DNA from: a virus
Strand: one strand, 5' to 3'
Length of the DNA stretch: 36,962 nucleotides
IMG/VR virus record: IMGVR_UViG_3300013131_002818
Span: 1-36,962 of that record
In this document: piece by piece, positions 1-36,962 of the stretch
How positions within the stretch are numbered: position 1 is the stretch's first letter
Layout of the letters: each line of letters opens with the position of its first letter
Notes under the pieces: model-generated
Seen by the model: the letters and a program-made list of their open reading frames with translations, nothing else
What the model was told of the DNA's origin: nothing
Database searches by the model: none
Position numbers and translations under genes: made by a program

Positions 1-22
1 CTAAACACTAAGGAGAAAATGT

Positions 23-841
23 ATGGCACTAGATTTTAATGCCCTAAAGGCAAAGCTTAACACATTCACAAAGCAAACTGACCGCAGTGAAGCTCTGTGG
101 AAGCCCACCGAAGGTAAGACAACCATCCGTATTGTCCCGTGGGTAAAGAACCGTGAGAATCCCTTTATTGAGCTCTATTTCCACTATATCGGAAATAAGA
201 CCTACATCTCACCTCTTTCATTTGGTCGCCGCGACCCTATCGCGGAATTCGCAGACAAGTTAGTTGAAGATGCACGCCGTGAAGGGCGTGAGGCGGAGAA
301 GGCTGCGTGGAAGCAGGCCAACACTTTCCGTCCGAAGCTTCGTACCTATGTTCCTGTCATCGTTCGTGGTGAAGAGGACAAGGGTGTTCGCTTCTTCTCA
401 TTCGGTAAGACGGTCTATCAGGACCTTCTTTCTTACATCGCTGACCCTGACTACGGTGATATTACTGACCCGAAGGCTGGCCGTGATGTTGTGGTCGAGT
501 ACATTCCACAAGAGAAGTCCGACACCAACTTTGCTAAGACCTCAGTAAAGGTCAAGCCAAATCAGACACCTGTGGTTAGTGACGCAGACCTTGCGAAGAA
601 GCTTCTTACTGAACAGCCCGACATCTTCGCACTGTACAAGGAACCTTCCTACGAGGAACTCCGTGTTGTTCTTGAAAAGTATCTTGACCCAGACGGTACC
701 ACTCCGACGCCTGCTCCTTCACGGGGTAATTCGGAAGTCAAGAGTGTCACGGCTGAAGTTCTTGATGTCAAGACAGAAATCTCGGAGTCCGCTCAGGTTA
801 AGAACGCTCTCGACGAGTTTGATAAGCTCTTTGACAATTAA
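23..841 (+). CDS. 32: gp32-like single-stranded DNA-binding protein
   Basis: Likely the phage SSB that coats ssDNA during replication and recombination and contacts UvsX, helicase and polymerase. The 272-residue product has the T4 gp32 layout: a short basic N-terminal arm, a core rich in aromatic and basic residues (LYFHYIGN near 51-58, RFFSFGKTVYQDLL near 123-136) and an acidic C-terminal tail ending DEFDKLFDN, which in T4 mediates protein contacts. The protein has no cysteine at all, so the zinc site of T4 gp32 (His64, Cys77, Cys87, Cys90) cannot form. The start follows AAGGAG at about 10-15. It lies 13 bases before uvsX, as expected for a replication operon. Assignment rests on composition, tail and context; a diverged SSB of another family is the alternative. 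Confidence 0.85.
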   Translation: MALDFNALKAKLNTFTKQTDRSEALWKPTEGKTTIRIVPWVKNRENPFIELYFHYIGNKTYISPLSFGRRDPIAEFADKLVEDARREGREAEKAAWKQANTFRPKLRTYVPVIVRGEEDKGVRFFSFGKTVYQDLLSYIADPDYGDITDPKAGRDVVVEYIPQEKSDTNFAKTSVKVKPNQTPVVSDADLAKKLLTEQPDIFALYKEPSYEELRVVLEKYLDPDGTTPTPAPSRGNSEVKSVTAEVLDVKTEISESAQVKNALDEFDKLFDN

Positions 842-854
842 TCGGTAATCAACT

Positions 855-2021
855 ATGAGTACCGAAAAGAAATCAAAGAAGCCGATTCCAGCGGCCGATC
901 GTGATGAACTTGCACAAGTCATCGCAGATTCACTAAACAAGTTAAATAAAGACTCAGACCAAGTAGCGTATTTCCTTGATGGTAAGGAAGATACTCCAAC
1001 GGATTTCTCAGACTTCATTTCAACAGGTGCAACGATGTTGGATATTGCTATTAGCAATCGTCCGCATGGTGGTATCGCAGTGGGTCGTATCACCGAACTC
1101 ACTGGTCTTGAAGGGTCTGGTAAGTCATTGGTTGGAGCACAGCTCATCGCTAATACACAGAAGCGCGGTGGTGTTGCCGTATTGATTGACACCGAAACCG
1201 CGGTCAATCCTGAGTTCTTCAAGGCAGTGGGTATTGATATGAACAAATTGGTATATGTTCATCTCTCTACTGTTGAAGATATCTTCGACGCTATTACGAA
1301 TATCATTGAAAAGGTTCGTACTGGTAAGGACAAGGATAAGTTAGTCACTATTATCGTTGACTCCGTTGCCGCCGCTTCGACGAAGAAGGAAATGGAAGCA
1401 GACTTCGGTAAGGATGGATACGCTACTGACAAGGCAATCATTATCAGTAAGGCAATGCGTAAGATTACTGGCCTTCTTGGTCGTGAACGAATCGCACTGG
1501 TCTTTACGAACCAGCTTCGTCAAAAGATGAACGCGCCGGCGTTCTCTGACCCGTGGACAACTTCGGGTGGTAAGGCAATCGCGTTCCATGCATCAACTCG
1601 TATTCGTTTGTCTCTCATCGGTAAGATTCAAGATGGGAATAAGAACGTGGTTGGTGTAAACGTGAAGGCGGTAGTAGTAAAGAATCGTCTTGGCCCACCG
1701 CATCGTGTGGCAGAATTCGACATTTACTTCGACCGTGGTATTGATGACTACGGTAGTTGGTTGGATGTCTTGAAGGATAACGGATTGGTCAAGCAATCAG
1801 GTGCATGGTACAGTATGGTTGACGAAACTACTGGTGAAGAAATCAAGTTCCAGTCGAAGGATTTTCCAAAGTTCTTGGATTCGAACGTCACTCGTAAGGA
1901 AGCAGTCTATACACAAATCTGTGACTCGCTTATCATGAAGTATCGTAGTGAGTATAACCCAGATGAGACAACGTTGGATACTGGTGAAGAAGATAAGAAA
2001 GAACTTTTACTGGATGAATAA
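855..2021 (+). CDS. uvsX: UvsX/RecA-like recombinase
   Basis: RecA-family ATPase that forms presynaptic filaments on ssDNA for strand exchange and recombination-dependent replication. Walker A is GLEGSGKS at residues 84-91 and the Walker B strand is VTIIVD near 164-169. The stretch around 210-235 (FTNQLRQKMN followed by TSGGKAIAFHAS) matches the DNA-binding-loop and subunit-interface region of RecA/UvsX. Length 388 is close to T4 UvsX (391). The C-terminus is acidic. It sits directly downstream of the SSB gene, its functional partner, and a small unknown gene begins 1 base after its stop. No key residue appears missing. Confidence 0.95.
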   Translation: MSTEKKSKKPIPAADRDELAQVIADSLNKLNKDSDQVAYFLDGKEDTPTDFSDFISTGATMLDIAISNRPHGGIAVGRITELTGLEGSGKSLVGAQLIANTQKRGGVAVLIDTETAVNPEFFKAVGIDMNKLVYVHLSTVEDIFDAITNIIEKVRTGKDKDKLVTIIVDSVAAASTKKEMEADFGKDGYATDKAIIISKAMRKITGLLGRERIALVFTNQLRQKMNAPAFSDPWTTSGGKAIAFHASTRIRLSLIGKIQDGNKNVVGVNVKAVVVKNRLGPPHRVAEFDIYFDRGIDDYGSWLDVLKDNGLVKQSGAWYSMVDETTGEEIKFQSKDFPKFLDSNVTRKEAVYTQICDSLIMKYRSEYNPDETTLDTGEEDKKELLLDE

Positions 2022-2022
2022 T

Positions 2023-2340
2023 ATGCTAGAAGAATTTATTTCAGTGGCATTAGAAGCATTTACTAATGCAAATGGAGATGTGGACAAGTTTGAGCTGCAA
2101 CTTCGTAGAAAGTTGATGGTGTATAATACTGGTGCCGCATCTGCGGCATCGGTTACACCAAATACAGTTTCAAATTCTGTAGTTACTCCGAAGTTTGAAA
2201 ACGTAGTAAGTGCGCTAGATGTAAATGACCCTATTTTTAAAGAATTGGAAAATATTGATGTCAATAGTTTGAGTGATGATGATATTTTAGCATTAGCACA
2301 AAAAATAGGATTAATGGTAACACCAGAAGAAAATGAGTGA
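2023..2340 (+). CDS. Small acidic protein of unknown function
   Basis: A 105-residue protein starting MLEEFISVALEAF. I chose the ATG at 2023, one base after the uvsX stop; an in-frame ATG at 2014 inside uvsX is possible. A predicted helical N-terminus (1-40) is followed by an Ala/Ser/Thr/Val-rich linker (about 41-65) and a second helical, acidic segment containing SLSDDDILALAQKIG. I recognise no domain. Its position between uvsX and the 5'-3' exonuclease, whose ATG overlaps its end by 8 bases, suggests a replication or recombination accessory role, but that is context only. Confidence 0.75.
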   Translation: MLEEFISVALEAFTNANGDVDKFELQLRRKLMVYNTGAASAASVTPNTVSNSVVTPKFENVVSALDVNDPIFKELENIDVNSLSDDDILALAQKIGLMVTPEENE

Positions 2341-3403
2341 TTTACAAAAGATTTTTCAAGAAATGAAGTTTGACGCCAATGTTGAGGACACGAAGTATAA
2401 TAGTCGTGTCCTCTTCATTGACGCACTCAACACGTTCCTACGTAGTTATGCGGCTATACCTACGTTGGACGATAACGGACATCATATCGGTGGGATGTCT
2501 GGATTCTTAAAAAGTGTTGGGTCTGTTGTTCGTGATTTTAAACCGTCCAGAGTCGTAATTGTATTCGACGGAAAGGGTGGGTCACAACGTAGACGAAAAA
2601 TCTATTCTGATTATAAATCGAATAGAAAACCACCAACTCGGTTGAATCGGCAGTATGATATGACAACCGAAGAACAAGAAACAGAAAATATGAAATGGCA
2701 GCTGGTGACACTTATTGAAATGTTAGAGTGTCTCCCAATTACTATTTTCACGATGGATAATATCGAAGCAGACGATGTGATTGCATATGCATCGGAGCTT
2801 ATTACGGCACAAGGTGGGGAGTCAATTATCTACTCTACAGATAAAGATTTCTTACAAATGGTGACGGAAACAACAAAAGTCTACAATCCAGTCAAGAAGA
2901 AAGCATATGATGTACAAACCGTGATTGATACCTACGGTGTGCATCCTGATAACTTTGTATACTATCGTGCATTACTTGGTGATAAGAGTGATAATATTGA
3001 TGGTATTCGTGGTGCTGGTGAAAAAACACTACTAAAGTTATTTCCAGAGTTGGTAAATAATAGTAATACGATTGATTATGATTTCATCGAACAAAAGTTT
3101 ATTGATGTAAAGAAGAAACCGAAATTAATCGAAAATATTTTAGATAATAAAGATATTGTAGAACGGAATATGCAACTCATGCAATTACGGGATGTGAATA
3201 TTTCGGCAGATGCAAAGATGAAGATTGTGCACAAGTTAGACACTATTAAAACAGATTTACGTAAAATGGACTTGACAAAGTTGATGATACGTAGTAAAGT
3301 TATATCTAACTTCCCAACTTACGATATGTGGTTACAATCCACATTTGCGACACTAACGAGGTTTACGAATGGTTCCGATAGTATCAGCACCACAAAACTA
3401 TGA
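2333..3403 (+). CDS. rnh: 5'-3' exonuclease / RNase H (flap nuclease family)
   Basis: PIN-like FEN nuclease, probably removing RNA primers and 5' flaps from lagging-strand fragments like T4 RNase H. Acidic metal ligands are visible in family order: D30 (VLFIDALNTF), D79 (VIVFDGKGG), E145/D147/D148 (NIEADDVIAY), D170/D172 (YSTDKDFLQM) and D217/D220 (LLGDKSDNIDG). A helix-three-turn-helix, GIRGAGEKTLLKLF, lies at about 224-237. The KxxR-rich segment near 82-99 fits the helical arch that threads 5' ends. Length 356 exceeds T4 RNase H (305). The gene overlaps its neighbours on both sides, and the ligase that would seal its products is encoded at about 15.1 kb. Confidence 0.92.
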   Translation: MSDLQKIFQEMKFDANVEDTKYNSRVLFIDALNTFLRSYAAIPTLDDNGHHIGGMSGFLKSVGSVVRDFKPSRVVIVFDGKGGSQRRRKIYSDYKSNRKPPTRLNRQYDMTTEEQETENMKWQLVTLIEMLECLPITIFTMDNIEADDVIAYASELITAQGGESIIYSTDKDFLQMVTETTKVYNPVKKKAYDVQTVIDTYGVHPDNFVYYRALLGDKSDNIDGIRGAGEKTLLKLFPELVNNSNTIDYDFIEQKFIDVKKKPKLIENILDNKDIVERNMQLMQLRDVNISADAKMKIVHKLDTIKTDLRKMDLTKLMIRSKVISNFPTYDMWLQSTFATLTRFTNGSDSISTTKL

Positions 3404-4775
3404 TACGAATGTAGATAATCTATCGAAGTATGGTATTGAATTTCAAACAAAGGTATTATCATCTATTATCTCCGCTCCAGATTTCTTGGAGCAATCTTTT
3501 GATATTATCAATCCATACTTCTTTGATAGTGATTCTGGTAAATGGATTGCGAAGAAAGCTCTATCCTTTTATAACGAATATCGCACATTACCAACTTTAG
3601 AATATTTCAAGATTGAATTATCCCAAGAAGCCGACGATTCACTTCGTGCGGGAACTATTGAACTGCTCCGAAAGGTGGTCACGAAGGTTACTGATAGTGA
3701 TGCACAATATGTTCGTGATAAGTTTCTTGACTTTGCTCGTAATCAATCACTAAAGTCTGCAATCATCAAGTCAGTTGACTTACTGCAGAATGGTGATTAT
3801 GATAAGATTAAGACGGTTGTTGACCACGCACTCCGTAGTGGGCAACCAAAGGATATTGGACTCAACTGGTCGGAAGATGTCGAAGCACGATTGTTACGAG
3901 TGGCACGTGATACGGTTGCTACTGGTTGGGATGTTATTGATGCGATTACTGGTGGTGGGTTGGGTGGTGGTGAACTTGGTGTCATCGCAGCTCCGTCTGG
4001 TATTGGTAAGAGTTGGGCATTATCTACCATTGGTGCAAACGCATTGAAGAAGGGTAAACGAGTGGTGCATTATACACTTGAACTCAATGAGAATTATGTT
4101 GGTATTCGATATGATACTATCTTTACTGGAATTGAACCAGGAAAAATTCCTGACAATGTAGAAATTGTAAAAGATGTAGTATCGAAGATTACGGGTCAAC
4201 TAATTATTAAATACTACCCAGCTAGAAGTGCAACTTGTAATTCACTGATAGCACATGCTCAGCAATTGACCGCGTTGGGATATAAACCTGATATTATGTT
4301 GGTTGATTACGCAGACTTATTAAGATCAGCAGAACGCGTAGACGCACGCTATCAAGAATTGGGTGCAATCTACGAGGAACTTCGTGGTATCGCTGGTGAA
4401 CTTAATATCCCGTGTTGGACTGCATCACAAACGCAGAGAAGTTCAATTCAAGATGATGTCATTCAGGCAGATAAGATTTCTGAGAGTTATAATAAGATTA
4501 TGACTGCTGATTTGGTCGTCTCATTAAGTAGAAAACTAGAAGATAAAGTCAATAAGACAGGCCGTGCCCATATTATTAAAAATAGATTTGGTGCAGACGG
4601 ACAAACTTTCCCTGTCGTGATGGATACAAGTATCGGTCAGATACAGATTTACGATGAGAAATCATCAAAAGGTATTTTGTTAAAGAAGCAGATGGAAAGT
4701 CAAGTTGCAGACGAAAAGAATACACTCCGAAAGAAATTAGCAGAGATGAGTGGATTGGAAAGTCTTGATGATTAA
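3369..4775 (+). CDS. 41: DnaB-family replicative helicase (gp41-like)
   Basis: Hexameric 5'-3' helicase expected to unwind the fork and recruit primase. Residues 1-160 form a helical N-terminal domain; the RecA-like C-terminal domain has Walker A APSGIGKS (208-215) after the GGGLGGGELG segment, and Walker B IMLVDYAD (309-316). The later WTASQTQRSS stretch matches the DnaB/gp41 motif coupling ATP hydrolysis to DNA loops. Length 468 matches T4 gp41 (475). The ATG at 3369 has a good ribosome binding site (ACGAGG at about 3356-3361), so the 35-base overlap with the exonuclease gene looks real. No primase gene is seen in the window. Confidence 0.92.
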   Translation: MVPIVSAPQNYDTNVDNLSKYGIEFQTKVLSSIISAPDFLEQSFDIINPYFFDSDSGKWIAKKALSFYNEYRTLPTLEYFKIELSQEADDSLRAGTIELLRKVVTKVTDSDAQYVRDKFLDFARNQSLKSAIIKSVDLLQNGDYDKIKTVVDHALRSGQPKDIGLNWSEDVEARLLRVARDTVATGWDVIDAITGGGLGGGELGVIAAPSGIGKSWALSTIGANALKKGKRVVHYTLELNENYVGIRYDTIFTGIEPGKIPDNVEIVKDVVSKITGQLIIKYYPARSATCNSLIAHAQQLTALGYKPDIMLVDYADLLRSAERVDARYQELGAIYEELRGIAGELNIPCWTASQTQRSSIQDDVIQADKISESYNKIMTADLVVSLSRKLEDKVNKTGRAHIIKNRFGADGQTFPVVMDTSIGQIQIYDEKSSKGILLKKQMESQVADEKNTLRKKLAEMSGLESLDD

Positions 4776-4859
4776 CTAACATATAATTTTTTCCTAAACA
4801 AACACCCTATTTATTTTACCACAACCCCTAACATCTAGAGTAGAGATTGGAGTAACCAA

Positions 4860-6710
4860 ATGCAGATTGAAGCGAAGATTTTAAGTGATATTACCGTATT
4901 TATGAAGTATGCAAAATTTAATCCTACATTAAATCGCAGAGAAAATTGGAAAGAATTGGTTGATAGAAATAAACAAATGCATTTGGAAAAATTCCCAAAG
5001 TTAAAGAAGGAGATTGAACATGCGTACCAATATGTCTACGATAAGAAAATACTTCCTTCCATGCGCAGTTTGCAGTTTGCTGGGAAACCTATTGCCATTA
5101 ACAACGCTCGTTTGTATAATTGCTGTTTTTTACCTGCTGACCACGTGGACGCATTCTCAGAAATCATGTTCCTGTTGTTGTCAGGAACAGGGGTCGGATA
5201 CTCCGTTCAAAGGCATCATGTAGAAAATCTTCCTGAAATAAATAAGCCAACAAAGAATCGTCGTTACTTGGTCGGTGATAGTATTGAAGGGTGGGCAGAT
5301 GCGGTCAAGGTATTGATGACTGCGTATATGAAGGGTAAGGCAATGCCAATCTACGATTTCACAGATATTCGTCCAAAGGGTGCAATGTTACTAACGAGTG
5401 GCGGTAAGGCACCTGGTCCAGAGCCACTTAAGGATTGTTTACATAATGTTCAAAAGGTTCTTGACCGTAAGCAAAATGGTGAACAACTCACCACGCTTGA
5501 AGTCCACGATATTCTATGCTATATTGCTGATGCTGTTCTTGCTGGTGGAATTCGTCGTTCCGCTATGATTAGTTTATTCGACATTGACGATGATGATATG
5601 TTGACTTGTAAGTTTGGCAACTGGTGGGAAACCAACCCACAACGCGGTCGTGCAAACAACAGTGCTGTCATCGTTCGTTCAAAGGTCGAAGCAGAGACCT
5701 TCTTTGAATTATGGAAGAAGATTGAAGCATCGGGTTCTGGTGAACCTGGCTTCTTCTTCACCAACGATAAAGATTGGGGCATGAATCCTTGTGCAGAAAT
5801 TAGTCTCCGTCCGTTCCAGTTCTGTAACCTCACCACCATCCACGCGGGTGATGTTGAGTCCCAAGAAGATTTGAATGCACGTGCTAAGGCAGCAGCTTTC
5901 ATAGGAACACTACAAGCATCGTACACAGATTTTCACTATTTGAGGGACATATGGAAGAGAACAACAGAAAAGGAAGCACTGATAGGAGTGTCGATGACTG
6001 GAATCGCATCGGGTGGAGTGTTAAAACTCAACATGAAAGAGGCTGCAAATTTGGTGAAGGAAGAAAATGCACGTGTATCGTCTATAATTGGTACGATGCC
6101 AGCGGCCCGCTGCACGACCGTGAAGCCAGAGGGCACATCGTCTCTCGTTTTGGGTACGAGTAGTGGTATTCACGCTTGGCATAATAAGCACTATATTCGT
6201 CGTATCCGTGTTGGTAAGAACGAAAGTATCTACGCATATTTAAAGGCAAATCATCCAGAACTGGTCACCGACGAATACTTTAAGCCAAATATCCAAGCAG
6301 TTATCGAAGTGCCACAAAAGGCACCAGCAGATGCAATTACTCGTCAAGAAAGTGCATTAGACCTTCTTCATCGTACCAGTAAGGTGTGGAAGGAATGGGT
6401 CAAGACAGGTCACAGAAAGGGTGCAAACAAGAATAACGTATCCGTCACGGTGTCTATTAAGGACGGAGAATGGAGGGAAGTTGGTGAATGGATGTGGGAA
6501 AACCGTGACAACTTCACAGCACTATCTGTTCTTCCATACTCAGACCACACCTACATCCAAGCACCATTCGAAGATATTGACGAAGAAACCTACAACGAAT
6601 TAGTTGGTCACTTACATGAAATCAATCTTGATGATGTGGTCGAAGTGGAAGATGTAACAAATCTACAAGGTGAAGCAGCATGTTCCGCTGGTGGATGCGA
6701 AGTATCATAA
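4860..6710 (+). CDS. nrdJ: Class II (adenosylcobalamin-dependent) ribonucleotide reductase, monomeric type
   Basis: Reduces ribonucleotides to deoxyribonucleotides using B12 as radical source, needing neither oxygen nor a small subunit. The radical cysteine is C311 in NPCAEISL, with E313, and C322 follows in FQFCNLT; the 11-residue spacing equals that of Cys408/Cys419 in Lactobacillus leichmannii RTPR. The partner cysteine is C88 or C89 in YNCCF. The C-terminus carries C608/C613 in ACSAGGCEVS, the shuttle pair re-reduced by thioredoxin, with the same spacing as Cys731/Cys736. At 616 residues it is about 120 shorter than RTPR (739), with roughly 66 residues missing between the first and second active-site cysteines. 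A phage thioredoxin gene about 1.4 kb downstream is a plausible reductant. ATG 4860 follows TTGGAGTAACCAA. Confidence 0.93.
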   Translation: MQIEAKILSDITVFMKYAKFNPTLNRRENWKELVDRNKQMHLEKFPKLKKEIEHAYQYVYDKKILPSMRSLQFAGKPIAINNARLYNCCFLPADHVDAFSEIMFLLLSGTGVGYSVQRHHVENLPEINKPTKNRRYLVGDSIEGWADAVKVLMTAYMKGKAMPIYDFTDIRPKGAMLLTSGGKAPGPEPLKDCLHNVQKVLDRKQNGEQLTTLEVHDILCYIADAVLAGGIRRSAMISLFDIDDDDMLTCKFGNWWETNPQRGRANNSAVIVRSKVEAETFFELWKKIEASGSGEPGFFFTNDKDWGMNPCAEISLRPFQFCNLTTIHAGDVESQEDLNARAKAAAFIGTLQASYTDFHYLRDIWKRTTEKEALIGVSMTGIASGGVLKLNMKEAANLVKEENARVSSIIGTMPAARCTTVKPEGTSSLVLGTSSGIHAWHNKHYIRRIRVGKNESIYAYLKANHPELVTDEYFKPNIQAVIEVPQKAPADAITRQESALDLLHRTSKVWKEWVKTGHRKGANKNNVSVTVSIKDGEWREVGEWMWENRDNFTALSVLPYSDHTYIQAPFEDIDEETYNELVGHLHEINLDDVVEVEDVTNLQGEAACSAGGCEVS

Positions 6711-6711
6711 T

Positions 6712-7419
6712 ATGAAAGATTTACTCACCATAGTAATTCCATGCAAAAATGAGCAAGATTATATTGGACACTTATTGGATTCTTTATCACAACAAGTTGG
6801 TATCGGAAATGTTCGTATCATTATCGCAGATGCCGATAGTACCGATAATACTATCTCTACTATAAAGCTATACGATGATGCACTTAAAATCCAAATTATT
6901 CAAGGCGGTTCAGTATCCGTTGGAAGAAATAATGGTGCGAAGTTAGTGACTACCCCATATATTTTGTTCTTGGATGCCGATGTGAGATTGTTTCACCCAT
7001 TTACCATTTATGATGCAGTAAATAAAATGAGAGTGTATGACTTAGATTTAATGACGGCAAATATAAAGAATTATGGTGAACACCTTCGTGCATCATTTTT
7101 CTTCTGGTGTTTTAATCTTATCAACAAAATTATGACCAAGAAAACTCCGTTTGCTATCGGAGCATTCTTCTTGACCAAAAAAGATAAATTTGATGAACTT
7201 GGCGGGTTTCCAAACAAGTATGAAACATCAGAAGATTATATTTTGAGTAAGCAGTATGACCCAAATAAGTTCATGATTATTGACCATTACTTCGGTCAAG
7301 ACGAACGACGATTTACCAAGTTAGGATATACAGGTATGATTTGGTATATGGTTGTTAATTTCTTCAATAGAAACAACCTTATGCACTTCGAGAAGGCAAA
7401 AGTGAATTATTGGGATTAA
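6712..7419 (+). CDS. Family 2 (GT-A) glycosyltransferase
   Basis: A 235-residue protein beginning MKDLLTIVIPCKNEQDYIG, the nucleotide-sugar-binding start of GT2 enzymes. ADADSTDN near 43-50 and LFLDADVRL near 84-92 supply the acidic and DxD metal-binding motifs. The C-terminal third contains GGFPNKYETSEDYILS, the usual ED acceptor-side motif, and a hydrophobic aromatic stretch that could sit at the membrane. I start it at ATG 6712, one base after the reductase stop, instead of the upstream in-frame GTG at 6670. Donor and acceptor are unknown. It adjoins an LpxH-like phosphoesterase, so lipid or surface-glycan modification is possible. Confidence 0.85.
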   Translation: MKDLLTIVIPCKNEQDYIGHLLDSLSQQVGIGNVRIIIADADSTDNTISTIKLYDDALKIQIIQGGSVSVGRNNGAKLVTTPYILFLDADVRLFHPFTIYDAVNKMRVYDLDLMTANIKNYGEHLRASFFFWCFNLINKIMTKKTPFAIGAFFLTKKDKFDELGGFPNKYETSEDYILSKQYDPNKFMIIDHYFGQDERRFTKLGYTGMIWYMVVNFFNRNNLMHFEKAKVNYWD

Positions 7420-7420
7420 T

Positions 7421-8161
7421 ATGAAGCACTACAAAGCGATTATTGTATCAGATGTTCATTTAGGAACAGAAGATTGTAAAGCAGTTGAGTTTTTAGAGTT
7501 TCTCAATAACCATCATACCGATATCTTGATTATTAATGGTGATTTCGTGGATGGATGGGCATTGTCCCGTGGTGTTCGTTGGAGAGCAAAGCACACCAAG
7601 GTCATATCTAAAGTATTAGATATTTCCAGAAAGATACCTGTGGTTTGGATTCGTGGTAATCACGATGAGTTCTTACACGAATTCATGCACATGCATCTTG
7701 GCAAGTTGCAAGTTGAGGAAAATTATATCCTTGACTTAGGAGAAGGAAAGCGTTATTTTATATTCCACGGAGATGTATTAGACGTATTCGTCGCCAAGTG
7801 GAAATGGATTGCTAAGATTGGAGCAAGTGGGTATGAATTAGCGCTCCGACTCAATACGTGGTATAATAAATGGAGAGCATGGAGAGGATTGCCATATTAC
7901 TCTATCTCCAAAGATATTAAACAGGGTGTAAAGGCGGCGGTCAATTATATCACCGACTTCGAAGTAGGTGCAACAAAGTTAGCACAACAAAATAATTGCT
8001 CTGGTGTGATTTGTGGGCACATCCACAAACCAGAGGATAGACAAATCGCTGGGGTTCATTATCTGAATTCTGGTGATTGGGTAGAAAACTTAACAGCAAT
8101 ATTGATTGATTACGATAACACGATTACAGTAAAGGAATTTCATAATGTTAAAAAGCGTTAA
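7421..8161 (+). CDS. LpxH-like calcineurin-fold metallophosphoesterase
   Basis: Two-metal phosphoesterase of 246 residues resembling UDP-2,3-diacylglucosamine pyrophosphatases (LpxH). Metal-binding motifs appear in order: D11-x-H13 (IVSDVHLG), GD in IINGDFVDGW, GNHDE near 86-90, FHGDVLD near 117-123 and CGHIH near 196-200. The hydrophobic and basic insertion around 125-170, including KWRAWRGLPYYS, resembles the lipid-binding lid of LpxH, but other UDP-sugar or phospholipid phosphoesterases share it. A second, unrelated-looking phosphoesterase is at 32719. Its last 17 bases overlap the thioredoxin gene, so translation is probably coupled. Confidence 0.85.
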   Translation: MKHYKAIIVSDVHLGTEDCKAVEFLEFLNNHHTDILIINGDFVDGWALSRGVRWRAKHTKVISKVLDISRKIPVVWIRGNHDEFLHEFMHMHLGKLQVEENYILDLGEGKRYFIFHGDVLDVFVAKWKWIAKIGASGYELALRLNTWYNKWRAWRGLPYYSISKDIKQGVKAAVNYITDFEVGATKLAQQNNCSGVICGHIHKPEDRQIAGVHYLNSGDWVENLTAILIDYDNTITVKEFHNVKKR

Positions 8162-8462
8162 CACACTCGACGAACTTAAAGAAGCGGTCACCACTAATAA
8201 TATCGCAGTTGTAGATTTATATGCAACGTGGTGTAAGCCGTGCCAAGAAATGCTTCCAGTTATTGAGGAACTTTCTAATACAAACGATATTCCATTCTAT
8301 AAGGTGGATATTGATGAAGTTTCAGATGCAAAGACATTCACGGGAGCAAAGGCTGTTCCAATGCTATATATCTATAAAGAAGGACGTATTCGTGAATTTG
8401 CATTTGGTGTGAACGACAAATCCAAGATTGAAATGAAACTTAAAAGGGTTATGAGGGCATAA
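8145..8462 (+). CDS. Thioredoxin
   Basis: A 105-residue thioredoxin-fold protein with the redox site CKPC at residues 30-33 in YATWCKPCQEM and the cis-proline segment KAVPMLYIYKEGR about 40 residues later. It probably re-reduces the C-terminal cysteine pair of the class II reductase encoded upstream, as T4 thioredoxin does for its reductase. Active-site KP instead of GP between the cysteines is common in variant thioredoxins. The ATG at 8145 follows AAAGGA with good spacing and lies inside the upstream gene; the stop overlaps the dUTPase start. Confidence 0.93.
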   Translation: MLKSVNTLDELKEAVTTNNIAVVDLYATWCKPCQEMLPVIEELSNTNDIPFYKVDIDEVSDAKTFTGAKAVPMLYIYKEGRIREFAFGVNDKSKIEMKLKRVMRA

Positions 8463-8881
8463 TGAAGGTCAAGAAATTATCAGAGAATGCAATCTTACCA
8501 ACCAAGGCACACGCTGGGGACTTGGGATATGATTTATATGCCCAAGCACCGATGGCTATATTTCCTGGGGAAGTAAAATTAGTTTCTACTGGAATATCCG
8601 TTCAATTTCCAGAAGGTTATGGTGCGTTACTTCGTGACCGTTCTTCGGTGGCTACAAAACAATACTTATTTGTAGTGGCTGGTGTAATTGATAACGGATA
8701 TACTGGTGAAATCAAAATCGCTTTATATAATGGTGGTGGGGATGTCGCAAAAATCCAAGAAGGTACAAAGATAGCACAGATGATTTTAGTCCCAACAGTT
8801 AATTTTGAAATTGAAGAAGTCACAGAAACTACATCGGCAGATGGAAGGGGGAGAAATGGATTCGGCTCAACAGGCAACTGA
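8462..8881 (+). CDS. dut: dUTP diphosphatase
   Basis: Trimeric dUTPase hydrolysing dUTP to dUMP, preventing uracil incorporation and feeding dTMP synthesis. The five family motifs are present in 139 residues: AGDLGYDLYA (motif I, about 18-27), RDRSSVA (motif II), GVIDNGYTGEI (motif III, with the base-recognition tyrosine), GTKIAQMILVP (motif IV) and the glycine-rich GRGRNGFGSTG tail (motif V) that closes over the active site. It pairs with the dCMP deaminase at 26.7 kb in pyrimidine metabolism. Its 3' end overlaps the next gene by 26 bases. Confidence 0.96.
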   Translation: MKVKKLSENAILPTKAHAGDLGYDLYAQAPMAIFPGEVKLVSTGISVQFPEGYGALLRDRSSVATKQYLFVVAGVIDNGYTGEIKIALYNGGGDVAKIQEGTKIAQMILVPTVNFEIEEVTETTSADGRGRNGFGSTGN

Positions 8882-9206
8882 TTTTAACATTACCTTTACC
8901 AAAGCAGCACTTGGGGAAATGAAGAAGTTCGCAGAAGCAGAAAATGCAAACTACTTCCGTGTATCTGTATTACCAGGTGGATGTTCTGGTTTCAAATACG
9001 ATTTCAATTTAATAGACAATCCAGAAGAAGATGATGTAGTAATTGAACAAGAAAATGGAGTAAAGGTAGTTATAGACCCATTCTCTACATCATATCTCAA
9101 CGGAACATTAGTACATTATGTGATGTCCATGCAGGCATCGGGATTCACATTCCAGAACCCGAACTCAACAGCAAAATGTGGTTGCGGAAGTAGTTTCGCA
9201 GCGTAA
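8856..9206 (+). CDS. A-type iron-sulfur carrier (IscA/ErpA/HesB family)
   Basis: A 116-residue protein with the three invariant family cysteines: C43 in PGGCSGFKY and C108/C110 in KCGCGSSF at the C-terminus. The family binds Fe-S clusters or iron and delivers them to apoproteins. I use ATG 8856, after the purine-rich AAGGGGGAGAA; a longer reading upstream has no homology. It overlaps dut and is followed 9 bases later by a 2OG-Fe(II) oxygenase, so iron handling is a possible shared theme. The true client is unknown; the PD-(D/E)XK nuclease at 28 kb has a cysteine cluster that might carry an Fe-S centre. Confidence 0.93.
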   Translation: MDSAQQATDFNITFTKAALGEMKKFAEAENANYFRVSVLPGGCSGFKYDFNLIDNPEEDDVVIEQENGVKVVIDPFSTSYLNGTLVHYVMSMQASGFTFQNPNSTAKCGCGSSFAA

Positions 9207-9215
9207 GGAGGTTTT

Positions 9216-9782
9216 ATGACAAAGAAGGTTGTAAACTGGCTATTTCAAGTACCCGTAGGAATTTATGACTTATCATATCTTGTAACAGAAAATATCAATA
9301 AAACGTTACAAGGTATCGGGTACACTGAAAATGATTTGGTTGATGGTATTCGGGGTAATCAAGACCCAAGTAAACTACCAGAACTCAAATATTTGTATGA
9401 TGAGTTTCAAAAGTACGTAGACGATTATTCAGCAGAAATAGGTATTCAAACAAGTTATATTTACGAAAGCTGGATGAATATTTTAACTATGAATGGTTCT
9501 GTTGGTGTACATCGTCACTATGAAAGTGTAATCAGCGCAGCATATTACCCATACGTTGATGAAGGAAGTGCACCAATCGTATTCGTTAGTGCAACAGAAG
9601 GATACAGGATGTTGGATGTACAACACACAGCACCTAACGCTCCTGGAAAATATACGTCAAATGTAGAAAGGGTAGAAGCAAAGACAGGTCAACTCGTGTT
9701 ATTCCCAGGGTGGTTACAACATTATGTCCCACCCAATAAAACTAATATGAGAATCACTTTAAGTTTCAACACCAAATACTAA
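9216..9782 (+). CDS. 2-oxoglutarate/Fe(II)-dependent oxygenase
   Basis: A 188-residue protein of the phage-abundant 2OG-Fe(II) oxygenase group resembling TIGR02466. Probable ligands are H99 and H101 in VGVHRHYES, H169 in PGWLQHYVPP and R179 in NMRITLSFN, the 2OG-binding arginine. The FPGWLQHYVPPN signature is characteristic. Such enzymes hydroxylate proteins, nucleic acids or small molecules; the substrate here is unknown. A very strong ribosome binding site, AAGGAGG, precedes the ATG. Two other possible iron-dependent hydroxylases are encoded at 17547 and 19366. Confidence 0.82.
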   Translation: MTKKVVNWLFQVPVGIYDLSYLVTENINKTLQGIGYTENDLVDGIRGNQDPSKLPELKYLYDEFQKYVDDYSAEIGIQTSYIYESWMNILTMNGSVGVHRHYESVISAAYYPYVDEGSAPIVFVSATEGYRMLDVQHTAPNAPGKYTSNVERVEAKTGQLVLFPGWLQHYVPPNKTNMRITLSFNTKY

Positions 9783-9804
9783 TATATGAACCTTTTGATT
9801 ACGT

Positions 9805-10191
9805 ATGGCTCGTAAAAAACAAGAGAAACGAGTAATAGGTAACAAAATTGAGAAAACGGTTTCGACAATACTAACGAGATTAAATCTTCCATTTGAAGAG
9901 CAAGTCTCGGTAGACAAATATACCGTTGACTTTTTGGTAAATAGGAAGTATATTGTTGAATGTTATGGTGACTTCTGGCACTGTAATCCACAGCAATATA
10001 CTTCTTCGTATTTTAATCGTGGTAAAAAGAAAACTGCGGAAGAAATATGGCAACGAGATACAGAACGAAAAAAGAAATTTGAAGAAATGGGATATAAGTT
10101 TCTGTGTTTGTGGGAAAATGATATACGAAACAATCCCAAGATTATTCAGTCAAAAATAAAGAAACACATAAAATTAGATGAGGGGTTATGA
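9805..10191 (+). CDS. Vsr-like / EDxHD-family endonuclease
   Basis: A 128-residue nuclease of the very-short-patch-repair fold. Features in order: E31/E32 (LPFEEQ), D42 in the strand TVDFLVN, ECYGDFWHCNP (52-62), and the C-terminal RDTERKKKFEEMGYKFLCLWEND that aligns with the RD....GW.V..WE end of Vsr proteins. D42, D56 and H59 are the likely catalytic set. Phage proteins of this type include free-standing homing endonucleases such as I-Bth0305I, so it may be a selfish homing gene instead of a mismatch nickase. There is no clear ribosome binding site before the ATG, and its stop overlaps the next start. Confidence 0.75.
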   Translation: MARKKQEKRVIGNKIEKTVSTILTRLNLPFEEQVSVDKYTVDFLVNRKYIVECYGDFWHCNPQQYTSSYFNRGKKKTAEEIWQRDTERKKKFEEMGYKFLCLWENDIRNNPKIIQSKIKKHIKLDEGL

Positions 10192-10619
10192 GAATTTTGT
10201 TATTTGGATTACCTGGTTCTGGAAAGACTACATTAGCAGAAAAATTAGTAAAGCTTCTCCCCAACGCAGGACATTTAAACGCCGATGCCATCCGTAAGGC
10301 ATTCGAGGATTGGGATTTTAGCCCAGCGGGTCGAGCACGTCAAGCATTACGTATGCGGACGATGGCTGATAACTTATTAGAAGATCGTGTAGATTATGTG
10401 GTCGCAGATTTCGTGGCTCCAACTCGTGAGTTACGTGCAATCTACGAACCACATTTTTGTGTATGGATGGACACGATTACCGAAGGACGCTTTGAAGATA
10501 CGAACAAGGCGTGGCAAGTCCCACAAGCGGACGAATACAATATTCGTATCACTGAATTCAACTCAGATATAGAGGCAGAAAAACTATGCAATTTAATTCT
10601 AAAGCACCCACGGGGTTGA
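10188..10619 (+). CDS. Adenylylsulfate (APS) kinase-like P-loop protein
   Basis: A 143-residue P-loop kinase with Walker A GLPGSGKT at 7-14 and the CysC-like segment LNADAIRKAF followed by SPAGRARQALRM, which corresponds to the APS-binding part of APS kinases. If active it would phosphorylate APS to PAPS, the universal sulfate donor. It is shorter than most CysC proteins (about 175-200). The C-terminal part (PTRELRAIYEP, WMDTITEGRFEDTNKAW) is compatible with the family but diverged, so another small-molecule kinase is possible. It overlaps an HxGH nucleotidyltransferase by 34 bases. Two sulfotransferase-like genes at 24.0 and 25.5 kb could be PAPS consumers. Confidence 0.7.
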   Translation: MRILLFGLPGSGKTTLAEKLVKLLPNAGHLNADAIRKAFEDWDFSPAGRARQALRMRTMADNLLEDRVDYVVADFVAPTRELRAIYEPHFCVWMDTITEGRFEDTNKAWQVPQADEYNIRITEFNSDIEAEKLCNLILKHPRG

Positions 10620-10942
10620 TGATTGGACGCTTTCAGCCGTGGCACAAGGGACATCGTACTCTTTTCGAGAAGATTCTTGGAAAGGAAGGTCAAGTTTGTA
10701 TTGTGGTGCGTGACACGCAGGGAACAAGTGATAAAGACCCTTTTGATGCCGAAGCTGTGGTCACTAACATCCATCACGACTTGGAAGCAGATTATCACGG
10801 GAAGTATACGATACACGTGTTACCAAACATCACAGGTGTATATTATGGGCGTGATGTGGGTTACAAGGTCGAACAACTCAAACTGGATGATGAAATCGAA
10901 GCTATTAGCGCCACAAAGATTCGTAAGGAAATGGGGGTGTAA
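10586..10942 (+). CDS. HxGH nucleotidyltransferase (cytidylyltransferase/NMNAT-like)
   Basis: A 118-residue nucleotidyltransferase-fold protein with GRFQPWHKGH at 14-23 (HxGH motif) and ISATKIR at 107-113, the second nucleotide-binding motif of this superfamily. The GRFQP form is typical of NMN adenylyltransferase and NadR-like enzymes, but the protein is small and its second substrate is uncertain. ATP sulfurylase shares the fold, so overlap with the APS-kinase-like gene invites the idea of APS synthesis; the motif details do not specifically support that. ATG 10586 follows GAGGCAG. The next gene starts at its TAATG stop. Confidence 0.78.
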   Translation: MQFNSKAPTGLMIGRFQPWHKGHRTLFEKILGKEGQVCIVVRDTQGTSDKDPFDAEAVVTNIHHDLEADYHGKYTIHVLPNITGVYYGRDVGYKVEQLKLDDEIEAISATKIRKEMGV

Positions 10943-11157
10943 TGGTCCATGTAAAACGCCATATTGCGAAGGCAATATCCTACCGAATACTCGGAACACT
11001 CCAGACAATAACAATCGGGTATATATTCACAGGTAATATAGTTATTTCCTCTACTATTGGCGTCACCGAATTGTGTGTGAAACCAATAATATATTTTTTT
11101 CATGAACGCGTGTGGTACAAGCACATTAAGTTTGGAGTTGACAAACACGAGGACTAA
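10942..11157 (+). CDS. DUF2061-like small membrane protein
   Basis: A 71-residue protein whose start, HIAKAISYRILGTLQT, matches the conserved KA.SYR...T pattern of DUF2061 proteins, followed by a hydrophobic hairpin of two probable transmembrane segments (about 16-30 and 36-53) and the ending FFHERVWYKHIKFG, also typical. Function is unknown. It is translationally coupled to the nucleotidyltransferase (TAATG) and so belongs to the APS-kinase-like cluster, which hints at transport or membrane tethering linked to that pathway. Confidence 0.8.
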   Translation: MVHVKRHIAKAISYRILGTLQTITIGYIFTGNIVISSTIGVTELCVKPIIYFFHERVWYKHIKFGVDKHED

Positions 11158-11169
11158 GGTTATATTTCT

Positions 11170-11466
11170 ATGAGATTGATGTGGGTATTTATATTCCAAG
11201 TATTATTCAATATTTTTAAGGTATTGGAAATACGATTTACTTTACAACACAACGTGCGTAAGTTGTTAGTAAACTCCGTATGGATAAACTTGATGGCACT
11301 TGGGTCAACCTTTTTTTCAGTTGACGAGTTGTTGAAAGGAAACTTCTGGGTGATTATATTCTATATCTCTGGAAGTGTGGCTGGTAAATACATCGGCATG
11401 AACTTGGAAATAACACCAAAGAAGAAAAACAAAAGAGGTTTTCGTGTATCAGAATATTTTTATTGA
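11170..11466 (+). CDS. Small integral membrane protein, unknown function
   Basis: A 98-residue protein with an apolar N-terminal segment (WVFIFQVLFNIF), a middle apolar region (VNSVWINLMALGSTFFSV) and a third (FWVIIFYISGSVAGKYIGM), so probably three membrane passes, and a basic tail PKKKNKRGF. The GSVAGKYIG glycine motif and topology resemble the protein at 31852 (GSVVGSYLG), so the two may be distant paralogues. I recognise no named family with certainty; DUF5698/YebE-like proteins have similar glycine motifs. The last 23 bases overlap the polymerase gene. Confidence 0.75.
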   Translation: MRLMWVFIFQVLFNIFKVLEIRFTLQHNVRKLLVNSVWINLMALGSTFFSVDELLKGNFWVIIFYISGSVAGKYIGMNLEITPKKKNKRGFRVSEYFY

Positions 11467-13966
11467 AGATGGTGAAGGTCGTGGTATAGTGCATCTTTGG
11501 GATGACCAGAACGGCTATACCACGTTGCCGTTTTCGCAGTTTGATTACGCATATAAAGCTGACCGCAACGGGTCAAAATTAAGTATGACAGGTGTTCGGG
11601 TCAGCAAGACCAAGATGTATAAGTGGGATGACCCTACCCTATTCGAAAGTGATGTTCCTCGTGAGACTCGTGTGTTGACCGATTTGTATTTAAACGAGGA
11701 TAATCCATCTACGGGACACAAAGTAATTTTCTTCGACATTGAGGTGTCGATGGAAAATGGCATCCCGAATATTGAAAACCCCAACAACGAAGTTACCGCT
11801 ATTACTCTCTACGATAATATCACGAAAGAGTATAATGTCCTTGTGCTCGATAAATCGGGTACACGGAGTGATTTCAGTCACAACGATATTCACACCTTCT
11901 TCTTTAAAGATGAAGTAGACCTCCTCTACAAGTTTATTGATGTGTATGAAGCTATCGGTCCCACGATTATCACGGGATGGAATAGTGATTACTTCGATGT
12001 GCCTTATCTCTATAACCGACTCAAACAGCAGTGTGGGAACGGAATTGCCAATCGGTTGTCTCCTATCGGGAAAATGAAGTATTCCAAGTTCCGTAAGAAG
12101 TGGTTGATTGCGGGTGTCTGTTCACTTGATTATCTTGACCTCTATAAGAAGTTTACCTACGGACAACAGCAGAACTATCGTCTTGATACGATTGGTCGCA
12201 TCGAAGTTGGAATGGGTAAGGTAGAATATGATGGGTCATTGGACGAACTATTCCGTAATGACTTGGAAAAGTTTATTGATTACAACGTACAAGACGTGCG
12301 TATTATCGTAGAAATCGACAAGAAGATGAAGTTGATTGAGTTGGTTCGTGGTATATGCCATGTCGGGCACGTACAATACGAAGATTATTGTTATAGTTCG
12401 AAGTTCTTGGAAGGTACGATTATTACATACCTCCACCGAAAGGGATTGGTAGTCAGCAATAAACCAGCAGATGGCCGTGAACTGATGAACGAACGTGTCG
12501 AAAACGATGATGAAGGGTTTGCGGGAGCATATGTGAAACCTCCTGTTCCTGGATTGTATGATTGGGTCTATTCCCTCGACTTGCAATCTCTATATCCGTC
12601 GATTATTATGTCCCTTAACATTTCACCAGAAACTAAGCGTGGGTTCGTCACGAATTGGGATGTGGAAAAGCATCGTAGGGGTGAGATTGATACGTATATC
12701 ATTCGTGAGAAGGACAGTGATACTGTGATCAAACTTCCACGAGAAAACTTCATGCAGTTTATGGAGAAAGCTAATCTCTACATCAGTTCGAATGGGGTAA
12801 TGTATGATAGTAGTAAGATGGGGATTATTCCAGAGGTTCTCGACAAGTGGTTTGCAGAACGTGTTGAATTCAAGAACTTGATGAAGAAGTACAAGAACGA
12901 GGGAAATATGGAGTTGGCAGAGTTCTATGATAGACGCCAGCATATCCAAAAGATTTTCCTTAACTCTCTGTATGGTGTGTTGGGACTACCCATCTTTCGT
13001 TTCTTTGATATTGATAACGCCCTTGCGGTCACGGCAACTGGTCAAGATGTGATTAAGAATAGTGCAGACTTTGCAAACAAGTTGTATACCGATAAGTTAA
13101 AAGACGAGAATGATTATTGTATCTATATTGATACCGACTCGTTGTATTTCTCATCGAAGGCATTACTTCCAGAGAACGCAGAACCCAAGGAATTTACGAT
13201 TAAACTGGCTCGTGCGGTCGAAAAGAAATTGAACGATTACTATGATGTGATGGTAAAGGAATTGTTCTTCTGTGATAAGCACCGACTTTATATCAAGGGT
13301 GAGTCGGTTGCAAGTAAGGGATTATGGATTGCTAAGAAGCGATACGCAATGAATGCGGTATATGATTTGGAGTCTAACATCGATATTGACAATAAGATTA
13401 AGATTAAGGGTCTTGACGTTGTTCGGTCAACCTTCCCACCGGCGTTCCGTGCATTTATGAATGGGGTGTTAAAGGATGTCTTGGGTGGTATTAGTAAAGT
13501 TGATATGGATAAGAAGGTGTTAGAGTTCCGTGAGAAGTTAAATGACGAACCTTACATTAATGTCGCACGGAACACCTCGGTCAAGAACATCAGTGAATAC
13601 GAGAAGGGAACGGGGAAGCAACTGAATGAGTTTAAGAAGGGTACCCCTGCGCACGTCAAGGCGTGTATTAGCTATAATAAACTTCTCCATCACTTCAAGA
13701 TACAGAACAAATACGAGAAAATTAGTGACGGTGAAAAAATTAAGTATGTATATCTCACGAATAATCCTTGGAACCTTGAAACTATCGCGGTGAAGGGTTA
13801 TAATGATCCAAAGGAAATCACGGATATTGCAGAGCAGTATATTGATTACGAAGCCTTGTTCGTCAACGAGTTAAAGAAGAAGTTGGAAGATTTTTATAGT
13901 GCAATGAATTGGGGATTACTCCCAACCGATGTCAACCAAAAAGCAGATGAGTTCTTCTCATTTTAA
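11444..13966 (+). CDS. 43: Family B DNA polymerase with proofreading exonuclease (gp43-like)
   Basis: Replicative polymerase, 840 residues. Exonuclease motifs: ExoI FFDIE (D98, E100), ExoII TGWNSDYFDVPYL (about 177-189) and ExoIII YNVQDV (D284). Polymerase motifs: A SLDLQSLYPS (377-386), B KIFLNSLYG (503-511), C YIDTDS (561-566). All catalytic carboxylates are present. The C-terminus, FSF, may be the clamp-binding tail as in T4 gp43. The start is GTG at 11444 after AAAAGAGG, overlapping the previous gene by 23 bases. T4 has regA and 62 directly upstream of 43; neither is here, and clamp genes lie 6 kb downstream. Confidence 0.98.
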   Translation: MYQNIFIEDGEGRGIVHLWDDQNGYTTLPFSQFDYAYKADRNGSKLSMTGVRVSKTKMYKWDDPTLFESDVPRETRVLTDLYLNEDNPSTGHKVIFFDIEVSMENGIPNIENPNNEVTAITLYDNITKEYNVLVLDKSGTRSDFSHNDIHTFFFKDEVDLLYKFIDVYEAIGPTIITGWNSDYFDVPYLYNRLKQQCGNGIANRLSPIGKMKYSKFRKKWLIAGVCSLDYLDLYKKFTYGQQQNYRLDTIGRIEVGMGKVEYDGSLDELFRNDLEKFIDYNVQDVRIIVEIDKKMKLIELVRGICHVGHVQYEDYCYSSKFLEGTIITYLHRKGLVVSNKPADGRELMNERVENDDEGFAGAYVKPPVPGLYDWVYSLDLQSLYPSIIMSLNISPETKRGFVTNWDVEKHRRGEIDTYIIREKDSDTVIKLPRENFMQFMEKANLYISSNGVMYDSSKMGIIPEVLDKWFAERVEFKNLMKKYKNEGNMELAEFYDRRQHIQKIFLNSLYGVLGLPIFRFFDIDNALAVTATGQDVIKNSADFANKLYTDKLKDENDYCIYIDTDSLYFSSKALLPENAEPKEFTIKLARAVEKKLNDYYDVMVKELFFCDKHRLYIKGESVASKGLWIAKKRYAMNAVYDLESNIDIDNKIKIKGLDVVRSTFPPAFRAFMNGVLKDVLGGISKVDMDKKVLEFREKLNDEPYINVARNTSVKNISEYEKGTGKQLNEFKKGTPAHVKACISYNKLLHHFKIQNKYEKISDGEKIKYVYLTNNPWNLETIAVKGYNDPKEITDIAEQYIDYEALFVNELKKKLEDFYSAMNWGLLPTDVNQKADEFFSF

Positions 13967-13975
13967 GAGGTTATT

Positions 13976-14815
13976 ATGGAAAAAGACAAGAACATAACAG
14001 TATATAGAACATTCGATAACAAACCACTTCCTGGATGGCAGTTCCACGCAGCACCACCAAAGCGTGCATGGATGGACGAATATATCCACATGTATCGTTG
14101 TCTCCCTATGACGATAGCAAATCAAAACGGATGGGTTATTGAGTGTCCGTGTGATATACAAGCAGTGTGGTTTGGTAGTCAAGATAGACGTAGTATGCAT
14201 TTTTGGGTTGATCCTGAATATAATAGCGTTATGAATTCTGAAAATCATTGGGTTAAATGTCACTTTGTTGGTGGTGTGATTACATTTGAATTTGATTTTA
14301 TTATCAGAACCCCTCCTGGTGTAAATTTACTTGTTCGGGGTGCTCCAAACTTCTTTGTTAATGGGGCAGTACCACTCGAAGGTGTTGTAGAAACAGATTG
14401 GTTAAACTACTCATTCACTATGAATTGGAGAGTTACCGAACCTAATAAGATTATCTACTTTAAAAAGGGTGACCCAATTTGTTTCCTACAACCGATTCCA
14501 CATAACTATGCAGAAAAGTTTGATTTTAACATTGACTTCTTGAATAATAATCCAGAGTTAGCAGAAAAGTTTCACGCATACCATGCATCACGTGCTAATT
14601 TCTCTGAAAGTAAAAAGGCTGGCAAGCATAATGAAGATTGGCAACGACATTATTTCAATGGTACTGACGTAAAAAGTGGTATAAAAATGGGAACTGATTC
14701 GCACGCTATTAAACTTAATATTAAAGAACCCGCCAGCCAAAACTTGATTGCAGAAGAACAATTTACAAAACCTACACACACAGATGTTGTTCCTAACTTG
14801 AAAGTTGTTAAATAG
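13976..14815 (+). CDS. DUF6065-like protein of unknown function
   Basis: A 279-residue protein with the pattern I associate with DUF6065: ITVYRTFDNKPLPGWQFHAAP near the start, then RAWMDE, CLPMTIANQNGW and ECPCDIQAVW within the first 65 residues. A beta-rich middle contains RGAPNFF and a short acidic-aromatic section DWLNYSFTMNWR. The final 60 residues are polar and probably disordered. No catalytic motif is obvious. It starts after AAGAGG 9 bases beyond the polymerase stop and ends a transcription unit: a 109-base gap with a promoter-like element follows. Confidence 0.8.
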   Translation: MEKDKNITVYRTFDNKPLPGWQFHAAPPKRAWMDEYIHMYRCLPMTIANQNGWVIECPCDIQAVWFGSQDRRSMHFWVDPEYNSVMNSENHWVKCHFVGGVITFEFDFIIRTPPGVNLLVRGAPNFFVNGAVPLEGVVETDWLNYSFTMNWRVTEPNKIIYFKKGDPICFLQPIPHNYAEKFDFNIDFLNNNPELAEKFHAYHASRANFSESKKAGKHNEDWQRHYFNGTDVKSGIKMGTDSHAIKLNIKEPASQNLIAEEQFTKPTHTDVVPNLKVVK

Positions 14816-14866
14816 TATTATTTTAAATTACATATATTTTTAATTAATATCTTATAATAGATACAC

Positions 14867-14895
14867 TTGACAAAATGGGGGATGTGTGATATATT
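14867..14895 (+). promoter_or_regulatory. Sigma70-type promoter with extended -10
   Basis: TTGACA at 14867-14872, a 17-base spacer, and TATATT at 14890-14895 preceded by TGA (extended -10). This is a near-consensus host-type promoter in the largest regulatory gap among the protein genes, pointing at the two small membrane-protein genes and the ligase. Confidence 0.7.
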
Positions 14896-14906
14896 TCATA
14901 CATCCC
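14879..14906 (+). promoter_or_regulatory. 11-bp inverted repeat enclosing the -10 box (operator or hairpin)
   Basis: Arms 14879-14889 and 14896-14906 pair over 11 positions with a single G-T wobble, and the 6-base loop 14890-14895 is exactly the -10 hexamer TATATT. It could be an operator for a dimeric repressor. It could also form an RNA hairpin ending the upstream unit, but the following bases (TTATTCTTTGG) are a poor U-tract. Confidence 0.6.
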
Positions 14907-14924
14907 TTATTCTTTGGAGGTAGT

Positions 14925-15026
14925 ATGGATGCTATTGGTATCTGGTTGAGCAGAGGGAACGCTGGATGGGTATCTGCCGCCATCGGGTTCGCTATCATGA
15001 TTTACTTGGTTTGGAAGAGGGTCTAA
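14925..15026 (+). CDS. 33-residue single-pass membrane protein
   Basis: Tiny ORF: ATG 14925 with ribosome binding site GGAGG at 14916-14920. The product begins MDAIGIWLSRGNAGWV and has one hydrophobic segment (about 14-30, SAAIGFAIMIYLVW) ending in KRV. It is the first gene after a near-consensus promoter and its stop is one base before the next ATG. Size and topology fit small phage membrane effectors, but no function can be assigned. Confidence 0.65.
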   Translation: MDAIGIWLSRGNAGWVSAAIGFAIMIYLVWKRV

Positions 15027-15027
15027 T

Positions 15028-15150
15028 ATGCTATTCAAGGTCGGTGTCGTTCTCGTATGTGGGTTTGCCATCTTCGTGTTGATTAGCGCAATGTATGCCC
15101 ATATTAGTTATTACCTTATCAAGAAAGACGAGGAGCGTGATATCTCATGA
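15028..15150 (+). CDS. 40-residue single-pass membrane protein
   Basis: Second micro-ORF: MLFKVGVVLVCGFAIFVLIS is a membrane segment, then a polar tail ending KKDEERDIS. Its TGA stop (15148-15150) overlaps the ligase ATG at 15147, so the three genes form a coupled set. Upstream AAGAGGG (about 15015-15021) serves as ribosome binding site. Function unknown. Confidence 0.65.
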   Translation: MLFKVGVVLVCGFAIFVLISAMYAHISYYLIKKDEERDIS

Positions 15151-16247
15151 AGATTATCAAGTCAAGTGATTGGTTGATTTCCGAAAACAAGAATGGTGGT
15201 GAGAAGTTCTGGCGGTTGCATATCGTCAAGGATGGAACCGACTACTATACCCAGACCGAATGGTATCAGATTACCAAGACAGGTCGTACGTCGAAGCAGC
15301 AGATGTCGGAACCCTACTACGCCGAACCGACAAATGTTGGTCGGTCAAACGAACGTAACTCACAAGAGCAGGCAGACTTCGAGTTTGACGCCGTAATCAA
15401 GAAGCAACGGGACAAGGGATTCCGTGCAAAGGGTGAACGGAAGAATGTTCGTCCGATGCCAATGCTCGCTCATAAGTTTACTGACCATAAGGGGAAGATG
15501 GAGTTTCCTGTCTACGTCCAGCCCAAGCTCAACGGCATGCGTATGTTGTTTGATGGTGAAAACGGGTGGAGTCGTGGAAACAAGGAAGTTATTCCCGAGG
15601 TTATTCAACACTTGAAGTTTGATACGGGTGGATATATTCTTGATGGTGAGCTAATGCTTCCTAATAATGTTCTACTCCAAGAGAGTATGACGGCAATCAA
15701 GAAGTATCGTCCAGAGTTGTCTCCCAAGTTGCTGTATCACGTATATGATGTGGTGTTGCCTGAGCAGCACTATGATAATCGTATGGAAATCTTGGATACA
15801 ATCTTTATGGATGCACCGAAGAACGTGGTCAGGGTCAAGACCGTCAAGGTTGAGGACGAGTCGCAGGTATCCCACCTTCACCAGTTGTTTGTGCAGGATG
15901 GATATGAGGGAACGATGGTTCGTGACCCGTTGGCAAACTATGAAATCAATAAGCGTTCCTATTCACTACTTAAACTAAAGGACTTTACAGATGCAGAGTA
16001 TCGTATTGTTGATGTTATTGACGGGGATGGGAGTGATAGAGGTTTGGCAATCTTCATTCTGGAAGCCGAACGTGGTATGCTTTTCAATTGCCGTCCAGAG
16101 GGTTCGCAGGAAAATCGTGCAGAGTTATTCAAGAATCGTCGTTCGCTTATTGGCAAGTATTTAACGGTTCGGTATTTTGAGTTGAGTAAGGATGGTATTC
16201 CTATTTTTCCAGTTGGTGTCTCTATTCGTGAATGGGGGGAGTTCTAA
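15147..16247 (+). CDS. ATP-dependent DNA ligase with N-terminal WGR-like domain
   Basis: Seals nicks by adenylyl transfer. The nucleophile is K127 in QPKLNGMR (motif I KxxG); motif III is LDGEL (165-169), followed by EGTMVRDP (motif IV) and LLKLKDF (motif V). The last about 70 residues form an OB-like domain (LFNCRPEGS, LTVRYFELSKDG). Residues 1-90, containing EKFWRLHIV, YTQTEWYQITKTGR and FEFDAVIKKQRDKGF, look like a WGR domain, a nucleic-acid-binding module known from PARPs and fused to some phage ligases. Length is 366. It would join fragments processed by the RNase H at 2.3 kb. Confidence 0.93.
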   Translation: MKIIKSSDWLISENKNGGEKFWRLHIVKDGTDYYTQTEWYQITKTGRTSKQQMSEPYYAEPTNVGRSNERNSQEQADFEFDAVIKKQRDKGFRAKGERKNVRPMPMLAHKFTDHKGKMEFPVYVQPKLNGMRMLFDGENGWSRGNKEVIPEVIQHLKFDTGGYILDGELMLPNNVLLQESMTAIKKYRPELSPKLLYHVYDVVLPEQHYDNRMEILDTIFMDAPKNVVRVKTVKVEDESQVSHLHQLFVQDGYEGTMVRDPLANYEINKRSYSLLKLKDFTDAEYRIVDVIDGDGSDRGLAIFILEAERGMLFNCRPEGSQENRAELFKNRRSLIGKYLTVRYFELSKDGIPIFPVGVSIREWGEF

Positions 16248-16471
16248 TGCCAAACATTATGGTTCCGTTGGATTGGGAAACGGTGGATAACATCGTTGTG
16301 ATGCAGGTCAAGGAAATGAAGGACAGTCTGGAAGGATATCTTATCCAAGTCCAGAATAACAAGAAGGGGACTGTCTTTGATTTGGATTATAAGAAGGATA
16401 TGAAGCAAATCAAGGAACATATCAAAGCGTGTGAGTTGATTTACGCATACTTTGGTGGAAACAACAAGTAG
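16247..16471 (+). CDS. Small protein of unknown function
   Basis: A 74-residue protein starting MPNIMVPLDWETVDNIVV. ATG 16247 shares a base with the ligase stop and follows GGGGGAG; the in-frame ATG at 16232 lies inside that ribosome binding site and is less likely. The middle is rich in Lys and Glu and probably helical (DLDYKKDMKQIKEHIKACE). No family recognised. Its stop is 5 bases before the tRNA-like element. Confidence 0.75.
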   Translation: MPNIMVPLDWETVDNIVVMQVKEMKDSLEGYLIQVQNNKKGTVFDLDYKKDMKQIKEHIKACELIYAYFGGNNK

Positions 16472-16476
16472 TAGTC

Positions 16477-16582
16477 GGCAGCGCAGTTGGTCGGGACAAC
16501 GCTAATAAGAAGGGCTCGCTACTCGTTACAATTCTTATTAGGCTACGCCAAGGAATAGGAGTTCGAATCTCCCGTTGCCACT
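16477..16582 (+). tRNA. tRNA-like element with abnormally long anticodon arm
   Basis: Cloverleaf-like: acceptor 16477-16483 pairs with 16573-16579 (7 bp, one G-T); a D-like hairpin GTTG/CAAC at 16486-16489/16497-16500; a T-arm with loop TTCGAAT (16562-16568) on a 4-bp stem plus an A-C mismatch. Where the anticodon arm belongs is a perfect 10-bp stem (16502-16511 with 16532-16541) with a 20-base loop, and GGC-TAC-GCC (16541-16549) could be a short variable arm. No normal 7-base anticodon loop exists and CCA is not encoded. It may carry an intron-like insertion, be a degenerate tRNA, or be a tRNA mimic. It fills the 123-base gap between genes. Confidence 0.5.
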
Positions 16583-16594
16583 TATGAGGTGAAT

Positions 16595-17179
16595 ATGGCA
16601 TTAGAAGGATACTTTGTAGAACCGATTAGTTTTTCCGAGACCGTCCGCAACTTCTTACACCGATGGCATTACGCAGATTATCATAATGTCCAACATAAAG
16701 AAGTGTTTGGATTGTTTCGTGAAGGTACATTCCTACCAGAATTGGTGGGTGTTTGTGTTTATACCCGTCCAGCAGGTGCTGCAGCTGCACAAAAGTATTA
16801 TCCAGATGACCCTGATAAATGTTTAGAACTTCGTAGATTGTGTTTGATTGATGATACCCCAAAGAACGCAGAAAGCTTCTTCGTTAGTAGAACATTAAAG
16901 TGGTTAAAGAAAAATACCGATTGGAAGTATGTGGTCAGTTATGCCGACGAAGCACAAGGACACAAAGGAACTATCTACAGAGCAGCAAACTTTAAGTATG
17001 AAGGAATGACGGGAGTGGGTACAACATTATTGGTTGATGGTAAATCATTCCACGTGAGAACCCTGACGATGTTAGATAGACCCTATGGAGTTGAAATCAA
17101 TAATCGGTATAAGCGTGGTGACCCTGGGGTACAAATCATAAAGACCAAAGCAAAACACATCTATACCTACGCATTATGA
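16595..17179 (+). CDS. Mom-like DNA-modification acyltransferase (GNAT fold), copy 1
   Basis: A 194-residue protein with the core pattern of phage Mu Mom family proteins: ELRRLCLIDDTPKNAESFF (78-96), LKWLKKN (101-107) and SYADEAQGHKGTIYRAANF (115-133). Mom of Mu converts adenines to a carbamoylmethyl form that blocks restriction enzymes. Mom is predicted to have a GNAT fold. A paralogue at 24699 shares the LxRLxxxD and SYAD....GxIYRAxN blocks. ATG 16595 follows GAGGTG; an in-frame GTG at 16589 is an alternative. It begins 13 bases after the tRNA-like element. Inference: it protects phage DNA; a different GNAT-type substrate remains possible. Confidence 0.75.
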   Translation: MALEGYFVEPISFSETVRNFLHRWHYADYHNVQHKEVFGLFREGTFLPELVGVCVYTRPAGAAAAQKYYPDDPDKCLELRRLCLIDDTPKNAESFFVSRTLKWLKKNTDWKYVVSYADEAQGHKGTIYRAANFKYEGMTGVGTTLLVDGKSFHVRTLTMLDRPYGVEINNRYKRGDPGVQIIKTKAKHIYTYAL

Positions 17180-17550
17180 CCGACGATACGGATAAAAATC
17201 CAAACGCACTGACCTATGGTATCAGTCCCAGCGCTCCTGCATCTATCAAACCTGTAGATATCGAAAGTTGGAAAGCGGTGGTGTCTCCAACATTTAAACA
17301 TTATTTTACAGAACGATATAACGAGTTGGTTAAAGAATACGAAAAGCTGGTCAGAGATTATAATGTAAATCAACTTTTATACGAAAGTTCTCTTGGTTTT
17401 AAGCCGATTATCGGGCAAACTTATTACTTATATAAGAAGGACAACGGCACGGCATTTATTTCACTGATTAGTCCAGAAGAAACGTTCTGGGGTGGATATG
17501 TTGGAGCATTCAAATTTAATGCGCAATACGCATGGGAAGAGGTTTTATGA
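17176..17550 (+). CDS. DUF2452-like protein
   Basis: A 124-residue protein matching the DUF2452 pattern as I recall it: NPNALTYGISPSAPASIKPVDI near the N-terminus, a helical KHYFTERYNELVKEYEKLV segment, FKPIIGQTYYLYKK and a final FISLISPEETFWGGYVGAFK. The family is widespread in bacteria and phages and has no known function. It overlaps the Mom-like gene by 4 bases and the next gene by 4, so it is co-translated with both. Confidence 0.8.
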   Translation: MTDDTDKNPNALTYGISPSAPASIKPVDIESWKAVVSPTFKHYFTERYNELVKEYEKLVRDYNVNQLLYESSLGFKPIIGQTYYLYKKDNGTAFISLISPEETFWGGYVGAFKFNAQYAWEEVL

Positions 17551-18404
17551 CGATAGATTATAGCAGAATTATCAACGCACAAACAGATGGATACGATATC
17601 CAGGCATATCAGCAAATCAAGGCTGAAAAAGGATTCGTCAAGAAACAGTTTCCATTCAAGAAAATGGCTGGTATGTATGTGCATACGTGGAAGAGTACCG
17701 AAGAAATGGGTGCCCCATTTAATGATAATGATATACAACTACGTAGAGTAGAACAGGAAGCGGAAAGGGCTGTACCTGTAATATGGAATACTATCAAATC
17801 ATTAGTTGATGTGTATATGCCGATTCATCTTGATACAGACGGTAACGAATATTCTTGCCAACATGCATCAAGAGAATATCCAAATTCGTGGATTGTAATG
17901 GCACCTCTATGTGATGACCCTGTTATCACGGTTCGTAATATGTATCACGAAATGATACACTGGAAATTCACCGCACTTGGATTTGGTAAAGGTGTAAGTC
18001 CAGAAGTATTTGATATGTTACATACAACAGATGAGTTTGTATTAAATCCTGTATCGGAACTTCACCATTCTATTGTGAATAGTTATCCAGACACCGCACA
18101 ACCATCGGTTGGTGGCAAACCAACAGGCCGTCCTATCAGTGCTTCCCTCCACGCATTAGGGTCATTCTTGGGTGAAGCAGAAGTCGCTATGAAGTTCGTA
18201 CAATACAATCCACAGAAGTATTATAGTTGGTTAGGATATGCAAAGAAATGGGGTGACCGTTTGGACGAATCACTTGAAGCGATAATGATGGGAACCAAAA
18301 CTACTGCAAAGGGTGCACAACTTCTCCTTGGACTATATCGTTGGACTAAAGATTACCAAGAAGAATACAACGATACATTGAAAACATTATCAAAATTGAT
18401 GTAA
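17547..18404 (+). CDS. HExxH-motif protein: zinc metallopeptidase or HExxH-type hydroxylase
   Basis: A 285-residue protein with HEMIH at 134-138 inside NMYHEMIHWKFTALG, a classic metal-binding HExxH helix. Downstream lie ELHHSIVNSY (171-180) and GRPISASLHALGSFLGEAE (194-212). The order HExxH, then RP.....LHAL is reminiscent of the aKG-HExxH-type peptide beta-hydroxylase group associated with RiPP pathways, where a later His and Arg complete the site; equally it may be a zinc peptidase. No signal peptide is seen, so it acts in the cytoplasm. ATG 17547 follows GAAGAGG, in preference to the upstream ATG at 17532. Confidence 0.65.
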   Translation: MTIDYSRIINAQTDGYDIQAYQQIKAEKGFVKKQFPFKKMAGMYVHTWKSTEEMGAPFNDNDIQLRRVEQEAERAVPVIWNTIKSLVDVYMPIHLDTDGNEYSCQHASREYPNSWIVMAPLCDDPVITVRNMYHEMIHWKFTALGFGKGVSPEVFDMLHTTDEFVLNPVSELHHSIVNSYPDTAQPSVGGKPTGRPISASLHALGSFLGEAEVAMKFVQYNPQKYYSWLGYAKKWGDRLDESLEAIMMGTKTTAKGAQLLLGLYRWTKDYQEEYNDTLKTLSKLM

Positions 18405-19009
18405 TGCATTCACTAACCGCATCACTTCCACAACATTTGTATGGTAAAGTCCATCGTGAATTTATTACGAATGGATTGGATACTGGTATGGAAAATTGTA
18501 TAATTCATGCGGTATCCGTCAGACCAGCACAAGCACTGACCTTTTCTGTATTATTGGAAAATGGGGCACAATATCGTGGAGTTCCTATTCACGGATTGAT
18601 AATCGGACAAGATCCTAATAAAGCAACACCACCGATGCAAGATTTACATTCTCATCAAGTCTGGGGATGTTTTGGTACAGAATTTAGTATTGTGGATATG
18701 ACGTTTTCTAAGGGAGTGAGTGCAGAATGGATAGATTCGTCTGGTAAAAAATTTACGGGTCGTGGATTGGGATGGGCTATAGAATTTCACGATGATGGAT
18801 ATTCTAACGCACCACAACAAGACAAAAGTTTTAATATGTTGGTATCCCCAGAAGGATATCTAGCAGCGATGCCAAACAACAGAGTTCGTTGGTGGGAAAA
18901 TTCCTTTACAAATTGGCAATTACCAATTAGATTAAAGGTCAACCACAAAGTATATTATGTAGAAAAGATGGGAAATAATCCAGAAGAAACCGCCTTTGTA
19001 AAGGAGTGA
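18404..19009 (+). CDS. Conserved-looking phage protein of unknown function
   Basis: A 201-residue protein, start ATG 18404 sharing one base with the upstream stop. It looks like a single beta-rich domain: an early NCIIHAVSVRPAQALTFSVLL, a central GVPIHGLIIGQDPN and DLHSHQVWGCFG, then WAIEFHDDGYSNAPQ and a last RVRWWENSF. Several His and Asp residues could bind metal but no known catalytic signature is formed. It lies between the HExxH protein and two further accessory genes. Confidence 0.75.
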   Translation: MHSLTASLPQHLYGKVHREFITNGLDTGMENCIIHAVSVRPAQALTFSVLLENGAQYRGVPIHGLIIGQDPNKATPPMQDLHSHQVWGCFGTEFSIVDMTFSKGVSAEWIDSSGKKFTGRGLGWAIEFHDDGYSNAPQQDKSFNMLVSPEGYLAAMPNNRVRWWENSFTNWQLPIRLKVNHKVYYVEKMGNNPEETAFVKE

Positions 19010-19012
19010 TAT

Positions 19013-19372
19013 ATGGGAATGTTCGATTATATAAAATGCGAAGTCCAACTCCCAGGATATTCATATATTACTGATGAAGAGTTCCAAACGAAGTTTTTTG
19101 AAAGCACGATGGAAAATTATGTAATTACTGCAAATCACCAAATTTATCGTGAAGTATGGGATTATGAGTGGGTTGAAAATCCTAGTAGTTTTCTTGGTGG
19201 GTATTCCAATAAAGTAGAAGGTAGTTATCGCCGTGAGTACTTGACAGACTTGCATGGGGACATTATATTCTATAATGATAAGAAAATAGACGGAAAACGA
19301 TACGATTACTTTGCAAGATTCACCGAAGGTACATTGACGAGAATATGGAGTAAGGAGTGGGATAGATGGTAG
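19013..19372 (+). CDS. Conserved-looking phage protein (MGMFDYIKCE type), unknown function
   Basis: A 119-residue protein starting MGMFDYIKCEVQLPGY, an opening I associate with a group of uncharacterised phage and bacterial proteins. The rest is rich in Tyr, Trp and acidic residues (IYREVWDYEWVENP, RYDYFARFTEGTLTRIW), suggesting a small beta fold. AAGGAG precedes the ATG. Its end overlaps the next gene by 7 bases. No function is known to me. Confidence 0.75.
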   Translation: MGMFDYIKCEVQLPGYSYITDEEFQTKFFESTMENYVITANHQIYREVWDYEWVENPSSFLGGYSNKVEGSYRREYLTDLHGDIIFYNDKKIDGKRYDYFARFTEGTLTRIWSKEWDRW

Positions 19373-20037
19373 TTCTTGATGAGGTTTTTGAAAAGATAGC
19401 AGAAGATAAAGAACGTGCGTTTGTAATGACCAACTCATGCACACCAGAAAAAATCCTTACATGGAATGATGTAGAACAATACTTAAATGATAATATACAT
19501 AATTCCGATATAACAACTATTGGTGAGGATTACCAAAAGAAGAACACGTATAAAAGTACAGAAACAAGTTCTACACCTACGTCAACGATATTTTCTGAAA
19601 TAAATTCTGGATATTCGTTTGTATTGTCTTATATGGAACGATATACAAAGGGACTGTACTATGCATCAAATATATTCTCGTTGATACAAAACAAATACGT
19701 CACCACCAATATCTATGGTGGGATTAGTAATACTTCAAAGTCATTCAGAACACACGCAGACCCTCAATCCGTTTTAATACTACAACTTGACGGAGAATCT
19801 GAATGGACTATATTTGGTGAGAAGTGGAATGGAAATCCAAATGAAGTGGTGTGTATGAATGACAGTATATTAACTGTTGATTTTCAATACACTTTACAAC
19901 CTGGTGATGTGTTGTATATTCCATACAAACGATATCACAAATGTATTCCACGAAGTAAAAGATTGTCAGCAAGTGTAAGTGCAGATTATAAGTCGGAACG
20001 TCCAAGTAATTATGGTGATTGGTGTAAATTTAATTAA
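19366..20037 (+). CDS. JmjC/cupin-like 2OG-Fe(II) oxygenase
   Basis: A 223-residue protein whose C-terminal half is a cupin/JmjC barrel: SFRTHADPQSVLILQLDGE carries H-x-D at about 147-149, and LQPGDVLYIPYKRYHKCIP supplies the distal His, followed by SASVSADY. HxD...H is the facial triad of 2OG-dependent hydroxylases related to ribosomal oxygenases and small JmjC proteins. The first 100 residues are polar. Substrate unknown; a protein side chain or modified base are both possible. The gene is visibly more AT-rich than the clamp gene after it. AAGGAG lies before the ATG. Confidence 0.7.
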   Translation: MVVLDEVFEKIAEDKERAFVMTNSCTPEKILTWNDVEQYLNDNIHNSDITTIGEDYQKKNTYKSTETSSTPTSTIFSEINSGYSFVLSYMERYTKGLYYASNIFSLIQNKYVTTNIYGGISNTSKSFRTHADPQSVLILQLDGESEWTIFGEKWNGNPNEVVCMNDSILTVDFQYTLQPGDVLYIPYKRYHKCIPRSKRLSASVSADYKSERPSNYGDWCKFN

Positions 20038-20057
20038 ACAACAGAGGTTAAACGGTT

Positions 20058-20777
20058 ATGGAAAAGTCAAAGTTAGAAAAGTTTATTGCCAAGTATAATC
20101 TTGGTGGCTCGTGTGAGAGTGTGCTGTGGAAGTCAGACGGCACCGATATCACCGTAAAGTGCATCTCCGATGACAAGAATGTTCTTGGTGTCGTGACGGT
20201 CAAGGATGCAAAGTTGGATGAGGGTGATTATGGTATTTTCGATACCAAGCAACTCTCGTCAATGTTGTCAGTTCTTGGTGAAGGTATCAAAATTACGACC
20301 AAGAAGAATAACGGTAAGGTTTCAGCTATCCATCTTACCGATGATAATGCAAAGGTTGATTATGTATTGGCTGATAGTGCAGTCATCCCCGCTGCTCCAG
20401 ACCTGAAGCAGCTCCCATCATTTGATATTGAGATTAAGCTTGACCAGAAGGTAATGAATACCTTTCTGAAAGCTAAGGGTGCGCTGTCTGATGTCGAAAC
20501 CTTCACCGTATTGAGTGATGGTTCATCCGCACAGATTGTGCTTGGATATTCTGATATGAATACCAATCGTATCACTATGGATGTGGAAACCACAAAGAAC
20601 GCCAAAGTCAATCCTATCAACTTTTCAGCACGATACCTAAAGGAAATCATCTCTGCTAATCGTGAAGCTGCGAGTGGTGTGTTAAAGGTCAGTGCAAAGG
20701 GACTGGCATATGTTAAGTTCGGTGTGACGGAATATAACACCGATTATTATCTCGTCCAAATCCAGACCGCTTCCTAA
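20058..20777 (+). CDS. 45: Sliding clamp (gp45-like)
   Basis: A 239-residue processivity clamp, close to T4 gp45 (228). It begins with a helix, MEKSKLEKFIAKYNLGG, then alternating strands, YGIFDTKQLSSMLSVLGEGIKI typical of clamp domain 1, a linker (PAAPDLKQLPSFD) and a second domain with NFSARYLKEIISANREA and GLAYVKFG near the end, the canonical clamp C-terminal strand pattern. It ties polymerase and other partners to DNA and, in T4, activates late transcription. The next gene starts at its TAATG stop. Confidence 0.92.
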   Translation: MEKSKLEKFIAKYNLGGSCESVLWKSDGTDITVKCISDDKNVLGVVTVKDAKLDEGDYGIFDTKQLSSMLSVLGEGIKITTKKNNGKVSAIHLTDDNAKVDYVLADSAVIPAAPDLKQLPSFDIEIKLDQKVMNTFLKAKGALSDVETFTVLSDGSSAQIVLGYSDMNTNRITMDVETTKNAKVNPINFSARYLKEIISANREAASGVLKVSAKGLAYVKFGVTEYNTDYYLVQIQTAS

Positions 20778-22210
20778 TGTCATTCTTTGAGTTTAACGAT
20801 ACTCCACAACAAGCAACACCGAAAGCCCCTTCTGCGAAGAAACCGCCGAAGGGTGGTGTTGTCTTAAATACCTCTGCCACCGATTTCTTTAGTGGTGAGG
20901 GGGCATCGTTTGACTTTGATACAGAGAAGGTCAAGTTCAAGGAACACATGGATTTCTTGAAGAACCAGTCTGTACAAGAAAACACTTTGTATAAAAAGTG
21001 GAAAGAATTAACTGGTGATTTCAATAACACCCGTGATATTCAATTGGCACAGATTGTAGAAGCCAAGATTTGGAAACCTACGGATATTACTGATAAGAAC
21101 TTGACTATTAAAGAAATCAATGAGTTAAATCCAGAAGTCGTTATTGTAGAACCTGATGACCCAACCTTCACGGATTGGAAGTATCTTCGTGTAATGTGTT
21201 CTACCTTTGAGTTCACAGCAAATCCAGGCCGATTGGTTCGTGTCCTCATTCGTGATAAGAATACGGGTAAGTATCTTGGCGTCTGTGCCGTTGGGTCTGA
21301 TGTCGCCTCTGTAGGTGTTCGTGATAAATGGGTAGGATGGACAAAAGAAAATAAATTTGAGGACGGATTACTTAACTCCACAGCAATTGGAACGACGATT
21401 GTTCCTACACAACCATTTGGATATAACTTCTTGGGTGGGAAGTTGGTTGCATCATTATTGGCCACGAGTAAAGTTCGTGACCATTGGAAAGAAAAGTTTG
21501 GTAATACGCTGGTGGGTATGACTACAACTTCACTTTATGGTTCTCACAGCATGTATCAGCGTATACCGTTCTGGAAGGAGCTTGGGGTCACTGCTGGAAA
21601 GATTGCATTGAAACCAAATGATGATGTGTTTAGTGAATGGGCAAACTATCTAAAAGTTAATTATTCAGAAGGATTTGACAAGGCAACTATTCCATATGTG
21701 GCAGACATTACCCAAGAAGGTGAAGAGTGGATATGTGCAGATGAGTTTGTTCGTATCACCGCACCAACAAAGGAAGAATTAATCAATAGGTTAGAAAGTG
21801 ATAATTACTCTGTGCATTCTACTGGTAAAGTCTACGATAAGAAATCACGACACAAGTTTCCACCAACAGGTCCAAAGCAACAAACGATGTTATTGTTGTT
21901 TAAGATATTAGGGATTAAATCAAGTGATTATGAACACGGTTTCCAACGTGGTGTATACTTCGCACCATTTTATGAAAATACCCGTGAATATCTTCGTAAG
22001 GAAATCACCGATGATAAGTTAGTCCTGTCAAGCCGATTGACAAACGATGTCGAGAGCGTTATGTTATGGTGGAGAGAGAAAGCCATCAAACGATACACTA
22101 ATTTATATGATAATAATAGATTAAATGATGAAACACTTTATTATCGTAAGATGGTGCAAATGACTTGGGATGAAGCTAAGAACACTTACTTGGGTGAGGT
22201 TGGACGATGA
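20777..22210 (+). CDS. DUF4338 (Druantia DruA)-like protein
   Basis: A 477-residue protein with a low-complexity N-terminus (Pro/Lys/Ala to about 45), a helical part to about 110, and then the DUF4338-like core: YLGVCAVGSDVASVGVRDKW (167-185), VGWT, TTIVPTQPFGYNFLGGKLVA (206-225) and a TTTSLYGSHSMY segment (249-260). In bacteria this domain is DruA of the Druantia defence system and appears GNAT-related. The 200-residue C-terminus is unique to my eye (KSRHKFPPTGPKQ, GFQRGVYFAPFYENTREYLR). It lies between clamp (overlap 1 base) and clamp loader (overlap 4), so is co-translated with the replisome. Role unknown. Confidence 0.6.
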   Translation: MSFFEFNDTPQQATPKAPSAKKPPKGGVVLNTSATDFFSGEGASFDFDTEKVKFKEHMDFLKNQSVQENTLYKKWKELTGDFNNTRDIQLAQIVEAKIWKPTDITDKNLTIKEINELNPEVVIVEPDDPTFTDWKYLRVMCSTFEFTANPGRLVRVLIRDKNTGKYLGVCAVGSDVASVGVRDKWVGWTKENKFEDGLLNSTAIGTTIVPTQPFGYNFLGGKLVASLLATSKVRDHWKEKFGNTLVGMTTTSLYGSHSMYQRIPFWKELGVTAGKIALKPNDDVFSEWANYLKVNYSEGFDKATIPYVADITQEGEEWICADEFVRITAPTKEELINRLESDNYSVHSTGKVYDKKSRHKFPPTGPKQQTMLLLFKILGIKSSDYEHGFQRGVYFAPFYENTREYLRKEITDDKLVLSSRLTNDVESVMLWWREKAIKRYTNLYDNNRLNDETLYYRKMVQMTWDEAKNTYLGEVGR

Positions 22211-23121
22211 GTGATAATAGCCTGTGGGTGGAAAAATATCGCCCTGAGACATTAGAAAACTATATTGGTAATGATAATCTCAAAATCAAGCTGGAACAGT
22301 TTATTAAGAACCAAGATATTCCACATCTATTATTCTGTGGAACGGCTGGAACTGGTAAGACCACAGCTGCGAAGATTTTGATTAAGAATATTGAGTGCGA
22401 TTATCTGTTCATCAACGCCTCCGATGAAAACTCGGTCGATACCATTAGAAATAAGATTAAGAACTTTGCAGCAACAATGAGTTTTAAGCCGATGAAGATT
22501 ATTGTGCTCGACGAGGCGGATTTTATTACTCCACAGGCCCAAGCAGCACTCCGTAATCTAATGGAGGTGTTCAGTAAGAATACCCGTTTCATCTTGACTT
22601 GTAATTATGTGGAACGTATTATTGACCCACTCATTAGTCGGTCACAAGTCTTTAAGTTGACCCCACCTTCCAAGAAAGAAGTGGCGGTGCATGTAATGAA
22701 GATTCTGGATACGGAGGGTGTATCATACGAGAAGGGAACCCTCGCAGCGTTGGTCACTTCCTATTACCCAGATATCCGCAGAATATTAAACAACTCACAA
22801 CTCCAGACTACGGGTGGTAAGTTAGAACTGAACGTGGATGAGATTATCGCGGGAGATTACAAGTTACAAGTCTTGGACGCTCTCGCAAGTAATCTTCCAC
22901 TAAAGGATAAGGTCAACTCAGTGAGACAGATTGTAGCAGATAGTAACGTAAAGGATTTCACAGAGTTGTATAGGTTATTGTTTGATAAGGTGCAGGACTA
23001 TGCACCGACTAAAGTTCCACAAGGTATTTTAGCAATTGCAGAAGGGCAGTATCGTGATAGTTTTGTAGTAGATAAGGAAATTAACTTTGTAGCAACACTT
23101 TATAACATTTTGAATAGTTGA
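22207..23121 (+). CDS. 44: Clamp loader ATPase subunit (gp44-like)
   Basis: AAA+ subunit of the clamp loader, 304 residues (T4 gp44 is 319). Walker A is GTAGTGKT (45-52), Walker B IIVLDEAD (98-105), sensor 1 ILTCNY, and the arginine-finger SRC motif appears as SRSQ in DPLISRSQVF, lacking the usual Cys. The start MSDNSLWVEKYRPETLENYIG is the standard N-terminal signature. It works with gp62, found about 3 kb downstream at 26235, to open gp45. Confidence 0.96.
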   Translation: MSDNSLWVEKYRPETLENYIGNDNLKIKLEQFIKNQDIPHLLFCGTAGTGKTTAAKILIKNIECDYLFINASDENSVDTIRNKIKNFAATMSFKPMKIIVLDEADFITPQAQAALRNLMEVFSKNTRFILTCNYVERIIDPLISRSQVFKLTPPSKKEVAVHVMKILDTEGVSYEKGTLAALVTSYYPDIRRILNNSQLQTTGGKLELNVDEIIAGDYKLQVLDALASNLPLKDKVNSVRQIVADSNVKDFTELYRLLFDKVQDYAPTKVPQGILAIAEGQYRDSFVVDKEINFVATLYNILNS

Positions 23122-23128
23122 GGAAGTT

Positions 23129-23440
23129 ATGGCACGAGATAAGTTTGGTGGTCCCCCTCCGATGGCTCCGCAGATGAATGTTGATTTGTCTAAGGCGGAT
23201 GATGTAATCTGTGAGCGGTGTGGGAACTACACATTCCAGCAGGTAATGTTGATGAAGCGGATGTCTGCCCTCATTTCTCCAACAGGCAAGGAAGCTATCG
23301 TTCCTATTCCAACCTTTGCATGTAATGCATGCGGTCATATCAACAAGCAATTCCTTCCAGTAATTCCAAAGGGGATGCAGGAAGAAGAGACTGTCCGTGA
23401 AGAGGAACCGAAGAAGCCCACCTTAATTTTGGAGAAGTAA
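23129..23440 (+). CDS. Zinc-ribbon protein of unknown function
   Basis: A 103-residue protein with two CxxC knuckles, CERCGN (about 28-33) and CNACGH (about 64-69), forming a probable four-cysteine zinc ribbon, followed by an acidic and Pro-rich tail (EEETVREEEPKKP). The N-terminus is Pro/Met-rich. It could be a nucleic-acid or RNA-polymerase binding adaptor; position between gp44 and ClpP does not decide. GAGGAAG precedes the ATG. Confidence 0.8.
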   Translation: MARDKFGGPPPMAPQMNVDLSKADDVICERCGNYTFQQVMLMKRMSALISPTGKEAIVPIPTFACNACGHINKQFLPVIPKGMQEEETVREEEPKKPTLILEK

Positions 23441-23441
23441 T

Positions 23442-24011
23442 ATGGCAAACGCACCATCGCCGATGATGCCACCCGCCACTACCAGTATGCGTGATGCTGG
23501 TATTTATTACCTTTGTGATGAATTCAACACGAATGTCGCCAAGGATGTTGTGTCGTGGATTATAGAGGCAAATCTAAACAAGACAAAGAAGTATGACCAT
23601 CTAACCCTAATGATTACCAGTTATGGTGGGGACTTGTCGGCAGCGTTCTCAATCATCGATGTAATGCGTGGAAGTAAGATTCCCGTACATACTGTAGGAT
23701 TGGGTTGTATCGCATCAGCAGGATTATTGACTTTTATCTCTGGTGCAAAGAAGAATCGGGTCATCACACCCAACACCAGTATTTTGTCTCACCAATGGTC
23801 GTGGGGCCAGGTTGGTAAGGAACACGAACTTATCGCTACGATGCGTGAGTTTGAATTAACCACCATTCGTATGATTAATCATTATAAGAAGTGTACGGGA
23901 TTGTCTGATAAGATGATTCGTCAACGACTTCTTCCTCCGCAGGATGTATGGCTCTCACCACAGGAAGCATTAAAGTATAAGCTATGTGATGCGGTGAAGG
24001 ATATTAGATAA
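23442..24011 (+). CDS. clpP: ClpP-like serine protease
   Basis: A 189-residue protein of the ClpP fold with catalytic S92 in GLGCIASAGLL, H117 in ILSHQWSWG and probable D168 in PPQDVWLSPQEAL. Also typical are ITSYGGDLSAAFSIIDVM (59-76) for the oxyanion-hole region and KYKLCDAV at the end. Size fits the ClpP barrel subunit (about 195-207). No Clp ATPase is encoded in the window, so it may join host ClpX/ClpA, compete with host ClpP or act alone. It shares one base with the following sulfotransferase-like gene. Confidence 0.9.
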   Translation: MANAPSPMMPPATTSMRDAGIYYLCDEFNTNVAKDVVSWIIEANLNKTKKYDHLTLMITSYGGDLSAAFSIIDVMRGSKIPVHTVGLGCIASAGLLTFISGAKKNRVITPNTSILSHQWSWGQVGKEHELIATMREFELTTIRMINHYKKCTGLSDKMIRQRLLPPQDVWLSPQEALKYKLCDAVKDIR

Positions 24012-24718
24012 TGAAAGTGTGTGTGTTTTCTTCACCACGAACTCGCTCTATGTTGATACCAAATTTATTAGAACGATATTTAGGATTAACAAACTATAGA
24101 GAAACATTTGCATATCCTAAACGTGTCTATGAAGTTGATTATCACCGTTTGATGAGGTTGGTTGATAATGACAACTACGTGGTGAAGATTACGCCATCGT
24201 CTTTTCATCACGGAACATTTTTGAGACCTGATATTTTTCCGTGGTTGGCCTTTGATAAGATTATAATATTAAATCGTAAAAATATAGTAGAACAAGTTGC
24301 GAGTTGGTTGGTTCTGTCGTATGCACAAACAATAGACCCAAATAATATTTTATATAGCATAGTAGAAGCATTAAAAGATGTGAAGAAAATACGAGCTCCT
24401 AGCAGTTTATTACGATATTCTTTACGATGTATAAATGAGTTTTACCAGATAAACGAACTTATACAAAAGCAAGGAGTTCCTATACTTACCTTGACATATG
24501 AAGATTTTGATGTAAATTATATATCTACACTTGGTAATTTTTTTGGAGTAAAATTTACACAAGAACACATAGATAGTGTGAATGTAAACTTTACTGGTGT
24601 AAACTACGATGAATATATTAGATATAAGCAGTTAGACTTACGTTGTAGAAGTATAATAGAAGAAGATAAACTGACCCACCTACAGGAACAGATAGACCTT
24701 GGAAACATCATTTGTTAA
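24011..24718 (+). CDS. Sulfotransferase-like protein, copy 1
   Basis: A 235-residue P-loop-like protein beginning MKVCVFSSPRTRSMLIPNLL; the SSPRTRS loop resembles the 5'-phosphosulfate-binding motif of PAPS-dependent sulfotransferases. FDKIIILNRKNIVEQVASW (81-99) places R89 and S98 as the 3'-phosphate-binding pair, and TYEDF later fits the family. It is clearly paralogous to the gene at 25523: PRT.S at 9-13, FPW at 76-78 and V.EQV.SWL.LS.AQ at 93-106 occur at the same positions in both. Substrate unknown. The gene is AT-rich relative to clpP and gp44, suggesting separate acquisition. Other P-loop folds are possible. Confidence 0.6.
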   Translation: MKVCVFSSPRTRSMLIPNLLERYLGLTNYRETFAYPKRVYEVDYHRLMRLVDNDNYVVKITPSSFHHGTFLRPDIFPWLAFDKIIILNRKNIVEQVASWLVLSYAQTIDPNNILYSIVEALKDVKKIRAPSSLLRYSLRCINEFYQINELIQKQGVPILTLTYEDFDVNYISTLGNFFGVKFTQEHIDSVNVNFTGVNYDEYIRYKQLDLRCRSIIEEDKLTHLQEQIDLGNIIC

Positions 24719-25526
24719 TACATCCCGTGTCTCAGTCCGTGAAATAAGTAAAGATGTTGCTTCTAATTTTATAAAAAAATATCATTATACAAAAAAGGCA
24801 AGCTCCACTCGATATGCGTTAGGAGTTTTTTATCGGGAGGAAACTGAGCATATGTTCTTTGCTGGTGAGAATGAACAATTGATTGGTTGTATGACATATG
24901 GGCATCCAGTCAGTAATAGAACAATTGATAGTATTGTTGATGGACTGGAACTTGACGAAGTATTAGAGCTGACCCGTTTAGTGTGTCTTGATGGATACGG
25001 AAAGAACTTAGAAAGTTTTGTTATCGCCCAATCATTTCAGTGGATGCGTGATAATGACTCAAAGGTAAAAGTCTTGGTGAGTTATGCAGACCCAGAACAG
25101 GCACACACTGGTGGGATTTATAGAGCAACCAACTGGATTTATCAAGGATGTGGATATTCCAAGTTGATGCCAGATTTTAGTCTCCGATTAAAAGAAGATG
25201 ACCTCTGGATACATTCACGGAGTGTTGGGGCTAAGTTTGGAAATAAAAATGTAGAAAACTTGGCAAAAACAATCGGTCATACCTTCTGGAGAAAAGAAGA
25301 AACTGCAAAGCACCGATATATTTATTTCCTCTGTACTAAGAGGGAAAAGAAACGTATGATGAAGAATTTAAAAATTCCAGTCATTCCATATAATGACATT
25401 AAAGAATATGTACAGTTGATACAGAAGGTGCATGTCAAGGATGGAGTGATTGAGAAGATTGAAGTGATACAAGGTGTAGATAATGGATGGAAACCACAGA
25501 AAGTTGAACTACAGGAGAAAGTATGA
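24699..25526 (+). CDS. Mom-like DNA-modification acyltransferase (GNAT fold), copy 2
   Basis: A 275-residue Mom-family-like protein with LELTRLVCLDGYGKNLESF (89-107), FQWMRDN (113-119) and SYADPEQAHTGGIYRATNW (128-146), matching the Mom-like protein at 16595 block for block. Residues 150-275 extend beyond copy 1 and are Lys-rich with no recognised domain. The only in-frame start is TTG at 24699, with AGGAA about 12 bases upstream, overlapping the preceding gene by 20 bases; a slow start may limit expression. It is flanked by two sulfotransferase-like genes. Predicted to acylate DNA bases or a related substrate. Confidence 0.65.
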   Translation: METSFVNTSRVSVREISKDVASNFIKKYHYTKKASSTRYALGVFYREETEHMFFAGENEQLIGCMTYGHPVSNRTIDSIVDGLELDEVLELTRLVCLDGYGKNLESFVIAQSFQWMRDNDSKVKVLVSYADPEQAHTGGIYRATNWIYQGCGYSKLMPDFSLRLKEDDLWIHSRSVGAKFGNKNVENLAKTIGHTFWRKEETAKHRYIYFLCTKREKKRMMKNLKIPVIPYNDIKEYVQLIQKVHVKDGVIEKIEVIQGVDNGWKPQKVELQEKV

Positions 25527-26302
25527 AGGCTATAGTTGTATCCACACCACGAACATGTTCGAGTTATATACAAAATATTTTTGCAAAAAAGTTTGATTTG
25601 ATAGATTATTCTGAACTATTCTCGGAAATGTGGGTAAAGACTGACGTAAATACGAAAATGAAAATCGTTACACGCAGTGACAATTACACAGCAAAAATTA
25701 CTAGTACATCTCTTACAACATATCCGCATGTATTTAATTATAAAAATTTTCCGTGGGAAATTTTTGATTATATTGTAGTGACCGAACGTTTGGATGTTGC
25801 GGAACAAGTGTCTAGTTGGTTACTATTATCACATGCACAGATGAATGATAAGGGTGAACAAAATTTATTAGTTGAATATTTACGAGATGGTATGACGCAT
25901 CCACAAGATTTTCCAGATGTTGATAGAGGACAGTTAAAAAGTATATTAGAGACAATCAATTATTTTCACGATGAAATTAAACCGTACCTCTTGAATTCAG
26001 GATTAAAATCTGTTAAATTGGTAAATCACGAGATGTTTCAAAAACCGTGTGAAAAATATATAGAAGAGTTGCGAGAGAAAACTGATATCTATTGGCGTAT
26101 AGAAGATTTGCAAAATGAGGGAAATCCAACATATGTTGATTATACACCCTACATTGAAGCTAAGAATGTACGGCAAATAATAGAAGAAATACAGAATGAG
26201 TTGAAAGGCATTCCTACACAGATAGAGGTACCAGATGCCCCCACGGAAGAAAACAACAATACAGAACGAACCGACACAATCGAAAGTGAAGGGTCTATTT
26301 GA
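25523..26302 (+). CDS. Sulfotransferase-like protein, copy 2
   Basis: A 259-residue paralogue of the gene at 24011. It begins MKAIVVSTPRTCSSYIQNIF, has YTAKITSTS where copy 1 has YVVKITPSS, FPWEIFDYIVVTERLDVAEQ (76-95) followed by VSSWLLLSHAQ, with R89 and S97/S98 in the phosphate-binding positions. The last 40 residues are acidic and Asn/Thr-rich (TEENNNTERTDTIESEG), absent in copy 1. Its final 68 bases overlap the gp62 gene in another frame. AGGAGAAAGT precedes ATG. Conserved residues argue that both copies are functional, though the donor (PAPS) is inferred. Confidence 0.6.
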   Translation: MKAIVVSTPRTCSSYIQNIFAKKFDLIDYSELFSEMWVKTDVNTKMKIVTRSDNYTAKITSTSLTTYPHVFNYKNFPWEIFDYIVVTERLDVAEQVSSWLLLSHAQMNDKGEQNLLVEYLRDGMTHPQDFPDVDRGQLKSILETINYFHDEIKPYLLNSGLKSVKLVNHEMFQKPCEKYIEELREKTDIYWRIEDLQNEGNPTYVDYTPYIEAKNVRQIIEEIQNELKGIPTQIEVPDAPTEENNNTERTDTIESEGSI

Positions 26303-26714
26303 TCATGTAGACGCAATCTATACGAATCAAAAATCAGATTACTTTACTTCATTATCTGACGCAGATAGAAAATCGTATAATAACTATATGGTCAACAAAT
26401 TCCTAAGCATGAATCCACATCAACTCCCGTTTGTAAATGAGTTGCAAAAATATACGGTGTCACCAGAACTTCACTATGCATTTTTTAGTAGAGTTATACC
26501 ACGGGGAAAGCAGTTTAACAAATACATTAAGGATAAAAAGGAGAATGTATATGAAACGTGGTTGGTTGACTTGGTTAGGGAACATTATGCAGTTAGCTCA
26601 ACAGAAGCTACAGAATACCTCGACATCTTCTACAAGCACGACAAAGGAGAACTCCGTAAGTTGTGCCAAATGTACGGAAAGACGGACAAAGAATTAAAGA
26701 AGGTAAAACTATGA
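26235..26714 (+). CDS. 62: Clamp loader small subunit (gp62-like)
   Basis: A 159-residue protein that I align to T4 gp62 by KSYNNYMVNKFLSMNPHQLP (T4 has a matching YSKFMVENAL segment) and VIPRGKQFNKYIK (T4 has VPRGKRYGKWAK). T4 gp62 is 187 residues. It is the non-ATPase subunit binding the gp44 tetramer to load gp45. ATG 26235 has an AGAGGTA ribosome binding site inside the preceding gene, a 68-base overlap. In T4, 62 is directly next to 44; here about 3.1 kb of accessory genes separate them. The N-terminus is basic (MPPRKKTT). Confidence 0.8.
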   Translation: MPPRKKTTIQNEPTQSKVKGLFDHVDAIYTNQKSDYFTSLSDADRKSYNNYMVNKFLSMNPHQLPFVNELQKYTVSPELHYAFFSRVIPRGKQFNKYIKDKKENVYETWLVDLVREHYAVSSTEATEYLDIFYKHDKGELRKLCQMYGKTDKELKKVKL

Positions 26715-27187
26715 AATGGACTGAATATTTTCGACAAATTGCCCATACTGTCAAGTTGAAGTCAAAGGATGACCATACACAGATTGGTGCAGTGATTGTT
26801 GGAACCCATAATGAAATTCGTTCAACGGGATACAATTCATTTCCACGGGGGATTGATGATTTCCGTCCAGAACGTAAGGAACGTCCAGAGAAGTATTACT
26901 GGATGGAACACGCAGAACGAAACGCTATTATCAACGCCGCTCGTATTGGTGTCTCTACCAATAATTGTACGATGTATTTGACTTGTGATATTCCATGTGT
27001 GGATTGTACACGTGCCATTATCAATGCGGGTATTAAGATTCTCTTTTGTGAGAAAGGGCAAGGGGCAAAGGGTGACCATTGGAACGAGCATACCACCCGT
27101 AGTATAGAAATGTTGAAGGAAGCACGTTGTACAGTAAATTACTATGGTGAACAGAAACCATTTATTGATATAGGTGAACTACGATGA
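26711..27187 (+). CDS. Deoxycytidylate (dCMP) deaminase
   Basis: A 158-residue zinc-dependent deaminase with HAERNAI (zinc His and catalytic Glu) near 71-77 and IPCVDCTRAI (zinc cysteines in PCxxC) about 27 residues later. It converts dCMP to dUMP, supplying thymidylate synthesis alongside dUTPase. The early WTEYFRQIAHTVKLKS and TQIGAVIVG are standard for the family. No thymidylate synthase is present in the window. ATG 26711 follows GAAGG and overlaps the gp62 stop. Confidence 0.93.
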   Translation: MKWTEYFRQIAHTVKLKSKDDHTQIGAVIVGTHNEIRSTGYNSFPRGIDDFRPERKERPEKYYWMEHAERNAIINAARIGVSTNNCTMYLTCDIPCVDCTRAIINAGIKILFCEKGQGAKGDHWNEHTTRSIEMLKEARCTVNYYGEQKPFIDIGELR

Positions 27188-27402
27188 GTAATGGAAAAGG
27201 TGATACTCCACGCCCACTGAGTGTGGATACAGAAACATACAAGAATAATTGGAAACGCACGTTTGAGAATACTCCAGAGAAAGCCAGAGCCCGTATTTCC
27301 GCATCATTACAAGAAGTCAAAGAAGAAATCGATAGACTTCGTGATATTGTGGATAATTGCGAATATAGTGGATTACCCCATACTTCTTCTTACGAGGACT
27401 AA
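27184..27402 (+). CDS. Small phage protein (GKGDTPRP type), unknown function
   Basis: A 72-residue protein opening MSNGKGDTPRPLSVDTETYKN; the (S/G)KGDTPRP motif followed by a Tyr-rich stretch recurs in small uncharacterised phage proteins. The C-terminal half is a charged helix (SLQEVKEEIDRLRDIVDN). It overlaps the deaminase by 4 bases and the next gene by 1. Function unknown. Confidence 0.75.
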   Translation: MSNGKGDTPRPLSVDTETYKNNWKRTFENTPEKARARISASLQEVKEEIDRLRDIVDNCEYSGLPHTSSYED

Positions 27403-27599
27403 TGGCTCTCTTTAATGCAAAACAAGTGGGAACTACGGAATCTGGGAGCTGGTATGCTATTCTTCAAGACGGTCCCGCATCATTTCATATAAGTGTAGGG
27501 AAAGGAAATAATGTAATATACGAACATTTCCAGAATCCCCCTAATATACAACATTTGATGGATAATATACTATTATTAGAGAAGGAAATGACCCCTTGA
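27402..27599 (+). CDS. Small protein of unknown function
   Basis: A 65-residue protein, MALFNAKQVGTTESGSWYAI at the start, followed by short predicted strands and a helix (HLMDNILLLEKEM). GAGG precedes the ATG. Its TGA stop lies inside the stem of the intrinsic terminator, so it is the last gene of the long clamp/clamp-loader unit. No family recognised. Confidence 0.65.
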   Translation: MALFNAKQVGTTESGSWYAILQDGPASFHISVGKGNNVIYEHFQNPPNIQHLMDNILLLEKEMTP

Positions 27600-27616
27600 T
27601 TTTCGAGGGGTTTTTT
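27592..27616 (+). terminator. Rho-independent terminator
   Basis: CCCCTTG (27592-27598), loop ATTTT, CGAGGGG (27604-27610), then six T. The 7-bp stem (one G-T) with an immediate U-tract is a textbook intrinsic terminator and closes the preceding transcription unit. Confidence 0.92.
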
Positions 27617-27651
27617 GTTATATTTAGGTGTCTACAACTGCGAGGACAGTT

Positions 27652-27972
27652 ATGAGCGTTGTTAACTACAAAGGGTATACAAGAGAGAATGGCTTAACGA
27701 GTGTCGGTAAGGGATGGGCACCGTTGGTCAATCGTGTCTTTGATAAGATGGAAACTATTAAAGGGTCTATCAAGATTTTTCAGGTCAAGGAAAAGTGGGG
27801 TGGACTTCGTATCTACACGGATTACAGTAATAAGGAACTTGATAAGGTCATCAATGATGTAGAGAAGGAAAGCTTGACTATCTGCGAAGTATGTGGTGAA
27901 CCTGGTAAGATTCGTGGTAAGAGTTGGTATTACACCGCATGCGACAACCACATTAGAACGGGTGATAAGTAA
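27652..27972 (+). CDS. Zinc-finger-like phage protein, unknown function
   Basis: A 106-residue protein with GWAPLVNRVFDKM, IKIFQVKEKWGGLRIYTDYS and, near the C-terminus, CEVCGEPGK followed by WYYTACDNH. The VKEK(W/F)GGLR block plus a C-x2-C...C-x2-H end is a pattern I know from uncharacterised phage and bacterial proteins and probably binds zinc. ATG 27652 follows GAGGACAG; an in-frame GTG at 27628 is less likely. It is the first gene after the terminator. Confidence 0.78.
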   Translation: MSVVNYKGYTRENGLTSVGKGWAPLVNRVFDKMETIKGSIKIFQVKEKWGGLRIYTDYSNKELDKVINDVEKESLTICEVCGEPGKIRGKSWYYTACDNHIRTGDK

Positions 27973-28874
27973 TGAATAAGATTTCATACTCACAATATAG
28001 TATCTGGGCTAATTGCCCCCTTGCGTGGAAGCTTCGATATGTAGATGACCTCAAATTTGATGACTCGTCTATCAATACAGTATTCGGCACTGCGATGCAC
28101 GAAACTATCCAAGAGTGGTTGGAGCAGTATGTGTATACGGGGAAGGACAATATGGCTAAGAGTATTGACTTGACCGAACCCTTGAAGCAAAAGTTTATTA
28201 GTTTGTTCCAAGAGAACACTACTACCGATACGAATGGTAATAAGGTGTTTCTCTGTGATAAGAAAACCTTGATGGATTTCTACAATCAGGGGTGCCAGAT
28301 TCTTTCCTATGTGCAGCAGCATCGGCAAAAGTTGTTCCCGTCAAAGGATGTGACGTTGATTGGTATTGAGTATCCTATCGAAGAAGAGGTCAGACCTGGC
28401 GTGACCTTTATCGGGTATATTGATATTATCGTCAAGAACAAAAAGACGGGGAAGATTACAATCATTGACTTAAAGACCAGTCGGGCAGGATGGACACAAG
28501 CACAGAAGAGTGACCCTATCAAGCTGAACCAGATTCTTCTGTATAAGAAATTCATCTCCGAAAAGTTTGATACTCCACTGGAAATGATTGGGACAGAGTA
28601 TATTATCTTGAAGCGGACGATTAGTGAAAACTCTCCGTATCCTATTCCTCGTGTGAGTCCGTTTGAGCCGTCTAATGGGAAACCTTCGGTTAAACGTGCA
28701 TGGACACATATTGAGCAGTTCTTGAACGAGTGTTTCGACGGTGAAGGAAATCATAGAACCGATTTAATCAAAGCAACTCCTGGAAAAGATAGTTGTAAGT
28801 ATTGTGTGTACAATGATAAGGAAGTCTATTGCAGCGAATCCTTTTACAAGATTAAGAAGAAAGTATTAACGTGA
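27972..28874 (+). CDS. PD-(D/E)XK nuclease (RecB/Cas4-like)
   Basis: A 300-residue nuclease of the RecB/Cas4 group. The opening SYSQYSIWANCPLAWKLRYV is the family N-terminal motif with an early cysteine. FGTAMHETIQEWLE gives the active-site His. GYIDIIVKN and ITIIDLKTSRAG carry the catalytic D and the D-x-K, and LNQILLYKKFI is the following QxxxY-type motif. The C-terminus has CKYCVYNDKEVYC, which with the first Cys could hold a 4Fe-4S cluster as in Cas4/AddB. Probable role is DNA end processing in recombination or host DNA degradation. Starts at TAATG. Confidence 0.88.
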   Translation: MNKISYSQYSIWANCPLAWKLRYVDDLKFDDSSINTVFGTAMHETIQEWLEQYVYTGKDNMAKSIDLTEPLKQKFISLFQENTTTDTNGNKVFLCDKKTLMDFYNQGCQILSYVQQHRQKLFPSKDVTLIGIEYPIEEEVRPGVTFIGYIDIIVKNKKTGKITIIDLKTSRAGWTQAQKSDPIKLNQILLYKKFISEKFDTPLEMIGTEYIILKRTISENSPYPIPRVSPFEPSNGKPSVKRAWTHIEQFLNECFDGEGNHRTDLIKATPGKDSCKYCVYNDKEVYCSESFYKIKKKVLT

Positions 28875-29357
28875 TTCTACAGGATTTAGATATACGATAC
28901 ATACTATCCGCTTACAGGTTGGTGCATGAAACGATATTTACATTACCATCATACAGTAAAGCTGGTAGTGAAGAGCAGATATTAGTTTATACTCCTAATA
29001 GGTTGATTGAACACATAGAAAATCCTGACCGACTGAATACAGTAGTAATAGATAGTGGTGAAGTAGTTGGATTCTGTTTTGGTGTAGTAGAAAGATTACC
29101 AAACGCAAATATGTTTTACTTGGAATGGAATGGTGTGAATCCAACATATAGAAATAAAGGTATGATGCAATCTATGTGGAACAGAATTGATGAGTGGTCA
29201 CATAAAAAACAATTGGACGGTGTTCTTGTAGATACACTGACCAACAATCAAAAAAATGATTAAGTTTTTACAGAAGAATAATATGAACATCTGGGCAGAA
29301 ACAAAAAATCACTGGTATGGACAAGACTACTTTCTTTGGGGAAAACTGTATGGATGA
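28871..29357 (+). pseudogene. GNAT acetyltransferase split by a +1 frameshift at an A7 run
   Basis: Residues 1-130 (GTG 28871 to TAA 29263) form most of a GNAT domain: VVIDSGEVVGFCFGVVER, LEWNGVNPTYRNKGMMQSMW (acetyl-CoA-binding RxxGxx as RNKGMM) and DGVLVDTLTNNQK. The reading stops there, but the frame beginning ATG 29256 encodes 33 residues (MIKFLQKNNMNIWAETKNHW then YGQDYFLWGKLYG) that are the normal GNAT C-terminus. Removing one A from the seven at 29250-29256 fuses them as NNQKMIKFLQ. So this is a sequencing error, a genuine mutation, or slippage-dependent expression. Substrate unknown. Confidence 0.75.
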
Positions 29358-29961
29358 GAATCCTATGGTAAATTATTCCAAAATAATTGCCGACACTGCA
29401 AGTAACCATTACAATGTACGGGACGAGTATAAGACAAATACCTACGAACAGAATGTTGCCATCACCATAAGTGAGCAACGCAGGTTCTCTGTGGGTTGTA
29501 TCAACATCACAGGTGAGTTGAATGTGGGAATGATGATTCGTTCGGCGTGTCTTTTTGGGGCTGAGAATTTTTATATCTTTGGACGTAAGAAATTTGATAA
29601 ACGTAGCACTGTAGGTGCTGAGAAATATATTAATATCGTCCAATATACTTTTGATGACCCGATGACCGCCGACGAACTCATTCTCAATCAGTTGAAGTTG
29701 ATGCACCACAATATTGTGTTGTGTGAGCATGGTGGATATGAGTTGAATGCAAAGAACCACAAGTTTCATTCTTCGCTTCATAAGAACGGAGATACTCCAC
29801 TCTTTGTGTTTGGGTCGGAGAGTCATGGAATTCCAGAGGCTATTCGGTTCGCAAACCTTGAGCGTATCAGTATTCCGCAACGTGGAGTTCTTCGGTCATA
29901 CAATGTAAGTGCCGCAATGAATATCATTTGTTGGGATTATGTTAAGGAGATGTATCTGTGA
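29350..29961 (+). CDS. SpoU/TrmH-type (SPOUT) RNA 2'-O-methyltransferase
   Basis: A 203-residue SPOUT methyltransferase, predicted to 2'-O-methylate tRNA or rRNA with S-adenosylmethionine. Motif 1 is NITGELNVGMMIRSACLFGA (conserved N and R), motif 2 FVFGSESHGIP (conserved E) and motif 3 ISIPQRGVLRSYNVSAAMNI, which forms the cofactor knot. ATG 29350 follows GGGGAAAA and overlaps the fused GNAT reading; an in-frame ATG at 29317 lacks a ribosome binding site. Its end overlaps the selA start by 4 bases, tying it to an RNA-linked function. Target nucleotide unknown. Confidence 0.88.
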   Translation: MDENPMVNYSKIIADTASNHYNVRDEYKTNTYEQNVAITISEQRRFSVGCINITGELNVGMMIRSACLFGAENFYIFGRKKFDKRSTVGAEKYINIVQYTFDDPMTADELILNQLKLMHHNIVLCEHGGYELNAKNHKFHSSLHKNGDTPLFVFGSESHGIPEAIRFANLERISIPQRGVLRSYNVSAAMNIICWDYVKEMYL

Positions 29962-31292
29962 GCTTTGTTCGGTTTCCAAAGGTAAGTACTATATTGGAAA
30001 GTAGTCCAGTACAAAAGTGTATCACCAACTGGACGCATACAATGGTACGAGATGCTATCCGTGAGATTATCTCTGTTGCACGAACGGGTGGTGATTTACC
30101 TGTGGATTATGAAAGCTGGGCAGTTGTAATAGATGGATACTTGACAGAACATACGAAACCTTCACTACGTCCAGTTATCAATGCCACTGGTGTTATTCTT
30201 CATACAAATCTTGGACGAGCACCATTAGCACAAGCAGCACTTGATGCAATCAATATGGTGTCGTCTGGTGGTTCTACATTAGAATATGATTTGGAAACTG
30301 GTAAACGCGGTTCTAGACACGTACATGCATCGGCAATCTTGACCGAACTAACAGGTGCAGAAGATGCATTGGTGGTCAACAACTGCGCAGCAGGATTAGT
30401 GTTGGCACTACAAACCTTATGTGCTGGTAAAGAAACCTTGGTGAGTCGTGGAGAACTTGTAGAAATCGGTGGAAGCTTCCGTGTTCCAGAGATTATGGCA
30501 GCAAGTGGTACAAAGTTAGTTGAAGTAGGAACAACTAATCGTACACACCCAGATGATTATAGAAACGCGATTACACCGAACACCGCAGCGATTGTAAAGG
30601 TACATCGTAGCAACTTTACAATGGACGGGTTTGTATCCGAGGTTGATATTCCCACATTAGTCCCTATCGCAGAGGAAGCAGGTATTCCACTCATTCACGA
30701 TTTCGGTAGTGGATTGATGATGGATTTAAGTACGTGGGGACTAACAGGAGAGTTGACCGCACAAGACGCAGTACGGCAGAACCCTACATTAGTGATTATG
30801 AGTGGGGATAAATTATTGGGTGGACCGCAGGCAGGTATTATCTTGGGGAAGAAAGATGTTATTGCCAAGTTAAAAAAGCATCCAATGGCTAGAGCATTAC
30901 GAGTGGATAAGTTGACCTTCTCCGCATTAGAAGCTACCTTAGCGTTATACAGAAATACTAATAAAGCTTTATTACAAATACCTGCGTTATTAATGTTGAC
31001 TACTGACGCAGAAACTATTAGATTTAGAGCAGAGACGATAGCAGAACACGTTGGTGGAAAGGTAGAACGGAGTGAAGCTACGGTAGGTGGGGGAGCATTC
31101 CCTACGTCTAAAATACCTTCGTGGTCGGTGGTGTTAAGTGGGGATGCAATGGACATAGAACAACGTTTACGTGGGTTGCATATTCCAGTCATCACTCGTA
31201 TTATTGATAATAAGGTATGGTTAGACATTCGCAGTGTATTACCCAAGGATGATGGACTATTGATTACACTTATACGGAAGATATATTTATGA
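29958..31292 (+). CDS. selA: L-seryl-tRNA(Sec) selenium transferase (selenocysteine synthase)
   Basis: PLP enzyme converting Ser-tRNA(Sec) to Sec-tRNA(Sec) with selenophosphate. The 444-residue protein (E. coli SelA 463) is full length: N-terminal tRNA-binding region with FPKVSTILES, then RPVINATGVILHTNLGRAPL (71-90), GSTLEYDLETGKRGSRHVH (105-123), SRGELVEIGGSFRVP (163-177), GTTNRTHPDDYRNA (191-204) and SGDKLLGGPQAGIILGKK (282-299) with PLP lysine K285, ending with RALRVDKLT (312-320) and PVITRIIDNKVWLDIR. The start is GTG 29958 after AAGGAG. No SelB, SelD or tRNA(Sec) is visible in the window. A related non-Sec PLP enzyme is possible but the N-terminus favours SelA. Confidence 0.93.
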   Translation: MSFVRFPKVSTILESSPVQKCITNWTHTMVRDAIREIISVARTGGDLPVDYESWAVVIDGYLTEHTKPSLRPVINATGVILHTNLGRAPLAQAALDAINMVSSGGSTLEYDLETGKRGSRHVHASAILTELTGAEDALVVNNCAAGLVLALQTLCAGKETLVSRGELVEIGGSFRVPEIMAASGTKLVEVGTTNRTHPDDYRNAITPNTAAIVKVHRSNFTMDGFVSEVDIPTLVPIAEEAGIPLIHDFGSGLMMDLSTWGLTGELTAQDAVRQNPTLVIMSGDKLLGGPQAGIILGKKDVIAKLKKHPMARALRVDKLTFSALEATLALYRNTNKALLQIPALLMLTTDAETIRFRAETIAEHVGGKVERSEATVGGGAFPTSKIPSWSVVLSGDAMDIEQRLRGLHIPVITRIIDNKVWLDIRSVLPKDDGLLITLIRKIYL

Positions 31293-31564
31293 TACCACAA
31301 GAAACCGCTGGATTGATTCTCGCTGTTAAACAAGCAACAGCGTCAAACGAAAAGCTCCAACGTAAGGTTGAAGTGTATGAAGCAGTTCTTCGTCAACTCA
31401 ATGCGTATGGCAACTTAGTGGTTGACCATAATAAGATGCGGGAACTGATGGTGGCGATTATGGAATGGCAGTATGCACTACGAGGTGGAGAACAAACCGA
31501 ATATGAATACGAAACCTGTGTGCAACTGGCGTTTGAGAGAATGGCAAATAAGGTGGGGTTATGA
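31289..31564 (+). CDS. Small helical protein of unknown function
   Basis: A 91-residue, mostly helical protein (MIPQETAGLILAVKQATASN then NEKLQRKVEVYEAVLRQLNA), with a possible short coiled coil at 20-40 and a second helix ending FERMANKVGL. It overlaps the selA stop by 4 bases, so it is co-translated with selA. I recognise no family. Confidence 0.72.
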   Translation: MIPQETAGLILAVKQATASNEKLQRKVEVYEAVLRQLNAYGNLVVDHNKMRELMVAIMEWQYALRGGEQTEYEYETCVQLAFERMANKVGL

Positions 31565-31599
31565 AAAAACTACAAGAAGCATCATTACTATCAAAATAA
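31561..31599 (+). pseudogene. Truncated duplicate of the 5' end of the gene at 31852
   Basis: ATG 31561 opens a 12-residue reading, MKKLQEASLLSK, that copies the start of the membrane protein at 31852 (MKNKLKEASLLFF). The 17 bases 31575-31591 are identical to 31869-31885. It looks like a relic of duplication or insertion, with the 31606 gene lying between the copies. Confidence 0.5.
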
Positions 31600-31885
31600 A
31601 ATGATATGTATGATATAAAAATAAGATATAACACAAAAGCAAAACCGGAAGATACACTACATTGGCGAGTCCTAATCAATGGAGTAGAGCATCTCGCATC
31701 CCACGTGGAAATAAATACGCAAACCAAAACTACAACAGATTTTATTGAGGGAGTTGGTACAAAGTGGCATATAAGTTGTAAAGGTAATATACAATGGACA
31801 GGTAGTGAAATAAAAATATTTTAAAAAGGTTAAAAAGAAAAGGATATACAAATGAAAAATAAACTCAAAGAAGCATCATTACTAT
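31575..31885 (+). repeat. 17-bp direct repeat pair flanking a small gene
   Basis: AGAAGCATCATTACTAT occurs at 31575-31591 and again at 31869-31885, at the same place relative to two ATG codons (31561 and 31852). The interval holds the gene at 31606. Confidence 0.75.
31606..31824 (+). CDS. Small phage protein of unknown function
   Basis: A 72-residue beta-rich protein: YDIKIRYNTKAKPEDTLHWR then VLINGVEHLASHVEIN and ending VGTKWHISCKGNIQW. The W(R)VLI(N/D)G.EHLA..VEI pattern is one I recall from uncharacterised T4-like marine phage proteins. No clear ribosome binding site. It lies between two near-identical 17-base repeats, as if inserted. Confidence 0.7.
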   Translation: MYDIKIRYNTKAKPEDTLHWRVLINGVEHLASHVEINTQTKTTTDFIEGVGTKWHISCKGNIQWTGSEIKIF

Positions 31886-32121
31886 TTTTTATCCAGATAT
31901 TGATGTATGCAATCTGGTGCATCAACTTCCGTGCAACCGCATCGGCGCAATATAATCTGTCGGCAGTTAGTGACTTTATGATTGCCTCTATGAACTTCTT
32001 TGTTATTAAAAAGATTGCTCATGGACAAGACCAATTTCATCAATGGGCAGGATATGCACTTGGGTCTGTGGTCGGGAGTTATTTAGGGATTTGGATTTCC
32101 GTAACATTCTTGGGAGGTTGA
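31852..32121 (+). CDS. Small integral membrane protein, unknown function
   Basis: An 89-residue protein with three apolar stretches: LLFFIQILMYAIWCINF, DFMIASMNFFVI and WAGYALGSVVGSYLGIWISV. Arrangement and the GSVVGSYLG motif resemble the protein at 11170, suggesting distant paralogy. AAAGGATATACAA precedes the ATG. Function unknown. Confidence 0.75.
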   Translation: MKNKLKEASLLFFIQILMYAIWCINFRATASAQYNLSAVSDFMIASMNFFVIKKIAHGQDQFHQWAGYALGSVVGSYLGIWISVTFLGG

Positions 32122-32122
32122 T

Positions 32123-32365
32123 ATGCCAAAGAAAAAGAAACGAATAGAACGGGTAGACTCATTACGCCTTGACCTTAACGGAAAGTTGTTAGTCCTCCTT
32201 GATACAGACAAGTGGGGTCCATTAGAGTTCCGTGTAGATGATAAGGAAGCGGCATTAAATATTATGCGAGTCCTTATTGAGCATACCGATGGTGTATCAA
32301 ACGTAGATTCCTATACAAAGAAAGAAGGAAAGAAACTTAAAAAAATGGTAAATGGTGATGATTGA
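32123..32365 (+). CDS. Small basic protein of unknown function
   Basis: An 80-residue protein with a very basic start (MPKKKKRIERV), a strand-rich middle (LRLDLNGKLLVLLDTDKWGP) and a basic end (KKEGKKLKKM). It could bind nucleic acid but no fold is recognisable. GGGAGG precedes the ATG. Overlaps the cupin start. Confidence 0.72.
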   Translation: MPKKKKRIERVDSLRLDLNGKLLVLLDTDKWGPLEFRVDDKEAALNIMRVLIEHTDGVSNVDSYTKKEGKKLKKMVNGDD

Positions 32366-32717
32366 GAAAATTGAGAAGCCATGGGGTAGTGAATTAAAGT
32401 TCGCACATACAGCACATTACGTTGGAAAGATACTGGAAGTCAAGAGTGGTGAAGCATTAAGTGTGCAATACCACAAGGAAAAGGTAGAAACGATGCACGT
32501 ATTGAAAGGTACGGGTCGTGTGGTGTGGTATGTAATGGATGAGGATGGAGAACCACAGGTCACCAGCATCAATAAGATGGAGGTCGGTGACACCTTCCAC
32601 ATTCCACCTCGTCAAATTCATAGAATCATCGCAGACACAGATATGAAGATAGTGGAAGTATCTACAAACAACTTAAACGATTTAGTTAGATTACAAGATA
32701 GATACGATAGGAAGTAA
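32352..32717 (+). CDS. Cupin protein, phosphomannose isomerase type II-like
   Basis: A 121-residue single cupin: EKPWGSELKFAHTAHYVGKI, SVQYHKEKVETMHVLKGTGR (the HxxxxE...H cupin motif 1) and VGDTFHIPPRQIHRI (motif 2). This matches the C-terminal cupin of type II phosphomannose isomerase/GDP-mannose pyrophosphorylase proteins, which lack the pyrophosphorylase part here. It may act on a sugar phosphate or nucleotide sugar; the GDP-mannose 4,6-dehydratase about 2.6 kb downstream supports a mannose link. Start ATG 32352 or ATG 32358. Confidence 0.82.
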   Translation: MVMIEKIEKPWGSELKFAHTAHYVGKILEVKSGEALSVQYHKEKVETMHVLKGTGRVVWYVMDEDGEPQVTSINKMEVGDTFHIPPRQIHRIIADTDMKIVEVSTNNLNDLVRLQDRYDRK

Positions 32718-32718
32718 T

Positions 32719-33417
32719 ATGATTTTACTACTTGGGGACATTCACGGAGATTACAACATTCTACGAGAAGCTATTAACAAGGCTGAGTGGAGTGGTGCTA
32801 AGGCTATTATCCAAGTTGGGGACTTTTGCCTGTTTAAAGATACAGACCGCACACACGATATGCTCTGTCCCGCTAATGAAAACTATTTTAAGGCGGTATT
32901 AGAAAAGTCAAGTGTCCCTGTATATTTTATTGATGGAAACCACGATGATTGTGATAGATGGTTGCAATATACAGAAGTTACCCAAGTATATGAGAATATC
33001 CCATTCTATTATATCCCACGTGGCACTGTGATGGAACTAGATGGTCAAACCCTTGCGTTTATGGGTGGAGCATCCAGTATCAACAAGAAGTGGTTACTCC
33101 GTGATGGTGGATTCTGGACACCTCTGGAAGATATTCGTCACGAGGATATCCAAAAGCTAACACGGAATATTGAAGGAAAGAAGATTGATGCGTTCATCAC
33201 ACACATTCCACCGCATTCTGTGGTGCAGCAGCATTTTGATAATACTGCAAAGATGTTGTTTGAGGTCGGACCAGAGTGGCACGATATGAACCAGACTATT
33301 GTGGAAGAATTGTGGAACAAGATGGGGAATCCTACTGTTTATTCTGGACATATGCATCGTCGTGTGGTTGGTCAAAACTATAGAATTCTTGATATAAATG
33401 AACTTTTGGCAATTTAA
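32719..33417 (+). CDS. Calcineurin-like metallophosphoesterase
   Basis: A 232-residue two-metal phosphoesterase: LLGDIHGDYNILREA (D-x-H), QVGDFCLF (GD), IDGNHDD (GNHD), THIPPHSVV and YSGHMHRR (GHxH). The GDIHGDY form is that of bis(5'-nucleosyl)-tetraphosphatase and PP2A-like phage phosphatases, but the substrate cannot be read from sequence. TAGGAAG precedes the ATG. Confidence 0.9.
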   Translation: MILLLGDIHGDYNILREAINKAEWSGAKAIIQVGDFCLFKDTDRTHDMLCPANENYFKAVLEKSSVPVYFIDGNHDDCDRWLQYTEVTQVYENIPFYYIPRGTVMELDGQTLAFMGGASSINKKWLLRDGGFWTPLEDIRHEDIQKLTRNIEGKKIDAFITHIPPHSVVQQHFDNTAKMLFEVGPEWHDMNQTIVEELWNKMGNPTVYSGHMHRRVVGQNYRILDINELLAI

Positions 33418-33428
33418 GTTGATATGTA

Positions 33429-33448
33429 TTCTATAGAAATCTATAGAA
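33429..33448 (+). promoter_or_regulatory. Tandem palindromic repeat, probable RHH operator
   Basis: TTCTATAGAA (33429-33438, a perfect palindrome) is followed without gap by ATCTATAGAA (33439-33448). Two adjacent 10-bp symmetric boxes just upstream of a ribbon-helix-helix gene are the arrangement used by cooperative RHH autorepressors. TATAGA within could also act as a -10. Confidence 0.55.
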
Positions 33449-33457
33449 GGGTTACGT

Positions 33458-33622
33458 ATGAAAAAAGAAAAGAACAAATACACTACCATTCAGGTCAGTT
33501 CTGATGTTAATGAGCATATCAGAGAATTCTGTAATCGATATGGATTAAAAGCCTCGTCGGTAACAGAAAACTATTGGGTATCATTAATATCAGCAAGCGT
33601 GAGTGGTAGTGTTGTTTTATAG
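33458..33622 (+). CDS. Ribbon-helix-helix (Arc/MetJ-type) regulator
   Basis: A 54-residue protein: MKKEKNKYTTIQVSSDVNEH carries the beta-ribbon TTIQVSSDV, then helix A EHIREFCNRYGLKASS and helix B VTENYWVSLISA. This is the size and pattern of an RHH DNA-binding dimer. Ribosome binding site GAAGGG at 33446-33451. It probably represses its own unit through the tandem box directly upstream. Alternatively it may regulate host genes. Confidence 0.7.
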   Translation: MKKEKNKYTTIQVSSDVNEHIREFCNRYGLKASSVTENYWVSLISASVSGSVVL

Positions 33623-33630
33623 GAGATAGT

Positions 33631-33888
33631 ATGTCAGAACAAGAATTGGTGAATCTTATCAGAGGACAATTAGATGAAGAAACAGATACATCTTCTCCTC
33701 GTCCTCGCATTTTTAAGACGGCGCAGAAAGGTAACAACATCTTTGCAGAAAATATTGGTCGTTCTATATACGAGTATCTAGATACGATATATTTTGAACG
33801 TATTAAAACTTACATAGAAGAAACATACGAAGAACGTATCAAAAGATTAGAAGAACGAGTAAGATCACTTGAAGCACGGGTAAAATAA
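33631..33888 (+). CDS. Small coiled-coil protein
   Basis: An 85-residue protein: polar N-terminus (SEQELVNLIRGQLDEETD), a Pro/Arg linker, then IYEYLDTIYFERIKTYIEET and a clear heptad coiled coil, ERIKRLEERVRSLEARV, at the end. TAGGAG precedes ATG. Probably oligomeric; function unknown. Confidence 0.75.
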   Translation: MSEQELVNLIRGQLDEETDTSSPRPRIFKTAQKGNNIFAENIGRSIYEYLDTIYFERIKTYIEETYEERIKRLEERVRSLEARVK

Positions 33889-33891
33889 TAT

Positions 33892-35298
33892 ATGAGTGAA
33901 AAGAAAGGTTATATTCCAAAGGACCAACGAAAGAAGATTTTATTTCTCGCAGATGATATGCGAGTGACCTCTGGTGTTGGTACAATGGCACGTGAGATTA
34001 TTGAAGGAACCGCACACCGATTTAACTGGGTACAGGTTGGTGCCGCAGTAAGTCATCCTGAAGCTGGTAAGATGATTGACTTATCGAATGCGTTAAACAA
34101 TGAACTTGGTATGACGGATACTTCTGTAAAGATTGTCCCATATAATGGATATGGTGATAGTCGATTAATCCGTCAACTTCTTGAAATAGAAAAGCCAGAT
34201 GCCATTCTCCATTTCACTGACCCCCGATATTGGATTTGGTTATATCAAATAGAACATGAAATCCGTCAAGAGATTCCAATGTTCTTTTATGCTATCTGGG
34301 ATGACCTTCCCTATCCATACTATAACGAAAACTTCTATCGTGCAGATGATTGGATCGGATGTATCAGTAAACAAACCTACAATATCGTCAAGCATGTATC
34401 TCGTAAGGAACCACGGGCTCCTTGGTCGTTGACGTATGTTCCGCATGGTATCAACACAAAACGATTTGGCCCATTACCAGCAGATAGTGCTGAGGTATTG
34501 GAACTTCGTAAGAAACTCTTTGGTGAAGATGAGGTAGATTACGTTGTACTATATAACAGCCGTAATATTCGTCGTAAGATGACCTCGGACATCTTGTTGG
34601 CATTTGATAGCTTTATGAAAGCACTCCCAGAGGAAAAGCGGAAGAAGTGCAGAATGGTGATGCATACACAAAAGGTTGACGAACATGGAACCGATTTACC
34701 TGTGGTGATTCGTGATGTTGTTCCTGATATCGAACCCTATGTAATATTCTCCGATGCACGTATGGAAACAGGTTACTTGAATACTCTATATAACCTTGCC
34801 GATGTTACCATCAACCTTTCGAGTAATGAAGGATTTGGATTGGGTACGTGTGAGAGTATTATTTGTGGAACTCCAATCATCGTCAACGTCACAGGTGGAT
34901 TACAAGACCAATGTGGATTCGTCAACGACAATGGTGAATATCTTGACCCAGAAAAGGATTTCACATATGAATGGGGTAGTAATGCAGACGGTAGATTCCG
35001 TAAGCATGGTGAGTGGGCATTTCCAGTATTTCCAGTATCACGTTCATTACAAGGTTCACCATTAACTCCATACATCTTTGATGACCGTGCATCGTGGAAG
35101 GAAGCTAGTGAACGTTTGTTGGAAGTGTATAACTTGGGTCGTGAAGAACGGAAACACCGTGGACTATTAGGTAGAGAGTATGCGTTAGGAGCGGGTCAAT
35201 TTACCGCAGAACGTATGTGTGAACTCTTTATTCAAGATATGGAAAACGCTTGGGAAAAATGGACTCCGCGTAGACGATTCACATTGGTGAAGGCATAA
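33892..35298 (+). CDS. GT4-type (GT-B fold) glycosyltransferase
   Basis: A 468-residue GT-B enzyme. The N-terminal domain starts ILFLADDMRVTSGVGTMAREI with the usual glycine-rich acceptor loop; the C-terminal domain contains VLYNSRNIRRKM, MHTQKVDEHG and NLSSNEGFGLGTCESIICGT, the EGFG..(x)E nucleotide-sugar motif of family 4, followed by PIIVNVTGGLQDQ. Length fits single-domain family members plus a short tail. Donor unknown, perhaps a GDP- or UDP-sugar; the GDP-mannose 4,6-dehydratase starts at its stop codon. Confidence 0.9.
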   Translation: MSEKKGYIPKDQRKKILFLADDMRVTSGVGTMAREIIEGTAHRFNWVQVGAAVSHPEAGKMIDLSNALNNELGMTDTSVKIVPYNGYGDSRLIRQLLEIEKPDAILHFTDPRYWIWLYQIEHEIRQEIPMFFYAIWDDLPYPYYNENFYRADDWIGCISKQTYNIVKHVSRKEPRAPWSLTYVPHGINTKRFGPLPADSAEVLELRKKLFGEDEVDYVVLYNSRNIRRKMTSDILLAFDSFMKALPEEKRKKCRMVMHTQKVDEHGTDLPVVIRDVVPDIEPYVIFSDARMETGYLNTLYNLADVTINLSSNEGFGLGTCESIICGTPIIVNVTGGLQDQCGFVNDNGEYLDPEKDFTYEWGSNADGRFRKHGEWAFPVFPVSRSLQGSPLTPYIFDDRASWKEASERLLEVYNLGREERKHRGLLGREYALGAGQFTAERMCELFIQDMENAWEKWTPRRRFTLVKA

Positions 35299-36272
35299 TG
35301 GAAACCGCACTGGTTACTGGTATTAACGGACAAGATGGTTCGTATATGGCCGATTTCCTTTTAGAGAAGGGATACAAAGTTTATGGTATGGAACGTCGAG
35401 CATCGGTCAAGATTCGTGAGAATACGAAACACTTGGAAAGTAATCCAAACTTTGAATTTATTATTGGTGACCTCTCCGACCAAAATTCACTTCTCCGTTG
35501 TCTCAAAGCTACGAAGTGCTCGGAAGTATATAACTTCGCAGCTCAATCCTTCGTGGGTGAAAGTTGGAATACACCAGAACAAACCAGCGACATTACTGGA
35601 TTGGGTGTTCTTCGGATGTTAGAAGCAATCCGTGAATATGGGGAACCTATCAAGTTCTACCAAGCATCATCAAGTGAGATGTTTGGTCGGTTGGTAGAGA
35701 ATCCAGCAAAAGAATCTACTCCATTTTATCCACGTTCCCCGTATGGTGTATCTAAGTTATACGGACATTGGATTACCAAGAACTACAGAGAGAGTTATGG
35801 AATGTTTAATGTCTCTGGGTTATTATTCAACCACGAAAGTGAACGCCGTGGTATTGAGTTCGTCACACGTAAGATTACAAATGGTGTGGCACGGATTGAT
35901 AGAGGATATGATAAGTTTATTGAACTTGGAAACCTTGACGCCGGACGAGATTGGGGTTATGCTCCCGATTATGTAGAAGCGGCCTGGATGATGTTGCAAC
36001 AAGATACACCAGATGATTATATAATCGCAACTGGTGAAACCAAGACGATTCGTGATTTCTTGGACGCTGCATTTGCATCGATAGATATTATGGATTGGGA
36101 ACCATTTGTAAGAGTCAACCCTAAATTCCTCCGTCCAGCAGAAGTAGAAACACTTCGTGGTGATGCAACGAAAGCACATCAAGTGTTAGGATGGACACCC
36201 AAGACTCCATTTGATGTATGGGTAGAACGAATGGTCAACGCAGATATTAAAAGATTAGAGAACAGAGGTTAA
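35298..36272 (+). CDS. gmd: GDP-mannose 4,6-dehydratase
   Basis: A 324-residue short-chain dehydratase converting GDP-mannose to GDP-4-keto-6-deoxymannose, precursor of GDP-fucose, GDP-rhamnose or GDP-perosamine. Rossmann motif TGINGQDGSYMADFLLEKGY; FIIGDLSD; VYNFAAQSFVGESW; catalytic SSSEMFG and Y-x3-K in YGVSKLYGHW; LLFNHESERRG and GRDWGYAPDYVEA typical of Gmd. No GDP-fucose synthase or other follow-up enzyme is seen before the window end. Starts 1 base inside the glycosyltransferase stop. Confidence 0.95.
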   Translation: METALVTGINGQDGSYMADFLLEKGYKVYGMERRASVKIRENTKHLESNPNFEFIIGDLSDQNSLLRCLKATKCSEVYNFAAQSFVGESWNTPEQTSDITGLGVLRMLEAIREYGEPIKFYQASSSEMFGRLVENPAKESTPFYPRSPYGVSKLYGHWITKNYRESYGMFNVSGLLFNHESERRGIEFVTRKITNGVARIDRGYDKFIELGNLDAGRDWGYAPDYVEAAWMMLQQDTPDDYIIATGETKTIRDFLDAAFASIDIMDWEPFVRVNPKFLRPAEVETLRGDATKAHQVLGWTPKTPFDVWVERMVNADIKRLENRG

Positions 36273-36273
36273 T

Positions 36274-36962
36274 ATGTCAGGTAAACCGTTATGTATAGTT
36301 AGAGCACCATGCCAAACCCGTTCTGGATATGGTGATATGAGTAGAGACATTATCCGCCACATTATTGAATGGGATAAGTTTGATGTGAAAGTCCATAGTG
36401 TGCCGTGGGGTGATACTCCTATGAACGCTTTGGATGAAAATAATCCAAAGGACAAGATGATTTTGGATAGAATCGTTCGTAATGGACAACTCCCACAACC
36501 AAGCTTGTACGTCACCATCACTATCCCAACAGAGTTTGAACCATCGGGTAAATACAATATTGGTATCACCGCAGGTATTGAAACCTCGGTGGCATCGGCA
36601 CAATGGGTACAAGCATGTAATAAGATGGACTTGGTACTGACCATCTCGGAGCACTCAAAGAACGTATTCCATTTTTCCAAGTACACACAGAAAGACCAAA
36701 ATGGAAACACGATGGGTGAAATCAAAATAGAAAAACCATTAGAAGTTCTTCATAACTGCATAGACAATAATGTATTCAAGAAGTTAGAGTATGAATCGGA
36801 TGTAGAAAAGTCTATACGGGAAGAACTTGCACAGATTCCAGAGAAGTTTTGTTATTTATTCGTTGGTCATTGGCTTCGTGGAGACTTTGGTGAGGATAGA
36901 AAGAATGTCTCGTTCCTTATCAAGATATTCCTAGAAACATTTAAGCAGCTTCCAGCAAAAGA
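36274..36962 (+). CDS. Glycosyltransferase, GT-B type, partial (3' end outside window)
   Basis: A reading open to the window edge (229 codons plus 2 bases), starting MSGKPLCIVRAPCQTRSGYG with an N-terminal acceptor loop (SGYGDMSR) like that of GT4 enzymes. It continues with YVTITIPTEFEPSGKYNIGI, ETSVASAQWVQACNKMD and TISEHSKNVF, a family pattern for hexosyl- or rhamnosyltransferases, and FCYLFVGHWLRGDFGEDRKN begins the C-terminal donor domain. AGAGG precedes ATG 36274. Donor unknown; likely uses a nucleotide sugar made by this cluster. Confidence 0.8.
   Translation, partial: MSGKPLCIVRAPCQTRSGYGDMSRDIIRHIIEWDKFDVKVHSVPWGDTPMNALDENNPKDKMILDRIVRNGQLPQPSLYVTITIPTEFEPSGKYNIGITAGIETSVASAQWVQACNKMDLVLTISEHSKNVFHFSKYTQKDQNGNTMGEIKIEKPLEVLHNCIDNNVFKKLEYESDVEKSIREELAQIPEKFCYLFVGHWLRGDFGEDRKNVSFLIKIFLETFKQLPAK

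Follow-up and report, generated by a model that had tools for sequence, protein, structure and literature searches.

A full-length selenocysteine synthase gene, selA, is carried by a T4-type phage in the DNA analyzed here (the window, meaning the whole stretch of 36,962 bases; as a linear virus record it is a fragment, and more than 100 kb of this phage lies beyond it). The ORF at positions 29958–31292 very probably encodes a functional selenocysteine (Sec) synthase of the bacterial type, which would have been acquired from Gemmatimonadota, kept under purifying selection, and used to raise or replace the Sec-tRNA(Sec) capacity of the host. At the sequence level, the identity of the enzyme, its intact catalytic and tRNA-binding parts, its location in a phage genome, and its Gemmatimonadota origin are established. 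A syntenic sister phage, G001, carries a second SelA together with a selenophosphate synthetase (SelD) and a tRNA-Sec. The enzymes belong to known families, and the novelty lies in their assembly in one phage lineage, whose members seem to supply the cells they infect with components of the selenocysteine pathway.

The phage selA gene and its surroundings

The selA gene (29958–31292, plus strand) encodes 444 amino acids, with a GTG start codon at 29958, a TGA stop codon at 31290–31292, and, as read from the sequence, a strong Shine-Dalgarno motif AAGGAG (29944–29949, plus strand) located 8 nt upstream of the GTG. The predicted protein matches the Pfam SelA family (PF03841) at 452 bits and the NCBIfam equivalog TIGR00474 at 535 bits over residues 5–440 of 444, approximately twice the curated cut-off of 267.9 bits, while its scores for the related ammonia-lyase families are far under their cut-offs. 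Its residues were checked by alignment to the solved SelA of Aquifex aeolicus (3w1h) and to an enterobacterial SelA (8uzw), with the catalytic, selenophosphate, and inter-dimer roles assigned according to PMC4607533. The phage SelA contains SGDKLLGGPQAG with the PLP lysine, Lys285, and the selenophosphate arginines R87, R312, and R315 (R86, R312, and R315 in A. aeolicus). The residues equivalent to A. aeolicus Arg119, Asp284, Ser217, and Ser282, among them the PLP-contacting serines, are all conserved in the alignment. Four of the five inter-dimer residues of the decamer are retained (R175, T192, T193, and D200, corresponding to A. aeolicus R174, T191, T192, and D199); the fifth, Tyr220, is replaced by threonine, and this tyrosine is also missing in the aligned Gemmatimonadota SelAs. 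Residues 5–60 align to the N-terminal tRNA-Sec domain of 8uzw and of Gemmatimonadota SelA, a domain that is missing in SelA homologues not involved in Sec decoding (PMC4607533). The original prediction, which described a complete SelA with a PLP lysine and an N-terminal tRNA-binding region and proposed an HMM search, is borne out by the full-length equivalog match above the cut-off and by these residues.

The gene overlaps both of its neighbors by 4 bases. The stop codon of a SpoU-family 2'-O-methyltransferase gene (29317–29961, plus strand) overlaps the selA start (GTGA), and the start codon of a gene for a small helical protein of 91 amino acids (31289–31564, plus strand) overlaps the selA stop (ATGA). 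The flanking genes, as assigned by PHROGs, are of T4 type and encode a gp32-like SSB, UvsX, a DnaB-like helicase, a DNA polymerase, a clamp, and a clamp loader, which together with the overlaps confirms that SelA is embedded in a T4-type phage genome, as originally described. Elsewhere in the window, an A-type iron-sulfur carrier gene (ErpA/IscA/SufA-like, 8805–9206) has a thioredoxin gene nearby and lies downstream of a B12-dependent ribonucleotide reductase gene (4860–6710).

A search of viral contigs using the SpoU neighbor found at least 27 relatives that keep SpoU, and SelA is absent beside SpoU in all 27 relatives found in this way. The gene following SpoU is adenylyltransferase-like in one relative (L012) and zinc-peptidase-like in another (L005), names that come from reading the sequences, and in G001 a shorter homologue of the helical protein directly follows SpoU, leaving an empty site. 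Positions 29961–31289 of the window and the equivalent places in L005, L012, and G001 make up a cargo site whose gene differs by relative. Since different genes follow SpoU among the relatives, the link between SpoU and selA is positional, and the site is a variable cargo site. The proposed co-translation of selA with SpoU stands as far as the overlapping gene layout is concerned, but a functional coupling of the two proteins was rejected because the 27 relatives have SpoU without SelA. No tRNA-Sec, SECIS-like RNA, SelB, or SelD was found within the 36,962-base window, in agreement with what had been noted from the sequence at the outset.

The sister phage G001 and the Gemmatimonadota origin

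A single-protein SelA search of viral contigs gave no match, and a degenerate motif scan for GDKLLGGPQ in viral records found one other SelA contig, G001 (IMGVR_UViG_3300035670_000038, a fragment of 131,302 bases). G001 is syntenic to the entire window, with protein identities mostly of 70–97%. Its SelA lies at 74.5 kb, at a different position from the window SelA, with which it shares 53% identity; the genes flanking the insertion are adjacent in another relative (G004), which has the empty site. G001 also encodes a SelD (377 bits against a cut-off of 125) and a tRNA-Sec (RF01852, 57.7 bits against a cut-off of 47) that folds into a cloverleaf with an 8-bp acceptor stem, a 5-bp T stem, an extra arm, and the anticodon UCA. 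At least 24 further tRNA genes are present in G001, and the tRNA-Sec is located about 34 kb away from the tRNA cluster. SelD and tRNA-Sec are thus present in the phage lineage through G001 and not in the 37-kb window fragment. No SelB match was obtained for either fragment (the window and the 131-kb G001 contig). In nine further long relatives, SelA is absent and no tRNA-Sec exceeds the cut-off. About 50 kb known from relatives is not in the G001 contig and is probably mainly structural, given the T4-type gene order in those relatives; two contigs from the metagenome of G001 (L177 and L255) are not evidently its missing part. A SelD motif scan of viral contigs gave eight further matches, none of which was SelD by tblastn.

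The nearest bacterial relatives of the window SelA are Gemmatimonadota SelAs, with an identity of up to 66% (63–66% for the closest genes). The comparison set consisted of 395 publicly available Gemmatimonadota genome assemblies, many reconstructed from metagenomes, and SelA was found in 278 of the 395. In the IQ-TREE phylogeny, the window SelA fell inside a Gemmatimonadota clade of seven rows (support 100/96), and its nesting within Gemmatimonadota is supported by nodes of 100/96 and 100/99. The tree placement proposed in the original prediction therefore puts the protein within bona fide Gemmatimonadota SelA and not with non-Sec PLP enzymes. The G001 SelA was placed elsewhere in the Gemmatimonadota tree, with weaker support. 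A joint clade of the two phage SelAs was rejected by the AU test (p = 0.006, with the caveat of the long G001 branch). The AU test and the differing genomic sites agree in suggesting that these phages acquired SelA on two separate occasions. The G001 SelD also grouped with Gemmatimonadota (95/95). Each of the nine bacterial sequences in its clade has an in-frame TGA (Sec) at the catalytic position, where the phage protein has cysteine; with this replacement, the phage copy would need no Sec for its own synthesis.

The third codon positions of the phage genes are AT-rich, with a GC3 of 0.32 for the window selA and 0.29 for the G001 selA versus 0.91–0.96 for the bacterial relatives. Between the window selA and the nearest bacterial gene, pN was 0.26 and pS was 0.95, the latter being saturated. 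The near-complete change at silent sites, together with the conservation of the protein, suggests that the genes have long been resident in phages.

Several other viral records were encountered in the searches. One apparent viral SelA (L004, IMGVR_UViG_3300033168_000020) was rejected as the end of a provirus running into a bacterial selC-selA region; at positions 9600–10307 of that record, the provirus end adjoins a tRNA-Sec-like gene, after which comes a bacterial selA; this arrangement suggests that the provirus integrated at the tRNA-Sec gene. Similar bacterial-type tRNA-Sec genes occur in L200, L210, L223, L236, and L264. L203, L209, L229, L247, L286, and others encode tRNAs with a UCA anticodon whose variable arm is long and whose acceptor stem apparently has 7 bp, in contrast to the canonical tRNA-Sec of G001; these tRNAs are possible opal suppressors.

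Proposed role in the host and alternative explanations

The origin of the genes suggests that the host is a Sec-using member of Gemmatimonadota. Among Gemmatimonadota with SelA, SelB scored above the cut-off in five of six genomes and a tRNA-Sec was found in 19 of 19, often adjoining selD. Formate dehydrogenase was ruled out as the host selenoprotein, since it is absent from those Gemmatimonadota whose genes are closest to the phage copies. Of 11 genomes tested, most, and among them those with the genes closest to the phage copies, encode a Prx-like protein containing a single in-frame TGA; in all six sequences read, the TGA lies within the motif TGGU (U, Sec). No homologue of this protein was found in the phages searched. 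The Prx-like in-frame TGA protein occurs in G303, G261, G107, and further Gemmatimonadota, most of which also have a SelD with Sec. In the open-licence literature, no dedicated description of Sec use in Gemmatimonadota was found.

Most likely, the phage produces Sec-tRNA(Sec) or adds to its supply inside a Gemmatimonadota cell, relying on the SelB of that host. During infection, the phage SelA would convert Ser-tRNA(Sec) and selenophosphate into Sec-tRNA(Sec), raising or replacing the host capacity, with SerRS and SelB presumably supplied by the host and, in at least one sister (G001), SelD and tRNA-Sec supplied by the phage as well. The additional Sec-tRNA(Sec) may serve UGA decoding while host expression fails. 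Host selenoproteins could benefit, such as the Prx-like TGGU protein and the SelD of related Gemmatimonadota, as could, additionally or instead, an unseen selenoprotein of the phage; the Prx-like protein may in this way be tied to phage growth.

It is conceivable, and we put it forward only tentatively, that T4-type Gemmatimonadota phages equipped with SelA, a Sec-free SelD, and tRNA-Sec recode UGA to produce their own selenoprotein, with SelB and SerRS as the only components taken from the host. The related explanation that the phages carry a near-complete Sec system for their own selenoprotein, encoded in the uncovered parts of both phages, is possible but doubtful. The co-occurrence of SelA, SelD, and tRNA-Sec in G001 is in its favor, the two independent SelA acquisitions suggest a steady need, and the G001 contig lacks some of the genes found in its relatives. 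However, the end that is missing probably carries mainly structural genes, judging from the T4-type gene order in relatives, and scans for in-frame TGA codons with conserved flanks or Cys homologues revealed nothing convincing in either incomplete genome (the window and 131 kb of G001). These scans compared TGA read-through with relatives in filtered versions, as the unfiltered version mostly gave shadow ORFs, and one Cys-rich reading at position 81098 of G001 was discarded on account of its overlap with a longer gene. The G001 set might instead be a collection of spare parts in which tRNA-Sec, SelA, and SelD restore host Sec decoding after a tRNA-targeting defense, rather than answering a metabolic need. 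G001 does belong to a tRNA-rich phage group, but a single cleaved tRNA could be restored without SelA and SelD, and the distance between its tRNA-Sec and the tRNA cluster also makes this explanation improbable.

A repurposed SelA, catalyzing a PLP reaction without tRNA-Sec or acting on another aminoacyl-tRNA, is a still less probable explanation. The window itself holds no other Sec gene, and other roles have been proposed for orphan SelAs such as that of Helicobacter pylori (PMC4607533). However, neither the N-terminal tRNA-Sec domain nor the inter-dimer residues are present in these orphans, whereas the phage SelA has the domain and the equivalents of Arg174, Thr191, Thr192, and Asp199; its position within Gemmatimonadota SelA and the tRNA-Sec and SelD of the sister phage further disfavor repurposing. 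The suggestion in the original prediction that the enzyme might act on another aminoacyl-tRNA is accordingly unlikely, given the intact domain and the G001 tRNA-Sec. Least credible of all is that a bacterial selA was placed in the phage contig by assembly chimerism or host contamination. Such errors have a precedent in the UNVERIFIED record of Pseudomonas phage Y11 (OQ572412.1, L002), where the SelA match is surrounded, in the stretch read, by bacterial formate dehydrogenase, selA, and selB genes and is probably bacterial DNA; the SelA matches of phage collections, from Y11 and from Salmonella, were bacterial DNA in those checked. The window selA differs in its 4-base overlaps at both ends, its phage-like GC3, and its identity of no more than 66% to every bacterial SelA found, and the syntenic G001 has an independent SelA as well as SelD and tRNA-Sec. 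The reading as a phage gene rather than a host-contig chimera is upheld on these grounds, and a Sec synthase that augments Sec-tRNA(Sec) formation in the host is the interpretation preferred here.

Comparison with known systems

Genes for tRNAs and for metabolic functions are familiar cargo of phage genomes. PHROGs contains no SelA family, and in the open-licence literature no earlier report was found of a phage genome with SelA, SelD, and tRNA-Sec together, nor of enzymes for a non-standard amino acid in a phage genome. The initial assertion that selenocysteine machinery in phages is rare or undescribed is nearly right; it needs amendment in that a viral annotation of EC 2.9.1.1 has been given for hydrothermal vent viromes, where, in the passages concerning this enzyme, L-seryl-tRNA selenium transferase is said to fill a gap in microbial selenocysteine synthesis (PMC5513705). 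As presented in those passages, that annotation is a KEGG-level virome assignment without a phage genome, gene neighborhood, phylogeny, SelD, or tRNA-Sec.

The two SelA gains, along with SelD and tRNA-Sec in one sister, argue that these phages either are limited by the supply of Sec or take advantage of it. This would tie selenium to the infection of a common but little-studied phylum and provides a predicted host for the phage group. The change from Sec to Cys in the phage SelD illustrates a way in which a virus could make a borrowed pathway independent of the very product that it yields. If a phage selenoprotein is indeed made by UGA recoding, use of the 21st amino acid would in this case be driven by a phage.

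Like the window selA, the orphan selA of H. pylori has no sel genes nearby, but the H. pylori protein has lost the N-terminal tRNA domain and the inter-dimer contacts (PMC4607533), whereas in the phage SelA the domain is present and the contacts are largely preserved. The phage copy has the same domain order and the same catalytic and selenophosphate residues as bacterial SelA of the Gemmatimonadota branch (TIGR00474/PF03841), and differs from Gemmatimonadota selA in its AT-rich third codon positions and in having no selB, selD, or tRNA-Sec adjacent to it. The window phage and G001 both carry a phage SelA, and G001 additionally has the Cys-form SelD and tRNA-Sec. Huge phages from wastewater have also been reported to carry tRNA-Sec genes, with SelA unmentioned in the text of that report (PMC10747093), and would resemble G001 in encoding a selenocysteine tRNA of their own.
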